NCBI RefSeq assembly: GCF_011752065.1
Contig: NZ_JAAIJY010000002.1
Location: 62,001-126,000 of the forward strand
DNA length: 64,000 nt
From: Actinomyces sp. ZJ308
GTDB lineage: Bacteria > Actinomycetota > Actinomycetes > Actinomycetales > Actinomycetaceae
Direction: 5' to 3'
The position numbers were made by a program, and so were the translations under genes. Below, piece after piece: positions 1-64,000 of the stretch. Each line of letters opens with the position of its first letter. Positions within the stretch are counted from its first letter, which is position 1. Below the pieces are notes generated by a model, which was given only the letters and a program-made list of their open reading frames with translations, had not been told where the DNA came from and searched no databases.

Positions 1-35
1 CGCACCCGTACGCGTGACATGTCCCCGTCGGTGGC
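1..35. repeat. Fragment of GGGGAC/GTCCCC dispersed intergenic repeat
   Basis: The window opens in a CGTACGCGTGACATGTCCCCG-like segment that resembles the right half of elements at 4672-4775, 6464-6567, 20530-20655 and 31483-31625. The left half lies outside the window. It sits just upstream of a dps gene. Confidence 0.5.
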
Positions 36-72
36 CAGCCTGCCTCAAGACAAACGGCTTAGGGTGGGTGGC

Positions 73-582
73 ATGAGTGCAGAGACCAGAGCAGAGACCG
101 CAGCCGCACCATCCGTCACCTTCGCCTTCACTGCCTCCGCCGCCCTGAGCGACAGCCTCCAGCGCGTGCTGGTCGACCTCATTGCGCTGGGCATCGCCAC
201 CAAGCAGGCCCACTGGAACATCGTGGGTGCGAACTTCCGCGACCTTCACCTGAACTTCGACGACGTCGTCGGCATCGCCCGCGAGGGCTCCGACGAGGTC
301 GCCGAGCGCATGCGGGCCATCAACGCGACCCCCGACGGCCGCCCGGCCACCGTCGCCGCCGACTCCACCGTCCCGACCCTGCCCAAGGACGAGATCACCG
401 TCTCCGAGGGCGTCGCCTACGTCGTCTCCGCCATCGAGGCCGCCGTGGCCACGCTGCGCGGCGTGCACGACGCCGTCGATGACGAGGACCCGACGTCGGC
501 CGGCATCCTGGAGGACCTGACCGGCAAGCTCGAGCAGCAGGCCTGGTTCATCTCCTCGCAGGACCGCAAGCCCGTGCGTTGA
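73..582 (+). CDS. dps: Dps family DNA-binding ferritin-like protein (copy 1)
   Basis: A 169-aa Dps mini-ferritin. The family oxidises Fe(II) with H2O2 at sites between subunits of a dodecamer, stores iron and can protect DNA. All five ferroxidase-type residues are visible with canonical spacing: H47, H59, D63, D74 and E78 (KQAHWN ... DLH ... D ... D-x3-E). I chose the ATG at 73 because a purine-rich AGGGTGGGTGG precedes it and because it aligns with the start of the paralog at 1972; an upstream in-frame ATG at 19 would add 18 unlikely residues. A 13-bp perfect-stem terminator follows at 601-642. The paralog 1.4 kb downstream is most similar from residue ~15 onward. The family call is secure; cargo and DNA binding are not tested here. 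Confidence 0.93.
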   Translation: MSAETRAETAAAPSVTFAFTASAALSDSLQRVLVDLIALGIATKQAHWNIVGANFRDLHLNFDDVVGIAREGSDEVAERMRAINATPDGRPATVAADSTVPTLPKDEITVSEGVAYVVSAIEAAVATLRGVHDAVDDEDPTSAGILEDLTGKLEQQAWFISSQDRKPVR

Positions 583-600
583 GCGCGGCGTCCGACATCC

Positions 601-642
601 GACGACGGGCGGTTCCGGCCACTTCCGGGACCGCCCGTCGTC
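601..642 (+). terminator. Rho-independent-type hairpin after dps copy 1
   Basis: Perfect 13-bp stem: GACGACGGGCGGT (601-613) pairs with ACCGCCCGTCGTC (630-642) around a 16-nt loop, 18 nt after the dps stop. There is no clear T-run, as is common in high-GC actinobacteria. Confidence 0.7.
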
Positions 643-762
643 GCTGGAGAGCCGAAAGACGGACCTCCCGCGACGAACGTCGAGACACGCTCGTGACCTT
701 CGCGGTAGTGTCGACGGGTTGGTTTCCGCCGGGTTGAATCCGGCCGACTGGGAGGAGCCCCT

Positions 763-1467
763 GTGACACGTGTCGAGAGCCGCCCCGTGAACCGGGTCGG
801 AGCCCGCCGTTGGACTGCCGTGCTGGGCTGCCTGCTGCTGGCCGGCTCGCTGACTCTGAGCGGCTGCTCGTCCAGCAACTCCAGGTCCGGAGAGAAGAGC
901 GCCGCGAGCGGCGCGGGCACAACCGGTCACTCGACGTCGTCGCCCTCGGGTGTCGCCACGGCGTCGAGCAGCGCCGGGCCGGTCACGGCGGCCTCCCTGT
1001 CCGACGCCCAGCTGGGCTACACCATCACCGCCATCCCGGCCGGCCTGGATGTCACCCAGGTCAAGATCCTCCAGGACTTCGTGGCCTACGACCAGATGTC
1101 CTGGCGGCTCTGGGTCGGCGGCGGCCAGGACGTCAGCAAGGTGCCCACCGTGACCACCGGCAACCTCCAGCAGCAGCTCACCGATGACGCCACCAATATG
1201 CAGAACAAGGGGGAGAGGGCCAAAACCCCGGTCAGGGTCGCGGTCTCCGAGGTCGCCATGAGCGCCGACGGCCAGAGCGCCACCGTCTCCTACTGCGTGG
1301 ACATGACGCAGGTGACCTTCGTTGACGCTCAGGGCAAGGACGTCACGGACCCCACTAACAAGGCCCAGATCCCGGCCAGGAACACGATGGTGCCCGGAAG
1401 TGACGGACGCTGGCTCGCCTCCGAGGAGGAGGAGACCGGAGAGCCGAATACCTGCTCGGCCGGCTGA
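763..1467 (+). CDS. Secreted lipoprotein of unknown function
   Basis: A 234-aa protein starting at GTG. It has a basic n-region, a hydrophobic segment (about residues 19-33) and a lipobox LSGC at about residues 32-35, followed by a Ser/Gly/Thr-rich linker of ~45 residues typical of actinobacterial lipoproteins. The C-terminal ~150 residues contain alternating strand-like segments and a cysteine pair (one in TVSYC and one in the final NTCSAG) that could form a disulfide outside the cell. The fold resembles small secreted lipoproteins that I cannot name. GGGAGGAGCC just upstream serves as ribosome-binding site. It is monocistronic, between dps copy 1 and the small-peptide cassette. Export and lipidation are inferred from the motif; the function is unknown. 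Confidence 0.85.
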   Translation: MTRVESRPVNRVGARRWTAVLGCLLLAGSLTLSGCSSSNSRSGEKSAASGAGTTGHSTSSPSGVATASSSAGPVTAASLSDAQLGYTITAIPAGLDVTQVKILQDFVAYDQMSWRLWVGGGQDVSKVPTVTTGNLQQQLTDDATNMQNKGERAKTPVRVAVSEVAMSADGQSATVSYCVDMTQVTFVDAQGKDVTDPTNKAQIPARNTMVPGSDGRWLASEEEETGEPNTCSAG

Positions 1468-1488
1468 TATCTCCGGAGCCGCCGTGAC

Positions 1489-1576
1489 ATGATTGCTCTC
1501 GCCTTTCTTCGACACCTTCTCCCGAAACATCCAGTGTCCTGTCGGGGAAGAAGGGAGTCGGAAGGAGGTGGGGGTC
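1489..1576 (+). promoter_or_regulatory. Conserved leader of small-peptide cassette, copy 1
   Basis: This ~88-nt segment aligns almost base for base with the leader of the second cassette (5683-5775, reverse strand). Both keep CCTTCTCCCG and, ~20 nt later, CGGGGAAGAAGG or CGGGGAGGAAGG, which can form a bulged ~10-bp stem just before the GGAAGGAGGTG ribosome-binding site. One pair changes from U-A to U-G without breaking the stem. This suggests a structured 5' leader; the promoter itself is not identified. Confidence 0.5.
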
Positions 1577-1720
1577 GTGTCCAAGCCGAAAGGCCGACAC
1601 GGGCAAGTCCGCAAGGACAAGGAAACGGCCCGGAAGGTGAGCGAACTATTAACCGCAATCGCTCGCCTGATCCGGGCCGTCAGTGTCCTTGTGGATACCC
1701 TCGGCAAGTGGTTCGGATGA
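1577..1720 (+). CDS. 47-aa cationic amphipathic peptide (copy 1)
   Basis: A small gene starting at GTG, 6 nt after an unusually strong ribosome-binding site (GGAAGGAGGTG, 1560-1570). The product starts MSKPKGRHGQVRKDKETARK, has 11 Lys/Arg against 4 Asp/Glu, then a helix-forming hydrophobic stretch (VSELLTAIARLIRAV...) ending GKWFG. There is no signal peptide. An inverted paralog at 5539-5682 is 34/47 identical, with only conservative changes in the helical half and several synonymous changes, so the protein itself appears to be under selection. Size, charge, the C-terminal Trp and the lack of a leader recall leaderless bacteriocins or phenol-soluble-modulin-like peptides, but a small DNA- or membrane-binding regulator is equally possible. 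A hairpin follows at 1733-1766. Confidence 0.7.
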   Translation: MSKPKGRHGQVRKDKETARKVSELLTAIARLIRAVSVLVDTLGKWFG

Positions 1721-1732
1721 GCCGCTTACCTA

Positions 1733-1766
1733 GGGGAGCCGTCCGGTAGCCGCCGGAGAGCTCCCC
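1733..1766 (+). terminator. Hairpin ending small-peptide cassette, copy 1
   Basis: GGGGAGCCGTCCGG (1733-1746) pairs with CCGGAGAGCTCCCC (1753-1766) apart from two internal mismatches, 12 nt after the stop codon. The same hairpin, with one wobble pair, closes the second cassette at 5489-5523. Confidence 0.6.
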
Positions 1767-1881
1767 GTCATTATGCCAGCCGGCTCGCGCCAGTGTCCAT
1801 GCGCTGCCGAGTGCCGTCGTCGTCCTGTTGATGGGTGAGGAGCTGCTACCCGCCATCAGCTTGGTCGAGGGGGTGTTCGCG

Positions 1882-1915
1882 CAGGTGAGCCTTGGTTCCA
1901 GGTGAGGCTTGGCTT
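1882..1915. promoter_or_regulatory. Tandem 17-bp operator-like repeats upstream of dps copy 2
   Basis: CAGGTGAGCCTTGGTTC (1882-1898) is followed directly by CAGGTGAGGCTTGGCTT (1899-1915), 14/17 identical. The second copy runs into TGCCTG, giving a partly palindromic AGGCTTGGCTTGCCT that matches about 12 of 19 positions of the DtxR/IdeR box. It lies 57-90 nt before the dps start, where a metal repressor would act. Binding is inferred. Confidence 0.4.
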
Positions 1916-1971
1916 GCCTGTGAATCATAAGTAACACCCACAGTGGCTGGCGAAGTAGTAAGGTAATAGCC

Positions 1972-2469
1972 ATGAACGCAGACACCATGACTACCCCGTC
2001 CATCAACCTCTCCTTCACCGCCTCCGCCGCCCTGAGCGACAACCTCCAGCGCGTCCTGACCGACCTCATCGCCCTGGAGCTCGTGGGCAAGCAGATCCAC
2101 TGGAACGTCGTCGGCCCGAACTTCCGCGACATCCACCGCAACCTGGACGACGTCGTCGACATCGCCCGCGAGGGCTCCGACGAGGTCGCCGAGCGCATGC
2201 GGGCCATCAACGCGACCCCCGACGGCCGCCCGGCCACCGTCGCCGCCGCCACCACCGTCCCGGCCGCCCCCGAGGGCGAGGTCCTCACCAGCGAGGGTGT
2301 CGCCTACATCGTCTCCGCCATCGAGGCCGTCGTGGCCACGCTGCGCGGCGTGGACGAGGACGTCGACGCCGAGGACCCCACCTCCTCCGGCATCGTCGAG
2401 GACCTCATCGGCAAGCTCGAGCAGCAGGCCTGGTTCCTCTCCGCGGAGATCCGCAAGCCCGTCCGCTGA
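1972..2469 (+). CDS. dps: Dps family DNA-binding ferritin-like protein (copy 2)
   Basis: A 165-aa paralog of the Dps at 73-582, nearly identical from SFTASAALSD onward, including long stretches of identical DNA (for example around 2161-2240). H43, H55, D59, D70 and E74 occupy the ferroxidase positions with the family spacing. The N-terminus is short and lacks a lysine-rich DNA-binding tail. The start at 1972 follows AAGGTAATAGCC. Unlike copy 1 it has a long upstream region with two operator-like repeats (1882-1915), so the copies are probably regulated differently. A 14-bp stem terminator lies at 2502-2539. Confidence 0.93.
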   Translation: MNADTMTTPSINLSFTASAALSDNLQRVLTDLIALELVGKQIHWNVVGPNFRDIHRNLDDVVDIAREGSDEVAERMRAINATPDGRPATVAAATTVPAAPEGEVLTSEGVAYIVSAIEAVVATLRGVDEDVDAEDPTSSGIVEDLIGKLEQQAWFLSAEIRKPVR

Positions 2470-2501
2470 GCCCGAGGCTCGCGCCGACGCGCTGACTCAT
2501 C

Positions 2502-2539
2502 ACGTGGGGCCCACCTCCTGGCGAGGGTGGGCCCTACGT
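2502..2539 (+). terminator. Terminator after dps copy 2
   Basis: ACGTGGGGCCCACC (2502-2515) pairs with GGTGGGCCCTACGT (2526-2539), with one G-U pair and a 10-nt loop, 33 nt after the stop. Confidence 0.7.
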
Positions 2540-2659
2540 CGTGTCTGTCCGGTGTCCTCGTGCTGTTCCTGTTCTGTCCTTCACGGGCCCTGCCGTCGGC
2601 GCGGCTTGCGAGCCCTCATGTCCGGAAGGCCGCCCCGGGGCGGCCGGCACCCCGCGCCG

Positions 2660-3274
2660 TCACCTGCGCCAGTCGCCCAGCGCCCCCTCCAGGCAGCCGA
2701 GCGCCGCGTCGATGAGGCTGTGGCGCTGGTCCTCCGGGCACCCGGCGCGAACCCAGCGCAGGCAGGCGTCGTCGAGGAACCCCAGATAGCCCCACAGGGC
2801 GAAGTCGTCGCGATACCCCCGGCTGCCGCCGACGACGTCGGCCAGCGCCCTGACCGCCGCCTCGCGGGCGGCCTGGCGCACCTGCGCGGCCTCGCCCGGC
2901 TCGTGCCCGGCCAGGATCTGGTAGGCCATCCAGCCGGGGGAGCGCTCGGCGATGAAGTCCAGGTAGGTCAGGATCGAGGTGCGCACGCGGTCGCGCGCCG
3001 AGGAGCCCGGTGGCAGGGCGTCGTCGGCCTGTCGGGTGCGCTCGGCGAGCTCGTCGGTGGCGCGCTGGAGGACCTGGGCATAGATGCCGGCCTTATTGGC
3101 GAAGTACTTGTGCACCAGGGCCTCCGAGGCATGGGCCTCCTCGGCGATCGCGGCCAGCGAGACCTCCTCGTACGGGCGGCTCGCGAAGGCGCGGCTCGCG
3201 GCGGACAGGATCAGCTCGCGGCGCTCGGCGGGATCCATGCGCAGGCGCTGGCGCTTATCGGTGCGGGACGGCAT
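2660..3274 (-). CDS. TetR/AcrR family transcriptional regulator
   Basis: A 204-aa repressor-type protein. Residues ~14-60 form the TetR helix-turn-helix: RRELILSAASRAFASR, then EEVSLAAIAEEAHASEALV and the HKYFANKAGIY signature of helices 3-4. The C-terminal ~140 residues are the variable ligand/dimer domain, with no recognised effector. It is transcribed divergently from the GH13 gene at 3312, with only 37 bp between the two starts. An operator controlling both genes would have to lie in that gap, which makes the glycosidase gene a likely target (inference). Confidence 0.9.
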   Translation of the reverse strand: MPSRTDKRQRLRMDPAERRELILSAASRAFASRPYEEVSLAAIAEEAHASEALVHKYFANKAGIYAQVLQRATDELAERTRQADDALPPGSSARDRVRTSILTYLDFIAERSPGWMAYQILAGHEPGEAAQVRQAAREAAVRALADVVGGSRGYRDDFALWGYLGFLDDACLRWVRAGCPEDQRHSLIDAALGCLEGALGDWRR

Positions 3275-3311
3275 CTTGACATGCTAGCGGGCGCGGAGGA
3301 TCCTTGGAGAC

Positions 3312-4622
3312 ATGACTAGTGAGGTACCTGGAATAAGTCGTCCTGCAACGCCCGCCTGGATCGATCACGCCATCTGGTGGCAGGTCTACCCTCTCGGCGC
3401 CACCGGCGCCCCCATCCGCCCCCGGCCGGGCACGCCGCTGGCCGAGGCCGGCGCCGCCCCGCGCCTGGACCGCCTTGAGCCCTGGCTCGACTACGCCGTC
3501 GAGCTCGGTGCCAACGGGCTGTCGCTCGGCCCGATCTTCGCCTCATCCACCCACGGCTACGACACCACCGATCACCTGCGCATCGACCCCCGCCTGGGTG
3601 ACGACGCCGCCTTCGACCGTCTCGCCGAGGCCTGCCGCGCGCGCGGCCTGGCCCTCATGCTCGACGGCGTCCTCGGGCACGTCGGTACCGAGCATCCTCT
3701 CTTTCGGGCCGCCCGCGCCGGGGGAGAGGAGCGGGCTCTCTTCCGCTTCGACGACGCCGCCGGCGGGGAGGGCGGTGGGGCCGGACCCGGCTACGCCACC
3801 TTCGAGGGGCACGAGTCCCTGGCCGCCCTCAACCACGACTCCGCCGAGGTCCGTGACCTGGCCGTGCGGGTCCTGAGCCACTGGCTCGACCGCGGTGCGA
3901 GCGCCTGGCGTCTGGACGCCGCCTACGCCGTCGCCCCCGCCTTCTGGGCGAGCGTCCTGCCGGCCGTGCGCGAGCGCCACCCCGACGCCTGGTTCATGGG
4001 TGAGGTCATCCACGGCGACTATCCCGGGTTCGTCGAGGCCTCCACGGTGGACACCGTCACCCAGTACGAGCTGTGGAAGGCCACCTGGAGCTCACTGGCC
4101 GACGTCAACTTCTACGAGCTCGACTGGTGCCTCAAGCGCCACAACGAGCTGCTGGAGCGCTTCATCCCGGCCACCTTCGTCGGCAACCACGACGTCACCC
4201 GCATCGCCAGCAAGGTCGGGGCCGGTGGGGCCGCGCTCGCCGTCGTGCTGCTCATGACCGTGGGTGGGGTGCCCAGCGTCTACTACGGGGATGAGCAGGC
4301 ATTCCGCGGGGTCAAGACCGAGACCCTCGGCGGCGATGACGAGGTTCGGCCCGCCCTGCCGGCTGGGCCGTCCGAGCTCGCGCCGCAGGGGGCCTGGATG
4401 CTGCGGCTCCACCAGGACCTCATCGGGCTGCGGCGCCGGCACCCCTGGCTCGTGCGCGCCCGCACCGAGGTCACCGAGCTGGACAACCCGCGGCTGGCCT
4501 ACGACGCGGTTGGCGAGGAGGGGCAGCGGCTGCACGTGAGCCTGGCCCTGGAGCCGACCCCGCGCGCTGAGGTGCGCGCGCCGGGTGAGGCTCCGCTCGT
4601 CGTCGAGCCGCCCGCGCAGTGA
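3312..4622 (+). CDS. Glycoside hydrolase family 13 (alpha-amylase-like) protein
   Basis: A 436-aa cytoplasmic GH13 enzyme; no signal peptide. The (beta/alpha)8-barrel regions are visible: an opening IWWQVYPLG, region I as LDGVLGHVG (the usual Asn before His is Gly), region II as AWRLDAA with the nucleophile Asp, region III as WFMGEV with the acid/base Glu, and region IV as FVGNHDVTRI with the transition-state Asp. The complete catalytic set suggests an active alpha-glucan hydrolase or transferase. Substrate specificity (maltodextrin, trehalose or sucrose) cannot be read from the sequence. It is divergent from a TetR gene and is followed by a GGGGAC-type intergenic repeat. Confidence 0.88.
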   Translation: MTSEVPGISRPATPAWIDHAIWWQVYPLGATGAPIRPRPGTPLAEAGAAPRLDRLEPWLDYAVELGANGLSLGPIFASSTHGYDTTDHLRIDPRLGDDAAFDRLAEACRARGLALMLDGVLGHVGTEHPLFRAARAGGEERALFRFDDAAGGEGGGAGPGYATFEGHESLAALNHDSAEVRDLAVRVLSHWLDRGASAWRLDAAYAVAPAFWASVLPAVRERHPDAWFMGEVIHGDYPGFVEASTVDTVTQYELWKATWSSLADVNFYELDWCLKRHNELLERFIPATFVGNHDVTRIASKVGAGGAALAVVLLMTVGGVPSVYYGDEQAFRGVKTETLGGDDEVRPALPAGPSELAPQGAWMLRLHQDLIGLRRRHPWLVRARTEVTELDNPRLAYDAVGEEGQRLHVSLALEPTPRAEVRAPGEAPLVVEPPAQ

Positions 4623-4671
4623 CCGGCTCTCGCTGACCTCTCTCGCCGACCTCTCTCGCGGCTCGCGCTGG

Positions 4672-4775
4672 CGGGGACACTCTGCGCCGTCGGGGACATA
4701 ATCTCCCGGGCGGGGACGTTCGGCGCCGTCGGGGACAGAATTCCGGTCCCCGTACGCGCAGGATGTCCCCGGCTG
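4672..4775. repeat. GGGGAC/GTCCCC dispersed intergenic repeat
   Basis: Four forward GGGGAC boxes (near 4675, 4691, 4712 and 4730) are followed by reversed GTCCCC boxes, with a core GGACAGAATTCCGGTCCCCG and then GTACGCGCAGGATGTCCCC. Closely related elements occur at 6464-6567, 20530-20655 and 31483-31625, always between genes. No coding potential is apparent. Confidence 0.7.
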
Positions 4776-4791
4776 TGCTTGCGGTAGTCGC

Positions 4792-5193
4792 CTACACCTC
4801 GATCAGGGGGAGGCCTGGATGCACTGTGCTCAGGTCTCCCGGATCAGAGGTCACCACGGTGTATCCCTGTTCCTGAGCCACGAGGACGACGTGGACGTCA
4901 ACGACGTCCCGATGACCGGTTCGTCCGCACAGCAGGCCGACAGCCCTTGCCGTCATCTCATCGAGTGACATGACCCGCACGCGAGGATCAGACAGCAGTC
5001 GCGCGACCCGAGCCTGCCTCGGACCGCCCCGCCAGGCCTGTGCCACAACCCCGGCGGGCACGCTCAGGGGCAGGTCGGCCTCTAAAGCCCGCCGAAGGAG
5101 GGCGCGAACTCGGGAGTCTCCGCGTTCAAGGGCAAGCAGCGCGCCGGTGTCCAGGGTCAGACCCTTGGCGGTTCCTCTGCCGGCGGCGGTCAT
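4792..5193 (-). CDS. PIN-domain ribonuclease toxin (VapC-like)
   Basis: A 133-aa PIN-domain protein, the toxin half of a VapBC-type module; the family cleaves RNA with a cluster of acidic residues and Mg2+. Visible markers are the N-terminal LTLDTGALLAL strand with the first Asp, RDVVDVHVV with a central Asp, and VVTSDPGDL with the C-terminal Asp. The ATG at 5193 overlaps the antitoxin stop by 4 bp (ATGA), so translation is probably coupled, as is usual for these pairs. An upstream in-frame ATG at 5220 lies inside the antitoxin gene and is less likely. Confidence 0.85.
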   Translation of the reverse strand: MTAAGRGTAKGLTLDTGALLALERGDSRVRALLRRALEADLPLSVPAGVVAQAWRGGPRQARVARLLSDPRVRVMSLDEMTARAVGLLCGRTGHRDVVDVHVVLVAQEQGYTVVTSDPGDLSTVHPGLPLIEV

Positions 5194-5462
5194 GCCAGGC
5201 CCAGCTCCTTGTCCGCCCATGCCAGGTCGGAGTCGCTGACGGGGCCGAGCTCGCGGTCGAGCTCGTCCAGCAGCTGCGCCAGGCCGTCCTCCTGCTGGGC
5301 GCGCGCGACCGCTGCGCTGATGAATCCCGACACCGAAGGTGCTCGCCCCTGCTGAACGGCACGGCGAATCGAGATGACCTGCTCGTCCGGGAGGCTCACC
5401 GCAATCTTCTGAGTCCCACCGGGATCGTATCGGCGGTGAGCGAGAGGGCGCGATGTGGACAT
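5190..5462 (-). CDS. Ribbon-helix-helix antitoxin (VapB-like)
   Basis: A 90-aa protein. Residues ~18-55 (KIAVSLPDEQVISIRRAV ... SVSGFISAAVARA) fit a ribbon-helix-helix DNA-binding domain: a beta strand, then two helices with the Ser-x-x-Ile turn. The acidic C-terminal tail (LLDELDREL ... SDSDLAWADKELG) would bind and block the PIN toxin. The start at 5462 is chosen over the in-frame ATG at 5591 because the extra N-terminus runs back into the 47-aa peptide gene at 5539-5682. Such antitoxins usually repress their own operon. Confidence 0.8.
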   Translation of the reverse strand: MSTSRPLAHRRYDPGGTQKIAVSLPDEQVISIRRAVQQGRAPSVSGFISAAVARAQQEDGLAQLLDELDRELGPVSDSDLAWADKELGLA

Positions 5463-5488
5463 GCTCGTCGCCACTCCGCCATAATGGT

Positions 5489-5523
5489 GGGGAGCCATCC
5501 GGCTGCTATCCGGATGACTCCCC
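5489..5523 (-). terminator. Hairpin ending small-peptide cassette, copy 2
   Basis: GGGGAGCCATCCGG (5489-5502) pairs with CCGGATGACTCCCC (5510-5523) with a single wobble, 15 nt past the peptide stop on the reverse strand. It corresponds to the hairpin at 1733-1766. Confidence 0.6.
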
Positions 5524-5538
5524 TCGCAAGGGGCCGGC

Positions 5539-5682
5539 TCAGCCGATCCACTTGCTGAGGGCATCCACAAGGACACCGACGGCCCGGACAAGGCGAGCGA
5601 CAGCGGTCAAGACTTCGCTCACCTTCCGGGCCGTTACCTTGCCCTTGGGGACTCTGACGTGCCGACCTCTCGGCTTGGACAC
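5539..5682 (-). CDS. 47-aa cationic amphipathic peptide (copy 2)
   Basis: A paralog of the peptide at 1577-1720, on the opposite strand. It also starts at GTG after GGGAAGGAGGTG. The product begins MSKPRGRHVRVPKGKVTARK, continues with VSEVLTAVARLVRAV and ends SKWIG; 11 Lys/Arg against 2 Asp/Glu give a net charge near +9. The Ile/Val/Leu, Thr/Ala and Phe/Ile exchanges against copy 1 keep one hydrophobic helix face. The leader (5683-5775), the ribosome-binding site and the terminator (5489-5523) are shared with copy 1, so a whole transcription unit was duplicated and inverted. The antitoxin gene starts 77 nt downstream but is separated by the terminator. Function unknown. Confidence 0.7.
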   Translation of the reverse strand: MSKPRGRHVRVPKGKVTARKVSEVLTAVARLVRAVGVLVDALSKWIG

Positions 5683-5775
5683 GGCCCTCACCTCCTTCCC
5701 GGCTCCTTCCTCCCCGGCAAGGACAACGGGTGTTCCGGGAGAAGGTGCCGAAGGGAGGCGTCACCCATCATGCCA
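5683..5775 (-). promoter_or_regulatory. Conserved leader of small-peptide cassette, copy 2
   Basis: The reverse-strand counterpart of 1489-1576. CCTTCTCCCGG and CCGGGGAGGAAGG can pair around a loop containing ACACCCGTTGTCC, directly before the ribosome-binding site. Leader conservation as strong as that of the coding part suggests post-transcriptional control. Confidence 0.5.
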
Positions 5776-5889
5776 ACGGGTACCGACACTCTGGCCGGGA
5801 TCGTGGTCTCTTGCCGGCGGCGATGAGACGGAACTGCGATTCGGGCCGGCCTTGACCCTGACGTAGCGTGAGGGACAAGGCTCATCCGC

Positions 5890-6402
5890 ATGAGCACCTT
5901 CAACGCATTCGAGATGAGCCCCGTCCCCGCCCCCGGTGAGGACGCCCAGCCACCTGAGCCCTTCCGCGGCATCTACGGCATGCCGATGTTCGTCACCGTC
6001 CCAACATCCGACCTGGACGCCTCGGTCGACTTCTGGACGGAGGCGCTCGGCTTCTTCATCCTGTTCACCATTCCCGGCCGGCTCGTGCACCTGCGCCGCT
6101 GGGCCTTCCAGGACGTCCTCCTGGTACCGGCCCCGCAGGAGCCCACGCCGGCTGACGGCCCCACGATGAGCGTCAGCTTCTCCTGCGTCCTGTCCCAGAT
6201 CGACGAGATCGCCGCGGCCTGCGAGCAGCGTCGACCGGGCAGCGTCACCGGCCCGCGCATCACCCCGTGGAACTCCTCCGAGGTCGAGGTCACCACCCCC
6301 GAGGGCGTGCGCGTCGTCCTCACCGCCGCCAGGCCCCTCGACCCGCACAGCGAGCAGGCCGACGGCTTCCGGCGCGTCGGCATTGAGGTGCCCGAGTCCT
6401 GA
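5890..6402 (+). CDS. VOC (glyoxalase/bleomycin-resistance) superfamily protein
   Basis: A 170-aa single-copy vicinal-oxygen-chelate fold protein. After a ~30-residue leader, MFVTVPTSDLDASVDFWTEALGF is the typical first beta-alpha-beta unit (given here only as a landmark near residues 36-58), followed by strands RLVHLRRWAFQDVLLV and a second module ending VVLTAARP. The metal ligands of glyoxalase I are not clearly present, so a binding or resistance role is as likely as an enzymatic one. It is monocistronic and followed by a GGGGAC repeat. Confidence 0.8.
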   Translation: MSTFNAFEMSPVPAPGEDAQPPEPFRGIYGMPMFVTVPTSDLDASVDFWTEALGFFILFTIPGRLVHLRRWAFQDVLLVPAPQEPTPADGPTMSVSFSCVLSQIDEIAAACEQRRPGSVTGPRITPWNSSEVEVTTPEGVRVVLTAARPLDPHSEQADGFRRVGIEVPES

Positions 6403-6463
6403 CCGCTGTCCTCTGAGGTCGCCCCCTCACCGCTGCCTTGTCGTCCCACCGACGCCCCGGCCG

Positions 6464-6567
6464 GGGACACTCGACGCCTACGGGGACAGAAATCCCGTCC
6501 CCGCACGCGCAGGATGTCCCCGGCTGGGATGGGGATGCACCCGGCCGAGTGGAATGTCCCCGGCTGT
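6464..6567. repeat. GGGGAC/GTCCCC dispersed intergenic repeat
   Basis: It carries GGGGACACTC, GGGGACAGAAATCCCGTCCCC, then GCACGCGCAGGATGTCCCC and a final GAATGTCCCC. Close match to 4672-4775. It lies between a forward VOC gene and a reverse Nudix gene. Confidence 0.7.
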
Positions 6568-6589
6568 GCGCGGAGGAAGGGCGGCAGCG

Positions 6590-7090
6590 TCAGACCGCGG
6601 GGTGGAAGCGCGCGCCCGAGGCCGGGTCGGCCAGCCAGGCCAGCGCCGCCTCGATGCGCCCGGGCGTCGAGCCCAGCAGCGGCGCGGGCAACGCGTCCGG
6701 CTCGAACCAGCCCACGTGCGTGGACTCGTCGTCGGCCACGTGGGCCCGGGCCGCGCTGCCGGGCCGCGCCCGCCCCACGAAGTTGATATCCATGAAGACG
6801 CAGTTGTCCCCGTTGGGGAAGGCGAAGGGCTCGCCCGCGGTCACGCTCGTGAGCGCCAGCACCTCCACGTCCACGCCGGTCTCCTCCAGGCACTCGCGCC
6901 GGATCGCCACCGCCGGCTGCTCACCGGGCTCGGGGATGCCGGAGACCACCGCCCACCGCCCGTTGTCGGCCCGCCGTCCCAGCAGGATCCGCCCGGCCTC
7001 GTCGACGACGACGATGCTCACCCTGGGCAGCCACAGCATGTCGTGCCCGATCTTCTGCCGCAGGGAGACGATGAACTCAGGAGTCGCCAT
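6590..7090 (-). CDS. Nudix hydrolase
   Basis: A 166-aa protein with a complete Nudix box (G-x5-E-x7-RE-x2-EE-x-G, from GIPEPGE to RRECLEETG, residues ~50-72). The family hydrolyses nucleoside diphosphates linked to other groups, using divalent metal bound by the box glutamates. The flanking RVSIVVVDEAGRILLGRR strand and GRWAVVSG are typical of MutT/NUDT-type enzymes acting on nucleotides or nucleotide sugars. Substrate unknown. It is the first gene beyond the hairpin that closes the feoB1 operon. Confidence 0.9.
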   Translation of the reverse strand: MATPEFIVSLRQKIGHDMLWLPRVSIVVVDEAGRILLGRRADNGRWAVVSGIPEPGEQPAVAIRRECLEETGVDVEVLALTSVTAGEPFAFPNGDNCVFMDINFVGRARPGSAARAHVADDESTHVGWFEPDALPAPLLGSTPGRIEAALAWLADPASGARFHPAV

Positions 7091-7163
7091 GCCGTAAGCC
7101 TAGACGATCGGCTTTCGCAGAGGCAGCCGGCGGTCGCCGGATGCTGGCCCGCGCACACGCACA

Positions 7164-7219
7164 TCAACAAAATCTTCATACGCAACACGGCTCCGCGTCG
7201 CATATGAAGATTTTGTCGA
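7164..7219 (-). terminator. Covarying intergenic hairpin (family HP1, copy 1)
   Basis: 27-bp stem: 7164-7190 pairs with 7193-7219 around a CGG-CT-CCG apex. The four imperfect pairs are A-C or C-A on the forward strand and therefore G-U in reverse-strand RNA, the strand of feoB1, whose stop is 21 nt upstream. The second copy is at 21623-21678. It is likely a terminator or 3'-end stabiliser for feoB1 mRNA. Confidence 0.7.
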
Positions 7220-7239
7220 AATAGGTGGCTCCGCCTGCC

Positions 7240-9339
7240 TCACACGAGCATGGCGACGATGAACCGCGTGAGCGCGGCCATCACCCAGGCGGTGACGAAC
7301 ATGTAGCTGTAGGCGATGACCGGCCACTTCCAGGTGCCGGTCTCACGGCGCATCGCGGCCGCCGTCGACATGCACTGGAGGGCGTAGACGAAGAACACGA
7401 GGATGGCCGCGATCGTGGCCGGGTTGAACAGCTGCTCCCCGGCCTTGTTGGTCAGGGTGTCGTGCTGGTAGGTCATACTCGCCAGGTGGGCGCTGGGCTG
7501 CTCGGGGTCCTCGGCGGCGGCGATCTGGCCGAGGGTGGCCACGAAGGTCTCGCGCGCCGCCAGCGAGGAGAGCACCGCGACGTTGATGCGCCAGTCGAAG
7601 CCCAGTGGCTCGAAGACCGGCTGGACCGTCTTGCCGATCGTCGCACCCCAGGAGTGGTCCATCGTGTAGGAGGTCTTCTGGGCCTCCAGGGCCTTGTCCA
7701 GCTCCTCGGCGTCGGTGACGATCTGTCCGTCGTCGCCCTTGACCGTGGACGACGACGGGTCCTCCACCGCTGCCGAGACGGCCGCGCACTCGGCGTCGGC
7801 GGCGCAGTAGGCGTTGAACTGCTCCTCGGAGCGCATCGGCATGTTGAGCAGCACCCACAGGATGAGCGTGGTCAGGGTGATGACGGTCCCGGCCTTCTTC
7901 ATGAAGCCCTTGCAGGCGTCCCACACCATGAGCCCGACGGCGCGCGGCCGCGGCAGCCGGTAGGGCGGCATCTCCATGTAGAAGGGCAGGAGCACCCCGC
8001 CGCGGTCGGTGAGGCGCTTGACCACCCAGGCCGCCAGCATCGCGGAGACGGCCCCCAGCAGGTAGAGGGCGAACATGACGGTGCCGCGCGCCCCCAGGGG
8101 CCCGATCTTCGCGTCCCCGGGCACCATGAGGGAGGTGAGCAGGACGTAGACGGGCAGGCGCGCCGAGCAGGTCATGAGCGGGGCGGCCAGCATCGTGGCC
8201 ACCCGGTCCTTCGCGCTGGGCAGTGTGCGGGTGGCCATGATGCCGGGGATCGCGCAGGCGAAGGAGGACAGGAGGGCCACGAAGGCCCGCCCCTCCAGCC
8301 CGGCCCGGCTCATGATCTTGTCCATGAGGAAGGCGGCTCGGGACATGTACCCCACGCCCTCGAGGAAGGCGATGATGAGGAACATGATGATGATCTGGGG
8401 GATGAAGGTGAGCACCGCGCCGACGCCCCCGATGAGGCCGTCGCCCAGGAGCCCGGCGATGAGCGGGTGGGACTCGTCCAGCCAGCCGTGCACCAGCTGC
8501 CCCAGGGCGCTGAATCCTCCCTCGACGGCGTCCTGGAGCGGCGCGGCCCAGGTGAAGATCGCCTGGAAGAAGACGTACATGATGGCGAAGAACACCAGGG
8601 ACCCCAGGACCGGATGGAGCAGCACCCGGTCGACGGCGGCCGTGACGCGGTCCTGTTGGGGCGCCTCGTAGTCGGCGGCGGCGAGCACCGAGTCCGCCCA
8701 GGAGGCGACCTCGCCGGGCGCGCTCGGCGGTGGAAGCGGCGGGCGCTGCCAGGTGGCCACCTCGGTGAGCCGCTCGCGCAGCTCGGGCAGGCCGATCCCG
8801 CGGTTGCCGACCACCCGCACGGCCGGGATCCCCAGGGCATCGCCCAGCGCCGCCACGTCCAGGCGTCCGGCGCGGCGCGTGAGCTCATCGGTCATGGTGA
8901 CCACCAGGCACGTGGGCAGGTCCAGGGCCAGGGCCTCGGCCACGAAGTTCATCCCCCGCCGCAGCGTCGTGGCGTCGACGACGACCACCAGGGCGTCGGG
9001 GACGGAGACGGCCTGAGAGGAGTCGGTGAGGACATCGCGCACCACCTGCTCGTCGGGGCTGATCGGGTCCAGCGAGTAGGCCCCGGGCAGGTCCTCGATC
9101 GTCAGGTCGGTCTCACCGATCCGGCAGGTTCCCAACGAGCGCGTGACGGTGACGCCGGGGTAGTTGCCGGTCTTGGCGCGCAGACCGGTCAGGGCGTTGT
9201 AGATGGAGGTCTTGCCGGCATTCGGGGCGCCGGCCAGCGCGATGCGTCGGGCCCCGGCCACCAGCGTCTTGGAGCTGCCCGAGCCGCAGTGGCAGTCCGG
9301 GGCGCCGGGGACGTCGTGCGTGGAGCAGTGGTCGCTCAT
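7240..9339 (-). CDS. feoB: Ferrous iron transporter FeoB (copy 1)
   Basis: A 699-aa inner-membrane Fe(II) transporter with an N-terminal G-protein domain. Residues ~14-20 hold CHCG, a possible metal site. G1 is GAPNAGKTS, the switch region GNYPGVTV, G3 DLPGAYSLDP; the G4 position reads TMTDE rather than a plain NxxD. The membrane part has the two conserved Gate-type segments (LTFIPQIIIMF and FVALLSSFACAIPG) with the Cys expected in the pore. A Cys-containing extracytoplasmic loop (YCAADAEC) lies between later helices. The ATG overlaps the feoA1 stop by 4 bp. Its C-terminal third is almost identical to FeoB copy 2, indicating a recent duplication or gene conversion. Confidence 0.95.
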   Translation of the reverse strand: MSDHCSTHDVPGAPDCHCGSGSSKTLVAGARRIALAGAPNAGKTSIYNALTGLRAKTGNYPGVTVTRSLGTCRIGETDLTIEDLPGAYSLDPISPDEQVVRDVLTDSSQAVSVPDALVVVVDATTLRRGMNFVAEALALDLPTCLVVTMTDELTRRAGRLDVAALGDALGIPAVRVVGNRGIGLPELRERLTEVATWQRPPLPPPSAPGEVASWADSVLAAADYEAPQQDRVTAAVDRVLLHPVLGSLVFFAIMYVFFQAIFTWAAPLQDAVEGGFSALGQLVHGWLDESHPLIAGLLGDGLIGGVGAVLTFIPQIIIMFLIIAFLEGVGYMSRAAFLMDKIMSRAGLEGRAFVALLSSFACAIPGIMATRTLPSAKDRVATMLAAPLMTCSARLPVYVLLTSLMVPGDAKIGPLGARGTVMFALYLLGAVSAMLAAWVVKRLTDRGGVLLPFYMEMPPYRLPRPRAVGLMVWDACKGFMKKAGTVITLTTLILWVLLNMPMRSEEQFNAYCAADAECAAVSAAVEDPSSSTVKGDDGQIVTDAEELDKALEAQKTSYTMDHSWGATIGKTVQPVFEPLGFDWRINVAVLSSLAARETFVATLGQIAAAEDPEQPSAHLASMTYQHDTLTNKAGEQLFNPATIAAILVFFVYALQCMSTAAAMRRETGTWKWPVIAYSYMFVTAWVMAALTRFIVAMLV

Positions 9340-9788
9340 CGGCGCAGCTCCTTCCCATCGGGCCCGGCGACCGGCCTGGTGAGGACGGTCGCCTCGCCTG
9401 TCTCCGTCTCGGTCCCGGTGACGGACCCAGTGACGGACTCAGTCACGAGCTCGACGGCGTCGTCGGCCTCGGCAACGGCCTCGACCCGGACGATGCGGGC
9501 CTCGTGGTGGCGCAGGCACAGCTCGTAGTCGGCGACGCGGTAGACCACCGGGTCGCCCAGCGGTGCGCGGCGCAGTGGCGTCACGATCCGGCCGGGAACG
9601 AAGCCCAGGTTGCTCAGCCGCCTGATGATCGGGCCGCTGGCCGCGTCCTCCAGGAGGCCGACGACGCGGCCGGCGGTGCCCAGGCGCAGGTCGGACAGGG
9701 ATCGCTGCGCCGGAGGCGGGGTGTCGGGCGGGGTGCCTGTGGTGCCGGTGGGGGCCGACGTGCTGTGGGATGAGACTGCAGTCGTCAT
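9336..9788 (-). CDS. feoA: FeoA-domain protein (copy 1)
   Basis: A 150-aa protein. Residues ~29-105 form an SH3-like FeoA domain (SDLRLGTAGRVVGLL ... LSNLGFVPG ... VVYRVADYELCLRHHEARIV). FeoA is a small cytoplasmic partner needed for FeoB activity. It is longer than the usual ~80 residues, with a Pro/Thr-rich N-terminus and a C-terminal tail containing the near-repeat TESVTGSVTG. First gene of the feoA1-feoB1 operon, coupled to feoB by an ATGA overlap. A DtxR-like box lies ~107 nt upstream (9895-9913). Confidence 0.9.
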   Translation of the reverse strand: MTTAVSSHSTSAPTGTTGTPPDTPPPAQRSLSDLRLGTAGRVVGLLEDAASGPIIRRLSNLGFVPGRIVTPLRRAPLGDPVVYRVADYELCLRHHEARIVRVEAVAEADDAVELVTESVTGSVTGTETETGEATVLTRPVAGPDGKELRR

Positions 9789-9894
9789 GTTGTCCTTGGG
9801 TGTGCTCGGAGCTTCTCAGAGTCCTTGTGCCTGTGCCCTCTGCCTTTCCTCGGCGTCGTCTCGACGCGGGCGGCGCGCATCGACCGCCTCAGTC

Positions 9895-9913
9895 TGAGGT
9901 AAGGCTTTTCTAT
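9895..9913 (-). promoter_or_regulatory. Candidate DtxR/IdeR iron box upstream of feoA1
   Basis: TGAGGTAAGGCTTTTCTAT matches about 13 of 19 positions of TTAGGTTAGGCTAACCTAA. It sits in the 285-nt gap upstream of feoA1, so iron-dependent repression of the operon is a reasonable inference. The upstream region of feoA2 holds a weaker GTAAGGC-containing relative at 13252-13258. Confidence 0.45.
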
Positions 9914-9929
9914 CGGCAGATTAACACAC

Positions 9930-9996
9930 CGAGCCGGTCATCTTTCGCGTAGCCCTACGGAAAAACGGTAGGGCTACGCGAAAGATGACCGGCTCG
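9930..9996 (-). terminator. Long perfect intergenic hairpin (family HP2, copy 1)
   Basis: A perfect 29-bp inverted repeat: arms 9930-9958 and 9968-9996, loop 9 nt. The arm begins CGAGCCGGTCATC and ends CGTAGCCCTAC. It lies 77 nt past the nfu-like stop on the reverse strand and before the feoA1 promoter, so it would insulate the two feo operons. Relatives are at 27916-27982 and 30419-30485. Confidence 0.75.
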
Positions 9997-10073
9997 ATGA
10001 TGGGGAGTGATGGAGAGGCGGGTTGGCGAACGAGGGGAAGGCCCGGCTCGGTGATGGGGAGGGGCCGGCGCGG

Positions 10074-10610
10074 CTACCTCTCGATGCGGCGGACCTCGAC
10101 CAGCCAGGGGCAGCGACGCCGCAGTAGGTGCTCGAAGCGCGCGTGCATCGTGATCTCGGCGGCCGGACACTCGTCGCAGGCCCCCTCCATGGCCACCTCG
10201 ACGACGCCGTCGCGCACCGAGCGCACCACGAGTGAGCCTCCGTGGCTGTTGACGAAGGACCCCAGTGAGCCGCCGGCGATCTGTCGGGCGGCCGCCTCCA
10301 GGGCGTCGTCGGGCCCGGATGCGTGGGCGGTGGCGCTCCCTTCCCAGGCCTCCGGGGCGCCCAGGGCGTCCACCAGCGCGCTGCGCACCCGGGCCCCCTC
10401 CGCTCGCCAGCTGTGGCCGGGGCTCAGGAGGGTGAGCACCGCGCCGTCGTCGACCCGCACGGAGCCCAGGGTGCCGTCGTCGATGAGTGCCTGGAGCAGC
10501 GCCGGGGCGTGGGCCACCTCCCCGGTGAAGGGCAGCAGGCCGTCGGGGACGACCCACCTCAGCACGTCGGGATCCGGTGTGGTCACCGGGTGCGTGGGAA
10601 CGACGGGCAC
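10074..10610 (-). CDS. Nfu/NifU-type Fe-S scaffold or carrier protein
   Basis: A 178-aa protein. The N-terminal ~90 residues match the Nfu N-terminal domain (start PVTTPDPDVLRWVVP, related to the TPNPNALKF signature). The C-terminal ~75 residues form the NifU C-terminal domain with the Fe-S ligating pair in GACDECPAA. The family transfers [4Fe-4S] clusters to target enzymes. It is the third gene of feoA2-feoB2-nfu, 54 nt after feoB2, which would couple imported iron to cluster supply (inference). Copy 1 of the feo operon lacks such a gene. Confidence 0.85.
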   Translation of the reverse strand: MPVVPTHPVTTPDPDVLRWVVPDGLLPFTGEVAHAPALLQALIDDGTLGSVRVDDGAVLTLLSPGHSWRAEGARVRSALVDALGAPEAWEGSATAHASGPDDALEAAARQIAGGSLGSFVNSHGGSLVVRSVRDGVVEVAMEGACDECPAAEITMHARFEHLLRRRCPWLVEVRRIER

Positions 10611-10664
10611 GGCCGCCTCACCTCTCCTGAGTGTCCTGTCATCCGTCTGCTCATCGTCTCACTC

Positions 10665-12818
10665 TCACAGGAAGGCGGCGACGAGCGCGTGGGTGATCGC
10701 CGCCATGACCCAGGCGGTGGCGAACATGTAGGTGAAGGCGATGACCGGCCACTTCCAGGAGCCGGTCTCGCGGCGCATCGCCCCCGCCGTCGCCATGCAC
10801 TGGAGGGCGTAGACGAAGAACACGAGGATCGCGACGACGGTGGCCGGGTTGAACAGCTGGTCGCCCGCCTTGTTGGTCAGGGTGTCCTGCTGGTAGGTCA
10901 TGGTGGCCAGGTGGGCGCTGGGCTGCTCGGGGTCCTCGGCGGCGGCGATCTGGCCGAGGGTGGCCACGAAGGTCTCACGCGCCGCCAGCGAGGACAGGGT
11001 GGCCACGTTGATGCGCCAGTCGAAGCCCAGCGGCTCGAAGACCGGCTGCACGGCCTTGCCGACCGTGGCCGCCCACGAGTGATCCATCGTGTAGGAGGTC
11101 TTCTGGGCCTCCAGCAGCTTGTCCAGCTCCTCGGCGTCGGTGACGATCTGCCCGTCGTCGCCCTTGACCGTGGACGACGACGGATCCTCCACGGCCGCGG
11201 AGACGGCCGCGCACTCGGCGTCGGCGGCGCAGAAGGCCTCGAACTGGGCGTCCGAGCGCATGGGGACGTTGAGCAGCACCCACAGGATGACGGTGGTCAG
11301 GGTGATGATCGTGCCGGCCTTCTTCAAAAAGCCCTTGCAGGCGTCCCACACCATGATGAGGATCGTGCGCACACGGGGCATGCGGTAGGGCGGCATCTCC
11401 ATGTAGAAGGGCAGCAGGATGTTGCCGCGGTCGGTGAGCTGCTTGACCACCCAGGCGGCCGCCATCGCGGAGACGGCCCCCAGCAGGTAGAGGGCGAACA
11501 TGACGACGCCGCGCGCCCCGAAGGGGCCGATCCTGGCGCCGCCGTCGACCGTCAGCGAGATCATGATGACGTAGACGGGCAGGCGCGCCGAGCAGGTCAT
11601 GAGCGGGGCGGCCAGCATCGTGGCCACCCGGTCCTTGGTCGACGGCAGCGTGCGGGTGGCCATGATGCCGGGGATCGCACAGGCCAGCGAGGACAGGAGG
11701 GCCACGAAGGCCCGCCCCTCCAGCCCGGCGATGCTCATGACCTTGTCCATGAGGAAGGCCGCCCGGGACATGTACCCCACGCCCTCCAGGACGGAGATGA
11801 TGAGGAACATGATGACGATCTGAGGGATGAAGGTGAGCACCGCGCCCACGCCCCCGATGAGGCCGTCGCCCAGGAGCCCGGCGATGAGCGGGTGGGACTC
11901 GTCCAGCCAGCCGTGCACCATCGTCCCCAGCGCCCCGAAGCCGTCCTCGATGGCTCCCTTGAAGGGCTCGGCCCAGGTGAAGATCGCCTGGAAGAAGAGG
12001 AACATGATCGTGAAGAACACGATGGTTCCGGGGATGGGGCGCAGCAGGACCCTGTCGATCGCCGAGGTGATCTGGTCGCTCTGGGGCGCCTGGTAGTCGG
12101 CGGCGGCGAGCACCGAGTCGGCCCAGGAGGTGATCTCGTCGGGGTCGGTGGGCGGCGGCAGCGGGGTGCGCTGCCAGGTGGCGACCTGGGCGAGCTGGGC
12201 GCGCAGGTCGGGCATGCCGATGCCGCGGTGCCCGATGACACGCACGGCCGGGATCCCCAGGGCCTGGCCGAGGGCCGCCACGTTGAGCCGGCCCGTGCGG
12301 CGGCTGAGCTCGTCGGTCATGGTGACCACCAGGCACGTGGGCAGGTCCAGGGCCAGGGCCTCGGCGATGAAGTTCATGCCGCGCTGCAAGGTGGTGGCGT
12401 CGACGACGATGACCAGGGCGTCCGGGGCGCTGACCGTGGTCGAGGTGCCGGTGAGGACGTCGTGGACGATCTCCTCGTCGGGGCTGATCGGGTCCAGGGA
12501 GTAGGCCCCGGGCAGGTCCTCGATCGTCAGGGCGGTGTCGCCGATCTTGCAGGTTCCCATCGACCGCTGGACGGTGACGCCGGGGTAGTTGCCGGTCTTG
12601 GCGTGCAGGCCGGTCAGGGCGTTGTAGATGGAGGTCTTGCCGGCGTTGGGGGCCCCGGCCAGGGCGATGCGTCGTGACCCGGCCACCAGCGTCCTGGAGC
12701 TGCCCGATCCGCAGTGGCAGTCGGCGCCCTCATGGTGGTGGTCGCCGTGGTGGTCGCCCTGGTGCTGTCCCTGGTGCGGCCGGCCGGTGGTGTGCTGCAT
12801 GGTGTCGTGGGTGCTCAC
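10665..12818 (-). CDS. feoB: Ferrous iron transporter FeoB (copy 2), His-rich N-terminus
   Basis: A 717-aa paralog of the FeoB at 7240-9339. G1 GAPNAGKTS, GNYPGVTV, DLPGAYSLDP and the pore segments LTFIPQIVIMF and FVALLSSLACAIPG are conserved. The N-terminus differs: ~30 residues rich in His, Gln and Asp (HQGDHHGDHHHEG) precede the CHCG motif, a plausible metal-binding tail absent from copy 1. From the YCAADAEC-type loop (here FCAADAEC) to near the C-terminus the two proteins are nearly identical. The start overlaps the feoA2 stop by 4 bp. Confidence 0.95.
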   Translation of the reverse strand: MSTHDTMQHTTGRPHQGQHQGDHHGDHHHEGADCHCGSGSSRTLVAGSRRIALAGAPNAGKTSIYNALTGLHAKTGNYPGVTVQRSMGTCKIGDTALTIEDLPGAYSLDPISPDEEIVHDVLTGTSTTVSAPDALVIVVDATTLQRGMNFIAEALALDLPTCLVVTMTDELSRRTGRLNVAALGQALGIPAVRVIGHRGIGMPDLRAQLAQVATWQRTPLPPPTDPDEITSWADSVLAAADYQAPQSDQITSAIDRVLLRPIPGTIVFFTIMFLFFQAIFTWAEPFKGAIEDGFGALGTMVHGWLDESHPLIAGLLGDGLIGGVGAVLTFIPQIVIMFLIISVLEGVGYMSRAAFLMDKVMSIAGLEGRAFVALLSSLACAIPGIMATRTLPSTKDRVATMLAAPLMTCSARLPVYVIMISLTVDGGARIGPFGARGVVMFALYLLGAVSAMAAAWVVKQLTDRGNILLPFYMEMPPYRMPRVRTILIMVWDACKGFLKKAGTIITLTTVILWVLLNVPMRSDAQFEAFCAADAECAAVSAAVEDPSSSTVKGDDGQIVTDAEELDKLLEAQKTSYTMDHSWAATVGKAVQPVFEPLGFDWRINVATLSSLAARETFVATLGQIAAAEDPEQPSAHLATMTYQQDTLTNKAGDQLFNPATVVAILVFFVYALQCMATAGAMRRETGSWKWPVIAFTYMFATAWVMAAITHALVAAFL

Positions 12819-13207
12819 AGCGTCTCTCCTGCTGTCTGGGCGGGGTCCGCGGCCACGTGCCTGCCGGCGGGCCTGGGCTGAAGGATGATGCGGTCCTCGA
12901 CCTCAACGGTGGTGACCTCGACGAGCCGGGCCTCATGGCGGCGCAGGCACAGCTCGTAGTCGGAGACGCGGTAGACCACCGGGTCTCCCATCGGGGCGCG
13001 GCGCAGCGGCGTGGCGATCCTGCCGGGGACGAAGCCCAGGTTGCGCAGGCGCTTGATGAGGACGCCGCCGACGCCGTCGTCGAGCAGGCGGGTGATGCGT
13101 CCGTTGGTCCCGGGGCTGAGGTCCGACAGTGCGAAGGTAGCCGCTCCCGGCTCGGGAAGGTGGGCGGTGCCGGCGGGAGCGCGGTGTCGTGGAACAGCAA
13201 AAGCCAT
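12815..13207 (-). CDS. feoA: FeoA-domain protein (copy 2)
   Basis: A 130-aa FeoA with the same SH3-like core as copy 1 (LRNLGFVPGR, DPVVYRVSDYELCLRRHEA) and a different N-terminal ~28 residues and C-terminal tail. It heads the feoA2-feoB2-nfu operon, with an ATGA overlap to feoB2. The duplication therefore includes both genes in the same order. The 558-nt upstream gap leaves ample room for separate control. Confidence 0.9.
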   Translation of the reverse strand: MAFAVPRHRAPAGTAHLPEPGAATFALSDLSPGTNGRITRLLDDGVGGVLIKRLRNLGFVPGRIATPLRRAPMGDPVVYRVSDYELCLRRHEARLVEVTTVEVEDRIILQPRPAGRHVAADPAQTAGETL

Positions 13208-13765
13208 GGTGTCCTCAGATCGACATGAAGGGTGTCTTCGTCGATGGGAGTGTAAGGCGATGCTTCTCTATCCCGCAGGGAGTCGACCTGAAGAATGCGT
13301 GAAAGAACCTGCGGTGGCACGTGCCGGCGGAATGCGGCGCTCAAGGCTGAAAGTGGCCGTCCTTGTGGCTGACCGGGGCTGTTGTTCGTGAAAAATCTGG
13401 TCCTCCGGCTGGTGGTGGGCGCTCTCGCTGAGGTGGGGTGTTCTCGCTGATGGGCGCCTCGGTGCCTCTCCTGGTGTGAGTAAGGGCGAGCGGGGTCGAC
13501 TCTCCTGGTGCCGTAAAAATGAGAGAAAAAGGATCGAGGCTCTGGATGGTCTTTTGTGAGACCCGTTTCGGGTCATATTAAATAGGGGACTGGATTTAAC
13601 TAAAATCAGATAGGTGACCCACGGTGCTGGGACTCGGCGTCAAAACAGAAGGGCGCCCTTGTCTTAATTCTGAATCGACAGGAGGCTGCCCGAGAACGCG
13701 AAAGCGGCGTCGCCGGGGCTCTGTCCGGCGACGCCGTATGTGCTGGGCGGAAGCGGCCGGGGCCC
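13208..13765. other. 558-nt gap between feoA2 and gatD, no gene supported
   Basis: It contains the feoA2 promoter side (GTAAGGC at 13252-13258), a small hairpin GACCCGTTTCGGGTC (13560-13574) and an AT-rich stretch around 13574-13620, unusual for this genome. The gatD terminator is at 13705-13736. Open frames here lack the codon pattern of real genes. A small RNA is possible but nothing proves it. Confidence 0.5.
13705..13736 (-). terminator. Terminator after gatD
   Basis: A perfect 12-bp stem: CGGCGTCGCCGG (13705-13716) pairs with CCGGCGACGCCG (13725-13736), loop GGCTCTGT, about 30 nt past the gatD stop. Confidence 0.75.
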
Positions 13766-14521
13766 TCAGCGGGGCCGGGACATGGCCACGGTGCGGGCGC
13801 GCTCGGCCCAGGCGTCGTCGAGGGGCTCGGGCTCCCAGGCGGCGCCGGAGTGCTCGACGGCGCGGGCCAGCAGCCAGTCGGCCACGGCCGGGTTCTTGGG
13901 AAGCAGGGAGCCGTGCAGGTAGGTGCCGATGACGTGGTGGACGCGTCCGCCCTCGGTGGAGTCCTTGCCGTTGTTGCCGTCGCCCACGCGCACCGTGCCG
14001 AAGGGGCGCGCGCCCGGCCCCAGGGTGGTCAGGCCGGAGTGGTTCTCGTAGCCGACCACCGCCCCGAAGTCGTGGGTGTCCAGAGTGATGTTGCCGATGA
14101 GGCGGGTGTCGCCGGCGACCGTATGGGCGTCCATGAGGCCGATGCCGGGGATCTCGTTGCCCTTGGCGGTGGTGAAGCCGTGCCCGAAGAGCTGGTAGAG
14201 GCCGCAGATCGCCAGCATGGGGACGCCGTCGGCCGCCCACGCCTTGAGCGTTGGACCGACTCCGGTCAGGTCCTCCTTGATGCGGTCCTGGCCGGAGTCC
14301 TGGCCGCCGCCGCCCACGAGGACGTCGACGTCGCGGGGCAGCTCATCACCCGGGTCGTAGGAGAGGAGCTCGACGTCGTAGCCCTGCCACTGGGCGCGCC
14401 GGGCCAGCACGAGCGTGTTGCCCCAGTCCCCGTAGATGTTCATGTCCCGCGGGTAGAGCTGGAGCAGGCGCAGGCGGCCCCGGGCGGGACCGTCAGTGGT
14501 GTGCTCGTAGCGCGCGGTCAT
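13766..14521 (-). CDS. gatD: Lipid II isoglutaminyl synthase, glutaminase subunit GatD
   Basis: A 251-aa class I (CobB/CobQ-type) glutamine amidotransferase. The nucleophile Cys is in MLAICGLYQLFG and the catalytic His in IGTYLHGSLLPKNP. GatD hydrolyses glutamine and passes ammonia to MurT, which amidates the D-Glu of lipid II. An early LLQLYPRDMNIYGDWGN is characteristic of GatD. The start overlaps the murT stop by 4 bp (14518-14521), and the two proteins form one complex in other Gram-positives. Amidation affects cross-linking and lysozyme sensitivity. Confidence 0.93.
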   Translation of the reverse strand: MTARYEHTTDGPARGRLRLLQLYPRDMNIYGDWGNTLVLARRAQWQGYDVELLSYDPGDELPRDVDVLVGGGGQDSGQDRIKEDLTGVGPTLKAWAADGVPMLAICGLYQLFGHGFTTAKGNEIPGIGLMDAHTVAGDTRLIGNITLDTHDFGAVVGYENHSGLTTLGPGARPFGTVRVGDGNNGKDSTEGGRVHHVIGTYLHGSLLPKNPAVADWLLARAVEHSGAAWEPEPLDDAWAERARTVAMSRPR

Positions 14522-15837
14522 GACATGACCTCCTCAACGTCTGTCATCTCGCCCAGGATCGAGCGCAGGGCCAGCATGGCGGTGTAGGTGGTGAAGATCC
14601 GCATGGGGCGGTCGGCGTCGGCGGCCGCCCGGCGCATGAGGGCCACGGCCTTGCGCAGATCGGGCTCGACGTCGGCGACCTCGACGTCGTCGTAGCGCAG
14701 CCGCAGCGCCATGTCCCAGGCCCGCACCCCGGTGACGACGGCGACCCCGCCGGCCCGTAGGGCCGCGAACTCGACGTCCCACAGCCAGGACATGTCCCGG
14801 CCGTCGGCGTACTCGTCGTTGATGGCCACGACGACGACCTCGCCGGCCTGCGCCTGGGAGGCCGCCGAGAGCAGCCCCATGCGGAAGCCGGCCGGGTTCT
14901 TGACCAGGGAGAGCTGGACCGGGCGACCGTCCAGGGTGAGGACCTCGCCGCGGCCGAAGGCGGCCTGCACGTTGCCCAGGGTGGTCAGCAGCCCGGGCAG
15001 GTCGGCGTCCTCGCCCAGGACCTCCAGGACCACTCCGAGGGCGGCGCAGGCGTTGAGGAGGTTGTGGACGCCGGGGATGGCGAAGTCGACCTCGTGGTCG
15101 ACGCCGTCGACGCGCACGGTGGCGCGCTGGCCGTTGATGGTCTCCAGGGTGACGCGCGGGCCGGGCGTCTCGCCGTCGTCGTGGCGTGCCCGGGGGGCGG
15201 CCTGGCCGGTGCGCAGGTCGTCGTCGGATAGGAACAGGGAGCACAGGTCCTCGCCTGAGCCGAAGGAGACGACGCGGGCGGTGACGCCCTTGAGGAAGGC
15301 GGGGGCGGCCAGGCGCGGGTCGTCTCCGTTGAGGACGACGACGTCGCTGGTGGCCCGGGCCACGGAGTGCAGGAGGGAGGCGGTGTAGTCGATCTCGCCG
15401 AAGCGGTCGAGCTGGTCGCGCATGACGTTGAGCAGGAGGCAGGTGCGCGGACGGACGCGGGCCACGAAGTGCACGGCGTGGGCCTCGTCGAGCTCGAGGA
15501 CCGCGATGTCGGCGTCCAGGTTGCCGGCGGCGTCGACCTCGGTGAGCAGGGAGGCGAGCACGCCGCGCACGAAGTTCGAGCCGGTCCGGTTGGTGAAGAC
15601 CTTGAGCCCCTGCTCGCGCAGGAGCTGGACGACCATCTTGGTGGTGGTGGTCTTGCCGTTGGTTCCCGACACGACGATGACGCCGCGGGGCAGGCGGCTG
15701 AGGGTGCGCTCCAGGAATCCGGGATCGGTGCGCTCCATGACCAGGCCGGGGAAGGCGGTACCGCCTGTGCCGCCGCCGCGCACGCGGGCGGCCAGGCGCG
15801 CTGCGCGGCCGAGGGCGACCGTGAGTCGAGAACGCAT
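14518..15837 (-). CDS. murT: Lipid II isoglutaminyl synthase, ligase subunit MurT
   Basis: A 439-aa Mur-ligase homologue. The P-loop is SGTNGKTTTTKM; central-domain motifs include NRTGSNFVRG, LELDEAH and NVMRDQLDRFGEID, and a C-terminal DUF1727-type domain carries INDEYADGRDMSWLWDV with the Asp used in MurT/GatD coupling. Characterised MurT proteins have a four-Cys zinc ribbon inserted after the ARVVSFG strand. Here that region (about residues 195-230) has a single Cys (EDLCSLF) and no Cys pairs, so the ribbon appears lost. First gene of murT-gatD; the promoter should lie in 15838-16118. Confidence 0.92.
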   Translation of the reverse strand: MRSRLTVALGRAARLAARVRGGGTGGTAFPGLVMERTDPGFLERTLSRLPRGVIVVSGTNGKTTTTKMVVQLLREQGLKVFTNRTGSNFVRGVLASLLTEVDAAGNLDADIAVLELDEAHAVHFVARVRPRTCLLLNVMRDQLDRFGEIDYTASLLHSVARATSDVVVLNGDDPRLAAPAFLKGVTARVVSFGSGEDLCSLFLSDDDLRTGQAAPRARHDDGETPGPRVTLETINGQRATVRVDGVDHEVDFAIPGVHNLLNACAALGVVLEVLGEDADLPGLLTTLGNVQAAFGRGEVLTLDGRPVQLSLVKNPAGFRMGLLSAASQAQAGEVVVVAINDEYADGRDMSWLWDVEFAALRAGGVAVVTGVRAWDMALRLRYDDVEVADVEPDLRKAVALMRRAAADADRPMRIFTTYTAMLALRSILGEMTDVEEVMS

Positions 15838-16038
15838 GGAACTCCTGCTGGCTCAAGAAGACGGCACCGGGGTGCGTCGAGGCGTGGGTGACCGTATAGG
15901 TATCGGCTGTGCGCAGTCTAAAGCAGGAGTGCGATCACGGATGCATCACGATGCTCACGTGAAAGATGTGGAGGAAGGGGACGTCCGCGGGGCTGCTCGT
16001 TGCGGCGTGCGGGTCCTGAGCGGGTGCATGGGTCCTGA

Positions 16039-16068
16039 GTGAGTCCGTGTGAGTCCGTGTGAGTCCGT
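16039..16068. repeat. Three tandem copies of GTGAGTCCGT
   Basis: A perfect 10-bp direct repeat, three copies, in the 281-nt gap between murT (start 15837) and the reverse DAGK-fusion stop (16119). No role is evident. Confidence 0.6.
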
Positions 16069-16118
16069 ATGGGCCTGTGCGGGCCCGGCCGGGCCGCGGT
16101 CCGGGACGGCCCGCCGGC

Positions 16119-17756
16119 TCACTGGGGGACGACGACGTGCAGGGCGCCCTGGTCGACCTCGGCCCGCAGGGTGCGGGTGGATCCGGCCGTGTCGCCGTCG
16201 AGCTCGAAGGGGACGGGACGGTCGGCCTCGATGAGGACCCTCCTGGCCCGGGTGAGGGTGAAGCCCTCCATCTCCTGGCCGGTGAGGATCTGTGCGCCCA
16301 GGCGGGCCCAGTCCACGACCTTGCCGGGGCTGGCCAGGAGCAGGTCGACCATGCCGTCGGTGGGGGTGGCCCGGGGGAAGAGCGTCATGCCGGCGGTGAT
16401 GGTGCCGACGTTGCCCATGAGCGCCATGACCATCTCGCGGCGCCCGGGGGGTGCGTCGTCGAGCGTGATGGTGGCGGTGAAGGGGTCGGGGACCGCGTTC
16501 TGGACGGCGGCCACCGCGTAGGCGCCAGAGCGGATGACCCTCTTCAGACCCGAGTCGGTGGACTCCATGATCTGGGCGTCCAGGCCCATGCCGGCCATGA
16601 CGACGAAGCGCTCCTCGCCGTCGTCGAAGGTGCAGGTGACCATGTCGATGGACTGCAGGCGGCCGCGCAGGGCCAGGCGGATGGCGGCGTCGGTGTCCAG
16701 GGGGATGGACAGGTTGCGGGCCAGGAGGTTGCCGGTGCCTGCGGGGATGAGGGCCATGGGCATCTCGGTGCCCGCGAGCTCGGAGGAGACGGCTCGCACG
16801 GTGCCGTCGCCGCCGGCCACCATGACCAGGTCGACGCCGGCGTCCAGGGCGCGGCGGGCCATGGAGCGGCCGGGGTCGTCGGGGGTGGTCTCCAGCCAGA
16901 CGGTGGGGCGCCAGCCGGTGGCGTGCACCTCGGCGGTGACGCGACGGCGCAGGAGCGAGAGATCGTCGAACTTGGTGGGGTTGTAGATGATGGCGGCGCG
17001 CTTCTCGCTGCTGGCGCGCGACAGGCGGCTGTTGACCCAGCTGGTGAGGATCGCGTCGATGCCGCCGACCCACAGGGCCAGGTTCGCGAAAGCGGCGCCC
17101 AGGAGGAAGCCGCCGATGAGGTCGCTGAGCGTGGCCAGCCCCATGTACCACTGGCCGACGGCGGTCACGGCGACGGCGGTGTAGCCCAGGACAGTGCCGG
17201 TGGCGACCATGGCGCTGCGGTGGTGGGCGCGTGCGAGGGTTACCAGGACCCAGGAGGCCAGGGTCATGGCGGTGACGTGCGCGTTGGGGTAGGCGTGGGT
17301 GAAGGCGGCGATCGAGTCGGCGAAGGCCGCGCCCGGGGCGGGGCGGGCCAGGTGCAGGGCGATGAGGAACTGGGTGGGGATGCCGGCGGCGGCGATGGCC
17401 AGCGAGACGCTCAGACGGCGCATGCGGGCGGTGTAGGCGTAGACCACCCAGGCCGCGATGACAGCGAGGACGATGAGGGGGTGGGTGAGGGTCGCGAAGG
17501 CCTCGGCGAGCTGGCCGGCGGCTGAGCGGGGCTGGGTGTCCGGGGTGGGGAGGAGAGCGTCGAGGCCGAGCGGGTCGCTCGGGGAGCGCGGGTCGGCGCT
17601 CCGGGTGAGGGGGCCGGGGACGGCCAGGCGGGTCCAGACGATGAAGGTCAGGGCGAAGCAGACGCACAGGACGGCCTCGACATACTTCAGGCGCAGCGGG
17701 GGGCGGGGGGATGAGGGGGACGAGGCGGTATCGCGCCGGGACCTGATCACGCTCAC
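16119..17756 (-). CDS. PAP2-like membrane domain fused to diacylglycerol kinase catalytic domain
   Basis: A 545-aa two-domain protein. Residues ~25-245 carry about six membrane segments in PAP2 arrangement. Residues ~250-545 form a DagK/YegS-like lipid kinase domain (AAIIYNPTKF, VMVAGGDGTVRAV, LIPAGTGNLLARNL, a late EGFTLTRARRVLIEAD). Such enzymes phosphorylate diacylglycerol or related lipids; PAP2 enzymes do the reverse. The PAP2 motifs are degenerate: PSGH reads PNAH, and in GQWYMGLATLSDLIGG the expected Arg and His are Gln and Thr. The phosphatase half is probably inactive and may only anchor or gate the kinase. Confidence 0.85.
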   Translation of the reverse strand: MSVIRSRRDTASSPSSPRPPLRLKYVEAVLCVCFALTFIVWTRLAVPGPLTRSADPRSPSDPLGLDALLPTPDTQPRSAAGQLAEAFATLTHPLIVLAVIAAWVVYAYTARMRRLSVSLAIAAAGIPTQFLIALHLARPAPGAAFADSIAAFTHAYPNAHVTAMTLASWVLVTLARAHHRSAMVATGTVLGYTAVAVTAVGQWYMGLATLSDLIGGFLLGAAFANLALWVGGIDAILTSWVNSRLSRASSEKRAAIIYNPTKFDDLSLLRRRVTAEVHATGWRPTVWLETTPDDPGRSMARRALDAGVDLVMVAGGDGTVRAVSSELAGTEMPMALIPAGTGNLLARNLSIPLDTDAAIRLALRGRLQSIDMVTCTFDDGEERFVVMAGMGLDAQIMESTDSGLKRVIRSGAYAVAAVQNAVPDPFTATITLDDAPPGRREMVMALMGNVGTITAGMTLFPRATPTDGMVDLLLASPGKVVDWARLGAQILTGQEMEGFTLTRARRVLIEADRPVPFELDGDTAGSTRTLRAEVDQGALHVVVPQ

Positions 17757-18140
17757 TCGTCCTTTCCGCCGGTCGATTGTTCGGGAGGAAGCCTAGCCGG
17801 TGCGGCTGTGGGTGGCATGTGTGCGACTGTGCGGTGACTGAGCGGCCGAGTCTCAGGGGTGGGCGGATCCGCAGCGGCTCGGCCGGTGCTCAGCATGTGA
17901 GACGGGGACGGTGACCATAGTTATAGATAGTCGAATATATGCTGAATTTTTGCTGATAGTGGCATTGGGCGGTGTGGGAAAGGTGGGGAATAAGAATAGT
18001 CCAGGATGTATGACGTCGTGATGGCGGGCACGTTCGGCTCTGTGTGGCTCGAAGAAATTTTCGAGTGGTTATGTTGCTGGGGTCCCCGATGTCTTTCCCG
18101 CCCTCCCGTGGCTCTTGAGTGACGGGAGGGCATCCATACG
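17757..18140. other. Gap with AT-rich promoter-like region
   Basis: Between the DAGK fusion (reverse) and a forward lipoprotein gene. 17915-18000 is markedly AT-rich (for example ATAGTTATAGATAGTCG at 17918-17934) and likely holds promoters. A hairpin at 18100-18131 precedes the lipoprotein gene. No coding sequence is supported. Confidence 0.5.
18100..18131 (+). promoter_or_regulatory. Hairpin that would bury the ribosome-binding site of the next gene
   Basis: GCCCTCCCGT (18100-18109) pairs perfectly with ACGGGAGGGC (18122-18131). The right arm contains the only good Shine-Dalgarno (GGGAGGG, 18124-18130) for the start at 18141, 10 nt on, so folding would hide it. Confidence 0.45.
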
Positions 18141-18740
18141 ATGATGGAGATCCCTGTGCGTCAGCAGATTCAGTTCCTCTCCCGTGCTCTTGGTCGTCGC
18201 GAGACGGTCAAGTATCTGTCCATTGCGGCCGTCGGCGCCGTGATCGCGCCCCTGACCGGCTGCTCCGGCTCCACCTTGGCCTTCAAGAAGTTCGCTGCGG
18301 GTACCTGGGACCTGAAGTTCACTGAAGTGAAGAGCAGGGTGACCGGCTGGGAGAACCCGAAGGTCACGATCGAGGAGAATGGGAAGTGGTCCTTCAAAAC
18401 CGATCTTTATAATCATAAGGACAGTCAGGAGTCGACTGCCGGCACATGGAGCTTGTCCGGCACCGATCTGAAGATACTGGAGACAGGGGTTGACGGTTCT
18501 GGCTCCGGCAAAGTGTTCTTCCATGCCGGCAGTGAGGAGGAAGATGCCAGTATCGCAAGCGGCGTCCCTGAGACTGTCGACACCGACAAGTTCCCCACCT
18601 CGTTCGAGTGGGCTTTTGATACCGTGGACAATTTCAGTGTACCGGTGAAATGGGACAACAAGTCCCAGACTCTGACACTGGATGCTGAAAGTAAGCGAGG
18701 CGGAACCTTCTCGATCATCGCCACCAAGCAGAAGAAGTAG
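18141..18740 (+). CDS. Putative Tat-exported lipoprotein of unknown function
   Basis: A 199-aa protein. The N-terminus has GRRETVKYLSIAAVG, a twin-arginine-like pattern, followed by a short hydrophobic segment and a lipobox LTGC at about residues 38-41. The mature part is strand-rich with TWDLKF, GKWSF and GTWSLSG, resembling lipocalin- or calycin-like small beta-barrels, though I recognise no family. G+C is lower than in neighbours and codons such as AAA, TTT and TAT are used freely, suggesting acquisition or relaxed expression. Alternative starts at 18144 (ATG) or 18156 (GTG after GGAG) exist. Its last 316 nt overlap a reverse-strand frame (18425-19219). Confidence 0.75.
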   Translation: MMEIPVRQQIQFLSRALGRRETVKYLSIAAVGAVIAPLTGCSGSTLAFKKFAAGTWDLKFTEVKSRVTGWENPKVTIEENGKWSFKTDLYNHKDSQESTAGTWSLSGTDLKILETGVDGSGSGKVFFHAGSEEEDASIASGVPETVDTDKFPTSFEWAFDTVDNFSVPVKWDNKSQTLTLDAESKRGGTFSIIATKQKK

Positions 18741-19219
18741 CCGCTGGTGCTGCCGGCACACTTCTGGGTGGCGACGATGAGGGATGAATCGGTGAGTGTC
18801 CGGTGGGCTTCGAGTCCCAGGCCCCGGGTGCGGTGCGCCTCCAGGGCCTGCCGGCCGAGGCGTTTGCTGCCCAGAACCTCGCCGACGATCCGGACGGCCT
18901 CCTCCCAGTCGATCTGCTTCGGCGAGCAGGCCTCGGCCAGTGCGGGGAAGTCCGGAAGGATCTCGTCGCGGGCGGCCGGGGCAAGCGGGCGCACGTCGCC
19001 CTGCGCCCGGGAGAGCACACCGGCGATCGCCATCGCCAATGCGATCCGTCGCCGTCCGGCGATGCCATGCTTCGCCAGAAACGCCAGGTATGGCTCCTCC
19101 GTCCGGTACTGTACGGCGATCGCCAGCGTGTGGAGGGCGTCCTGGAGCTCTTCGATCTGCTGGGACTGCTCCTCAACCCGACGACGCAGCTCGTCGAGCG
19201 CAGCGGTGGGGTCCGACAT
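18425..19219 (-). CDS. Coiled-coil hypothetical protein, 3' end runs antisense into the lipoprotein gene
   Basis: A reverse frame beginning MSDPTAALDELRRRVEEQSQ, then a short coiled coil (VEEQSQQIEELQDALHTL) and an alanine-rich helical region up to about residue 155. Up to roughly 18770 codon use is normal for this genome. Beyond that the frame is only the antisense of the lipoprotein gene and ends by chance at 18425. The original gene has therefore probably lost its 3' end, with the lipoprotein gene now beside it, or its true stop has mutated. The N-terminal ~150 residues look real; the remainder should not be trusted. Function unknown. Confidence 0.5.
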   Translation of the reverse strand: MSDPTAALDELRRRVEEQSQQIEELQDALHTLAIAVQYRTEEPYLAFLAKHGIAGRRRIALAMAIAGVLSRAQGDVRPLAPAARDEILPDFPALAEACSPKQIDWEEAVRIVGEVLGSKRLGRQALEAHRTRGLGLEAHRTLTDSSLIVATQKCAGSTSGYFFCLVAMIEKVPPRLLSASSVRVWDLLSHFTGTLKLSTVSKAHSNEVGNLSVSTVSGTPLAILASSSSLPAWKNTLPEPEPSTPVSSIFRSVPDKLHVPAVDS

Positions 19220-19535
19220 GCGCCATGACTCCTTGTCCTGGTGACTCCTACTCAGCGTAGGGCTCTTGCCGCCGGGCTTCGAGAGATGTGGCGAGGTAAT
19301 CCGTCGTCGGCTCGTCGAAGGGCGCACCTTGCCGAGCGCCGGGCGTGCTGAGCCCGGGGCGGTGCAGCGTGGGTCGATCGAGGACGTACCTTTGAGGCGA
19401 GGACTGCGCTTTCCCGCAGGTTACTGAGGTCTGCCCCCAGTCGTCTGCGAGAAAGGTACGTCCCCGACGGAAAGCGCAGTCGTCGATAGCCTCCCGATGA
19501 TGGTGTGACTCGCAGGAAAGCGAGCGATGAAGCAA
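19220..19535. other. Gap with interleaved inverted repeats, no gene supported
   Basis: About 315 nt between the hypothetical gene and the tRNA-Pro terminator. The only structure I see is the A-B-A'-B' set at 19382-19481. Reverse frames here (for example around 19252-19559) have no recognisable product. Confidence 0.5.
19382..19481. repeat. Interleaved inverted repeats (pseudoknot topology)
   Basis: Arm A GGACGTACCTTT (19382-19393) is complementary to A' (19452-19463), and arm B GACTGCGCTTTCC (19402-19414) to B' (19469-19481). All four arms are exact. The order A-B-A'-B' cannot fold as nested hairpins but can form a pseudoknot, or two alternative hairpins. Confidence 0.6.
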
Positions 19536-19570
19536 AAACCCACGCCATGGGACGTCCATGACGTGGGTTT
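19536..19570 (-). terminator. Terminator of tRNA-Pro
   Basis: AAACCCACGCCATGG (19536-19550) pairs with CCATGACGTGGGTTT (19556-19570) apart from one mismatch. On the reverse strand it is followed by a T-run (AAAAA at 19534-19538 on the forward strand), 18 nt after the tRNA. Confidence 0.8.
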
Positions 19571-19587
19571 GAGTGTTGAGTTAATGG

Positions 19588-19661
<74 letters not shown>

Positions 19662-19917
19662 TGTGCAGCAGGCGACAGCATAGCCTCCCCCCACCGCGGG
19701 GAGGAAATCGGAGGTGCTGAGTCATCCGTCACGTCAGTGCTCGGCGCCTTCCGGAGCCCGAGCCCGGTTGGTATCCGACGGCGTCTGTGACAGGCTGGTC
19801 GTGACCGGTCCGGTCGCCGTCGAGTCCCGGCTCGCCTCCGCATCTCCGGCCCGAGGAACCCCGGGGCGGACTCCAGGACGCCGAAGAGGCCGGCCCGAGC
19901 AGAGCAGAGGAGCCGTC

Positions 19918-20466
19918 ATGCGCATCGAGGCCGTCGTCGGAGACATCACCGCCGAAAAGGTCGACGCCATCGTCAACGCCGCCAACAGCACCCTCCTGGG
20001 CGGCGGGGGAGTCGACGGCGCCATCCACCGCGCCGCCGGCCCCCGCCTACTCGAGGCCTGCCAGCAGCTGCGCGACACGGAGCTGCCCGATGGGCTGCCG
20101 GTCGGCCGCGCCGTGGCCACCCCTGGATTCGACCTGCCCGCCGCCCGGGTCATCCACACCGTCGGCCCCAACCGTCACGCCGGCGAGGACGACCCCGCCC
20201 TGCTGCGCGCCTGCTTCGACAGCTGTCTGGACCTCGCCATCGACCTCAGCTGCGCCAGCATCGCCCTGCCGGCCGTCTCCGCCGGCGTCTACGGCTGGTC
20301 GATCGCGCAGGTCGCCGAGATCGCCGTGGCCCGGGCCCGTGCCGTCGAGCAGCGTTCCCTCACCGAGTCCGACGCCGTCGGTCGCCTCGAGCTCATCCGC
20401 TTCGTCCTGTCCTCTCAGGCCAACCACGAGGCCTTCGCGCGCGAGCTCGAGCGCACTGAGGATTGA
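19918..20466 (+). CDS. Macro-domain ADP-ribose hydrolase (YmdB-like)
   Basis: A 182-aa stand-alone macro domain. GDITAEKVDAIVNAANSTLLGGGGVDGAIH contains the key substrate-binding Asn (VNAANS) and the glycine loop; PAVSAGVYGW is the second ligand loop. Bacterial members of this type deacetylate O-acetyl-ADP-ribose and remove ADP-ribose from acidic residues. I chose the ATG at 19918, after AGAGGAGCC, because the fold begins at once (MRIEAVVGDI); the frame is open to 19714 but that extension is not domain-like. The gene is followed by a GGGGAC repeat. Confidence 0.92.
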   Translation: MRIEAVVGDITAEKVDAIVNAANSTLLGGGGVDGAIHRAAGPRLLEACQQLRDTELPDGLPVGRAVATPGFDLPAARVIHTVGPNRHAGEDDPALLRACFDSCLDLAIDLSCASIALPAVSAGVYGWSIAQVAEIAVARARAVEQRSLTESDAVGRLELIRFVLSSQANHEAFARELERTED

Positions 20467-20529
20467 CCCGGCCGGTCGCCGGCCCCTCTGCGCGGTTGGC
20501 GGCATTCGACGCCGTTGGGGCCCTTTTCT

Positions 20530-20655
20530 TGTGGCCGGGGACATCTCGCACGGCCGGGGACAGGAATCCTGCATCCGTACGCGTGGAGTGGCCCCGCCCG
20601 CAGGAAAAGGTCGCCGCACGCGCAGAATGTCCCCGCCCGGAATGGAACGTCCCCG
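20530..20655. repeat. GGGGAC/GTCCCC dispersed intergenic repeat (extended copy)
   Basis: Begins CCGGGGACATCTCG and GGGGACAGGAATCC, continues with a TACGCGTGGAGTGGCCCCG variant, then CGCACGCGCAGAATGTCCCCG and GGAACGTCCCCG. This copy has an internal duplication of the right half. It lies between the macro-domain and SDR genes. Confidence 0.65.
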
Positions 20656-20683
20656 TGAGTGAGCCACCTCTACACTCGCCGGT

Positions 20684-21577
20684 ATGACCACCGACGCTCA
20701 GCACTCGCCTCGCCCCGACGGGGACGTCCTCAGTGACGCCCTCCCCGCCGGCCGCGACCCGCTGCCCCTGGCGGGCCGCATGGTCCTGGTCACCGGCGTC
20801 AGCCGCCGCATCGGCATCGGTCACGCCATCGCCTGCCGCGCCGCCGACTACGGGGCGAGCATCGTCGCCCACCACTACCGTCCGCACGACGTCTCCCAGC
20901 CCTGGGGCGCCGACGACGTCGAGGCCGTCATGGCCTCCATCCGCACCCACCTGGTCGGCCCGGCCCGACTCATTGACATCCCCGCCGACCTGGCCGCCCC
21001 CGGGGAGCCCGCGCGCGTCGTCGAGCAGGCCGCAACCGCCGCCGGTCACCTCGACGCCCTCGTGTGCAACCAGGCCATGAGCAGCCCGGACGGCCCGCTC
21101 GGCGAGATGACCGAGGCCGTCCTGGACGCCCACTGGGCCGTCGACGCCCGCGCCTCCATCCTTCTGGCCCAGGCCTTCGCCGCCCAGGAGGGCTTCGCCT
21201 CGCCCACCCCGCAGGAGACCGGGCGTCGTCGGCACGGCGCCATCGTCTTCCTCACCTCCGGTCAGGGGCTGGGCCCTCTGCCCGGGGAGATCGCCTACGC
21301 CGCCGCCAAGGCCGCCGTCGCGGGTGTCACCCTGACCATCGCCGACGAGCTCATCGACGCCGGCATCACCGTCAACACGGTCAACCCCGGTCCCGTCGAC
21401 ACCGGCTACGTCACCGAGGCGGACCGCGAGGCGACGGCCGCCATGTTCCCCCAGGGCCGCTGGGGCGAGCCCGACGACGCCGCCCGGCTCATCACCTGGC
21501 TGCTGACCGACGAGGCCCGTTGGATCACCGGGCAGGTCATCAGCTCCGAGGGCGGCTTCGCCCGCTGGCGCCACTGA
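20684..21577 (+). CDS. Short-chain dehydrogenase/reductase
   Basis: A 297-aa Rossmann-fold oxidoreductase of the FabG-like SDR type. The nucleotide loop is VTGVSRRIGIGHA (a TGx3GxG variant), with VCNQAM in place of the usual NNAG, the catalytic Tyr and Lys in YAAAKAA, the catalytic Ser in LTSGQG, and VNPGPVDTGY after the active site. A ~25-residue N-terminal extension precedes the fold. The C-terminal GQVISSEGGF is typical of the family. Substrate unknown. Confidence 0.9.
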   Translation: MTTDAQHSPRPDGDVLSDALPAGRDPLPLAGRMVLVTGVSRRIGIGHAIACRAADYGASIVAHHYRPHDVSQPWGADDVEAVMASIRTHLVGPARLIDIPADLAAPGEPARVVEQAATAAGHLDALVCNQAMSSPDGPLGEMTEAVLDAHWAVDARASILLAQAFAAQEGFASPTPQETGRRRHGAIVFLTSGQGLGPLPGEIAYAAAKAAVAGVTLTIADELIDAGITVNTVNPGPVDTGYVTEADREATAAMFPQGRWGEPDDAARLITWLLTDEARWITGQVISSEGGFARWRH

Positions 21578-21622
21578 CGGCCGGCACTGAGGGCCCGCCG
21601 CCGGCCCACTGAGCCCACCAGA

Positions 21623-21678
21623 TCAACAAAAACTTCATAGACGACACGGCTCCGCGTCATCTATGAAGTTTTGGTCGA
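21623..21678 (-). terminator. Covarying intergenic hairpin (family HP1, copy 2)
   Basis: 21623-21649 pairs with 21652-21678 with the same CGG-CT-CCG apex as 7164-7219. Several base pairs differ from copy 1 but still pair (for example T-A to A-T and G-C to A-T). The imperfect pairs are again G-U only on the reverse strand, which is the strand of the metallophosphoesterase whose stop lies 41 nt upstream. One A-G mismatch remains. Confidence 0.7.
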
Positions 21679-21718
21679 AGTTGGTGGCGCGCGCTGTCAG
21701 CCGGCCGTCAGTCAGTCG

Positions 21719-22720
21719 TTACTGCGCCGGCAGCAGCCTCAGCAGCGTGGCCTCGGGCCGGCAGGCCAGGCGCACGGGTGTGAAGGGGCTCGTGCCGAGC
21801 CCGGCCGAGACGTGCAGGTACATGTGGTCCGCCGCCCGCGGGTCCCCGAGGCGACCCGGCCACTGCGACAGCCCCGAGGCACGCCCCGGGTCCAGGTCGC
21901 AGTTGGTCACCAGCGCCCCCACCCCGGGTACGCACAGCTGCCCGCCGTGCGTGTGCCCGGCCAGGACCAGGTCGACGTCGTCGGCCGACATCGCCTCCAG
22001 GACCCGCCGGTAGGGGGCGTGCGTGAGCCCCAGCCGCAGGGCCCGGCCCTCGCGGTCGCGGATCGCCGGCAGGGAGAGCGCCGACCCCGCCGACCCGGAT
22101 GTGTCGGCGGCGGCCCGGGGGATGGGGAAGACATCGCGGTTGGCGTGCGGGTCGTCGACGCCGACCAACTCGATGCGCCGCCCACGCACGGTCAGTGCGC
22201 CGCGCCGGTTGGTCAGGTCCACCCAGCCGCCGGCCGCCTGCAGGTCGCGGACCTCCTCCCAGGGCAGGGCCTCGATGTCCTCGTCACGGACACGGCTGGA
22301 GGCCTTGCGCGGGTCTCGGTGCAGGTAGCGCGTCGGCAGGCGGAACACGGTCGTGCGGTAGTCATGGTCGCCCATGACGAAGGCGCCGGGCAGACCCGTC
22401 AGCGGTTCCAGGGCCCGCCGCAGCGGCTCCAGTCCGGAGGACAGGGACAGGTTGTCCCCGGTGTTGACGACGACGTCGGGCTGCACGTCCGCCAGACGCC
22501 GCACCCACTCGACCCTCGCCTCGGTGCGGTCGGTCAGGTGCAGGTCGGACAGGTGCAGCACCGTGAGGGGCTCCTCATCGGCGGCCAGAACCGGCACGTC
22601 GATGCGCCGCAGGACGGGGCAGCGGGCCTCGATGAGGCTGTAGGCCAGCGTGGCCGCCCCCAGGGCGGCGGTGGCGCCGACGACGGACAGGGCCGCGCGG
22701 CCGGCAGGGGAGGGCGTCAT
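21719..22720 (-). CDS. Membrane-anchored metallophosphoesterase
   Basis: A 333-aa calcineurin-like phosphoesterase with an N-terminal membrane anchor (about residues 8-30). Metal-binding motifs appear in order: HLSDLHL, NTGDN, MGDHDY (replacing the usual GNHD) and LAGHTHGGQL. The active site therefore binds two metals, except that the Asn of motif III is Asp. It lies 54 nt downstream of the class A PBP gene in the same direction, an arrangement also recalled for mycobacterial ponA2-Rv3683, suggesting a cell-envelope role such as phospholipid or sugar-phosphate hydrolysis. Confidence 0.9.
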   Translation of the reverse strand: MTPSPAGRAALSVVGATAALGAATLAYSLIEARCPVLRRIDVPVLAADEEPLTVLHLSDLHLTDRTEARVEWVRRLADVQPDVVVNTGDNLSLSSGLEPLRRALEPLTGLPGAFVMGDHDYRTTVFRLPTRYLHRDPRKASSRVRDEDIEALPWEEVRDLQAAGGWVDLTNRRGALTVRGRRIELVGVDDPHANRDVFPIPRAAADTSGSAGSALSLPAIRDREGRALRLGLTHAPYRRVLEAMSADDVDLVLAGHTHGGQLCVPGVGALVTNCDLDPGRASGLSQWPGRLGDPRAADHMYLHVSAGLGTSPFTPVRLACRPEATLLRLLPAQ

Positions 22721-22774
22721 GGAGAGTCAGGTCCTCTTCTGTTCAGTTGTGCATCCGTGCCGGGAGGCCGGCAC

Positions 22775-24850
22775 TCACTGGTGGGAGGGGATGGGCAGGA
22801 CCGGGTCGCTCGCCAGGGCCTGGGACATGTAGTCGCGCCACATCGGCACGGCCAGGTCGCTGCCGTACATTCTCGCGTAGTAGCGCCCCCCGATAGTCCT
22901 GCCCGCGAGGCTCTTGTTGCTCTCCTGGGCGTCACCGATCCAGACGGCGGTGGACAGCTGCGGGGTGAAGCCCACGAACCAGGCGTTCTCGGCCTCGTCC
23001 GTGGTTCCGGTCTTACCCGCGATCGCCCTCCCGAATCCGGCGTCCTTGGCGGTACCGCCGGACTCCGACGTGGCTTGGAGCGTGATCGCCGTCTGATCGG
23101 CGACGTTCTGGTCCATGGCCTGGGTGCAGTCGGCGCTGGGAACCGCCATCGAGGTGCCACTGGCGTCCAGGATCGAGTCGATGGCGATGGGCTTGCAGTA
23201 CTTACCGCCGGAGGCGAAGGTCGCGTAGGCGTTGGCCATGCTGAGCGGCGGCACCGGCTTGGCACCCAGGGCCAGCGAGGGGTCGGGATCCAGCTGGCTC
23301 CCGTCCGCCTTGGTGACGCCGATGGAGGAGGCGAACTGCGTGACGTCGCAGACGTCCAGCTGCTTGAGCATCTCAGTGAAGCCCACGTTGATGGACTGCT
23401 TCGTGGCGTCCCTGACACTCATGACGCCGGCGTTGGTGCCGGCCACGTTGTTGACGGTCCAGGAGCCGGCAGCGAGCTCGGGGGCGCAAGGAATGTTGAA
23501 CGTGTTGGGCGGGTAGGTTCTCGGCGCGGACGCGTTGACCGTTTGAGCGGCCGAGTGGCCTGTCTTGAGCCATTCGGCCAGGATGAGCGCCTTGAACGTC
23601 GAGCCGGGCTGGAAGCCGACGTTTCCGTCGGGGAGCTCGACTCCACCGTGCTTGGCGTCCGCCGCGAAGACGAGCTGGGAGTCCTCATAGGTGGTGTTCT
23701 GAGCCAGGGCTCGGATCTTTCCCGTACCGGGCTCGATCGAGACGATGGTGGAGTTGGCCCCGTCCGAGTCCCCGATCGGGGTCTTGGACTGAATGACGCC
23801 GTCGGCGGCGTTCTGCCGCTGGAGGTCCAGAGTGGTGGTGATCTTCAGTCCTCCGCGCGTCAGGAGCTGGCGGCGAGAGGCGACGTCGGGCCCGAAGTTC
23901 TCCGAGCCGAGGATCTCGTTGACCACGTAGGTGCAGAAGTAGGCGTAACTGCCCGCGGCGCCGCAGCCGGCAGGCGCCTCCTGAACATTGAGCTGGATCT
24001 CGGAGCTGACGGCCTCGTCGTACTGCTCCTGGGTAATGAACTTCTCCTCCAGCATCTTGGACAGAACCCAGTCCCTACGGCTCTTGGCCAGCTCCGGCTG
24101 GGACTCGGGGTCATAGGCACTGGGGGCGTTGGTCGTTCCGGCCAGCAGGGCGGCCTCGGCCACCGTCAGGTCCTTGGCGTGCTTATTGAAGTAGTGCAGC
24201 GAGGAGGCCTCGACCCCGTAGGTGGACGGGCTGAAGGCGGCGATGTTGAGGTAGCCCTCGAGGATCTGCTGCTTGGAGTACTTCTGCTCCAGGCTGAGCG
24301 CGAACTTCATCTCCCGCAGCTTGCGGGCCACGGTGCTCTCGGTGGCGTCCTTGATGATCTTGTGGTCGTCGTTCTTCAGACCGGTCTCGATGAGCGTGTT
24401 GCGCACGTACTGCTGCGTCAGGGTCGAGGCGCCCTGGCGCGAACCGCCCGAGTTGTTGGAGACCAGGGCGCGCACCATGCCGGTGGGGTCGACCCCCTGG
24501 TGCTGGTAGAAGCGCTGGTCCTCCACGGCGACGATCGCGTTCTGCATGTTGACCGAGATCTCGCTCAGGGGCACCACGATGCGGTTCTCCGCGTAGAACT
24601 GAGCGATCTCGCTGCCGTCGGACGCCAGGAGGGTCGAGATCTGGCTGGGCTGCTGGACGTTGAAGTCGCTGGGGAGCTCCTCGAAGAGCTCGGCGGAGGC
24701 CTTGGTCAGGGCCGCCGTGACGCCCACGAAGGGAGTGGCGAAGCCTGCTGACAGGACCCCGCCGACGCCCGACAGTGCCAGAAAGACCACGAGCATCGAG
24801 ACGACCTGGGGAGGTGTCAGAGAGCGTCCGCGCGCAGAGGAGTTCGCCAT
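22775..24850 (-). CDS. ponA: Bifunctional class A penicillin-binding protein
   Basis: A 691-aa membrane-anchored peptidoglycan synthase. One N-terminal membrane segment (about residues 15-37) is followed by a GT51 glycosyltransferase domain (VAVEDQRFYQHQGVD with the catalytic Glu, GASTLTQQYVRN, KYSKQQILEGYLN). The transpeptidase domain has SxxK as GSTFKAL, SxN as SIN and KTGT. No C-terminal PASTA domain is present. First gene of an operon with the metallophosphoesterase, and divergent from whiB across a 538-nt gap. It corresponds in context to mycobacterial ponA2; the symbol is used in that broad sense. Confidence 0.93.
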   Translation of the reverse strand: MANSSARGRSLTPPQVVSMLVVFLALSGVGGVLSAGFATPFVGVTAALTKASAELFEELPSDFNVQQPSQISTLLASDGSEIAQFYAENRIVVPLSEISVNMQNAIVAVEDQRFYQHQGVDPTGMVRALVSNNSGGSRQGASTLTQQYVRNTLIETGLKNDDHKIIKDATESTVARKLREMKFALSLEQKYSKQQILEGYLNIAAFSPSTYGVEASSLHYFNKHAKDLTVAEAALLAGTTNAPSAYDPESQPELAKSRRDWVLSKMLEEKFITQEQYDEAVSSEIQLNVQEAPAGCGAAGSYAYFCTYVVNEILGSENFGPDVASRRQLLTRGGLKITTTLDLQRQNAADGVIQSKTPIGDSDGANSTIVSIEPGTGKIRALAQNTTYEDSQLVFAADAKHGGVELPDGNVGFQPGSTFKALILAEWLKTGHSAAQTVNASAPRTYPPNTFNIPCAPELAAGSWTVNNVAGTNAGVMSVRDATKQSINVGFTEMLKQLDVCDVTQFASSIGVTKADGSQLDPDPSLALGAKPVPPLSMANAYATFASGGKYCKPIAIDSILDASGTSMAVPSADCTQAMDQNVADQTAITLQATSESGGTAKDAGFGRAIAGKTGTTDEAENAWFVGFTPQLSTAVWIGDAQESNKSLAGRTIGGRYYARMYGSDLAVPMWRDYMSQALASDPVLPIPSHQ

Positions 24851-25388
24851 GGCGCCAGCCTACGTGGAATCGCTCGAAGGATGCAGTGGCGTAGACCCCC
24901 CTCGGCCTGAGAAGACCCTAGGAGACTGCCCCGGTGCCCTTCGGTGGCCCTCCGGACAAGGGGTTTGGGGTGACCGGGCGTCGTCGGCGGTCGTCGGCGA
25001 GGGGGTCGCAAGCGGTACGGCTCGACCACATGGCGAGACGGCGCTCCACGCTCAGGGAATTCTTAAGAAATCTTCAGGGGTGGATCACGACGGGGTCACG
25101 GTTCGTCGATCGGGCTCTCGGCCCGCAGGTGGCCCTGCGCCCGTGAGAACTGGATTTCCCAACCGTGCGAAAGGTGAGATCCCGATGAGTCCGACGCCCG
25201 GAAATTGGCTCGCTCTCAGAGAACTCCCCTTGAATGCCGTGGTGGGCGCCGGTCTTGCGGAGGTCTGCGTCGCCGAAGCCGCTCGGACCACAGAAATGGG
25301 ATTTGGTGTGCGGCGCCCGGTTGCCATACGGTAACGGCTGTGACGTGACCGACAACGGCGTCGGCCGTTGAATGAATCGGGAGTGAGC
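24851..25388. other. 538-nt divergent promoter region, ponA / whiB
   Basis: No coding sequence is supported. An AT-richer patch with TTCTTAAGAAATC lies at about 25059-25073, and GTTGCCATACGGTAAC, an imperfect dyad, at 25319-25334 is ~55 nt before the whiB start. Both are candidate promoter or operator elements. Confidence 0.4.
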
Positions 25389-25724
25389 ATGACTCAAGAC
25401 GACCAGACCTGGGCGGCCAGGGCGGCGTGTGCAACTGTCGAGCCCGACCAGCTCTTCGGCAAGGGAGCTGAGCAGCGCGACGCCAGATCGCTGTGCTTCG
25501 CGTGTCCGGTTCGCATGGAGTGTCTGGCCGAGGCTCTCAACTCCGAGTCCAGCTTCGGTGTCTGGGGAGGGCTGACCGAGCGGGAGAGGCGGGCGCTGCT
25601 GCGGCGCTTCCCCGAGGTCGACGACTGGGGGCTGTGGCTCCAGCGCGAGGACGACGAGCTCGTCGCCGAGATTCACGCCCGCCGCGCCCCCCGCATCCTG
25701 GCCCGGGTGCGCTGCGCCTCCTGA
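25389..25724 (+). CDS. WhiB-family Fe-S transcriptional regulator
   Basis: A 111-aa Wbl protein. The four Fe-S cluster cysteines are C14, C36, C39 and C45 (C, then C-x2-C-x5-C), followed by the GVWGG turn (57-61) and a basic C-terminal segment (ERERRALLRR). Wbl proteins carry an O2- and NO-sensitive [4Fe-4S] cluster and bind the primary sigma factor or DNA. The ATG at 25389 follows GGGAGTGAGC; an ATG at 25368 in the same frame is less well placed. Context (beside a ponA2-like gene and near crp and nth) matches WhiB4 of mycobacteria and WblA of streptomycetes, so it is probably that orthologue. Confidence 0.92.
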   Translation: MTQDDQTWAARAACATVEPDQLFGKGAEQRDARSLCFACPVRMECLAEALNSESSFGVWGGLTERERRALLRRFPEVDDWGLWLQREDDELVAEIHARRAPRILARVRCAS

Positions 25725-25788
25725 GCCGGCCCGTGACCGGACGCGACCGGGCTTCCGACGCCTCGCAGCGGGCTCTAGGCTGAGGCCC

Positions 25789-25980
25789 ATGACTGCATCA
25801 TCCGACCACGTCTCCGGCGCCCCGACCGCCTGGGAGTACGTCACCGTCCCCCTCATCACCCACGCCACCAAGCAGATCCTCGACCAGTGGGGCGCTGACG
25901 GCTGGGAGCTCGTTCAGGTCGTGCCCGGCCCGTCCGGCACGGAGAATCTCATCGCCTACCTCAAGCGCCCCCGGCCCTGA
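25789..25980 (+). CDS. Small DUF4177-type protein
   Basis: A 63-aa protein with the pattern WEYVTVPL ... ILDQWGADGWELVQVVPG ... LIAYLKRP. The central GxDGWELVxV and a terminal strand with basic residues characterise short DUF4177-like proteins of actinobacteria. No enzymatic residues are evident. It lies 64 nt after whiB in the same direction and is probably co-transcribed. A strong bidirectional terminator at 26026-26067 follows. Function unknown. Confidence 0.75.
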   Translation: MTASSDHVSGAPTAWEYVTVPLITHATKQILDQWGADGWELVQVVPGPSGTENLIAYLKRPRP

Positions 25981-26025
25981 GGCCCGCCGGCGAGGGCGCC
26001 GACAGCACCAGTAACGCCACGAGCG

Positions 26026-26067
26026 CGCCGCGTCCGCGGTCCGTGAGTACGGACCGCGGACGCGGCG
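26026..26067. terminator. Bidirectional terminator between DUF4177 gene and crp
   Basis: A perfect 19-bp stem: CGCCGCGTCCGCGGTCCGT (26026-26044) pairs with 26049-26067 around GAGT. It sits between convergent genes. Confidence 0.85.
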
Positions 26068-26156
26068 TCTTCGGTGGTGTGCGGGAGCGTCGGGACGCCT
26101 CGGCGCCTGGCGCTCAGGTGCGCCGCCCGGGAGGGCTCGTGACCCGAAACGGGCCC

Positions 26157-26834
26157 TCAGCGGGCGCGACGGCGCAGGCGGTCGACGTCGAGCAGCGTGA
26201 CCGCCCGGCCCTCCAGGCGGATCCAGCCGCGGGAGACGAACTCTGCCAGCGACTTGTTGACCGTCTCGCGCGAGGCGCCCACCAGCTGGGCGAGCTCCTC
26301 CTGGGTGAGGTCGTGGGGGACGTGGACGCCGTCGTCGGTGGGCGAGCCGAAGCGGTCGGCCAGGTCCAGCAGGGCCTTGGCCACGCGGCCGGGCACGTCG
26401 GAGAAGACGAGGTCGGCCAGTGCGGTGTTGGTGCGGCGCAGGCGCTGGGCCAGGGCGCGCAGCATGTCCTTGGCCAGCTGCGGGTGGGACTCCACGAAGG
26501 TCATGAGCTGGTTGTGGTCCAGCGTCAGGAGCTCGGTGGGGGCCACGGCGGTGGCGGTGGTGGAGCGCGGGCCCGGGTCGAACAGGGTCAGCTCGCCGAC
26601 GATCTCGCCGGGACCGAGCACCGCGAGCAGGTTCTCGCGGCCGTCGGCGCTGGCGTGGCCGAGCTTCACCTTTCCGGAGAGGAGAATGTAGAGGCGGTCG
26701 CCTGAGTCGCCCTCGTTGAAGAGGGTCTCGCCACGGCGCAGAGTCGTCTGCGTCATCATGGCGCGCAGTTCCTCCTGCTCATCCGGGCTCAGGCCCTCGA
26801 AGAGCGGGATCCTGGAGATAATGCTGTCTTCCAC
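26157..26834 (-). CDS. crp: Crp/Fnr family cAMP-type transcriptional regulator
   Basis: A 225-aa regulator. Residues ~10-125 form the cyclic-nucleotide domain, with the phosphate-binding cassette GEIVGEL ... GPRSTTATA (Arg-Ser pair retained, so cAMP binding is plausible). A long dimer helix follows, then a winged helix-turn-helix (LTQEELAQLVGASRETVNKSLAEF). I placed the start at the GTG at 26834, preceded by AGGAGG, giving VEDSIISRIPLFEGL; the upstream ATG at 26873 lacks a ribosome-binding site. Corresponds to mycobacterial Crp and corynebacterial GlxR by domain and by position next to nth. A Crp-like half-site lies upstream (26906-26921). Confidence 0.92.
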   Translation of the reverse strand: MEDSIISRIPLFEGLSPDEQEELRAMMTQTTLRRGETLFNEGDSGDRLYILLSGKVKLGHASADGRENLLAVLGPGEIVGELTLFDPGPRSTTATAVAPTELLTLDHNQLMTFVESHPQLAKDMLRALAQRLRRTNTALADLVFSDVPGRVAKALLDLADRFGSPTDDGVHVPHDLTQEELAQLVGASRETVNKSLAEFVSRGWIRLEGRAVTLLDVDRLRRRAR

Positions 26835-26905
26835 GGAGATCCTCCTGGTGGTTAGGGGGCTGGCATCCCGCATGCGGGAGCCCTCGGGTCTATCCTGCCA
26901 CGGCT

Positions 26906-26921
26906 TGTGACCTGTGGCACG
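26906..26921 (-). promoter_or_regulatory. Candidate Crp site upstream of crp
   Basis: TGTGACCTGTGGCACG has a perfect left half (TGTGA) and three of five bases of the right half of TGTGA-N6-TCACA, ~72 nt upstream of the crp start. Autoregulation is possible but the match is partial. Confidence 0.3.
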
Positions 26922-27144
26922 CCGTCGAGCATTGTAGCCTTCGTGTGTTGCAGGTCAAAGGGTAGTGAGCAAAATCGGGTGCGTCCTGCGACACCCTCGA
27001 GCCATGTGCGGTTGCGGGCGGGCGGCGGGATCGACTGCAATGGCGTCCGCATGGTTCAGGCCTGATAGGGCTGTTGACACGACGATGGGCGAGGCGCGGG
27101 TGGCGCTGGTGGTGACACTGACGAGAACGCGGAAGGAGGACGAG

Positions 27145-27867
27145 GTGCGCAGGTCGGCACGTAGTGAGATCTCGGCGGCAACCGCCGACGCGGGCGCTGG
27201 GGTCCCCGAGGTCCCCGAGGTATCGGCGGTTCCGGGACCGGCCTGGCGAGCGGGCGCCGTCGACGACGAGCTCATCGCCCTCTATCCCGACGCCGCCTGC
27301 GCCCTGGACCACGACGGCCCCTTCCAGCTGCTCATCGCCACCGTCCTGTCCGCCCAGATCACCGACGCCCGTGTCAACACCGTCACGCCCGAGCTCTTCG
27401 AGCGATACCCCGACGCCGGCGTCCTGGGGGCCGCCCGGCGCGAGGACCTCGAGGCGATCCTGAGGCCCCTTGGTTTCCAGCGGGCCAAGGCCGGTCACCT
27501 GCTGGGCATCGGCCAGGCCCTCACCGAGCGCTTCGGCGGCGAGGTCCCGCGCAGTCGCGAGGAGCTCGTCTCCCTGCCCGGGGTGGGGCGCAAGACGGCC
27601 AACGTCGTCCTCGGCAACGCCTTCGGGGAGCCCGCCATCACCGTGGACACCCACGTCGGGCGGCTCTCGCGCCGCCTGGGGTGGACGACGTCGAAGGACC
27701 CGGTGCGCGTGGAGAAGGACATCGCCGCCCTGTGGGAGCCCTGGCGCTGGACCGACGGCTGCCACCGGCTCATCGAGCACGGGCGCCGGGTGTGCTCGGC
27801 CCGCGCGCCCCGTTGCGGTGAGTGCGCGCTGCTCGAGGCCGGGCTGTGCCCCCAGGTGGGCGTCTGA
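27145..27867 (+). CDS. nth: Endonuclease III (DNA glycosylase/AP lyase)
   Basis: A 240-aa HhH-GPD base-excision repair enzyme that removes oxidised pyrimidines. The helix-hairpin-helix LPGVGRKTANVVL contains the catalytic Lys, and VDTHVGRLSRRLG contains the catalytic Asp. C-terminal Fe-S cysteines are present as C-x6-C-x2-C-x7-C; the last spacing is two residues longer than in E. coli Nth. I chose the GTG at 27145, 4 nt after GGAAGGAGGA, although the frame is open to 26965. Divergent from crp, as in mycobacteria. Hairpin HP2 copy 2 ends the unit at 27916-27982. Confidence 0.93.
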   Translation: MRRSARSEISAATADAGAGVPEVPEVSAVPGPAWRAGAVDDELIALYPDAACALDHDGPFQLLIATVLSAQITDARVNTVTPELFERYPDAGVLGAARREDLEAILRPLGFQRAKAGHLLGIGQALTERFGGEVPRSREELVSLPGVGRKTANVVLGNAFGEPAITVDTHVGRLSRRLGWTTSKDPVRVEKDIAALWEPWRWTDGCHRLIEHGRRVCSARAPRCGECALLEAGLCPQVGV

Positions 27868-27915
27868 TGGGCGTCTGAGGCCGGAACCTGCGGGGCCGCG
27901 CGCCGAGCCGGATGC

Positions 27916-27982
27916 CGAGCCGGGCACATTTCGCGTAGCCGGGCAGAATTTCCGTAGGGCTACGCGAAATGTGCCCGGCTCG
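27916..27982 (+). terminator. Long perfect intergenic hairpin (family HP2, copy 2)
   Basis: Perfect 25-bp arms 27916-27940 and 27958-27982 (CGAGCCGGGCACATTTCGCG...) around a 17-nt loop GGGCAGAATTTCCGTAG. It starts 48 nt after the nth stop. Confidence 0.75.
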
Positions 27983-28149
27983 ACGGGGTGGGCGGGCAGG
28001 CGGGCAGCGGTGGGCGGGCGGCAGCGTACGGGGGTGGGCGGCAGCGTATGGGGGTGGGCGGGTCGGCGCAGCAGTGTCGGGCTAGCCCCACCCCGGATTC
28101 GCCAGATGGCTGGATGGGACCGGCGGGCCGGCGCGGTCAGGCTGGAGAC

Positions 28150-28989
28150 ATGAGCGCACGCCAGCCCCTGACCCCCTCCTCCTCATCCTCCTCGTCCGCC
28201 ATACCACCCGCGACGCCGCCCGGTCCGGCCGGACCGGGTACGCCGTCGCCCGTCGCCATCCGGCTGCGCGGGCTCACCCGCGTCTACGAGGTGCCCGGGC
28301 GCCAGGACGCCCGCGTCACCGCCCTGGACCACGTCGACGCCGACCTGGCCGAGGGCAGCTTCACCGCCGTCGTCGGGGCCTCGGGCTCGGGCAAGTCGAC
28401 GCTGCTGCACTGCGTGGCCGGCCTCGATGCGCCCACGGCAGGCCAGGTGACCATGCTCGGCGCCGTCACCTCCGGGCTGCGGCCCGCCGAGCGGGCCCGG
28501 TTCCGCGCCCGCCACGTCGGCTTCATCTTCCAGGAGTACAACCTCATCGCCTCCCTGAGCGCCGCCGACAACGTCTCCATGCCCTCACGCCTGGCCGGCA
28601 CCCCTCTGAGCGACGCCCAGACCCGGGCGGCCCTCGACGCCGTCGGGCTGGCTCACCGCTCCGGTCTCAAGCCCCACCAGCTCTCCGGCGGGGAGCGCCA
28701 GCGCGTGGCCATCGCCCGCGTCATGGCCAGCCGGCCCCGGATCGTCTTCGCCGACGAGCCCACCGGCGCCCTCGACCTGAGCTCCGCCGCGCTCGTGCTG
28801 GACTGGCTGCGCCGGCTCGCCGAGCAGGGGACCACCGTGGTCATGGTGACCCACGACGTCGAGGCCGCCGCCAAGGCCGACGCGGTCGCCGTCATGAGCC
28901 AGGGGCACCTGGTCCAGTGGACCGGCTGCCGCGACGCCCGCCAGATCGCCGAGCTCGTCCACTCGGCCCGGGCCGCGCGCGCCGCCTGA
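28150..28989 (+). CDS. ABC transporter ATP-binding protein (MacB/LolD type)
   Basis: A 279-aa ATPase. A Ser/Pro-rich N-terminal ~40 residues is followed by a complete nucleotide-binding domain: Walker A GASGSGKST, Q-loop FIFQEYNL, signature LSGGERQR, Walker B RIVFADEPTGALD and switch VTHD. The FQEYNL and EPTGALD patterns mark the MacB/LolD/FtsE group that works with FtsX-like permeases. I chose the ATG at 28150; upstream in-frame sequence back to 27988 crosses GC-rich tandem repeats (for example GGCAGCGTA near 28020 and 28040). Partner permease starts 21 nt downstream. Confidence 0.93.
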   Translation: MSARQPLTPSSSSSSSAIPPATPPGPAGPGTPSPVAIRLRGLTRVYEVPGRQDARVTALDHVDADLAEGSFTAVVGASGSGKSTLLHCVAGLDAPTAGQVTMLGAVTSGLRPAERARFRARHVGFIFQEYNLIASLSAADNVSMPSRLAGTPLSDAQTRAALDAVGLAHRSGLKPHQLSGGERQRVAIARVMASRPRIVFADEPTGALDLSSAALVLDWLRRLAEQGTTVVMVTHDVEAAAKADAVAVMSQGHLVQWTGCRDARQIAELVHSARAARAA

Positions 28990-29010
28990 CCGGGACAGGA
29001 GCAGAAGAAC

Positions 29011-30399
29011 ATGGTCACACTCATCTGGAACGACCTACGCCACCACGCCCGCCAGTGGCTGTGGTCGCTGCTCGTCGCCACGGTCGGCGGCGCCATCATC
29101 GGCGTCATCATCATCGCCTGGTACAGCGCCCTGAGCTGGGCCCAGGCCCAGGGCTCGGCGGAGCTCGTCAGCGCCTCCCACATCATCGGCTCCAGCCTCG
29201 TGTCCTACGCGGGGCTGGCCACCGCCGTCATCCTGTCCACGACACTGGGACTCACCGTCTCGGCCCAGCAGCGCTCGCACGCGCTGTGGAAGGTCCTGGG
29301 CATCCCCGGAAGCCGCATCCGCCGCATCATCCTGGCGCAGGTCGGGGCGATCGGTCTGGCCGGCGGGATCATCGGGGCGGTGGCCTGCATGCCGCTGGCC
29401 CGCGTCTACCTGCTCACCTGGCGGGAGTTCGAGGGCTTCCCGCATGACCTCCCGGTGAGCATGCCGGGCTTCGGGGTGCCTCTCACCATCGCGGCGACGA
29501 CGCTCTTCTGCATCCTGGGCGGGACGGGGCCGGCCCGGCGCGCGGCGTCGGTCCCCGAGATGCAGGCGCTGCGGGAGTCCACGGCTCCACAGACCCGGAC
29601 CCGGTGGTGGCAGTGGGCGATCGTCGGCGTCATGGTCCTGGCCCTCGTGCTGGTCCCCTTCGACAGCGCTATGCCTCTCAACGAGGCGGAGAGGGCGGAG
29701 ATGGTCGCCGCTGGTGCCGATCTCAACGACCCGGGGGAGCGCGCGGTCATCGGGGGCGCCATGGGGCTCATCGCCGCGATCGCGGCCCTCAGCGTGCCGA
29801 ACTGGACCCTGCGGCCGCTGCTGACCTGGTGGACCGCGCTCATCCCGGGCCGCAGCCCCGCCTGGTTCGCCGCCCGCGCCAACGCCCGCCACCGCGCCTC
29901 TTTGTCGATGACGACGATCGTCCCCTTCGCCATCGCCGTGGCCATGACCGGTACCGTCTACGCCGCCGTCGGCGCCGGTCAGGCCACCGGCGCACAGGGC
30001 TCGGTCAACGGTTTCCTCACCGTCGGGGTGCCGATCTTCCTCATCGCCGGCGTCGGTGGGATCGCCAACATCGCCATGGTGGGGCGGGCCCGGCGCCAGG
30101 AGGGCGCGCTGCTGGGGGTCATCGGTGCGCGCACCGGGACGGTTCTGGCCTCCACCGCGCTGGAGGGCGTCATCTACGCCGTCACCGGCATCCTCTTCGG
30201 GCTGGCGGCCACCGCCTTCAGCGCCGTCTACGCCGCGCTGTACTCCGGGGGCGGGGTGGCGGTCCTGGTCGCCTCGGTCCCGGTGGGGCTGCTGGCGCTC
30301 GTCAGCGGGATCTCGTTGGTGCTCGCGGTGGCGACCACCTGGCTGCCCGCACAGCTCGACCGCCGGCCCCTCATGGAGAACCTGCGCCAACCGGTGTGA
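29011..30399 (+). CDS. FtsX-like ABC transporter permease
   Basis: A 462-aa membrane protein with an N-terminal helix (WLWSLLVATVGGAIIGVIII) and two FtsX-type groups of helices, each preceded by a coupling segment (SAQQRSHALWKVLGIPGSRIRRI and GRARRQEGALLGVIGARTGTVL are landmarks near residues 89-111 and 352-373). Short loops replace the large periplasmic domain of MacB, as in Gram-positive exporters of the BceB/FtsX sort. Together with the upstream ATPase it should export or extract a hydrophobic compound or peptide. Substrate unknown; no two-component partner is adjacent. Confidence 0.88.
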   Translation: MVTLIWNDLRHHARQWLWSLLVATVGGAIIGVIIIAWYSALSWAQAQGSAELVSASHIIGSSLVSYAGLATAVILSTTLGLTVSAQQRSHALWKVLGIPGSRIRRIILAQVGAIGLAGGIIGAVACMPLARVYLLTWREFEGFPHDLPVSMPGFGVPLTIAATTLFCILGGTGPARRAASVPEMQALRESTAPQTRTRWWQWAIVGVMVLALVLVPFDSAMPLNEAERAEMVAAGADLNDPGERAVIGGAMGLIAAIAALSVPNWTLRPLLTWWTALIPGRSPAWFAARANARHRASLSMTTIVPFAIAVAMTGTVYAAVGAGQATGAQGSVNGFLTVGVPIFLIAGVGGIANIAMVGRARRQEGALLGVIGARTGTVLASTALEGVIYAVTGILFGLAATAFSAVYAALYSGGGVAVLVASVPVGLLALVSGISLVLAVATTWLPAQLDRRPLMENLRQPV

Positions 30400-30418
30400 G
30401 TCGGCGGCACGTACGCGC

Positions 30419-30485
30419 CGAGCCGGGCATTTCTCGCGTAGCCGGACAGAATTTCTGTAGGGCTATGCGAGAAACGCCCGGCTCG
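30419..30485. terminator. Long intergenic hairpin (family HP2, copy 3)
   Basis: Arms 30419-30443 and 30461-30485 match over 25 bp with two G-U-compatible differences. The loop GGACAGAATTTCTGTAG resembles that of copy 2. It lies between the convergent permease and hydrolase genes, 7 nt from the hydrolase stop. Confidence 0.75.
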
Positions 30486-30491
30486 AGGGGG

Positions 30492-31400
30492 TCAGGCGGG
30501 GGTGGCCGGGGCGACGTCGGCCAGGAAGGGCAGCAGGGCCCGGACGAGCTCGGCCGGGGCCTCCTCCTGGGGGAAGTGCCCGGAGCGGCGGATCGTCGCC
30601 TGGCGCAGGTTGCCGGTGACGTGATGGGTGTCGCGCGCGTAGGCCTGGGCGGGCTGAACCGGGTCGAGCTCTCCCTGGACGGACAGGACGGGCACCGCCA
30701 CCGGCTTGTCCAGCGCCGCGGTCTCGGCCCGCGACAGCATGAGGTTGCGCAGCGGCTCCAGGGCGCTGTGGGCGGCGCCGGGGCGGGAGAGGAGCTCGGC
30801 GTAGTAGGGGGCCTCCTCGGCCAACGCCTCCCGGGTGTGCGGCCCGGCCCAGGATCGCAGCAGCCCCTCCAGGGCGCCGCGGCTGCGCAGGCGCCGCTCG
30901 GCCAGGCCCGGGATCTGCAGGCTCGCGTACTGCAGCGCCGGCCCCGACAGCACCCGGGCCCGCAGCGAGCGCAGCGCCAGCGGGTGAGGGGCGCCCACCG
31001 GAACGATCGCCGTCGTCAGGCCCGGGGCCGCATGCGGCAGCGCCCAGGCGACCTGGCCGCCCAGCCCCGCCCCGACGACCACGGCCCGCTCGTGTCCCAG
31101 GGAACGCACCACGGCGGCGAGGTCCTGGGCCAGCGTCACCAGGTCGTAGCCCGACGGCGGCCGGTCCGAGCCGCCGAAACCGCGCAGGTCGAGAGCCGCC
31201 ACTCGGTGCCCGGCCTGCGAGAGGCCGGGGATGACATGGCGCCAGGTCCACCAGCACTCGGGGAATCCGTGGACCAGGAGGGTCAGGGGCCCGGTGCCGG
31301 TCGGGGCCTCGGGGCCGGCCAGCGCGACATGGAAACGGGTGCCGCGGGCGGTGAGGTTGCGGTGGGTCCAGGGGCCGGGGCGATTGACGTCAACAGGCAC
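30492..31400 (-). CDS. Alpha/beta-hydrolase fold protein with missing nucleophile
   Basis: A 302-aa protein with the epoxide-hydrolase-like fold: LLVHGFPECWWTW (oxyanion HGFPE), LDLRGFGGSDRPP, and C-terminal acid and base in GELDPVQP and RSGHFPQEE. The nucleophile elbow reads VVGAGLGGQVAW; where epoxide hydrolases have Asp (GHDWGG) and esterases Ser, this protein has Gly. It is therefore probably not an epoxide hydrolase or esterase of normal mechanism. The position relative to nth and crp recalls mycobacterial ephE. Function uncertain. Confidence 0.85.
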   Translation of the reverse strand: MPVDVNRPGPWTHRNLTARGTRFHVALAGPEAPTGTGPLTLLVHGFPECWWTWRHVIPGLSQAGHRVAALDLRGFGGSDRPPSGYDLVTLAQDLAAVVRSLGHERAVVVGAGLGGQVAWALPHAAPGLTTAIVPVGAPHPLALRSLRARVLSGPALQYASLQIPGLAERRLRSRGALEGLLRSWAGPHTREALAEEAPYYAELLSRPGAAHSALEPLRNLMLSRAETAALDKPVAVPVLSVQGELDPVQPAQAYARDTHHVTGNLRQATIRRSGHFPQEEAPAELVRALLPFLADVAPATPA

Positions 31401-31482
31401 GGCCGCAGCCTACTGGCCGGCGCGCGGTGCCGCCTGCGGGGCCTTCGACGTCGTCGAGGACATGCTGCCCCGACTCGCCGCG

Positions 31483-31625
31483 GGTGGGGACCTTCTGCGC
31501 CGCCGGGTGCATCCCCGATCTCGCGGGGGCCTTTCACGCCTACGGGGACAGAATTCCCGTCCCCGTACGCGCAGGATGTCTCCGCCCAGCTCAGGGCCGC
31601 ACCCGCCCGCGTGGAGTGTCCCCGC
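31483..31625. repeat. GGGGAC/GTCCCC dispersed intergenic repeat
   Basis: GGGGACCTTCTGCGCCG, then CGGGGACAGAATTCCCGTCCCC, GTACGCGCAGGATGTCTCCG and GTGGAGTGTCCCCG. The core is nearly identical to 4672-4775. Occupies most of the 238-nt gap between two reverse-strand genes. Confidence 0.7.
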
Positions 31626-31638
31626 CGGCCGCGGCGGG

Positions 31639-31962
31639 TCAGGTCAGCAGGAGGCTGAGGGCGACGTAGACGCCGGTGCCTCCGATGAGCGACAGGCCGA
31701 TGGAGCGCCTCCACAGGTGCAGCCCCGCCGTCGCACCGATCCCGCCGACCGCCGGCAGCCAGGTCGACGGCGCCAGGCTCATGCCGCCCAGCGTGTAGGC
31801 CACCAGGACGATCATGACGCCCAGGGGCATCGCCCGGGACAGGAAGCCCAGCAGCGCGCTGTCCCCGCGCCCGCGCAGCAGTACGAAGGGGGCGATCCGG
31901 CAGGCGAAGGTGATGACGGCGACGACCACGACGGCGATCGCGATCTGCGGGTCGGTGAGCAT
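31639..31962 (-). CDS. azlD: AzlD-family branched-chain amino acid exporter subunit
   Basis: A 107-aa membrane protein with three or four helices, starting MLTDPQIAIAVVVVAVITF. CRIAPFVLLRGRG and RAMPLGVMIVLVAYTL are typical AzlD segments. AzlC and AzlD together export branched-chain amino acids and analogues. The ATG shares one base with the azlC stop (TGATG), so the genes are translationally coupled. Upstream in-frame sequence to 32130 is inside azlC and is rejected. Confidence 0.88.
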   Translation of the reverse strand: MLTDPQIAIAVVVVAVITFACRIAPFVLLRGRGDSALLGFLSRAMPLGVMIVLVAYTLGGMSLAPSTWLPAVGGIGATAGLHLWRRSIGLSLIGGTGVYVALSLLLT

Positions 31963-32762
31963 CACTCGACCCCTTGTCCCGACGCGGACCTTGGCGCAGG
32001 CGCCCCGGGCCGGCGACTGCGCCAGACGTACAGACCCACGAGGCCGAGGGCCAGCGTGACCAGCGCCGTCAGCAGCGCCGCCGATCCGCCCACCGCCAGA
32101 CCGACGCCCCCGGCCACCAGCCCCAGGCACAGCACCCCGATATCGGGGTGGTTGCGCCAGTTCTCGATGGCCAGTACGACGAACAGGGCGGTGAGCACGA
32201 AACCGAGCAGCTCGATGCGCTCACCCACGACGGAGGCCAGCGCCGTCCCGGCCAGCGCCCCGATGGTCGTGCCCGCCACCCAGGAGGTCTGGCTGATCGC
32301 CTCCACGGCCACCAGGTAGCGCCCGCTCATGGCCCGCCGGTCGCGGGCCGCCAGCAGCGCGTAGACCTCGTCGGTGATCGCGTGGACGGCGTAGAGACGG
32401 GTGAGTGCCCCGCCGCGCACCCGGTCCAGGGGGAACCCCAGGCCGTAGAAGACGTGCCGGCCGGAGACGAATCCGGTGGACAGGGCGATGGTCGCCAGCG
32501 GCTCGCCGCCGCCGGCCAGCGGCACCAGCAGCATCTGCATGGTCCCGGAGTAGATGACCAGGCTCCACACCGGCGCCCACCACCAGGACAGCCCCTCGGC
32601 GACCAGCAGCATCCCGGCCGCGATCCCCAGGGTCACGTAGCCGATGACGACCGGGGACGCGTCGCGGGCGGCGTCGGCGACGGACTGCATCCGAGGGGCC
32701 GGCTGCGAGGTCGCTCCGGTGGATTCCTCGGCGGGTGGCCGGGCGGCGTCGGACTCAGTCAC
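31962..32762 (-). CDS. azlC: AzlC-family branched-chain amino acid exporter subunit
   Basis: A 266-aa membrane protein with about eight helices. Landmarks are SPVVIGYVTLGIAAGML, WSLVIYSGTMQML, SGRHVFYGLGFPL (AzlC-typical) and DEVYALL. Its start overlaps the 3' end of the long low-complexity gene (32755-35751) by 8 nt, and its end is coupled to azlD. All three may be one transcript. Export of branched-chain amino acids is inferred from the family. Confidence 0.88.
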   Translation of the reverse strand: MTESDAARPPAEESTGATSQPAPRMQSVADAARDASPVVIGYVTLGIAAGMLLVAEGLSWWWAPVWSLVIYSGTMQMLLVPLAGGGEPLATIALSTGFVSGRHVFYGLGFPLDRVRGGALTRLYAVHAITDEVYALLAARDRRAMSGRYLVAVEAISQTSWVAGTTIGALAGTALASVVGERIELLGFVLTALFVVLAIENWRNHPDIGVLCLGLVAGGVGLAVGGSAALLTALVTLALGLVGLYVWRSRRPGAPAPRSASGQGVE

Positions 32763-35751
32763 GGCGACCGCGGTCGTCGGTCTCCTGCTCGCGCCTGCCG
32801 GCCCGGCGCGCCAGGTGGGCGACGACGGCGACCATGGCTGTGAGCACGCCCATGAGGATGAAGCGGCCCGACAGGCCGTCGTCCATGACGTAGGTGGACA
32901 GGGCGCGACCCAGGTCGGAGTGGGCCTGGAGCCGGTCGACCGTGGGGCCGATGACCGACTGGACGACCCCCGGCATGAGGACGAAGGGCAGCCCGATGAC
33001 CGCGCTGATGGCGCCGACGACGAAGGCCCCCAGGGAGGAGCGCGAGATCATGAACAGGGCGGCGGCGCAGGCCGCGGTCCCACCCAGGATCTCCAGGGCG
33101 CCCAGCGGGGAGGCGGCGGCCGGCCAGGCCGAGGGGTTGCCGCCGGTCAGGGTGGCGGCGCCGTCGTGCACGAGGAACCAGGCCGCCGGGAACAGGACGA
33201 CGGCGATGAGCACCCCGGCCCAGTGGGTCTCGGCGCGCGAGTCGGCGACGCTCAGCACGCTGGCGCCCTTGAGAAGGATCGAGTCGTCGTCCTGGGCCGA
33301 GCCGGTCATGGCCATGGCGGCCTGCCGGGCGCGCGAGCGGCCGCGCTCCTCGGGGTCGTCGCTCTCCAGGGGGTCGGTGCCCGCGGAGAAGCCCCGGGCA
33401 GTGGAGGTCGAGGGCCAGGTGGGCCTCTGCAGCGGGGAGGCATCCTCCGACGGCGCCCCTGCCGGCGCGGCGCTCGGCGCCGAGGTCGCTGCTGAGCCCG
33501 ACGCTGAGGCCGCCGCGGAGGCGGCGCTGTCGGTCGTCGGCGTCGGACGTGCGCCCGGGACCGGCTGGGTGGCGGGGGCGGGCCGGTAGGCCTGCGGGGC
33601 CGCGGTGGACGAGGTCGCCGGCACCGACGATGCTCCCGCCGGCCGCGCCGACGCGGAGAGAGAGGCAGTGGTGGACGCTGTGGTGGAGGCAGTGCCGGAC
33701 GCTGTGCCGGATACTGCCGACGACGTCGTCGCGGAGGTGGCCGTGGGGGTCGTGTCTGCCGGTGCTGAGCTGTCCGCTACCTCGGGCCGGTAGCCGGAGA
33801 GCCCGGAGGCAGGGGCCGAGGGCGACGTGGTCGCCGCCGGCCTGTCCGCGGGGAAGGCGGGGCGCACGGAGGAGGTCGACTCGGCCGAGCGCGCCGTGGA
33901 GGCGCTCGCCGCCGAGGCCGTCCGGGCCAGCTGGGCCGCGGGGGTCGCCGGCCAGGAGGGCGCCGAGGGGCGGTTGTCCACCGGGGCGTTGGCAGGCGCA
34001 TCGGTCGACGTGGGCGCTGCGGGCGGTTCGGTGGCGTCCGCCGTCGGTTCCGATGTCGGGCGTGCCGGTGCCGAGGCCGTCGGCTCTGTCGGTGAGGCCG
34101 CTGACGGCACTGACGCCGGTGAGGCCGATGCCGGCTCGGCAACCGAGTGGACCGAGGACGCGCCCGTGGGTGAGCTCGCCGAGGGGACCATCGGCGTCTC
34201 GGAGGGTGCGTGCGTCGGCTCGGCGTCCGCGAAGGAGCCGGCGGGAGAGTCGGTGACGTCGCCGGCGGCCGTCGTTGGTGCAGCAGCAGATGCGGACACG
34301 GTGGAGGTCGCCGCTCTGGCGGCTCTGGCAGCGGAGGAGGCCGATGGCGCCGAGTAGGCGGTTGCCGACGAGGCGGCAGATGCGGCTGATACCGCGGATA
34401 CTGCCGAAGCGGTTGACGCGGCCGACGTCGTCGCGGCTCCCGAGGACGCGGATGGTGCCGATGACGCCCATGCGGCCGCAGCACTGAAGCCATCGTCCTC
34501 GACTGTGTCCACTGCGTCGACCACGGCGGCCCGATCGGCGGCCTCGTCCGAGGCCGGAGCCTCGGGGACGGCGGACGCATCGTGACCCCCACGATCCTGC
34601 GTTGCTGGGAGGTTCTCCGGTTCTGCCGGATCCTCGGCGGTGTCGGCCACGGGCGCGCGCACTCCTGCGCCTACGGCCGTTGTCGCCGGCGCAGTGGCTG
34701 ACTCAGTGGCTGACCCAGTGGCCGGCTCAGTGGCCGGCTCGGTGGCGGTCGTCGTGGTCGCAGTGCTCACCGCACCCGATGGCGCCTCGTCCTCCTCGCC
34801 CGCCTGAGCGGGGGACGACGGCGTCTGCGGGGTGGAGGCGGTACGCCCCCGATCCTCATGCTCGTCCTGGCTCCCCTGGGCAACCGGCTCTTGATCCGCG
34901 GGCTCTGAGGAGCCCGAGGAGGCCTCCGCGGCGTCGGTCGAGGAGGTGGAGGGAGCTGCCGATGCAGCGGCGACCTGGGCAGTCTCCGGCTCCTGCGTCC
35001 CGGTCGGCGCCTCGGCCCTCGCCGCGCCCGGCCCCGACGCCGGCGGGATCGACGGCGGCATGCCGGTGCCTCCGATGCTTCCAACGGCCCTGGTGGCTGC
35101 CGTCATCGGCTGGCTGACCGGTTCGGAGGACTCGGACGGCGTTGGAGCCGCCTCGGTGACCACCGGACGGGGTGAGGGATCCTCCGGACGCAGCGGGTCC
35201 TGGGCGGGGCGGCCGACCGGGAAGGTGCCGACCTGGGCCTCCTGGCGAGCCGTCGATGCCGGCCCATCGGAGACCTCGTCGACCTCCCCGTCCGCGTCAT
35301 CGGCCATGTCCTCGGCGTCGTCGTCCGCGTCGTCCGCCGTGTCGGCGACTCGGGCGGCGTTCACGGCTCCGCTCCCGGTGGAGCCGTGAACGCCCGCCTG
35401 CTCGCGGATGTTCAGGGTGTCGACGTCGTCATCCGCCGTGTCAACGGCGGAGTCGATCGTGCTGACCGCGTCGTCCGCACCAGCCGCATCGTCAACGTCC
35501 GCGTCGTCCGCCGTCGCCGGTGTGACCGGCGTGGAGGTGGCGGACCGGGAGACCTGGGTGACCTTGCCCGCGAGGCTCTTGAGAGAGGCGACGGCCTCAT
35601 CGGCCAGGTCGACCGCCGCCTCCTGCTGCGGGTGAGCCTCCGAGGCCGGTGGCCCCGCGACGGGAGTCGACGCCGTCGGGGAGGCTGGGTCGACGCCGTC
35701 GGACGTAGTGGGTGTCTGCGGGGCGGTGCGGTCTGTGTTGTCGGTGCTCAC
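32755..35751 (-). CDS. 998-aa protein: long Ala/Ser/Thr/Pro-rich region plus C-terminal membrane domain
   Basis: Residues ~1-840 are low complexity, dominated by Ala, Ser, Thr and Pro with Asp/Glu/Val, including short reiterations (TEPATEPATGSATESATAPAT region; AASAASSA-type runs). Residues ~843-985 hold about four membrane segments, with SRSSLGAFVVG and a final HLARRAGRR. The next gene upstream (35847-36785) has the same RSSLGAxVxG and MARRxGR signatures, so the membrane domains are paralogous. There is no signal peptide. The long tail should be disordered and, given the C-terminal membrane domain, may lie in the cytoplasm or be glycosylated outside. Composition could reflect repeat expansion. 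No function recognised. Confidence 0.75.
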   Translation of the reverse strand: MSTDNTDRTAPQTPTTSDGVDPASPTASTPVAGPPASEAHPQQEAAVDLADEAVASLKSLAGKVTQVSRSATSTPVTPATADDADVDDAAGADDAVSTIDSAVDTADDDVDTLNIREQAGVHGSTGSGAVNAARVADTADDADDDAEDMADDADGEVDEVSDGPASTARQEAQVGTFPVGRPAQDPLRPEDPSPRPVVTEAAPTPSESSEPVSQPMTAATRAVGSIGGTGMPPSIPPASGPGAARAEAPTGTQEPETAQVAAASAAPSTSSTDAAEASSGSSEPADQEPVAQGSQDEHEDRGRTASTPQTPSSPAQAGEEDEAPSGAVSTATTTTATEPATEPATGSATESATAPATTAVGAGVRAPVADTAEDPAEPENLPATQDRGGHDASAVPEAPASDEAADRAAVVDAVDTVEDDGFSAAAAWASSAPSASSGAATTSAASTASAVSAVSAASAASSATAYSAPSASSAARAARAATSTVSASAAAPTTAAGDVTDSPAGSFADAEPTHAPSETPMVPSASSPTGASSVHSVAEPASASPASVPSAASPTEPTASAPARPTSEPTADATEPPAAPTSTDAPANAPVDNRPSAPSWPATPAAQLARTASAASASTARSAESTSSVRPAFPADRPAATTSPSAPASGLSGYRPEVADSSAPADTTPTATSATTSSAVSGTASGTASTTASTTASLSASARPAGASSVPATSSTAAPQAYRPAPATQPVPGARPTPTTDSAASAAASASGSAATSAPSAAPAGAPSEDASPLQRPTWPSTSTARGFSAGTDPLESDDPEERGRSRARQAAMAMTGSAQDDDSILLKGASVLSVADSRAETHWAGVLIAVVLFPAAWFLVHDGAATLTGGNPSAWPAAASPLGALEILGGTAACAAALFMISRSSLGAFVVGAISAVIGLPFVLMPGVVQSVIGPTVDRLQAHSDLGRALSTYVMDDGLSGRFILMGVLTAMVAVVAHLARRAGRREQETDDRGRRD

Positions 35752-35846
35752 GAGGTCTCCTTACGCATGCACACGGTAGTAGGAGGGGCGGGGACGCCGG
35801 AAGGGGGCCCGGTCATCCTCAGGACACGGCTGCGGGCATGGGACCC

Positions 35847-36785
35847 TCAGACGCCGGAGCGCAACCTGGCCAGCGCGTTCGCACGACCCTGGCGGCGAGC
35901 CATATGTGCTCCCCAGCCGATCGCCATGAGCTCGATGCCGATGGCGGCGAGCACGACGGCGTCCGGGCCGTAGGGCAGGAGCCTGGAGACCAGATGGCCG
36001 CCAGGGATCATACCGTTACTGAGCGCCGGCACCGCCAGAAGGACAAGGACCGGGCCGGTGACGCGCGCGCCGAGGGTGGAGTGCGCCGTCGAGGCACCGG
36101 CCGCGACCAGGGCGATGAAGGAGACGAGCACGGCGGCCAGCATGAGCGGACCGGTCTGGATGCCGGGGGCGACCGCCCGCAGGTAGGAGCGGGGCAGCAA
36201 GAAGGCCGCGAGCGCCAGCCCTGCGACCACCCAGGGCAGGGACAGGAGGTGGTCGCGCCGACGCGAGGGCGGCGGCGTCGGGGTGGAGCCCACGGTCCGG
36301 TCGGCCTGAGTGAGCCGGAAGGCGGCGTGGCCCTGAGCCTGCCCGGCGCGCCGGGCCAGGCGCATCCCCCAGGAGCCGCCGAGCCACAGGCCCGCCAGGA
36401 TGAGCATGAATCCGGTGCTGATCAGCTTGCGCAGCCATGTCTCGGACAAGGAGGACGCGTGGATGGGAGCCATGAAGACCATCGACTGGGCCGCCAGGGC
36501 GGTCAGGCCCGTGACCAGCGCGCCCAGTGAGGAGCGGCCGGCGAACAGCGCCGTGACGGCGGAGGAGACCAGCAGGATCGCGCCGAGCAGCAGGGCGGTG
36601 TGCAGGATCGAGGCCCGTGGGGTGTCGGCCAGGCCCAGAAGGACAGAGACGCTCAAGGCGAAGATGACTCCGACGACGGCGGTGAGCACGTAGTCGGGCC
36701 GACGACTGCGCGGAGCCTGCTCTGACGCGCCCGGGGGCGCGGACGGCGGGGCGGAGCCCGGGATGTTATGGGAGGGGGAGTCACT
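35847..36785 (-). CDS. Multispanning membrane protein, paralog of the 998-aa C-terminal domain
   Basis: A 312-aa protein (GTG start at 36785; the frame continues to 36830 through the 11-bp repeats). About eight membrane segments in two halves, each with a related motif: RSSLGALVTGLTAL and HSTLGARVTGPVLV, which suggests an internal duplication. Ends MARRQGRANAL. A cytoplasmic Thr/Pro-rich linker joins the halves. Probably co-transcribed with the 998-aa gene 95 nt downstream. Function unknown. Confidence 0.75.
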   Translation of the reverse strand, partial: SDSPSHNIPGSAPPSAPPGASEQAPRSRRPDYVLTAVVGVIFALSVSVLLGLADTPRASILHTALLLGAILLVSSAVTALFAGRSSLGALVTGLTALAAQSMVFMAPIHASSLSETWLRKLISTGFMLILAGLWLGGSWGMRLARRAGQAQGHAAFRLTQADRTVGSTPTPPPSRRRDHLLSLPWVVAGLALAAFLLPRSYLRAVAPGIQTGPLMLAAVLVSFIALVAAGASTAHSTLGARVTGPVLVLLAVPALSNGMIPGGHLVSRLLPYGPDAVVLAAIGIELMAIGWGAHMARRQGRANALARLRSGV

Positions 36786-36823
36786 CACCTGATCGAGTCT
36801 AGGGGGTGCGCCCGGTCCGTGTT

Positions 36824-36867
36824 GGTTCACGGCTGGTTCACGGCTCGTTCACGGCTGGTTCACGGTC
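36824..36867. repeat. Four phased 11-bp direct repeats
   Basis: GGTTCACGGCT (36824-36834), GGTTCACGGCT (36835-36845), CGTTCACGGCT (36846-36856), GGTTCACGGTC (36857-36867). The period equals about one helical turn, so each TTCACGG faces the same side. Lies between divergent genes at 36785 (reverse) and 36961 (forward). Confidence 0.75.
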
Positions 36868-36960
36868 GGCCCACGCCGGTCCGGGTCCGTTTCGTCGAGG
36901 TCTGAGGCGCTCCGGGATGGCCTGCGGCCGGCAGCGGCCGGGGTATGCCACAGTGGGCGC

Positions 36961-37986
36961 GTGGTGCGAATGTCGGTAGGGATCGGGCCGTCCGCGGCCG
37001 GGGCGCCGAGGAGACACGACCGGGCGGGGGCGGCGGGCCGGCTCGGCGTGTCGACCGGGCGGTCGGATCCTGGGGAGGATGCGCTCACCGAGACGGTGGA
37101 ATCCGGTGCCTCTCCCGCGCTGGAGGCGCTGAGGTCGGTGGCCGCCGACGAGCGGGTGCGCGCCGTCGAGGCGGCGGTGCGTGAGGCCTGCGCCGAGCTG
37201 CGCTGGAACGAGGCCCTGCGGCGTCGGTGGCGTGAGGCCCGCGCCGAGGCCGCGATCCGGGGGGCCGTCGCCTCAGGCGGAGCCGAGGGGGCGGTGGTCT
37301 CGGCCGAGGTCCTGCGCGAGCACGTGGCCGCGGGCTCCCTGACCGAGGCCGCTACGGGCGACCCGGGTCTGGACGCCGTGGCCGGGCTGTGGCGCGCCGG
37401 GACCCGTCTGGTCGGCTGGATGCCGGACCTGGTGGGGCGGGGCAGGCCGGTGGTGCCCCCGGCGCGCTCGCTGCTGGCCGTGCTGCACCGCGACGTCGTC
37501 GGGCCCCTGGCGGCCGGCGGTCGGGTGGGGCTGGAGGAGGTCGGCGTGCCGCGCGCCGGGTGGGTGCGCGCCCGGGAGGGTGGTCCGGGAACGGCGCCCC
37601 AGGGGGAGGAGCTGGAGGCGCGGCTTGCGGGGCTGGTGGGGCTCCTGGAGGCGGAGCCTGCGCCGGCGCTGGTGCGGGCCGCCATCGTCCACGCCGAGAT
37701 GCTCTCGGCCAGGCCCTTCACGGCCGGCAATGCCGCGGTGGGTCGGCTGCTGGTGCGTCACCTCCTGGTGCGCGACGGGGTCGAGCCGACCGGCACGGCG
37801 GTCTGCGACCTCTACCCCGGGCGGGTACCGGCGGCCTACGCCGAGGCCGCCGGCGCCTACGCCTCCGGGACGATGGAGGGGGTGGTGGCCTGGGTGGTGT
37901 GGCAGGCCGAGGCGGTGCTCGTGGGGGTGCAGGAGGCTCAGCGCCTGTGCCGGGCGGTCCAGGCGGGTACGTGGCGCGCCGGGTGA
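36961..37986 (+). CDS. Fic/DOC-like protein with degenerate active-site motif
   Basis: A 341-aa helical protein. Near residues 242-262 the segment AEMLSARPFTAGNAAVGRLL aligns with the Fic motif HPFxxGNGRxxR, but the catalytic His is Arg and the second Gly-Arg is altered to Ala-Ala. Fic enzymes transfer AMP to proteins, and loss of the His predicts no such activity. Similar proteins occur next to the HAD-Ssd-tad cluster of actinobacteria. The start is uncertain (GTG GTG CGA ATG at 36961-36972). The N-terminal ~60 residues are low complexity. Confidence 0.65.
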   Translation: MVRMSVGIGPSAAGAPRRHDRAGAAGRLGVSTGRSDPGEDALTETVESGASPALEALRSVAADERVRAVEAAVREACAELRWNEALRRRWREARAEAAIRGAVASGGAEGAVVSAEVLREHVAAGSLTEAATGDPGLDAVAGLWRAGTRLVGWMPDLVGRGRPVVPPARSLLAVLHRDVVGPLAAGGRVGLEEVGVPRAGWVRAREGGPGTAPQGEELEARLAGLVGLLEAEPAPALVRAAIVHAEMLSARPFTAGNAAVGRLLVRHLLVRDGVEPTGTAVCDLYPGRVPAAYAEAAGAYASGTMEGVVAWVVWQAEAVLVGVQEAQRLCRAVQAGTWRAG

Positions 37987-38230
37987 CTGTGCGGATGCCA
38001 CGTGGGGCGATGCCCCGTCCTTTGTGTCACGATGGCAGACTTTTCCGCTGGTGAGGAGAGCGCTGAAGTCCCCGACCACCCTGCCGCCAAGGCTCTGACC
38101 AGCACATATGTAGAACAGTCGATGGGGGAGAGGGCTGGTTCCGTTGTCGAAAGGTCGCCATCTGTGACACGTCGGGGCCCCACGAGGCGCTGACGACGGA
38201 CAGATCAGGCCGCACCGACGGCCCGGCGGT

Positions 38231-39160
38231 TCAGGCCCCGCCGCGACCGCGGCGGGCGACGAGCCAGGCGGCGGCGCCCCCGACGGCGAGAACTCCCGCC
38301 GCTCCGGCGATGAGGGCGGTCCGCGTGGACAGGGCCGGAGGCTCCCAGCGCGGCCGCAGCCGCACCGGCCGGGCGAAGTCGCGCACCGGCCAGTCGCGCT
38401 CCTGAGCCAGGCGCCGCAGCTCCCGATCGGGGTTGACCGCGACGGGGTGACCAACGGCGCTGAGCATCGGCTCATCGGAGATGGAGTCGGAGTAGGCCCA
38501 GCACCGGGCCGGGTCGATGCCGTGGGCGACGGCGTCCTCATGCAGCGCCACCACCTTCTCCGAGTGCAGCATGGAGCGGGAGATGCGCCCTGTGAACAGG
38601 CCGTCCTCGCCGACCTCCATGCGGGTGGCCACGGCGCGGTCGGCTCCCACGAGCTCGGCGATGGGGGCGACCATCTCGGTGATGGAGGCCGAGACGACCA
38701 CGACGTCGTGCCCGGCCCGGCGATGGGCCTCGATGAGATCGAGGGCCTCGGCGTAGACGGCCGGCTCGATCGCCGTGGTCAGGGCGCTCTCGACGACCTC
38801 CACCAGGTCGCGGCGGCTGATGCCTGCGGATATGAGGGCCAGGTGCTCCATGAGGCTGGTCGACTGCCGGGTGCCGGCGCCGACCAGAAGGTAGGGGAGC
38901 TGGGCGACGAGCCCATGGGCCAGCGCCCGCGAGGAGATGAGGCCGCTGCGCCGCATCGGGGTACCCAGCGCCCAGGTCGACGACGTCGCCAGAATCGTCT
39001 TGTCCAGATCGAAGTAGGCCGCAGCGCGGTGCCCGGTGGGCTCGATGGACCCGGCAGGTGCGCTGACGGCAGCGGGCGCAGCCGACGCGGAGGCAGGCGA
39101 CGTCACCGGTGACGCTGCTGCTGGCTGGGAGGGGTCGCTTGCGCGGGGCTGCGCGCTCAT
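38231..39160 (-). CDS. HAD-IB family phosphatase (SerB-like), membrane-anchored
   Basis: A 309-aa protein. A ~45-residue Ala/Ser/Pro-rich N-terminus precedes motif I FDLDKTIL (nucleophile Asp), motif II VVVSAS, a Lys-containing segment (HSEKVVALHE) and motif III YSDSISDEPML. The family dephosphorylates phosphoserine-like or phosphatidylglycerol-phosphate-type substrates. A C-terminal helix (ALIAGAAGVLAVGGAAAWLV) followed by Arg residues anchors it to the membrane. Divergent from the ssd-tad cluster, as Rv3661 is in mycobacteria. Confidence 0.9.
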   Translation of the reverse strand: MSAQPRASDPSQPAAASPVTSPASASAAPAAVSAPAGSIEPTGHRAAAYFDLDKTILATSSTWALGTPMRRSGLISSRALAHGLVAQLPYLLVGAGTRQSTSLMEHLALISAGISRRDLVEVVESALTTAIEPAVYAEALDLIEAHRRAGHDVVVVSASITEMVAPIAELVGADRAVATRMEVGEDGLFTGRISRSMLHSEKVVALHEDAVAHGIDPARCWAYSDSISDEPMLSAVGHPVAVNPDRELRRLAQERDWPVRDFARPVRLRPRWEPPALSTRTALIAGAAGVLAVGGAAAWLVARRGRGGA

Positions 39161-39531
39161 GGCCCCATCTCATCACGAGGTGGGCCGCGCTGTCAGGCGT
39201 GTGAGCCCCTACGTCTCGCCACTGTCTTATCGCACTTATCACTGTTTTATTGCTGCTGTCTCATCGCTGCGTCGGCGCCGTCCTCAGTGCCAGTGGCGGG
39301 CGGCCGCGGGTTGCCAGAGGCCACAGGTCCGTTTCCGCAACCCGTTTCCACAGGTCCGACGACGCCGGTGGGCGCCGCCGGCTACGGGCTCGCATCCTGG
39401 TGAACGGGACCGGCACCGAGCCGGCACTGATCCGGTACTGAGCCGGTACTGAGCTAATGCCGAGCCGATACCGCACGCGGATCGGGGAAGGCGCCCACGG
39501 AGGCAGTCGTCAAGGACAGGGGAGAAGACGG
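39161..39531. other. Divergent promoter region between HAD gene and ssd-tad
   Basis: 371 nt without a supported gene. It contains an AT-rich stretch (CTTATCGCACTTATCACTG region, ~39226-39255) likely serving as promoter, and the 11-bp repeat array at 39409-39474. Confidence 0.5.
39409..39474. repeat. Six phased 11-bp direct repeats upstream of ssd-tad
   Basis: Units: ACCGGCACCGA, GCCGGCACTGA, TCCGGTACTGA, GCCGGTACTGA, GCTAATGCCGA, GCCGATACCGC, each exactly 11 bp. Units 2-4 are nearly identical; 5 and 6 have drifted. It ends 57 nt before the ssd start. Similar 11-mers (GCACTGAGCCG) occur three times at 54851-54883 over the end of fimP. Confidence 0.7.
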
Positions 39532-40635
39532 GTGGAGACAGTGGAGACAACGATGGAGGCACTGGAGGAAGCAGTCAGGGCGCCGCAGACAACGGGGGAC
39601 GCGGTGACGGCGGAGACATGGGACGGCCGGGACGTGTCCTTCCCTCCCCTGAGGCCTTCTGAGGATACGTCTGCGCCTCCCGTTGAGGCGGCTGAGGCGG
39701 CGCAGGAGGCAGAGAGCCGGGGCGCCTTGACGGCACTGTCGACGTCGTCGGCGCCGACCGCGCCGACCGCGCCGGCTGGGTTGCCGGCAACCGTCACCCA
39801 GGCCCGGAAGGGCCCCGCGGCCCAGATCCTGGCCGTGACCGGCGCTCGCGGGGGCCTGGGCGTCAGCGTCCTGCTGCTGCACCTGGCGTGGGCGCTGAGC
39901 CGGGCCGGCCGACGGGTGGCGATGATGGACCTCTACCCCGCCGGCGGGCTGGACCTCCTGTGCGGTGAGACCGTGCTGACCGGCCTGCGCTGGGCGGATC
40001 TTCCGGCCGAGGAGTCCGCCTTCCGACCCGGGCACCTGGTCGGGGCCCTGCCCGTGTGGCACGCCATGCCGGTGCTCACCGCTGACGTCCGTGGCGGGCC
40101 CTCGAGCTGTGCGGACGCGGTCCTGGAGGCGATGCGCACCGAGCACGACGTCGTCCTGGTGGACCTGCCCCGAGGCGCGCCCCCGCCGCCGGGTGCCCGG
40201 GTGCTGCTCGTCACCGGCCTCGACCTGCGCTCGGCCGTCGCGGCGGAGAGCGTCGCCCCACGGCTGCGGGGCCCTCATCCCTCCAACGCATCCCCTGCCG
40301 CCGACCCGGGCTCGCCGTCGCCGGTATGGCTCGTCGTGCGCCGGAGCGGCGAGGACGTCGTCCCCGAGGACCTCGAGCTCATCACCGGCTGCCCGGTCCT
40401 GGGACACGTCCCCACCGACCGGGTCCTGACCAAGCGCCTCGCTCTCGGGGAGGACCCGGTGCGGGCCCGTTCGGCCACCCGGCGCGCGGCCTCCGCCCTG
40501 GCCCGAGAGCTGCTGGCTCGCGTTCTCGTCGCCGAGCCGCCCCAGCCGGTGCCGACCGCCGCCGGGGGAGCCCCGCAGCCGGCCGGCGGACGAGTCAGGG
40601 TGCAGGAGAGGGGGAGCCGGTCATGGTCCCGATGA
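39532..40635 (+). CDS. Ssd/CpaE-like septum-site or pilus-localisation protein
   Basis: A 367-aa MinD/CpaE-related protein. After a disordered ~85-residue N-terminus, ILAVTGARGGLGVSVLLLHLAWAL replaces the deviant Walker A: KGGxGK(S/T) reads RGGLGVS, so both lysines are lost. MMDLYPAGGLDLL and DVVLVDLPRG (Walker B-like) follow. The Ssd proteins of actinobacteria share this position at the head of a tad cluster and affect septation in mycobacteria. GTG start at 39532 chosen after GGGGAGAAGACG; the frame is open to 39457. Overlaps tadA by 13 nt. Confidence 0.82.
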   Translation: METVETTMEALEEAVRAPQTTGDAVTAETWDGRDVSFPPLRPSEDTSAPPVEAAEAAQEAESRGALTALSTSSAPTAPTAPAGLPATVTQARKGPAAQILAVTGARGGLGVSVLLLHLAWALSRAGRRVAMMDLYPAGGLDLLCGETVLTGLRWADLPAEESAFRPGHLVGALPVWHAMPVLTADVRGGPSSCADAVLEAMRTEHDVVLVDLPRGAPPPPGARVLLVTGLDLRSAVAAESVAPRLRGPHPSNASPAADPGSPSPVWLVVRRSGEDVVPEDLELITGCPVLGHVPTDRVLTKRLALGEDPVRARSATRRAASALARELLARVLVAEPPQPVPTAAGGAPQPAGGRVRVQERGSRSWSR

Positions 40636-41888
40636 GCCCCGATCGTCCCGGCGACGCCGGGAGACCCGCAGCCCCGGGCCCCGAGGACCCCGAGCTGGCC
40701 CGGGTCCGCAACGCCCTGGCGCGGGGAGCCGGCCTGGACCGGGCCCTCAGCGATGCCGCCGCCCCCACCACCGGAGAAGTGGGCATGGCCCGTCTCGGTG
40801 AGCGGGTGCGCGCCGACGTCGAGGGCGCCGGACCGATCCTCCAGCCCCTCATCGAGACCGACGGCGTCACCGACGTCCTCGTCAGCGGCGGAAGCACCTG
40901 GATCGACCGAGGACACGGCCTCGAGCCCGTCCCCTCGGCCACCATGGACGAGCCCCAGGTGCGGGCCCTGGCCGTGCGCATGGCCGCCTCCGCCCACAAG
41001 CGCCTCGACGACGCCTGCCCCGTCGTCGACGCCACCCTGCCCGACGGCACCCGCCTCAACGCGGTCCTGCCGCCCCTGAGCGCCGACGGCACTCTGATCA
41101 GCCTGCGTACCAAGCGCCGCCGCGGCTTCACCCTGGCCGAGCTCACCCTGGCCGGAACCATCGCCCCCGGCCTCGACGACGTCTTGACCGCCCTCGTGGC
41201 CGGCCGCGCCAGCTGCCTGGTCACCGGCGCCACCGGAACCGGCAAGACCACCCTTCTGGCGGCCCTGCTCGGGCTCGTCCCGGCGGACGAGCGCATCGTG
41301 TGCATCGAGGAGGCCAGCGAGCTGCGCCCCGACCACCCCCACGTCGTCCACCTCCAGGAGCGCGGTGCCAACGTCCAGGGCGTCGGGGCGGTCTCGATGA
41401 CCTCCCTGGTGCGCACCGCCCTGCGCATGCGGCCCGACCGGATCGTCCTGGGGGAGTGCCGCGGCCCCGAGGTGCGCGACGTCCTCACCGCCCTCAACAC
41501 CGGCCACGAGGGCGGCTGGGCCACCCTCCACGCCAACTCGCCCGCCGACGTCCCCGCCCGCCTCACCGCCCTGGGGGCGCTCGCGGGACTCGACGAGGCG
41601 GCCGTCGCCGCCCAGGCCACCAGCGCGCTCGACGCCGTCGTCCACCTGCGCCGACAGGCCGGTTCCTCCGGGGCGCGCCGCTACGTCGCCTCCATCGGGG
41701 TGCTGCGGCGCGAGACCACACCGGCCGGAACGGTTCTCACCTGCGAGGAGGCCCTCCGTGTGGATGACGACGGACGTCTGGCCACCGGCCCGGCCGCCGC
41801 GGCGCTGCGAGCCCGGATCGGTCCACAGGCCCTCTCCCGCCTCGGTCCGGCGGGCTCGACCGGCCTGGGCGAGGGGAGCCCGCTATGA
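40623..41888 (+). CDS. tadA: Tad/Flp secretion ATPase TadA (CpaF)
   Basis: A 421-aa type II/IV secretion ATPase. Walker A GATGTGKTT, Asp box CIEEASEL, Walker B RIVLGECRGPE and His box GGWATLHANSPAD are all complete. It would power assembly of a Flp-type pilus or pseudopilus, or DNA or protein transport. The ATG at 40623 (or 40632) overlaps ssd. The stop overlaps the next gene's ATG by 4 bp. The pilin genes expected nearby are absent from this window. Confidence 0.93.
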   Translation: MVPMSPDRPGDAGRPAAPGPEDPELARVRNALARGAGLDRALSDAAAPTTGEVGMARLGERVRADVEGAGPILQPLIETDGVTDVLVSGGSTWIDRGHGLEPVPSATMDEPQVRALAVRMAASAHKRLDDACPVVDATLPDGTRLNAVLPPLSADGTLISLRTKRRRGFTLAELTLAGTIAPGLDDVLTALVAGRASCLVTGATGTGKTTLLAALLGLVPADERIVCIEEASELRPDHPHVVHLQERGANVQGVGAVSMTSLVRTALRMRPDRIVLGECRGPEVRDVLTALNTGHEGGWATLHANSPADVPARLTALGALAGLDEAAVAAQATSALDAVVHLRRQAGSSGARRYVASIGVLRRETTPAGTVLTCEEALRVDDDGRLATGPAAAALRARIGPQALSRLGPAGSTGLGEGSPL

Positions 41889-43180
41889 CCGAGGCGACTG
41901 CTCCTCCGGCCGCCATGGCGGTCTCGATCGTCTCCGGCTCGGCAACCGCCCCAGGGGCCGTCTCGCCCGCGCCCGGTGCCTGGATCGCGGCTGTCCTGGT
42001 GGCGCTGGCCACCGCCGTGCTCCTGCTACCGGCCCGTCGCGGGCTGCCGCGCGGCCGGACCACGGGCGTCGCGCCGGCCGGTGCGAGCCCATCGGCCCCG
42101 CAGAGGCTGCTCGGCGCCCTGGGCTCGTGGCGGGCCGGGCCGCCCGAGCCCGACCTCGGGCTGCTGCTCACCGAGGTCGCCAGCCTCCTGCGCGCCGGCG
42201 CCACCCCGCAGCGGGCCTGGACGCGCACCCTCCGGCGCGCGGGGCTCAGCGAGGGAACCGAGCCCGACGATGACGGCGTCCCACCCGCGCTGCACGCGCT
42301 CGCCGACCTCCAGCACGACTCCTGGCTTCCCCGTCTGCGCGACGGCCACCCGCACTGGCGCCCGCCTCCCAGGGGGCGGCGGGCCCGGCAGCGGCGAGCC
42401 ACCGCCGCCGGGGTGCCGGGAGCCATCGCCTCCTGCCGCCTGTCGACCGCCCTGGGGGCGCCCCTGGCCGACATCCTCCAGGCCGTGGCGGGTGGCGTCG
42501 CCGAATCCGGCCATGCCGAGGCCTCCCGCCGGGCCGCCCTGGCCGGTCCCCGCACCACCGCCCGGCTCCTGGCCTGCCTTCCCGCGGTCGGCCTGGGGTT
42601 GGGGATGCTGGTGGGCGCTGACCCCGCCGCCCTCCTGCTCGACGGCGGCGTCGGCAGCGCCCTGGGAGTGCTCGGCGTCGTGCTCATGGTCGTGGGTCAC
42701 CTGGTCACCAGGCGCTTCGTGCGTGCCGCGACGGCCGACGGCGACGTCGTCGACGAGGCCCTCGTACTGGACCTGGCCGCCGCCGCGCTGAGCGCCGGGG
42801 CCTCGGTCCCCGGGGTGCTCACCGCCCTGGGCCAGACCCTGGAGGAGGACGGCGCCGGCATCGCGGGCCGGGCCCTGCTGCTGGGCGCCGACTGGGAGGA
42901 GGCCTGGGAGGCACCCGACGACGAGCAGTGGCGCCGTCGGCGCACCCGCCTGGAGTCCTGTCTGCGCCCCGGCTGGGAGGACGGGGCCTCACCGGTCGCC
43001 CTCCTGGAGGCGACGGCCGCGAGCCTGCGCGCGGGTAGGCGCGCCAGTGACGAGGAGGCCGCCGAGCGCCTGGCGGTCCGCCTCGTTCTGCCGCTGGGCG
43101 CCTGCCACCTGCCGGCCTTCGTCATCCTGGGGATCGCACCGGTCGTCGCCTCGGTCGGTATGAGCATGCTCACCGGTTGA
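41885..43180 (+). CDS. Fused TadB-TadC inner-membrane platform protein
   Basis: A 431-aa protein with two T2SSF-type halves. The first (residues ~85-265) has LLLTEVASLLRAGATPQRAW, and ASCRLSTALGAPLADIL, then helices near 220-260. The second (~275-430) repeats the pattern with LDLAAAALSAGASVPGVL, EATAASLRAGR and terminal helices. In most tad loci TadB and TadC are separate genes; here one frame covers both. It starts inside the tadA stop (ATGA). No further tad gene follows, and the next 240 nt are empty. Confidence 0.82.
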   Translation: MTEATAPPAAMAVSIVSGSATAPGAVSPAPGAWIAAVLVALATAVLLLPARRGLPRGRTTGVAPAGASPSAPQRLLGALGSWRAGPPEPDLGLLLTEVASLLRAGATPQRAWTRTLRRAGLSEGTEPDDDGVPPALHALADLQHDSWLPRLRDGHPHWRPPPRGRRARQRRATAAGVPGAIASCRLSTALGAPLADILQAVAGGVAESGHAEASRRAALAGPRTTARLLACLPAVGLGLGMLVGADPAALLLDGGVGSALGVLGVVLMVVGHLVTRRFVRAATADGDVVDEALVLDLAAAALSAGASVPGVLTALGQTLEEDGAGIAGRALLLGADWEEAWEAPDDEQWRRRRTRLESCLRPGWEDGASPVALLEATAASLRAGRRASDEEAAERLAVRLVLPLGACHLPAFVILGIAPVVASVGMSMLTG

Positions 43181-43422
43181 ACGGCCGCTGCCCTGGGAGC
43201 ACCCCGGTTCCGCCCGATAGGTGCCCTGTCTCCGCCTCGGCTCCGCCCTGGCCCTGACCCGTCCCCGCCCTGTCCTCGTCCTGTCCCAGCCCAGAATGCG
43301 GACGGCTGATGATCCGCTCATGACCGGCCTGCGACCGGCTTGCGACCAGCCACTGCTCGGATGACTCGCCGGCCCCTCCCACTCGGGTGCGCGAACCCCC
43401 GGCGCCCTGGCACGATGGGGCC

Positions 43423-43935
43423 ATGGCACTGTCGAAGAAGCTCCTGAGCCGCGACGAGGTCGTGGTGCGGCACATGCACACCCACATCAAGGTCCTCCTG
43501 TGGCGGTTCGTCGTCGAGATCCTCCTGCTGGTGGTCGGCGTCGTCGCCTCGGTCATGGCCCCGGCCTCCTGGCAGCCCTGGGGCGTCCTGGCGATCTGGG
43601 TGGTGGTCCTCGCCGCGAGCATCCCCCTGCTGCTCGTGCCGTGGCTGCAGTGGTACACGCGCACCTACACCGTCACCACCAAGCGCATCATCACCCGCTC
43701 GGGCGTCTTCAGCCGCGTCGGCCACGACCTGCCCCTGACCCGGATCTCCGACATCCAGCTCGACAAGGACGTCACCGACCGCTTCTTCGGCTGCGGCACG
43801 CTCGCTCTGCAGACCTCGGCCGACGACCCGCTCCTCCTGCACGACGTCCCCCAGGTCGAGATGGTCCAGGTTGAGATCTCCAACCTGCTCTTCGACGACG
43901 TCCAGGGCGCCATCGACGCCGACCCCCGCAGCTGA
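43423..43935 (+). CDS. Membrane protein with bacterial PH-like domain
   Basis: A 170-aa protein. Two membrane segments (about residues 26-46 and 52-75) are followed by a bPH2/YdbS-like domain (YTVTTKRIITRSGVFSR, DLPLTRISDIQL, FGCGTLALQTSA). The family is widespread and lacks a known enzymatic activity; a role in membrane stress is suspected. ATG at 43423 rather than 43387. Followed by a strong bidirectional terminator. Confidence 0.88.
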   Translation: MALSKKLLSRDEVVVRHMHTHIKVLLWRFVVEILLLVVGVVASVMAPASWQPWGVLAIWVVVLAASIPLLLVPWLQWYTRTYTVTTKRIITRSGVFSRVGHDLPLTRISDIQLDKDVTDRFFGCGTLALQTSADDPLLLHDVPQVEMVQVEISNLLFDDVQGAIDADPRS

Positions 43936-44002
43936 CCCGCGATCGATTCCCGTCGCTGCCCCCGGGCGAGGCCACCGGCGTCATCAGCCGGCACCAGTGA
44001 CA

Positions 44003-44051
44003 ACGACGGCGGCCGCCCGCTCCCAGTGAAGGAGCCGGCGGCCGCCGTCGT
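44003..44051. terminator. Bidirectional terminator between PH-protein gene and ahpD
   Basis: A perfect 15-bp outer stem (44003-44017 with 44037-44051: ACGACGGCGGCCGCC / GGCGGCCGCCGTCGT) encloses GCTCC/GGAGC. Lies between convergent genes. Confidence 0.8.
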
Positions 44052-44076
44052 ACCGGTCAGGACGGCGAGACCGGGT

Positions 44077-44607
44077 TCAGTCGAGGGTCTCCACGACGCT
44101 GATCGCCTGGGCCACGCCGGTCAGGGTGGCGGCGATGCGCACGGCCTCCCAGACCTGCTCGGTGCTCAGGCCCTCACCGCGCACGGTGGCCTCGTGGGCG
44201 GTCACGCACTTCTCGCAGCCGTTGATGGTGGACACGGCCAGGCTCCACAGCTCGAAGTCGACCTTCTCCACACCGCCGGAGGTGCCGATGATGTTCATGC
44301 GCAGGCCCATGCGCTCGTTGTCGTAGGCCGAGCCCAGGAAGTGGCGCGTGCGGTAGGCGACGTTGTTCATCGCCATGATGGAGGCGGCGCCCAGGGCGGC
44401 GCTGACCGCCTCCTCGGACAGGTGGGTGCGGGCGTCCTCCATGACCTGGACCAGGACGGACTCGTTGCGGGTGGCGGCGGCCGCGGCCACGAAGGTGCCC
44501 CACTGCTGCTGCTCGGTCAGCGAGGAGGAGCGGGACAGGGTGGACAGGTTCAGGGAGAGGTCCTTGGCCCAGTCGGGCAGGGCGGAGCGCAGGTTGTCGA
44601 TGCTCAT
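44077..44607 (-). CDS. ahpD: Alkyl hydroperoxidase AhpD
   Basis: A 176-aa AhpD-fold protein with the redox Cys pair in [11 protein letters not shown] and the upstream Glu/His relay (SLTEQQQ ... RTRHFLG). In actinobacteria AhpD reduces AhpC with electrons from lipoamide-dependent dehydrogenases, replacing AhpF. Lies 64 nt downstream of ahpC in the same operon. Confidence 0.95.
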
Positions 44608-44671
44608 GTCTTCTCGTTTCGTCGTTGGGGTGGCGGAGAGTAGTGAAGGTCAGGAGGTGCGGGCCGGTAGG

Positions 44672-45250
44672 TCAGTCCATCTGGCCCAGGGCGTCGATCG
44701 TGGCGGCGCCGGCCTGCCAGTTGCAGGCGCACAGCTCGTCGGACTGGAGGGCGTCGAGCTGGCGCAGGACCTCCTCGGTGTTGCGGCCCACGGAGTCGGC
44801 GGTCACGGAGACGGACTGGATGACGTTGTGGGGGTCGATGATGAAGGTGGCGCGGTCGGCCTCACCGGTGGCGCGCTTGATGCCCAGGGCCTCGGTGAGC
44901 TCGCGGTTCAGGTCGCTGGCCATGGGGAAGGGCAGGTCCTGGAGCTTGTCGTGGCTGCGCCGCCAGGCGTAGTGGGTGTACTCGTTGTCCACGGAGACGC
45001 CCACGACCTCGCAGTCGCGGTCCTTGAAGTCCTGGTAGAGGTCGCCGAAGGCCGCGATCTCGGTGGGGCACACGAAGGTGAAGTCCTTGGGCCAGAAGAA
45101 GACGACGCGCCAGGTCCCGGCGGGAACCTGGGAGGAGACGGTGGTGAAGTAGTCCTCGGGCTTGGTGGCCTCAACATCTTTGAGGTTGCCGGGGACGACG
45201 GCGGTGAGCTCGTAGGCGGGGAACTGGTCTCCGATGGTGAGAACGGCCAT
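44672..45250 (-). CDS. ahpC: Alkyl hydroperoxide reductase AhpC
   Basis: A 192-aa 2-Cys peroxiredoxin. The peroxidatic Cys is in DFTFVCPTE and the resolving Cys in DELCACNWQ near the C-terminus, as in AhpD-dependent enzymes. The ATG at 45250 is preceded by AGGAGGCACCC. The frame continues upstream to 45691 but that is promoter sequence. It reduces H2O2, organic peroxides and peroxynitrite. Confidence 0.96.
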   Translation of the reverse strand: MAVLTIGDQFPAYELTAVVPGNLKDVEATKPEDYFTTVSSQVPAGTWRVVFFWPKDFTFVCPTEIAAFGDLYQDFKDRDCEVVGVSVDNEYTHYAWRRSHDKLQDLPFPMASDLNRELTEALGIKRATGEADRATFIIDPHNVIQSVSVTADSVGRNTEEVLRQLDALQSDELCACNWQAGAATIDALGQMD

Positions 45251-45726
45251 GGGTGCCTCCTGATTCGTGGATCGCGGCGCGGTGCGGCGCGACGTCGTGT
45301 GAGTTGGTGCGAGCCGCAGCGGATCCGGGGAGCGCCGGTCAGGGTCCTCCGTACCTGTCATCCCCGTCCCGGTGGACGGTGATCCTTTCAGGTGGGATCG
45401 GTGGACGCTGCGTCGGTTTGTGCCGGGCTGGTACCGGCTGGTGCCGGGCGGCTTCGGGGTCCAACCGTAGGGCCGATCGTTAATAACTGCAAATATGATT
45501 TCTCCTATCTTTGAGAAGGAACACCTTATGTTGTGTCGGTCCGATGACGGCGCTCGTGAACGGCTCGCGAACGGCCCGCGAACAGTCGCTGTGCACTGCG
45601 AGGCACTGCGAGCCATGTCCGGAATGAGGGCCCGCCGCCCGGTGTTGACCCGGCTGATCGGTAGCCGCCGCACGCCGTGACGCGCTATCACGCACCGTCT
45701 CCCACCGTCACGCCTCAGGAGAAGTC
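45251..45726. other. 476-nt divergent region upstream of ahpC
   Basis: No coding sequence is supported. AT-rich GTTAATAACTGCAAATATG (45478-45496) and TTTCTCCTATCTTTG (45497-45511) stand out and could contain the ahpC promoter and a peroxide-regulator site (for example the ATAG...CTAT type). No gene for OxyR or PerR is adjacent. Confidence 0.4.
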
Positions 45727-46767
45727 ATGAGCCCTCGCCTCAGCCGTATCAGCGCCCTCGAGCAGGTCCCCCTCTTCGAAGGAGGAGACACTCGCCGCAC
45801 CCTGGAGGACCTCGTCGTCCTGGGGCGGGGCCTGGAGGAGGCCGGCTACCACCGCTTCTGGCTGGCCGAGCACCACAACACCGGCTCCTTCCTGTCCTCG
45901 GCACCCGACCTGCTCATGATGCACGTCCTGGACGCCACCAGCCGCATCCGCGTGGGCTCGGGCGGCGTCATGGCCATGCACTACGGCTCACTGCAGATGG
46001 CCGAGCGCTTCGCCACCCTGGCCGCCCTCCACCCCGGCCGCGTCGACATGGGACTGGGGCGCGCCCCCGGCGGCGACATGCGCGCGGCGGGCGCCCTCAA
46101 CCAGGGCCGCGTCATCGATCCCGACGCCATCAACACCCTCATCGAGGAGACGGTCGCCCTCCTGCGCGACGACCTGCCGGCGACCCACCACTACGCCTCC
46201 CTCGAGGTTCAGCCCCGCCCGGCCGAGATGCCCGAGGTCTGGCTCCTGGGCTCCTCGGGCCAGTCCGCCGCCTGGGCCGGCGCCCACGACCTCAACTACG
46301 CCTACGCCCAGTTCTTCACCGGCCGCCAGCAGGTCGAGATCATGAACCACTACCGGGCTCACCTCCCCGAGAGCCCGGGCACCCACTCCGACAACCCGAC
46401 CCGCGGCGGCCGCGATGGAATTCATGGTGGCCAGACCCTCTCCGCCCTGTGCGTCAGCGCCGCCGACAGTCGCGAGGAGGCCCACGAGCAGGCCCTCGTG
46501 GCCGCCGACGCCCGCTTCAGCCTGCGCACCGGCCGGCCCATGCGCTTCCGCGACCCCTCCACCCTCGACGCCGCCTACCGTGCCGAGATCGAGCGCTACC
46601 TCGAGCGTGACACATCCATCATCGTGGGCACCTACGACGAGGTCGCCCGAGCCCTGTCCTCCTTCGCCGAGAACCACGGCACCGAGGAGGTCATGCTCGT
46701 CAGCTACATCGACGACGTCGAGGTCAAGGCGCATCAGTACACCGAGCTCGCCTCCCGGCTCCTGTGA
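45727..46767 (+). CDS. Luciferase-like flavin-dependent monooxygenase
   Basis: A 346-aa LLM-class TIM-barrel oxidoreductase of the MsnO8 type. Markers: YHRFWLAEHHNT with the flavin-pocket His residues, GGVMAMHYGSLQMAERFATL, DMGLGRAPGG and VWLLGSSGQSA. These enzymes use reduced FMN or F420. Substrate unknown. The next gene could start inside this stop (GTGA at 46764), but a later ATG is preferred. Confidence 0.9.
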   Translation: MSPRLSRISALEQVPLFEGGDTRRTLEDLVVLGRGLEEAGYHRFWLAEHHNTGSFLSSAPDLLMMHVLDATSRIRVGSGGVMAMHYGSLQMAERFATLAALHPGRVDMGLGRAPGGDMRAAGALNQGRVIDPDAINTLIEETVALLRDDLPATHHYASLEVQPRPAEMPEVWLLGSSGQSAAWAGAHDLNYAYAQFFTGRQQVEIMNHYRAHLPESPGTHSDNPTRGGRDGIHGGQTLSALCVSAADSREEAHEQALVAADARFSLRTGRPMRFRDPSTLDAAYRAEIERYLERDTSIIVGTYDEVARALSSFAENHGTEEVMLVSYIDDVEVKAHQYTELASRLL

Positions 46768-46847
46768 GTCGGTGGGCGCCCCGTCGGGCTTCTTCCCCCG
46801 GCGGGGCGCCCGAGGCGACCGGCGCGCCCCGCGCTACGGTCGGTGCC

Positions 46848-48587
46848 ATGCGCCCAGCGAGCCCAGCCAGTACCCGGTCCGAGTCCGCGCCGTCTCCCGC
46901 GACGACGCCGCGACCCTCGTCCTCCGTCCCGCCCCCGGCTCTCACCGGCGAGCAGGCGGCGAGCCTGCGGGCGGACCTGGACGGCGCCGGCTGGGGCGTG
47001 GAGGCCGTGGCCGCGCTCCTGGGCGAGGCGGCCGATGCCGCACTGCGCCGGGAGATCCGCCTGCCCGCCCTGAGGGCCGTGCGCGCCGCCCTGGCCCAAG
47101 GGGCCGATGCGTCCGCCGTGGCCGTCCTGACCGCGCTGTTCATGCTCGGCCAGCCGGTTCCCACCACCTTGCTCGACGCCGCCCTGCCCCGCACCGGAGC
47201 GGCCGGCGCCCACCGGATCGGCCTGGTCGGTGATCCCGACGAGGACGGGCGCGTTCGCGCCCGCGTCGACCTGCGCCCCCACGAGGCCGTCGACGACGCC
47301 GGCGAGATCCGCTGGTGGGTGGCCTCCGACCTCGGCGAGCTCGTCACCGGCCGGGCCCTGGCCCCCGACCACGTCCTGGGCATCGGCGGCGCCGGACTCA
47401 CCCTGGCCGGCCTCACCCCGCGCACGCCGGTCCGTACCGCTCTGGACCTGGGCTGCGGCTGCGGCATCCAGACCCTCTACCTGCTGCGCCACGCCGAGCA
47501 CGTCGTCGCCACCGACATCTCCGCGCGCGCCCTGGCCTTCACCGCCTTCAACGCCGCCCTGGCCGGCGTGAGCGACACCGTCGGGCTCGGTTCCGACGTC
47601 GGCGCCGGCCGGCTGGAGCTTCGGCGCGGCTCCCTCCTCGAACCGGTGGCCGGCCGCCGCTTCGACCTCATCGCCTCCAACCCGCCCTTCGTCCTCACCC
47701 CGCCCGCGGTACGTGAGGCCGGCCTGCCGCTCATGGAGTACCGCGACGCCGGCGGCCCCGTCCTGCCGGCCCTCGTGGCCGGGCTGAGCGAGCACCTTGC
47801 ACCCGGAGGAACCGCCGTCATGCTCGGCAACTGGGAGCACCGCCCCGACCCCCGCGACCCCTCCGACGCCCCTGAGCCCGATGCCTCCGGCTCCGAGCGC
47901 CCGGTGTCTCCGGCGTCGGCGGGCACCTCCTGGCGCGACGCCGTCGCCGCCTGGATCCCCGAGGACCTCGACGCCTGGGTCATCGAGCGCGAGGTCCAGG
48001 ACCCGGTCGAGTACGCCACCATGTGGCTGCGAGACGGCGGCCTGACCCCCGAGCGCGACGCCGGCGGCTTCGACACCGCCCTGGAGACCTGGATCGGCGA
48101 CTTCGAGGCCCGTGGCGTCGAGGGCATCGGCTTCGGCTACCTCGTCGTCCACCGCCCGGAGCGTCACCGCCAGCCCTGGCGCCTTCTGGAGGAGGTCACC
48201 ACCTCCGGACAAGGAGTCCTGGGACCCCACGTCGCCGGCGTCCTGGCCGCCCGGGAGCGGCTCGCCGGTCTCGACGACGACGCCGTCGCCGACCTGCGTC
48301 CGGTGCTCGCCCCCGACGTCACCGAGGAGCGCCACCTGATTCCGGGGGCGGCCGAGCCCACCGTCATCCTGCTGCGCCAGGGCGGCGGGCTGGGGCGCAC
48401 CATTCGGGCCACGACGGCGGTGGCCGCCCTGGCCGGGGTGGCCGACGGCGAGCTGAGCATCGGGCAGGTCGCCTCCGCGGTCGCCGCACTGAGCGAGATG
48501 ACCGGATCGGATGCGACCGCGCTGCGAGCGGAGATGATCGAGGCGGCCCGGCACCTCCTGGCCGTGGGCTTCCTCACCATCGGCTGA
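46848..48587 (+). CDS. Large class I SAM-dependent methyltransferase
   Basis: A 579-aa protein. The N-terminal ~190 residues include a winged-helix-like or degenerate domain (ALRREIRLPALRAVRAALA ... TALFMLG). A Rossmann methyltransferase follows, with ALDLGCGCGIQTLYLL (motif I), ATDISARALAF and SNPPFVLTP. The NPPF motif marks N-methylation of amino groups on bases or glutamine. The C-terminal ~200 residues are a family-specific extension ending in a helical domain (VASAVAALSEMTGSDATAL). Likely a DNA, RNA or protein N-methyltransferase. The frame is open back to a GTG at 46764 that overlaps the previous stop. Confidence 0.85.
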   Translation: MRPASPASTRSESAPSPATTPRPSSSVPPPALTGEQAASLRADLDGAGWGVEAVAALLGEAADAALRREIRLPALRAVRAALAQGADASAVAVLTALFMLGQPVPTTLLDAALPRTGAAGAHRIGLVGDPDEDGRVRARVDLRPHEAVDDAGEIRWWVASDLGELVTGRALAPDHVLGIGGAGLTLAGLTPRTPVRTALDLGCGCGIQTLYLLRHAEHVVATDISARALAFTAFNAALAGVSDTVGLGSDVGAGRLELRRGSLLEPVAGRRFDLIASNPPFVLTPPAVREAGLPLMEYRDAGGPVLPALVAGLSEHLAPGGTAVMLGNWEHRPDPRDPSDAPEPDASGSERPVSPASAGTSWRDAVAAWIPEDLDAWVIEREVQDPVEYATMWLRDGGLTPERDAGGFDTALETWIGDFEARGVEGIGFGYLVVHRPERHRQPWRLLEEVTTSGQGVLGPHVAGVLAARERLAGLDDDAVADLRPVLAPDVTEERHLIPGAAEPTVILLRQGGGLGRTIRATTAVAALAGVADGELSIGQVASAVAALSEMTGSDATALRAEMIEAARHLLAVGFLTIG

Positions 48588-48916
48588 GAATTGCGTGCTG
48601 CGCACGGAGCGAAAAGGCGTGGATCACACGTAGATCGTGCGGTGAATAATCCTTTCGCTTGAGACTGGCGATTAATGTCTGCCGCCTCCTCTTCATCATC
48701 GTAACCACTCCGCCATCAATGATGCGCAACTGGAACGTGCACTGATTGGTGGGATCTCAAGGAAAAGTGGTCGTGTCGTGCGACGATGCGCGATTGTTGC
48801 CCATTGCGGGGCCTCATGGGTATCGGAGCGGAGGCAGGGGATCTACATTCCTCGGCAGTCAAGCCCGTGGCGCGCATCCCCGTGCGCCCGTTCCTCATGA
48901 TCGGATTCAGATCGGT
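48588..48916 (+). promoter_or_regulatory. Upstream region of the fimbrial operon
   Basis: Relatively AT-rich from 48640 to 48740 (for example GAATAATCCTTTCGC, ATTAATGTCTGCC), which is the likely promoter. The frame of fimQ is open back to an ATG at 48746, but the signal peptide begins at 48917, so 48746-48916 is treated as leader. No clear regulator site. Confidence 0.45.
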
Positions 48917-51900
48917 ATGCCCCTCTCGTCAATCCGCCCGCGGTGCGGGCGCGAAGGACTCCTGCGCAGATTCGTTGCCGCGGTTGGTTCTGTTGTCATC
49001 GTCCTGGTGACGATGGTGTCGCTCCCGTGGGCGACGCCGTCGGCGGACGCGGCCACCGGTGAGCTGACCGTCCCGCTGGGGGACACCTCCGCTCAGATCG
49101 CCTACGTGCGCAACACCGAGGGGGTGGACGCCGTCACCGAAACGGTGAACGACTACCCCTATACGGTACTCCCGTGGGAGTGGGCGTACTCGCGCGCCTG
49201 TGTTCGCTACTCGCCCGCCGGCGGCGGCTACTACACCGATGTCGTCAAGGGGAGCAGCGGCGCCTACGCCACAGTCGGGTACGGGCGCCAGGAGCTTAAC
49301 GGCGCCTGCCCGGACTTCGAGGGCGACCCCTCCTGGGGGAGGCAGTCCTCGCTGGGGTTCCAGCCGTCCAATACCACGTCCATCAAAACCGGACAGGTGT
49401 TTCTCGTAGGAATGATGAGGCACGTCAATCGCCCCATCTACTCGGACACCAGCAGTGTCACCAACCCGGCCAGGCCGGAGACGATCTACTACGGAAGCTT
49501 CAACGTCAGGACGGCCGGAACCATTGAGGCCAACTTTCCCTGGGTTGAGAAGGACACGATCAACACCTGCACCGGAAAGATCGGCTCCGACGGCAAGCTG
49601 GTGATCGATGACTATGGCAAGGAGAGCCAAAGGATCCCGACCCCTTACGCCTACGACTCCAGGGGAAATGTCGGCCGTTACGGCGGCGGCTACGTCTACA
49701 TGTACCAAAATGGCAGGCTGGTGTGGTTCGACGGTTACATGACCCAGGACTACACGGACAAGAACGGACGGACCTGCTCGGATGACATTCTTGATATCCG
49801 CTCCGACCGCTCGGACACGGCCTGGACCGACCCGAACACCGGCATCAGCTACAAGCTCAAGCTCTGGGGATTCGTCAACAACGGGAGCTCCGACAACTGC
49901 CAGGCGCAGCTGTCCAAGGCCGAGTCCGCAGGACTTGAGGAGCGCTTCATCACCCGCGAACGGGCCATCTCCTACGGCTGCCTCTACGGCTCCCTGGAGC
50001 AGGAGCGGCCCGTCACCTTCGCCAAGGACGTCAAAGCCGACCCCTCTGTTCAAGGATCGCTGACAATCCCTCAGTTCAGCTACGTCAACGCCTCTCCGAA
50101 GGGCACCTACGGGTACGAGAACTGGGGCACTCCCTCCGGCCTCACCCCTACCTGGGACAACGAGGCCGTGGACCCCAAGACCTACACCCTGCTGGCCCCC
50201 AACGACGCCGCAACGGTCCAGGAGGTCGGGACCGCGCCGCAGGGAGCCATCGACAGGGATGCGGGAGAGGTCCGGAGAACGGGATGGTTCCTGCGCGGTA
50301 TCACCTGCACCGCCGGCACCCGCCAGACGCCGCTGCTGCGTCGGGACGGCGCGACCCGCCTGGACCAGTCCGACTCGGTCAACCTTCAGCAGCAGACCGT
50401 CCGCCTGGACGAGACCCAGCTCGCCGAGCACCAGGACGAGCTCGGTATCAAGTGCGTCTGGCACAACGAGTACGTCGTCGCGCCCGGACGCCTGACCCTC
50501 GTCAACGTCGTCGACGCCGGCTCGGCCAAGCCCACTGAGTGGACCCTGTCGGCCACGCCCACGGTCTCCGGGCTCTTCGGGCAGAAGACCGTCACCGGGG
50601 CCAGCGGCTCCGCGCAGGTCACCAGGATCAGCACCGCCGGCGGCACCTACTCGCTGACCTCCGGCTCCGGTCCGGAGGGCTACACGCAGAACGGCCCCTG
50701 GGCGTGCACCGACGACGACGGCTCCGACGTCCCGGTCAACGGCGACGGCCAGTTCGTGCTGGGCGAGGGACGCCACGTCACCTGCACCGTTCACCAGAAG
50801 CCCCTCCAGACCCCGGTCAGCGCGGACAAGACCGTCGACGGCGCCTCCGACGCCGCCACGGCCGGCTCCTACTCGCTGTCCTACAGCTGCACCCCGGGAC
50901 CCGACGGCCGGGGTACCTCGACCGGCAGGATCTCGGTGGACGCCAAGGGCGGCGCCGTCGACCTGCCCGCCCAGCACGTGGGCGCCACCTGCACCATCAC
51001 CGAGGACGCCCGTGACGCCAAGGGCCTCAAGCAGCCGGCCTCGGCCGCGGGGGGCTCGGTCAGCTGGAAGGACCCGGCCGCCTTCAAGGTGGTGACCAAC
51101 CCCGGCCGTCAGGAGAAGGAGATCGCCTCGACCGCCGTCGCCCCGGCGAACGGCAACGCGGGAGGCGTGACGTTCACGGTTCCCGACTCCACCGAGGGCA
51201 ACGTCAGGGTCAAGGTCGTCAACTCCGTCGTCCCCCACGCCGGTATCGCCAAGACCTTCACCAAGGTCACCAAGAGCGCCGAGAAGGTCGACGGGAGGAA
51301 CACCTTCGACCAGACCTACACGATCACGGTCACCAACCCCTCGGCCAAGGCCGACCTCACCTATGACCTCAACGACGCCTGGCAGGTCCCCACGGGTGTC
51401 ACCGTCCACAAGGTCAGCATCTCCGGCGGCGACATCACCGGCACCGAGACGCCCCAGGCCGGCGTCCCCTACGCCAGGACCGGCATCACCCTGCCCGCGG
51501 GCCAGAAGCACACCTACACGGTCGTGCTCAACGTCTCCGGCCCCGACGTCGGCCTGCCCGGCGTCCAGGGAACCTGCCAGCCCGGCGCGGTCGGCCAGGG
51601 CAGAGCCGTCTACAACAAGGCCTCGGTCACCACCAAGGGCGACGATCAGCCCAAGGAGGCCGCGGCCTGCGGCTCGCTGCCCCCCAACCCCCGGTTCAAG
51701 GCCGCCAAGGCCCCGCTCGACGTGATCCGCAACGCCGACGGCACCTTCACCGCCGGGTACACGGTCACGGTCACCAACACCTCCCAGGCGGCCAGCCCGG
51801 TGGTCGCCGACCTCACCGACACCCCGCAGCTGCCCGCGGGCACCCGGCTCAGCCGGGTCAGGGTGCTGGAGAAGGGCGTCGACGCCCAGGGCACCACCGT

Positions 51901-53149
51901 CCCCGCCATCAACGGCGCCACCGGGACCCTCGACGGCCCGATCACCCTCATCAGGGCCGGCTCCGGCGGGACGCTCGCCGCTGCGAGCCCCGGGGGCGAG
52001 GGCGGCAGCCGCACCTTCACCGTGCAGATGACCTTCACGGTCCGCGAGGACGCGCAGGGCTTCGTCGAGTCCGACTTCCAGTGCGGTCACCAGCGTGCCG
52101 ACGGCAGGCCCTCCGGCCTGGTCAACACCATCGCCATGGAGGGCGACGCCGACGGCGAGGACAACAACCACGCCTGCCTGTCGACCTCCGGCAAGCTGAA
52201 GTTCTCCAAGGAGATCACCGTCCAGCCCACGAGCGGCTCCACCTTCGACGTCGTCTACACCGTGAGCGTCGTCAACGAGGGCTCCCTGACCGCGGCCACC
52301 GGCCCCATCAACGACACCCCCTCCTTCGCCCCCGGGCTCGTGCCCACCACGGTCAAGGTCCAGCGTGAGACGGACAGGCCCCGGACGGTCACTCAGCAGG
52401 CCGACGGATCCTACCGGCTCGCTGATAACGAGCGTCTCCACTCGGGCCTGCGGATCCGCTACACGGTGACCTTCACCGTCAGAATCGATCCGTCGGTTCA
52501 GGGCTACAGCGAGGACCTGCTGTCCTGCACCACCGAGAACGGCAGGCTCGTCCCCGGCCGCGGCCTGTACAACAAGGTCGTCCCCGAGCCCGGCAAGGAC
52601 TCCGACACCCGCCCCGACCACGATGTGGCCTGCGCCAACGTCTCGCCCGACGCCGGTAGGCGCGTCCTGTCCATTGTCAAGACCGGCAGCCAGGGTCCCC
52701 TGGACGACGCCGCCTTCGACATCTACCCGATGGACCCCGCCACCCCGGGGGCCAAGCCCCTGCCCGACGGCGTCACCTTCACCGGCGGCAAGGGCACCGG
52801 AACCTTCACCACGACGGGCCTGGCCATCAACCGCGAGTACTGGCTGGTGGAGACCAGGGCCCCGGCCGGCCACCAGCTCATGGCCAAGCCCGCCCGCTTC
52901 AAGGTGACCGACTCCGGCATCGAGCTCATCAACCCCGACCCCGGCGGCTCGGCCCTCACGGTCTCGCGCAGCGGGGCCGGCAGGGCCGAGGACACGATCA
53001 CCGTCCGCGACGTCCAGATCGGCACCCTGCCGCTGTCCGGCGGGCGCGGCATCGGGATGAACGTCGCCATCGGGATCGCGGCCATCACCGGCGCCGGCCT
53101 GCTGGCGCTGCGCCGACGAAAGACTTCCTCACCCAGGCACGCCGCCTGA
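48917..53149 (+). CDS. fimQ: Type 1 fimbrial tip adhesin FimQ
   Basis: A 1410-aa secreted, sortase-anchored protein. A signal peptide (about residues 1-45, ending SADA) is followed by a ~450-residue N-terminal adhesin region rich in aromatic residues and paired cysteines (for example CTGKIG, CSDDI, CQAQL). Then come repeated Ig-like modules of ~100-130 residues (starting near VAPGRLTLVNVV, PVSADKTVDG, HAGIAKTFTK, RFKAAKAPLDV, GKLKFSKEI) with the K/N/E pattern of isopeptide-forming pilin domains. A SpaA-type domain with an E-box-like YWLVETRAPAGH precedes the sorting signal LPLSG, a hydrophobic helix and RRRK. First gene of fimQ-fimP-srtC1. In A. oris these fimbriae bind salivary proline-rich proteins. 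Confidence 0.9.
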   Translation: MPLSSIRPRCGREGLLRRFVAAVGSVVIVLVTMVSLPWATPSADAATGELTVPLGDTSAQIAYVRNTEGVDAVTETVNDYPYTVLPWEWAYSRACVRYSPAGGGYYTDVVKGSSGAYATVGYGRQELNGACPDFEGDPSWGRQSSLGFQPSNTTSIKTGQVFLVGMMRHVNRPIYSDTSSVTNPARPETIYYGSFNVRTAGTIEANFPWVEKDTINTCTGKIGSDGKLVIDDYGKESQRIPTPYAYDSRGNVGRYGGGYVYMYQNGRLVWFDGYMTQDYTDKNGRTCSDDILDIRSDRSDTAWTDPNTGISYKLKLWGFVNNGSSDNCQAQLSKAESAGLEERFITRERAISYGCLYGSLEQERPVTFAKDVKADPSVQGSLTIPQFSYVNASPKGTYGYENWGTPSGLTPTWDNEAVDPKTYTLLAPNDAATVQEVGTAPQGAIDRDAGEVRRTGWFLRGITCTAGTRQTPLLRRDGATRLDQSDSVNLQQQTVRLDETQLAEHQDELGIKCVWHNEYVVAPGRLTLVNVVDAGSAKPTEWTLSATPTVSGLFGQKTVTGASGSAQVTRISTAGGTYSLTSGSGPEGYTQNGPWACTDDDGSDVPVNGDGQFVLGEGRHVTCTVHQKPLQTPVSADKTVDGASDAATAGSYSLSYSCTPGPDGRGTSTGRISVDAKGGAVDLPAQHVGATCTITEDARDAKGLKQPASAAGGSVSWKDPAAFKVVTNPGRQEKEIASTAVAPANGNAGGVTFTVPDSTEGNVRVKVVNSVVPHAGIAKTFTKVTKSAEKVDGRNTFDQTYTITVTNPSAKADLTYDLNDAWQVPTGVTVHKVSISGGDITGTETPQAGVPYARTGITLPAGQKHTYTVVLNVSGPDVGLPGVQGTCQPGAVGQGRAVYNKASVTTKGDDQPKEAAACGSLPPNPRFKAAKAPLDVIRNADGTFTAGYTVTVTNTSQAASPVVADLTDTPQLPAGTRLSRVRVLEKGVDAQGTTVPAINGATGTLDGPITLIRAGSGGTLAAASPGGEGGSRTFTVQMTFTVREDAQGFVESDFQCGHQRADGRPSGLVNTIAMEGDADGEDNNHACLSTSGKLKFSKEITVQPTSGSTFDVVYTVSVVNEGSLTAATGPINDTPSFAPGLVPTTVKVQRETDRPRTVTQQADGSYRLADNERLHSGLRIRYTVTFTVRIDPSVQGYSEDLLSCTTENGRLVPGRGLYNKVVPEPGKDSDTRPDHDVACANVSPDAGRRVLSIVKTGSQGPLDDAAFDIYPMDPATPGAKPLPDGVTFTGGKGTGTFTTTGLAINREYWLVETRAPAGHQLMAKPARFKVTDSGIELINPDPGGSALTVSRSGAGRAEDTITVRDVQIGTLPLSGGRGIGMNVAIGIAAITGAGLLALRRRKTSSPRHAA

Positions 53150-53246
53150 GCGCGAGAAGAATCCCCGACTCCGCTCCGTCGTGCGCGGGTCACCTCATTT
53201 CCCTCAATATCCCTCACTCATCCCACAACCACAGGAGACAACAGCC

Positions 53247-54857
53247 ATGCACTCCCTCACCATGCGCCGGGGACTCGGCCTCGCCGCCGCGTTGACACTC
53301 GCCGCCGGCGCGCTCATCGCCCCGACCGGCGCGGCGGCACCCGCTGACCCGAACGGATCCACCATCGACCCCGACGCCGCCACGACGCTGACCATCCACA
53401 AGTGCGAGCAGACCGATGCCAACGGCGTCAAGGAGGGCAACGGCAACGAGGACCCCACGGCCGAGTGCAAAGCGGTCGCGGGCGTCGACTTCACCATCAC
53501 CAAGCTGAACGTCAACCTGACGACCTACGACGGCTGGAAGACCCTGGCCGATCTCAAGGGCGACGTCTCCAAGGCCCGGGCCCTCGCGTCCTCCACCACG
53601 CACACGATCACCACCGGCGCCAACGGTCTGGCCTCCTTCAACGCGGACCAGACCGATGTGGGTGCCTACCTCGTCAGCGAGACCCGTACCCCTGCCCAGG
53701 TCATTCCGGCTGAGGACTTCGTCGTCACCCTGCCCATGACCAACCCGGCCAAGACCTCCGAGTGGAACTACAACGTCCACGTCTACCCCAAGAACACCGT
53801 CTCCGGTGTGGACAAGAAGGTCGAGGACCAGCCGGCTCCCGCCTCCGGTCAGGCCCTGACCTACACGATCGCCACCTCCATCCCGAAGGTCGACACCGCC
53901 AACGGGGCCACCCTCAAGCGCTACCAGGTGATCGATCCGCTCGACTCCCGCATCAAGTCCGATCTGACCTCGCTCAGTCCGGTCGTCAAGATCATCAACC
54001 CCGAGACTCAGCTGGAGAAGGACACTGACTACACCGTGGCGGTTGCCCCCAGCGTCACCCCCGGTGACAAGCACAACTACCTCACGGTGACGATGACCCC
54101 GACGGGGCTGGACAAGCTGGCCAAGGCCCGTAGCGCCGGCACCGGCGAGACCAAGGTCCAGGTGAGCTTCACCGCCGCGTTCGACGCGAGCGTCGACCTC
54201 GAAGGCTCCCTGTCCAACGTCGCCTACCTCATTCCGAATGACAACCCCAACTTCACCTGGGACCCGAATCACCCCACCAAGGACGTCCCCGGCGTGCCCA
54301 CGAAGCCCGTCCTGTCCAAGTACGGCAAGCTGGTGGTCACCAAGACCGGTACGGACAACCTGGCCGACAAGGCCAAGTACAACGGCGCCCAGTTCCAGGT
54401 CTACGAGTGCACCAAGACCGACAGCGGTGCCACCCTCAAGGACGCCGACCCCAAGAAGGCCGGTACGAACCCGCTGACCATCAGCGGTCAGGACACCTTC
54501 ACCACCTCCGGCAATGGCACGGTGGAGATCAGCTCCCTGCGCGCCAACGACTACGTCAACGGTGCGGAGAAGACCCCGCTGACCGACGACGACTACTACT
54601 GCCTCGTTGAGACCAAGGCGCCCGAGGGCTACAGCCTCCAGGCCGACCCGATCCCCTTCCGGATTCTGGCGGCCAACACCGAGCCCAACCAGTCAACCGC
54701 GCTGACCGTCACCGACGTGCCGAAGAACGCCGGCTTCCGCCTGCCGCTCACCGGTGCCAACGGCATCATCTTCCTCACCGTCGCCGGCGCCCTGCTGGTG
54801 GCCGGTGGCGCGGTGGTCGCCTACGCCAACAAGCGGCGCAACGCCGCCAAGCACTGA
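53247..54857 (+). CDS. fimP: Type 1 fimbrial major shaft pilin FimP
   Basis: A 536-aa pilin. Signal peptide to about residue 31; pilin motif WNYNVHVYPKN with the linking Lys at 182; E-box YYCLVETKAPEGY near residues 450-462; sorting signal LPLTG at 499-503 with a hydrophobic helix and KRRNAAKH tail. SrtC1 joins the Thr of one LPLTG to Lys182 of the next subunit, then a housekeeping sortase anchors the fibre to the wall. Start at 53247 follows ACAGGAGACAACAGCC. The last codons run into three 11-bp repeats (54851-54883). A perfect palindrome at 54979-55022 lies before srtC1. Confidence 0.95.
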   Translation: MHSLTMRRGLGLAAALTLAAGALIAPTGAAAPADPNGSTIDPDAATTLTIHKCEQTDANGVKEGNGNEDPTAECKAVAGVDFTITKLNVNLTTYDGWKTLADLKGDVSKARALASSTTHTITTGANGLASFNADQTDVGAYLVSETRTPAQVIPAEDFVVTLPMTNPAKTSEWNYNVHVYPKNTVSGVDKKVEDQPAPASGQALTYTIATSIPKVDTANGATLKRYQVIDPLDSRIKSDLTSLSPVVKIINPETQLEKDTDYTVAVAPSVTPGDKHNYLTVTMTPTGLDKLAKARSAGTGETKVQVSFTAAFDASVDLEGSLSNVAYLIPNDNPNFTWDPNHPTKDVPGVPTKPVLSKYGKLVVTKTGTDNLADKAKYNGAQFQVYECTKTDSGATLKDADPKKAGTNPLTISGQDTFTTSGNGTVEISSLRANDYVNGAEKTPLTDDDYYCLVETKAPEGYSLQADPIPFRILAANTEPNQSTALTVTDVPKNAGFRLPLTGANGIIFLTVAGALLVAGGAVVAYANKRRNAAKH

Positions 54858-54883
54858 GCCGGCACTGAGCCGGCACCGAGCAG
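54851..54883. repeat. Three 11-bp direct repeats at the end of fimP
   Basis: GCACTGAGCCG (54851-54861), GCACTGAGCCG (54862-54872), GCACCGAGCAG (54873-54883). The first copy includes the fimP stop codon. The unit resembles that of the array at 39409-39474. Confidence 0.6.
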
Positions 54884-54978
54884 GCGCTCGGAGGGGCCGG
54901 CGCTGAGACGCGGCCTGGAGGTCATCGGTTCCATGTGACCTCATACGGCCGCGCCGCAGTGCCGGAGCCGGCTCCGGT

Positions 54979-55022
54979 CCCCGTGTGGGGGAGACGGGAC
55001 GTCCCGTCTCCCCCACACGGGG
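54979..55022 (+). terminator. Perfect 44-bp palindrome, attenuator between fimP and srtC1
   Basis: 54979-55000 (CCCCGTGTGGGGGAGACGGG...) is the exact reverse complement of 55001-55022, with no spacer. It is preceded by a second palindrome CCGGAGCCGGCTCCGG (about 54962-54977). Located 122 nt after fimP and 87 nt before srtC1, it would reduce read-through, keeping pilin in excess over sortase. Confidence 0.7.
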
Positions 55023-55108
55023 GCGTCACCGCGAGCCTCCCGCGCATCCATCGAGCCCAGCGACCTCTTGCATCCCGCCGCGGTGAAGGCGCCGCCAACA
55101 CCCACCCC

Positions 55109-56452
55109 ATGAAGGAAAGGCACGGTTCTCCCGTGACAGCGCTGCTCCCCTCACGTCGTCCTCCGTCCCAGTCCGCCCCGGTGTCCTCGGGCGACGGCGA
55201 GCCCGCCGGTCTCGAGGGCGACGAGCCGACCGAGGTCGCCAAGGAGTCCTTGCCTCCTCAGTCCCCTCAGGACGGCCAGGATCCTGAGGGGGCGCGTAAG
55301 GCGGGGCGCCGCAAGCGGTTGCGCGAGCGCGCCCTGACCTGGCTCCCGCTGGTCCTGGTCCTGGTCGGCGTCGCCGTCCTCATCTACCCGGTGGTGGCCA
55401 CCCAGCACAACAACGACGAGCAGCAGCGCCTGGCCGACATGTACACCGCCAGCGTCGAGGCCGCCGGCCCCGACGCCGTCGCCGAGGAGCGCGCCTCCGC
55501 CGAGACCTACAACAACCAGCTCGAGAGCGCCCCGATCCTCGACCCCTGGCTCGAGTCGCAGCGGCCCGACACCCCCCAGTACCAGGCCTACCTCCATGAG
55601 ATGGACCTCGACCCGGTCATGGCGCGGATCGTCATCCCCTCCATCCACGTGAGCCTGCCCGTCTACCACGGCACCGACACGCGGACCCTGGCCAACGGCG
55701 TCGGGCACCTGTTCGGCACCAGCCTGCCGGTCGGCGGCCCCTCCACCCACGCGGTCCTCACCGGTCACACCGGGCTGCCCACCGCGACGATGTTCGACAA
55801 CCTCACCCAGGTCAAGAAGGGGGACGCCTTCTACGTCTCCTCCCTGGGGCAGACCCTCAAGTACGAGGTCGTCGACATCACCGTCGTCACGCCCGAGGAG
55901 ACCGACTCCCTGCGCAAGGTCCCCGGACGCGACCTGGTCACGCTCATCACCTGCACGCCCTACGGCGTCAACTCCCACCGCCTCCTGGTCACCGGTGAGC
56001 GCGTTCCCATGGACCCCACGGCGGCCGCGGCCGAGGAGGCCGAGGCCCTGCCCGCCCCCATGCAGACCTGGATGAAGGTCATCATCGTCGCCGTCGTCAT
56101 CATCCTGGCGGTCGTCGTCGGGATCCTGGGGCGCCTGTGGTGGCTGCGCCGCCGCGCCCGGCTCGCATCCGGCGCCGAGGGGTCCTCCTGCGCCGGCAGC
56201 AGGACCGACGACGCAGGCGACGCCGATGACGTTGGTGACTCAGCCGATCCCGGTGCGCCCGAGGACTCGGTGAAGGTGGGCTCGGTGGAGGTCGACGACG
56301 TCGGCGACGTCGTCGACGCGGGCCACTGGCCCGGCCGTCACCTCAAGGACCAGCTCAAGGACCACGTCGAGGACGCCGCCGGGTCCACCGGCGACGCTCC
56401 TGGCGAACGACGAGGGAATCCCCCCGACGACGTGGAGACACGCGAGCCGTGA
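55109..56452 (+). CDS. srtC1: Class C pilin sortase SrtC1
   Basis: A 447-aa membrane transpeptidase that polymerises FimP. A disordered N-terminus precedes membrane segment 1 (about 78-98). The lid motif DPW is at 145-147, the catalytic His220 (LTGHTG), Cys282 (LITCTPYG) and Arg291. A second membrane segment is at about 328-352, followed by an unusually long acidic cytoplasmic tail of ~95 residues (rich in Asp, Val and Gly). Start chosen at the ATG at 55109; an in-frame GTG at 55133 follows GAAGGAAAGG and is an alternative. Third gene of the operon. Confidence 0.93.
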   Translation: MKERHGSPVTALLPSRRPPSQSAPVSSGDGEPAGLEGDEPTEVAKESLPPQSPQDGQDPEGARKAGRRKRLRERALTWLPLVLVLVGVAVLIYPVVATQHNNDEQQRLADMYTASVEAAGPDAVAEERASAETYNNQLESAPILDPWLESQRPDTPQYQAYLHEMDLDPVMARIVIPSIHVSLPVYHGTDTRTLANGVGHLFGTSLPVGGPSTHAVLTGHTGLPTATMFDNLTQVKKGDAFYVSSLGQTLKYEVVDITVVTPEETDSLRKVPGRDLVTLITCTPYGVNSHRLLVTGERVPMDPTAAAAEEAEALPAPMQTWMKVIIVAVVIILAVVVGILGRLWWLRRRARLASGAEGSSCAGSRTDDAGDADDVGDSADPGAPEDSVKVGSVEVDDVGDVVDAGHWPGRHLKDQLKDHVEDAAGSTGDAPGERRGNPPDDVETREP

Positions 56453-56492
56453 GCAGTCCCGCACAGGAATCGCGACTGTCTTCCTGCTGGCG

Positions 56493-57512
56493 GTGTACTT
56501 CAGAACCTACGATCTGCCGGTGGCCTCCTTCCAGTCGCAGACCTCCCAGTCCCTGGGACGGCTGCGCCTTCGCGGAGGCCTGCTGTCCCTGAGCTGCCTG
56601 GCGGCGACGCTCGGCCTGTGGGGCCTGTTCGTGTTCACCCACACCGGCCAGATGCTCGACGCCATGGCCCTGGACGGCTCGGAGATCGGCTCGCACTACG
56701 TGAGCGACCACGCCCGCACCCTGCTGTCCATGGTCTCGATGCCGGCGGCCGTCATCCTCGTGGTGACGATCCTGGCCATCGGTCTGCTGCGGCGCAGTCA
56801 CCGACGGGCCGTGTGGGCCGTCGTCGCCGTGGTCGGGGCCAATCTGACCTCCCAGGTCCTCAAGTACCAGATCCTGTGGCGCCCCGACTTCAACATCACC
56901 GAGCGCTGGGACAACGCCAACACCCTGCCCTCGGGGCACACGACCATGGCGGCCTCCGCCGCGGTCGCGCTCATCCTGCTGTCCGGGCGGCGCTGGAGGG
57001 CGCTGTCGGCCTGGGCGGGGGCCCTGTTCACCATCGCCATGGGCTACTCCACCCTCGTGTGCCAGTGGCACCGCCCCTCCGACGTCCTGGCGGGCATCCT
57101 CGTGCCCGTGGCCTGGGGCGCCTTCGCGGTGGCCGGCGGCGCCTGGCGAGCCCCCTGGTCCCTGCGCTCGGGAACCGGGGAGGAGGGCTCCGGTGAGGTG
57201 CCCGAGCTGACCACCGTGGGGACGATCCCGGTGACCGCCGCCGGCCCGCGGCTGTGGAACCAGTTCGTCGGCAACGTCCTGCTGGCCTCGGCCGGCATCG
57301 TGTGCACGCTGGGCGCACTCGGTCTGGGTACCTGGGTGTGGCGGCAGCTGGACGGCTCGGGCGGCACGGACTCGCGCTGGCAGCTCTTCGGCGCCTACGC
57401 CACCGGATCGGTGGCCGTCGTCGGCGTCACCTGCCTGGCCCTGTCCGCGCTCGTGTCACTGACCGACTGGGGCCGCACTCGACACAAGCACGAGCCCCGC
57501 CACCGGGACTGA
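56493..57512 (+). CDS. PAP2-family membrane phosphatase
   Basis: A 339-aa protein with about six to eight membrane helices. All three PAP2 motifs are visible: KYQILWRPD (C1), LPSGHTT (C2) and CQWHRPSDVLAG (C3, with His and Asp). It likely dephosphorylates a lipid phosphate such as phosphatidic acid or undecaprenyl pyrophosphate. In contrast to the fused PAP2 at 16119-17756 the active site is intact. A C-terminal extension carries two more helices (VLLASAGIVCTLGALGLGTW and ATGSVAVVGVTCLALSAL). GTG start at 56493, 40 nt after srtC1. Convergent with the histidine kinase. Confidence 0.9.
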   Translation: MYFRTYDLPVASFQSQTSQSLGRLRLRGGLLSLSCLAATLGLWGLFVFTHTGQMLDAMALDGSEIGSHYVSDHARTLLSMVSMPAAVILVVTILAIGLLRRSHRRAVWAVVAVVGANLTSQVLKYQILWRPDFNITERWDNANTLPSGHTTMAASAAVALILLSGRRWRALSAWAGALFTIAMGYSTLVCQWHRPSDVLAGILVPVAWGAFAVAGGAWRAPWSLRSGTGEEGSGEVPELTTVGTIPVTAAGPRLWNQFVGNVLLASAGIVCTLGALGLGTWVWRQLDGSGGTDSRWQLFGAYATGSVAVVGVTCLALSALVSLTDWGRTRHKHEPRHRD

Positions 57513-57573
57513 TCGGGACTGACCTCGGCTGACCGGGACCGGCCCCGCTCGTTGGTCTACTCGACCTGGTCGG

Positions 57574-59307
57574 CTACTCCTCGACGGCGGCGGCCGGGAG
57601 CCTGACGATGAAGGTGGTTCCGTGGTCCTGCGGCGCGGTGGAGGACTCGACGTCGATGCTGCCGCCGTGGGACTGGACGATCGCCAGGGCGATGGACATG
57701 CCCAGCCCCGTCGATCCCGTGCGCCGCTCGCGCGAGGAGTCCCCGCGGGCGAAGCGCTCGAAGAGCCTGTCGCGCACGTCGGGCGCGATGCCCGGGCCGT
57801 CGTCGCCGATGCGCACGATGAGGGACTCGCCCTCGCGCTCGAGCGTGGTGGTCACGTGGCTGCCGGCGGGGGTGTGGACCCGGGCGTTGGCCAGGAGGTT
57901 GACGATGACCTGACGCAGGCGCGCCTCGTCACCGATGACCAGTGGCGGCTCGGGCAGGAACTCCTCGGCCTCCTCCGGCGTGACGTCGGCCGGCGGCTCG
58001 AGGACGGCCAGGTCCAGCCTCCAGTCGTGGTCCGGCCCGGCCGCGCGGGCATCGGCCACGGTGTCCACCAGGAGCCCGACCAGGTCCACCTCCTCGTGGC
58101 GCAGCTCGCGCCCGGCGTCCAGACGGGCCAGCAGCAGCAGGTCCTCCACGAGTGCCGTCATCCGCACCGACTCGGAGTGCACGCGGTCCAGGGCGTAGGT
58201 GGCCTCCTCCGGCAGGTCGGCGTCGGCTCCCTCACGACGGATGAGCTCGGTGTAGCCGCGGATCGAGGCCAGCGGCGTGCGCAGCTCGTGGGAGGCGTCG
58301 GCCACGAACTGGCGCACCTGGGTCTCCGAGCGCTGACGCGCGCCCAGAGCCGACTCCACGTGCCCCAGTAGGGTGTTGAGCGCCCCGCCGACGTGCCCGA
58401 CCTCGGCCGAGGAGGTCAGGTCCGCCTCCTCCACGCGGTCCTCGATGGTCACCTCGCCGCGCTCCAGCGGCTGGGAGGCCACGCGGTGGGCGGTGCGGGC
58501 CACACGCTCCAGCGGGGCCAGCGAGGAGCGCACCATGGTCCGACCGGCCAGCGCCACGATGAGGGCCCCCACGAGGGCCACTACCAGCTCGATGAGCAGC
58601 TGGGTGCCGATGAGCGCCTTGTCCGCCTCCAGGGAGAGCCCGGTGATGACCGTGTCCCCTGAGACCTGGTCGCGCGTGGCCACCACCCGGTAGCTGCCCA
58701 GGTGGTGCAGGTGAACGGTGACGGGATGGTCGCCGGTGGCCTCGGACAGCAGCAGCCGGCAGTCCTCCTTGGAGATGGCCGCGTAGCGGCCGTCCTTGTC
58801 GATATAGGCGGCCGCCTCGCTGCCGGAGGTCGACGTCGCCGGGGCGATGAGCGTCAGGGTGCCGGTGGACTGCCCGGCGGCGTCGAGCCCCGGGGGAACC
58901 CCCTGCTTATCGGGGGCGGCTCCGTCGGCCCCGTCGGGAGGCTGTGCCCCGCCGGCCTGGCTGCCCTGGTCGGTTTGGCTCGATTGGGCCGCCTGGTCGG
59001 AGGCCTTCCTGGCCTCCTGCTCCACGTCGTGACGCTTGTCGGCGGCGCGCTGGGCGGCGGCCATCAGCTGGCTGTCGGTGCGAACCGTGAGGGTGTGTCG
59101 CAGGCTGAGTGTGGAGAAGGTGCTCATGACCGCGGCCATGACCAGGACCAGCCCGAGCACACCGACCACGAGGCGGGTGCGCAGGCTACGAGGTCTCCTG
59201 AAGGAGGAGACGGGCCACCATGAGCCGCGGCCGGTATAGCGGCCGGTCCGCTCGTCGGCCGGTGATGGGCTCATGAACTTCTCCGGCATCTGCGGCGTCT
59301 CCGGCAT
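57574..59307 (-). CDS. Two-component sensor histidine kinase
   Basis: A 577-aa kinase. Membrane segment 1 (LVVGVLGLVLVMAAVMSTF), an extracytoplasmic sensor of ~170 residues with a Gln/Asp/Gly-rich disordered insert, membrane segment 2 (LLIELVVALVGALIVALAG), a HAMP linker, the H-box FVADASHELRTPLASI and an HATPase domain with NLLANARVHTP, DDGPGI and GSTGLGMSIA. The extracytoplasmic part has one Cys. Start among ATGs at 59307, 59289 and 59274; 59307 keeps 10 nt from the regulator's stop. The organisation resembles the TcrY/TrcS-type kinases of actinobacteria. Signal unknown. Confidence 0.92.
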   Translation of the reverse strand: MPETPQMPEKFMSPSPADERTGRYTGRGSWWPVSSFRRPRSLRTRLVVGVLGLVLVMAAVMSTFSTLSLRHTLTVRTDSQLMAAAQRAADKRHDVEQEARKASDQAAQSSQTDQGSQAGGAQPPDGADGAAPDKQGVPPGLDAAGQSTGTLTLIAPATSTSGSEAAAYIDKDGRYAAISKEDCRLLLSEATGDHPVTVHLHHLGSYRVVATRDQVSGDTVITGLSLEADKALIGTQLLIELVVALVGALIVALAGRTMVRSSLAPLERVARTAHRVASQPLERGEVTIEDRVEEADLTSSAEVGHVGGALNTLLGHVESALGARQRSETQVRQFVADASHELRTPLASIRGYTELIRREGADADLPEEATYALDRVHSESVRMTALVEDLLLLARLDAGRELRHEEVDLVGLLVDTVADARAAGPDHDWRLDLAVLEPPADVTPEEAEEFLPEPPLVIGDEARLRQVIVNLLANARVHTPAGSHVTTTLEREGESLIVRIGDDGPGIAPDVRDRLFERFARGDSSRERRTGSTGLGMSIALAIVQSHGGSIDVESSTAPQDHGTTFIVRLPAAAVEE

Positions 59308-59317
59308 CTGCTCGCCG

Positions 59318-60064
59318 TCAGGCCTGCTCGTCGGCGCCGGCCACCGGCTTGAGGACGTAGCCCACACCGCGCATCGTGTGGATCATGGGCTCGCGGCCCT
59401 TGTCGATCTTGCGGCGCAGGTAGGAGATGTAGAGCTCGACGATGTTGGCCTGCCCGCCGAAGTCGTAGTTCCACACCCGGTCCAGGATCTGGGGCTTGGA
59501 CAGGACCCGGCGGGGGTTGCGCATGAGATAGCGCAGCAGCTCGAACTCCGTGGCGGTCAGCTGGATCTCATCCTCGCCGCGCCAGACCTCGTGGGAGTCC
59601 TCGTCCATGCGCAGGTCACCGACCTCCAGCAGGGAGGCGGGCTTCTCCTCGCTGGCCCCTGAACGGCGCAGCAGGGCGCGCAACCGGGCCACGACCTCCT
59701 CCAGCGAGAAGGGCTTGGTGACGTAGTCGTCGCCGCCGGCGGTCAGGCCGGCCACCCGGTCCTCGACGGCGTCCTTGGCCGTCAGGAACAGGACCGGCAC
59801 GTTCGGGCTGTGGCCGCGCACGCGGCGCATGACCTCCAGTCCGTCGAAGTCGGGCAGCATGATGTCCAGGACGATGACGTCGGGGTCGATCTCCTGGGCG
59901 GATCGGACCGCGGCGATCCCGGTCCCGGCGGTCGTGACCTCCCAGCCCTCGTAACGCAGGGCGGAGGCGAGCAGGTCGGCGAGCATCTGCTCGTCGTCGA
60001 CGACCAGGACGCGCAGGGGGGAGCCATCGGCACGGGTGAGGTTCTCGGCGGGGGCGTTAGTCAC
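59318..60064 (-). CDS. OmpR/PhoB family response regulator
   Basis: A 248-aa regulator. Receiver domain: acidic pair VVDDE, phospho-acceptor Asp67 in VIVLDIMLPDFDG, FLTAKD and DDYVTKPF (Lys). Winged-helix effector domain: LTATEFELLRYLMRNPRRVLS, then the recognition helix NIVELYISYLRRKID and RGVGYVL. First gene of a regulator-kinase operon. Targets are unknown; PAP2, the fimbrial operon and the PAS genes are neighbours. Confidence 0.94.
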   Translation of the reverse strand: MTNAPAENLTRADGSPLRVLVVDDEQMLADLLASALRYEGWEVTTAGTGIAAVRSAQEIDPDVIVLDIMLPDFDGLEVMRRVRGHSPNVPVLFLTAKDAVEDRVAGLTAGGDDYVTKPFSLEEVVARLRALLRRSGASEEKPASLLEVGDLRMDEDSHEVWRGEDEIQLTATEFELLRYLMRNPRRVLSKPQILDRVWNYDFGGQANIVELYISYLRRKIDKGREPMIHTMRGVGYVLKPVAGADEQA

Positions 60065-60351
60065 GTCGCCTATTCAACAGGAAGGCGCTGTGCTCGACCA
60101 CAGCGCAACCTGTGTCTCGACTGTGTTACCGATCTGAGACCCAACGGCGACCCAGAGGGACAGGTGCTGTGACATGCTTATGCGGTCGTGCGTCTCGGTT
60201 GTTGATCCCCACATCCGTGTGCACCAGAACGTTACTTCGTAGCGTAGTCGCACAGAGGGCGGCTCAGTGGTATCTCAGCCGCCTCCTCATCCAGCGTGTC
60301 GCTGCCGGTGATCCGGTAGTGACCGAATTCCCCTAACACAGCAGGAGAGTC
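60065..60351. other. Divergent promoter region
   Basis: 287 nt between the regulator-kinase operon and the first PAS gene. Relatively AT-rich; TGTGACATGC (60168-60177) and TTACTTCGTAGCGTAG (60232-60247) are possible promoter parts. AGCAGGAGAGTC precedes the ATG at 60352. No hairpin or gene seen. Confidence 0.4.
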
Positions 60352-61704
60352 ATGGAATACGTCGATGGCAACGAGCGCCGCTTCGGTGCCGAGGACCTGT
60401 TCTTCTCGACGACGGATACCAAAGGTGTCATTCGCAGGACGAACCGAGTCTTCGATTCGCTGTCCCGTTACAGCACCGAAGAGCTCATTGGCTCCCCGCA
60501 CAACATTATTCGGCATGACGACATGCCCGCCGGCGCCTTCAAGCTCATGTGGGACGAGCTCGAGCAGGGGCGATCATCGTGCGTCTACGTGCTCAACCGG
60601 GCCAAGGACGGTCTGGACTACTGGGTCTTCGCGACGATCGCCCCTCTGTCCGACGGTTACCTGTCGGTGCGCGTGCGTCCGACCAACCACGCCATGTTCA
60701 CTCCCGTCAAGGAGATCTACTCCCGAGTGCGGGCCGCCGAGCGCGCCTACGCCGAGGAGGGGCACGGACGCCGGGAGGTCGCCGAGCACGGCGCGGCGCT
60801 CCTGACCGAGGAGCTGGCGGGGCTCCAGTACCACGACCTGCACAACTTCGCCCGGGCCGCGCTCCCGCGCGAGCTGGCCCTGCTGGTGGTCGAGGGCGTC
60901 CGGGTGCCGCCGCGCGCCGAGTCGGACAACCCCATGTTCGCCGTCCTCCAGGCCGTCGCCGCGATCGAGCGGGACACCGACGAGCTCATCTACCAGCTGG
61001 GGGAGTATCAGGAGCTCATCAACGGTCTGGGCTCCTGGGCCGGCGGGGTGCGCTCGGTCATCGACCGGGCCAACCGTGTGGGCTCCCTCATGGAGGAGGT
61101 CACCAGCCCCGACGGCGACTCCTCCGTCCCCACCGTCTCCGAACGGGTCAAGGAGCGCAGCGCCCAGGCCGTCGAGGTGCTCCGTCAGCTCAACTCCTCC
61201 CTCGTGGCGCTCTACGAGGCGGCCTCCGAGGTGCGCTTCCGCAGCTCGATGATGCGCCTGCACACCCTCATGGCCGGCATCTTCGCCGCCGCCGTCCTGG
61301 ACGGGGATGAGGGGGAGTCGGCCGACGCCATCGGCGACCTCGCCGAGGCGATGCTCTCCGACCTGGAGGACCTGGTGCCCTCCTGCCAGGAGGCCGCCAA
61401 CCTGGCTGAGCGCCTGGAGGGCGACCTGCGCACCGTGGTCAGCAACCTCGACCGCGTCAAGCGGCCCTTCCAGCGCTGGATCCGCGCCCTCCAGGACGAG
61501 GGCGCCCAGGCACTGGTCGACGGTGTCGATGCCGAGGCCGCCCTGGAGGAGGCCGTCGCCGTGGGCGAGCAGGGCTTCCCGGAGACGGCCTCCCTGGCCG
61601 AGCTGGCCGCCAAGGCCCGCGGCGTCGTCGTGACTCTGGACGAGCCCGTCATCCGCGAACGGGTGGCGACGGTGCGAGAGACCCTGAGCCAGCTGGGGGA
61701 GTAG
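60352..61704 (+). CDS. PAS-helical signalling protein, Aer-type PAS (copy 1)
   Basis: A 450-aa soluble protein. Residues ~12-112 form a PAS domain like those of aerotaxis receptors: FFSTTDTKGVIRRTN, then SRYSTEELIGSPHNIIRH, DMPAGAFKLMWDEL and YWVFATIAPL. Residues ~120-440 are almost wholly helical, with heptad-like stretches (ASEVRFRSSMMRLHTLMAG; LEGDLRTVVSNLDRV) but no HAMP, kinase, GGDEF or clear methyl-accepting hairpin. The PAS may bind FAD or haem and sense redox state; the output is unknown. A paralog follows 169 nt downstream. Confidence 0.8.
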   Translation: MEYVDGNERRFGAEDLFFSTTDTKGVIRRTNRVFDSLSRYSTEELIGSPHNIIRHDDMPAGAFKLMWDELEQGRSSCVYVLNRAKDGLDYWVFATIAPLSDGYLSVRVRPTNHAMFTPVKEIYSRVRAAERAYAEEGHGRREVAEHGAALLTEELAGLQYHDLHNFARAALPRELALLVVEGVRVPPRAESDNPMFAVLQAVAAIERDTDELIYQLGEYQELINGLGSWAGGVRSVIDRANRVGSLMEEVTSPDGDSSVPTVSERVKERSAQAVEVLRQLNSSLVALYEAASEVRFRSSMMRLHTLMAGIFAAAVLDGDEGESADAIGDLAEAMLSDLEDLVPSCQEAANLAERLEGDLRTVVSNLDRVKRPFQRWIRALQDEGAQALVDGVDAEAALEEAVAVGEQGFPETASLAELAAKARGVVVTLDEPVIRERVATVRETLSQLGE

Positions 61705-61873
61705 TTAGCCGGAATCTACAAGATAGGTCCCAACTTACTGGTGACAATGTCATAAACAGTCTTCCGCGGGCCCGCGCGTGTCATTAAGGTTTTTCTGGCA
61801 CTGTGCGAGGAGCTAAGGAAATGGTCCTCGACGAGGTGCTCCCGCGAACCATCTACCATGAAGGAGAGCACCC
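61705..61873 (+). promoter_or_regulatory. Promoter region of second PAS gene
   Basis: 169 nt, AT-rich at 61717-61760 (CTACAAGATAGGTCCC, GACAATGTCATAAACAG). The ribosome-binding site is AAGGAGAG, 8 nt before the ATG at 61874. Indicates possible independent transcription of copy 2. Confidence 0.4.
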
Positions 61874-63208
61874 ATGGAATCGCAGGTCGGGTACGAGCGT
61901 TTGTTCGATCCACAGGACATCTTCTTTTCCACCACGGATCTCAAAGGTGTCATCCAGAACACCAACAGGACATTCGATACGCTCTCACGCTACTCGCGTG
62001 AACGTCTCATCGGGGCTCCGCACAACATCATTCGGCACCTGGATATGCCGGCCGGTCTCTTCCGTCTCATCTGGGACGACCTGCAGTCCCAGCGCCCGGC
62101 CTGCGGATACATCACCAACCGGGCGGTGGACGGTCTGGACTACCGGGTCTTCGCCACGATCGTGCCGTTGCGTCAGGGCTATCTCTCGGTGCGGATCAAG
62201 CCGATGGACGGGGTGACCCGGGGCAAGGTCGAGGAGGCCTATCGTCGGGTGCGCGCCAAGGAGCGCGACCTGGAGGCCCGGGGCGCCTCGCGCCACCAGC
62301 TCGGGGAGTTCGGCGGTCGTGAGCTGGCCGCGGAGCTTCAGGCCCTGGGCTTCTCATCGCTGCACGACATGACGCTGGCGACCCTGCCGCGCGAGGTGGC
62401 CGCCCTGGTCGGCTCGGGGGTGCGCGTCCCGGCGGCCGCCCCCGAGAGCCTGGGCGCGGTGGCCCGCATCCTCAACACGGTGGCGGCCATGGAGAAGGAC
62501 ACCAACGCCCTGGTCTTCGAGCTCGATGAGTACCTGCGCCTCATCACCACCATGGAGGCCACCCACGCCTCGGCCCGGGCGGTGGAGGCCCGGGTGGGGC
62601 GTATCGGCCAGCTGGTGGCCCACGACGCAGGCAACGGCACCCAGACCAAGGCGCAGATGCTCGCCGAGCGCATCTCCGAGCTCACCGGTGCCGCCGGTGC
62701 CGAGCTGACCGGGCTGCCCTCGCGCCTGCAGGTCCTGCACCAGTCGGTCACCGAGCTGCGCTTCTCCGTGGCCCTCATGCGCCTGCTCACCCTCATGGTG
62801 GGGCGCTTCGCCCAGTCCATCCTCGACGGCAGTGAGGTGGATGCCACCCGCTCCCTGACGGACCTGTGCGAGGCGCTCGAGTCCGGCTTCCGCGGGCTGG
62901 GGCCCGTGCTGCGGACCGTGAGCACCCAGGTCGCCCAGCTCAATGACGCCCTGCACACGGTCACCTCCAGCCTGGACCGCGCGGCCCGGCGCCTGGGCCA
63001 GTGGGTCGACCTGCGCGGCGGTGGAGCCGGCTCGTCGGGCTCCGCGACCGTCGACGAGGTCGCCCAGCTGACCTCGCGCGGCTTCCCCGAGGTCCGCTCC
63101 CTGGCCGAGCTGGCCGCCGAATGCCGCGGCCTGCACCTGCCCTACGACGAGAACATCGCCGCTCAGCGTCTGGCCGCCGTGCGCAGCGCCCTGGCCGAGC
63201 TCATCTGA
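61874..63208 (+). CDS. PAS-helical signalling protein, Aer-type PAS (copy 2)
   Basis: A 444-aa paralog of the protein at 60352-61704 along its whole length. The PAS core is strongly conserved: DIFFSTTDLKGVIQNTN, SRYSRERLIGAPHNIIRH, DMPAGLFRLIWDDL and YRVFATIVPL. The helical region keeps the pattern VTELRFSVALMRLLTLMVGRFA and ends PYDENIAAQRLAAVRSALAEL. Divergence is greatest in the middle. The conserved GAPHNIIRHLDMP loop is the hallmark of Aer-like PAS domains. No transmembrane or output domain. The pair may form heterodimers (inference). Confidence 0.8.
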   Translation: MESQVGYERLFDPQDIFFSTTDLKGVIQNTNRTFDTLSRYSRERLIGAPHNIIRHLDMPAGLFRLIWDDLQSQRPACGYITNRAVDGLDYRVFATIVPLRQGYLSVRIKPMDGVTRGKVEEAYRRVRAKERDLEARGASRHQLGEFGGRELAAELQALGFSSLHDMTLATLPREVAALVGSGVRVPAAAPESLGAVARILNTVAAMEKDTNALVFELDEYLRLITTMEATHASARAVEARVGRIGQLVAHDAGNGTQTKAQMLAERISELTGAAGAELTGLPSRLQVLHQSVTELRFSVALMRLLTLMVGRFAQSILDGSEVDATRSLTDLCEALESGFRGLGPVLRTVSTQVAQLNDALHTVTSSLDRAARRLGQWVDLRGGGAGSSGSATVDEVAQLTSRGFPEVRSLAELAAECRGLHLPYDENIAAQRLAAVRSALAELI

Positions 63209-63517
63209 GGCCCGAGGCCCCGGGCCGATCCCCGTCTCAGGCGGTTTCAGGCGGTCCGCGCCGGGAGGCGGCCGCTGAGACGAAAGTCGTTTTCCGTACA
63301 CTCTCCGTAGAATGCCCGGTTGGAAAAGGTGGGCGGTGCGTTACAGTCGGCTGAGAGCCGGCGTGAGCCGGCTCCCCGCCGTTCGTCCTCGTCACCTGCC
63401 CCGATCACCCGGATCATCACGATCATGCGGAGATCGCCCGGGCCTGCCGACGGCGCGAACCACCCACAGACCCGCCAGGCGCGGCCAGCCGCGCACCACC
63501 CGTGAGGAAGGCTTTAC
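63209..63517. other. Upstream region of topA
   Basis: 309 nt. An AT-richer patch AAAGTCGTTTTCCGTACAC (63283-63301) is the likely promoter. No coding sequence or strong hairpin is seen. Confidence 0.4.
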
Positions 63518-64000
63518 GTGTCCACCAAGCTCGTCATCGTGGAGTCCCCCAACAAGGTGCGCTCCATCGCCGGCTACCTCGGTCCGGAGTTCGACGTCGA
63601 GGCCTCCGTGGGGCACATCCGCGACCTGCCGCAGCCCTCCGAGCTGCCCGCCACCATGAAGAAGGGGCCCTACGGGAAGTTCGCGGTCGACGTCGAGGAC
63701 GACTTCACGCCCTACTACGTCGTCAACCCCGACAAGAAGAAGACGGTCGCCCAGCTCAAGAAGGCCCTCAAGGACGCCGACGAGCTCTACCTGGCCACCG
63801 ACGACGACCGCGAGGGCGAGGCCATCGCCTGGCACCTCCAGCAGGTCCTCAAGCCCAAAGTGCCGGTGCGCCGCATGGTCTTCACCGAGATCACCCGCGA
63901 GGCCGTCACCCGGGCCCTGGACAACACCCGCGACCTGGACATCCACCTCGTCGACGCCCAGGAGACACGCCGCATCCTGGACCGCCTCGTGGGATACGAG
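63518..64000 (+). CDS. topA: DNA topoisomerase I, N-terminal part (runs off window)
   Basis: 161 codons of a type IA topoisomerase. GTG start at 63518 after GTGAGGAAGGC. Toprim domain: [11 protein letters not shown] (Glu), VGHIRDLP and [12 protein letters not shown] with the metal-binding DxDx[10 protein letters not shown] and the [14 protein letters not shown] region begin domain IV. The active-site Tyr lies outside the window. Relaxes negative supercoils. The tad-to-topA arrangement agrees with mycobacterial gene order. Confidence 0.97.

Follow-up and report, generated by a model that had tools for sequence, protein, structure and literature searches.

What is encoded by two inverted cassettes of about 290 bp each that lie in a 64,000-nucleotide stretch of Actinomyces sp. 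ZJ308 DNA (hereafter the window)? Each contains a Shine-Dalgarno (SD) sequence and, behind it, a frame of 47 codons that starts with GTG. The initial annotation had proposed four options for the peptide: (i) a leaderless bacteriocin, (ii) a PSM-like lytic peptide, (iii) a type I toxin or (iv) a DNA-binding regulator. Our analysis points to the third, and the other options gained no support. Each cassette is probably a type I toxin–antitoxin locus belonging to a multi-copy Actinomyces family not described before, a reading to which we give a probability of about 0.7. It is held slightly less firmly because the helices at the start codon are almost without covariation and because a strict scan missed the sense promoter.

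Layout of the two cassettes

The inverted duplication was confirmed, arms 1540-1724/5535-5719 being 83% complementary and arms 1485-1561/5699-5775 being 75% complementary. The ribosome-binding site, start and frame were also found as annotated, with GGAAGGAGGTG preceding both frames. Cassette 1 lies on the forward strand. Its sense -10, CATGAT (1488..1493, with TG at 1485-1486 and no recognised -35), was read from the sequence. It is followed by a structured 5' leader (1497..1559), by the SD (1560..1570), partly paired with the leader in predicted helix 1, and by the frame of the family A peptide, the proposed toxin (1577..1720). A long hairpin lies within the frame (helices 6-8, 1609..1694) and a 3' hairpin common to both strands lies beyond it (helix 9, 1733..1766). 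The antisense promoter (1770..1799, reverse strand) would drive an antitoxin RNA placed at 1605..1763 of the reverse strand, both ends being putative and set from promoter and hairpin.

Cassette 2 shows the same layout on the reverse strand: sense -10 CATGAT (5767..5772, -35 not recognised), SD (5689..5699), second copy of the family A peptide (5539..5682), long in-frame hairpin (5565..5650) and 3' hairpin (5489..5523). Its antisense promoter (5456..5485) and predicted antisense RNA (5492..5650, both ends putative; fold z -6.75) are on the forward strand. The cassettes reach further to the right than initially annotated, up to the antisense -35 hexamers (1799 and 5456). Furthermore, the terminator annotated in both units was not found: neither cassette has a T-run terminator on either strand, and the 3' hairpin alone is present. 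Antisense promoter, RNA fold and related families had all been overlooked.

Peptide and coding signal

The peptides of family A and of two sister families, B and C, have 47, 46 and 52 aa, respectively. All are cationic, shorter than 60 aa and carry a hydrophobic or amphipathic helix, features expected of type I toxins. The net charge (K+R-D-E) of the two window peptides is +7 and +9, as estimated before. The family A peptide is amphipathic with a basic N-terminal half, the hydrophobicity of its helix is no more than moderate (mean 0.65-0.70), and neither 47-aa sequence contains a hydrophobic N-terminal stretch.

Selection on the peptide had been proposed from silent codon differences between the two copies (pS 0.23, pN 0.13 for this pair alone). 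This argument is weaker than thought, the pooled dN/dS being 0.69 (0.47 for codons 2-12 and 0.81 from codon 13 on), a value that is this high probably because RNA structure constrains third positions too. Selection on the frame is nevertheless supported by a family-wide coding test: in family A, conservative substitutions are in excess in frame 0 alone (z 4.1 versus column shuffles), and in family C none of 300 shuffles was as high. The signal is absent from codons 13-23 taken alone, where 126 of 200 shuffles were equally high. Moreover, the coding part of 32 units varies in steps of three (142, 139, 133) and the leader by single bases, these units having been picked for an intact frame, which favours multiples of three.

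Convergent promoter and RNA fold

The right edge of both copies carries a sigma-70-type promoter, TGGACA-N18-CATAAT, which faces inward, towards the peptide gene. The strict scan detects no other site in either cassette (1400-1900 and 5400-5900). At least 8 of the promoter's 12 positions match the consensus in 79/92 units from the three families, versus 0.6% of 4000 random positions. The -35 alone, which falls outside the search model, has at least 4/6 matches in 82/92 units versus 4.7% of random positions. On the sense side, where the strict scan missed the promoter in both cassettes and just a -10 is recognisable, the -10 columns have at least 3/6 matches to TATAAT in 30/32 intact units versus 5% of random positions. 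From these signals and the in-frame hairpin we infer a sense transcript, an antisense transcript and their ends, the antisense 3' end being a guess since there is no T-run terminator on either strand.

The cassette RNA is highly structured (z -7.7), and its covarying fold takes in the long hairpin within the frame. In family A, 97.8% of cells are paired, versus just 41-53% in slid versions of the fold, and 17 pairs show double-sided changes versus 6.3 in shuffles (0/500 as high), including 4 of the 14 pairs of helix 9. Among the predicted start-masking helices, helix 1 has no double-change pair and helix 4 has one of eight. The fold of family C also covaries overall, its predicted start-masking helix 1 being without double changes. 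Diversification of apical loops between paralogues was tested and was unsupported, paralogues of one genome differing no more than expected (p 0.35).

Distribution and sister families

Family A has four copies in its own genome and matches (E <= 0.1) in 25/36 other genomes of the genus, with a maximum of seven per genome; the cassette repeat is therefore not due to chance. Searched with a model of the antisense half, 37/49 genomes of the genus give a match, and all 51 confirmed named loci are from Actinomyces. This model also retrieves families B and C, in which the same layout goes with unrelated peptides that share with family A just the charge pattern and the hydrophobic helix. Frame, SD, antisense promoter, covarying fold and sister families are all supported by comparison of sequences.

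Pfam and NCBIfam gave no family at cut-off for the peptides, and PADLOC gave no match at E <= 1; known type I toxin families (Hok, Fst/Ldr, TxpA, AapA and others) were thus not matched as far as these libraries contain them. DUF2200, KleE, EAD2 and two more Pfam families (E 0.017-0.22) were under cut-off or chance matches. Other matches judged to be due to chance were two miRNA matches in Rfam (window 1-12000), one match each among plasmids and phages with the family A peptide (E 7 and E 10) and two PDB sequences (best E 0.021 across 18 residues). In viral contigs, the family A profile gave 51 pattern matches and none was confirmed. A match in genome G053 (E 0.025) was rejected since it sits within a 1061-aa frame. 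Outside the genus but within the same taxonomic family, G107 (42.5 bits with R2) and G217 (E 4.4e-5 with A3) contain possible relatives; the G107 peptide has no BLAST match to family C.

Halves also occur on their own: 22 antisense halves without leader versus 8 leaders without antisense half (p 0.016), in units that are related by descent and whose counts are therefore not independent. This difference is partly a matter of sensitivity, since the models for the two halves are not equally informative and since one of the eight leader-only matches (G004:C18) adjoins a weak partial antisense match. Leader-less antisense halves score lower than paired ones (144 versus 164 bits) and fewer have at least 8/12 promoter matches (14/22 versus 53/57), which suggests that they erode. 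At the cassette 2 site, the relatives G069 and G001 retain the antisense half without leader; since both begin at window base 5633, these losses are possibly one event, not two. In six units, leader and antisense half are separated by 416-1395 nt, with a Mutator-type transposase gene between them in one case.

Alternative explanations

If the product were a leaderless bacteriocin or a secreted, PSM-like lytic peptide, its tuning by antisense RNA would be incidental; the cationic, amphipathic sequence without a hydrophobic N-terminal stretch would fit. We consider this unlikely: in line with the initial annotation, neither an exporter nor an immunity gene could be recognised among five neighbours searched, a genome can have as many as seven matches, and the convergent promoter and in-frame hairpin would be left unexplained. 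The converse, a regulatory pair of structured sense and antisense RNAs with an incidental frame, is favoured by the dN/dS and by helix 7, in which 4/32 units have U-A in place of a C-G pair, a double change that alters residues 17 and 35. It is improbable given that the excess of conservative changes is restricted to frame 0 and that, among the units selected for intact frames, coding lengths step by three and leaders by single bases.

The cassettes could also be miniature mobile repeats with a small frame aboard. Copies are dispersed in unconserved flanks, the edges GGCATGATGG and GGCATAATGG look like short inverted repeats, and, of 14 other genomes that have the right flank of cassette 2, 12 are without any unit part at that site and two have a part. 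This is quite improbable, since divergent copies retain the left TANNNT and the right -35/-10 pair, not matched repeats, and since the position of cassette 1 is old, its left flank resembling those of L035, L036 and L037. A small nucleic-acid-binding or otherwise self-acting, non-toxic peptide would account for the basic N-terminal half; with the empty Pfam, NCBIfam and PADLOC searches and with sister families that retain only charge pattern and helix, it is very improbable.

Proposed mechanism and comparison with known systems

In the type I reading, the sense promoter at the left edge would produce an mRNA that is folded. Its codons 41-42 are predicted to base-pair with the nucleotides immediately preceding the start codon, which would keep translation low. 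When translated, the mRNA would yield the 47-aa peptide, whose amphipathic C-terminal helix follows the basic half and which probably targets the membrane of its own cell. The antisense RNA produced from the convergent promoter would be about 160 nt long. It would span the 3' hairpin together with some three quarters of the frame, counted from the stop codon, and would probably end near the in-frame hairpin. The long sense/antisense duplex would probably be degraded by RNase III. Start masking, duplex decay, toxicity and membrane target are what we infer from sequence and predicted fold.

In Fst/par, convergent promoters flank a shared hairpin that acts as a bidirectional terminator. The cassettes resemble it in both promoters and hairpin, but their antisense RNA would begin at the 3' hairpin. 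Sok covers the 5' part of hok mRNA, whereas the putative Actinomyces antisense RNA covers the 3' part. The aapA/IsoA family of Helicobacter pylori shares with the cassettes multiple copies and an amphipathic small peptide, and has a masked start such as is predicted for the cassettes; its peptide is shorter and its antisense RNA is positioned otherwise.

Two papers describe aapA/IsoA as a multi-copy chromosomal family, with a small peptide that is charged at its ends and forms an amphipathic helix, and with long-distance pairing that masks the translation start (PMC6733600, PMC8309996). According to one of them, hok mRNA is folded and inert, and in E. coli insertion elements have often struck its chromosomal copies close to the toxin frame (PMC6733600); the predicted folded mRNA and the six units with separated halves, one with the transposase gene, are the likenesses in Actinomyces. 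The txpA/RatA and bsrG/SR4 systems of Bacillus subtilis also have a small-peptide mRNA and decay via RNase III, and in txpA/RatA the 3' ends overlap by about 120 nt (PMC3531473). These systems are prophage-borne, whereas the cassettes occur in several copies per genome in another phylum and differ in the basic N-terminus and long in-frame hairpin, in a comparison made by description and family libraries only. The msoT1/msoA1 system of Microcystis is a cyanobacterial type I system, whereas the cassettes are from Actinomyces. According to a 2025 paper (PMC12390103), no bacteria outside Proteobacteria, Firmicutes and Tenericutes were known to have type I systems before its cyanobacterial case.

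A broader proposal, which we advance tentatively and rate at somewhat below even odds, is a type I superfamily native to Actinomycetaceae and the first in Actinomycetota. A conserved right-hand module, made of 3' hairpin and convergent antisense promoter, would be combined with at least three unrelated toxins; in-frame hairpins would end the antisense RNAs, toxin and antitoxin would co-evolve and orphan antisense halves would be protective.

The multi-copy Actinomyces family would, if true, extend type I systems to Actinomycetota, in common oral bacteria. Antisense promoter and RNA fold could then locate such loci where peptide homology fails, and three peptide families with one RNA layout would offer a direct test of what such systems conserve. 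Moreover, with the leader-less antisense halves, the idea of orphan RNA antitoxins becomes testable.

Distribution and coding potential of the cassettes

By their layout, the cassettes can be regarded as putative type I toxin–antitoxin systems; across the related families, different putative toxins are carried on one RNA design. As the initial annotation had stated, two of them are present in the window (cassette 1, 1489-1766, forward strand; cassette 2, 5489-5775, reverse strand), and their alignment shows a common left edge, leader, SD, frame and 3' hairpin. The genome of ZJ308 carries four copies of family A, to which their 47-aa peptide belongs. A search with the peptide, of the kind proposed in that annotation, matched 25 of the 36 other genomes of the genus; overall, at E <= 0.1, 27 of 59 genomes match, namely ZJ308, these 25 and one of 22 from other genera of the order, the latter being a chance match. 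Furthermore, with each species represented by a single genome, 51 loci were confirmed from 120 pattern matches. All 51 are titled Actinomyces and include A. oris, A. israelii, A. timonensis, A. ruminis, A. glycerinitolerans, A. massiliensis, A. denticolens, A. dentalis, A. gerencseriae, A. ruminicola, A. succiniciruminis, A. bovis, A. johnsonii and A. gaoshouyii.

Among the tblastn matches listed, there are at least 82 places, of which the 59 reaching at least 39 bits were retained; in 40 of them, 38 of which are distinct, a frame of 40-52 aa begins with ATG or GTG. It had been claimed that the peptide is under selection, with dN/dS as a check. The pooled value for family A frames is 0.69 (0.47 for codons 2-12, 0.81 from codon 13 onward), which alone is weak evidence for such selection; silent sites of the frame are probably restricted by RNA structure. 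The claim is supported by a conservative-substitution test on 36 ungapped frames: the excess per changed codon is 1.44 in frame 0 (z 4.1 versus 300 column shuffles), and across the remaining five frames it ranges between -0.30 and 0.39. By region, shuffles are as high in 0/200 cases for codons 2-12 and for codons 24-29, in 4/200 for codons 30-47 and in 126/200 for codons 13-23, where this test gives no coding signal. Therefore, the family A peptide is under selection.

RNA fold and antisense promoter

In cassette 2, the stretch from the SD to the 3' hairpin folds at -124.4 kcal/mol (z -7.66) and the antisense stretch has a fold z of -6.75. The consensus fold of 32 of the 40 intact family A units comprises 72 pairs with 97.8% of cells paired; slid versions of it are 41-53% paired. 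Both sides have changed in 17 pairs versus 6.3 in shuffles (0/500 as high). These figures are biased in favour of the structure, since it was built from the test alignment itself. Helix 4 is predicted to pair bases upstream of the start codon with codons 41-42, helices 6-8 to form a long hairpin within the frame and helix 9 to be the 3' hairpin. Double changes are concentrated in helices 2, 6 and 9; among the helices covering the translation start, helix 1 has none and helix 4 has one. In helix 7, a double change from C-G to U-A (4/32 units) alters residues 17 and 35, and RNA structure therefore seems to drive amino-acid change.

A strict scan found a single promoter-like site per cassette, TGGACA-N18-CATAAT, located at the right and directed into the frame, and no sense promoter in either cassette. 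On the sense side, a TATAAT-like hexamer with at least three matches occurs at the left edge of 30/32 units. From 120 retained model matches, the DNA of 97 was examined, and 92 of them belong to family A (77), B (8) or C (7); five unassigned matches, scoring 10, 6, 7, 6 and 7, are outside the tally. The antisense promoter has at least 8/12 consensus matches in 79/92 units versus 0.6% of 4000 random positions. The -10 belongs to the search model and the -35 is thus a fairer test: at least 4/6 matches are found in 82/92 units versus 4.7% of random positions. Moreover, 23/92 units (for instance loci L033 and L048), versus 0.09% of random positions, carry a box like GATGAGTCTCGTCG upstream of the antisense -35; this box may be a regulator site.

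Sister families and broken units

At E <= 0.001, the covariance models of the antisense half (R2) and of the leader (R1) match 37 and 36 of 49 genus genomes, respectively. The 21 weaker R2 matches inspected (46.8-76 bits) comprise eight of family B, seven of family C, two decayed A, two unassigned and two right ends only. In families B and C, different peptides occupy the same place in the unit. Peptide searches found family B in 7/49 genomes, with two copies in ZJ308, and family C in 14/49. The SD and the 3' hairpin are present in intact members, whose peptides combine a basic N-terminus with a hydrophobic helix, and most members found by R2 have the convergent promoter; the second B copy of ZJ308 (L204) is without the usual CATTATG edge. 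For family C, no shuffle is as high in the coding test (0/300), and 12 pairs of the fold have both sides changed versus 4.3 (0/500 as high); further pair types are not in excess (97/500). A family B copy of ZJ308 has a fold z of -6.0. One member of each family, searched against Pfam and NCBIfam, gave no match. Across 200 genomes of the bacterial family, the matches outside the genus are one with R2 (L257 in G107) and one with the peptide profile (L258 in G217). Both are weak leads from other genera of that family; these loci, which carry different small peptides and hairpins, may be distantly related. In L173 (G011) and L174 (G001), the right end of the unit alone remains (3' hairpin and CATTATG).

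Among 95 R2 matches of at least 80 bits, the leader adjoins 73, lies 416-1395 nt off in six and is absent within 3 kb in 16, whereas 8/87 R1 matches are without such an antisense half (22 versus 8, p 0.016). Compared with the others, leader-only matches score one third lower and antisense-only matches one eighth lower. A good antisense promoter is kept in 14/22 antisense-only matches (12/20 and 2/2) versus 53/57 paired units. These orphan halves fit retention of a putative antitoxin after toxin loss, the weight of this being limited by model sensitivity and shared descent. A family A unit of G005 contains, near codon 13, a Mutator-type transposase gene (L176:1533-2732, reverse strand; PF00872, E 1.5e-7); in five other split units, the gap between leader and antisense half is 416-651 nt. 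The same insert end occurs beside units of G005, G014 and G066.

Neighbourhood of the cassettes

Cassette 2 is directly adjoined by a PIN-domain protein gene (4795-5220, reverse strand; PF01850, E 1.2e-6), which, with a small upstream frame lacking any Pfam match (5193-5462), is VapBC-like by layout. Dispersed GGGGACA...TGTCCCC repeats lie at 4663-4775 and 6453-6568, and many of the relatives compared contain similar pieces. Cassette 1 is flanked by two similar frames (19-582 and 1972-2469; 84% identity over 300 nt), the second being ferritin-like (PF00210) and probably Dps. Two long similar frames on the reverse strand (7240-9339 and 10665-12818) presumably resemble FeoB-type iron transporters. 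A palindrome at 7164-7219 has 27-nt arms, 85% complementary, with 2 nt between.

Proposed mechanism and significance

The antisense RNA would pair with the 3' part of the peptide mRNA, which RNase III would then remove. This course, proposed by analogy, is most likely like that of txpA/RatA, for which 3' antisense pairing and RNase III decay are described (PMC3531473). Likewise, the mRNA's own fold may mask the translation start, by analogy with aapA (PMC6733600). The peptide would act at the membrane, as do many type I toxins (PMC8309996).

In the open-access literature on type I systems in Actinomyces, Actinobacteria, Actinomycetota, Streptomyces and Bifidobacterium and on A. oris small RNAs, judged partly from listings and from passages of, among others, PMC7160235 and PMC8167048, no such system was found. 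A cyanobacterial type I case is described by its authors as the first beyond three phyla (PMC12390103). Within the literature thus covered, the host phylum has no reported type I case, and a variant with several toxins on one RNA design would be new.
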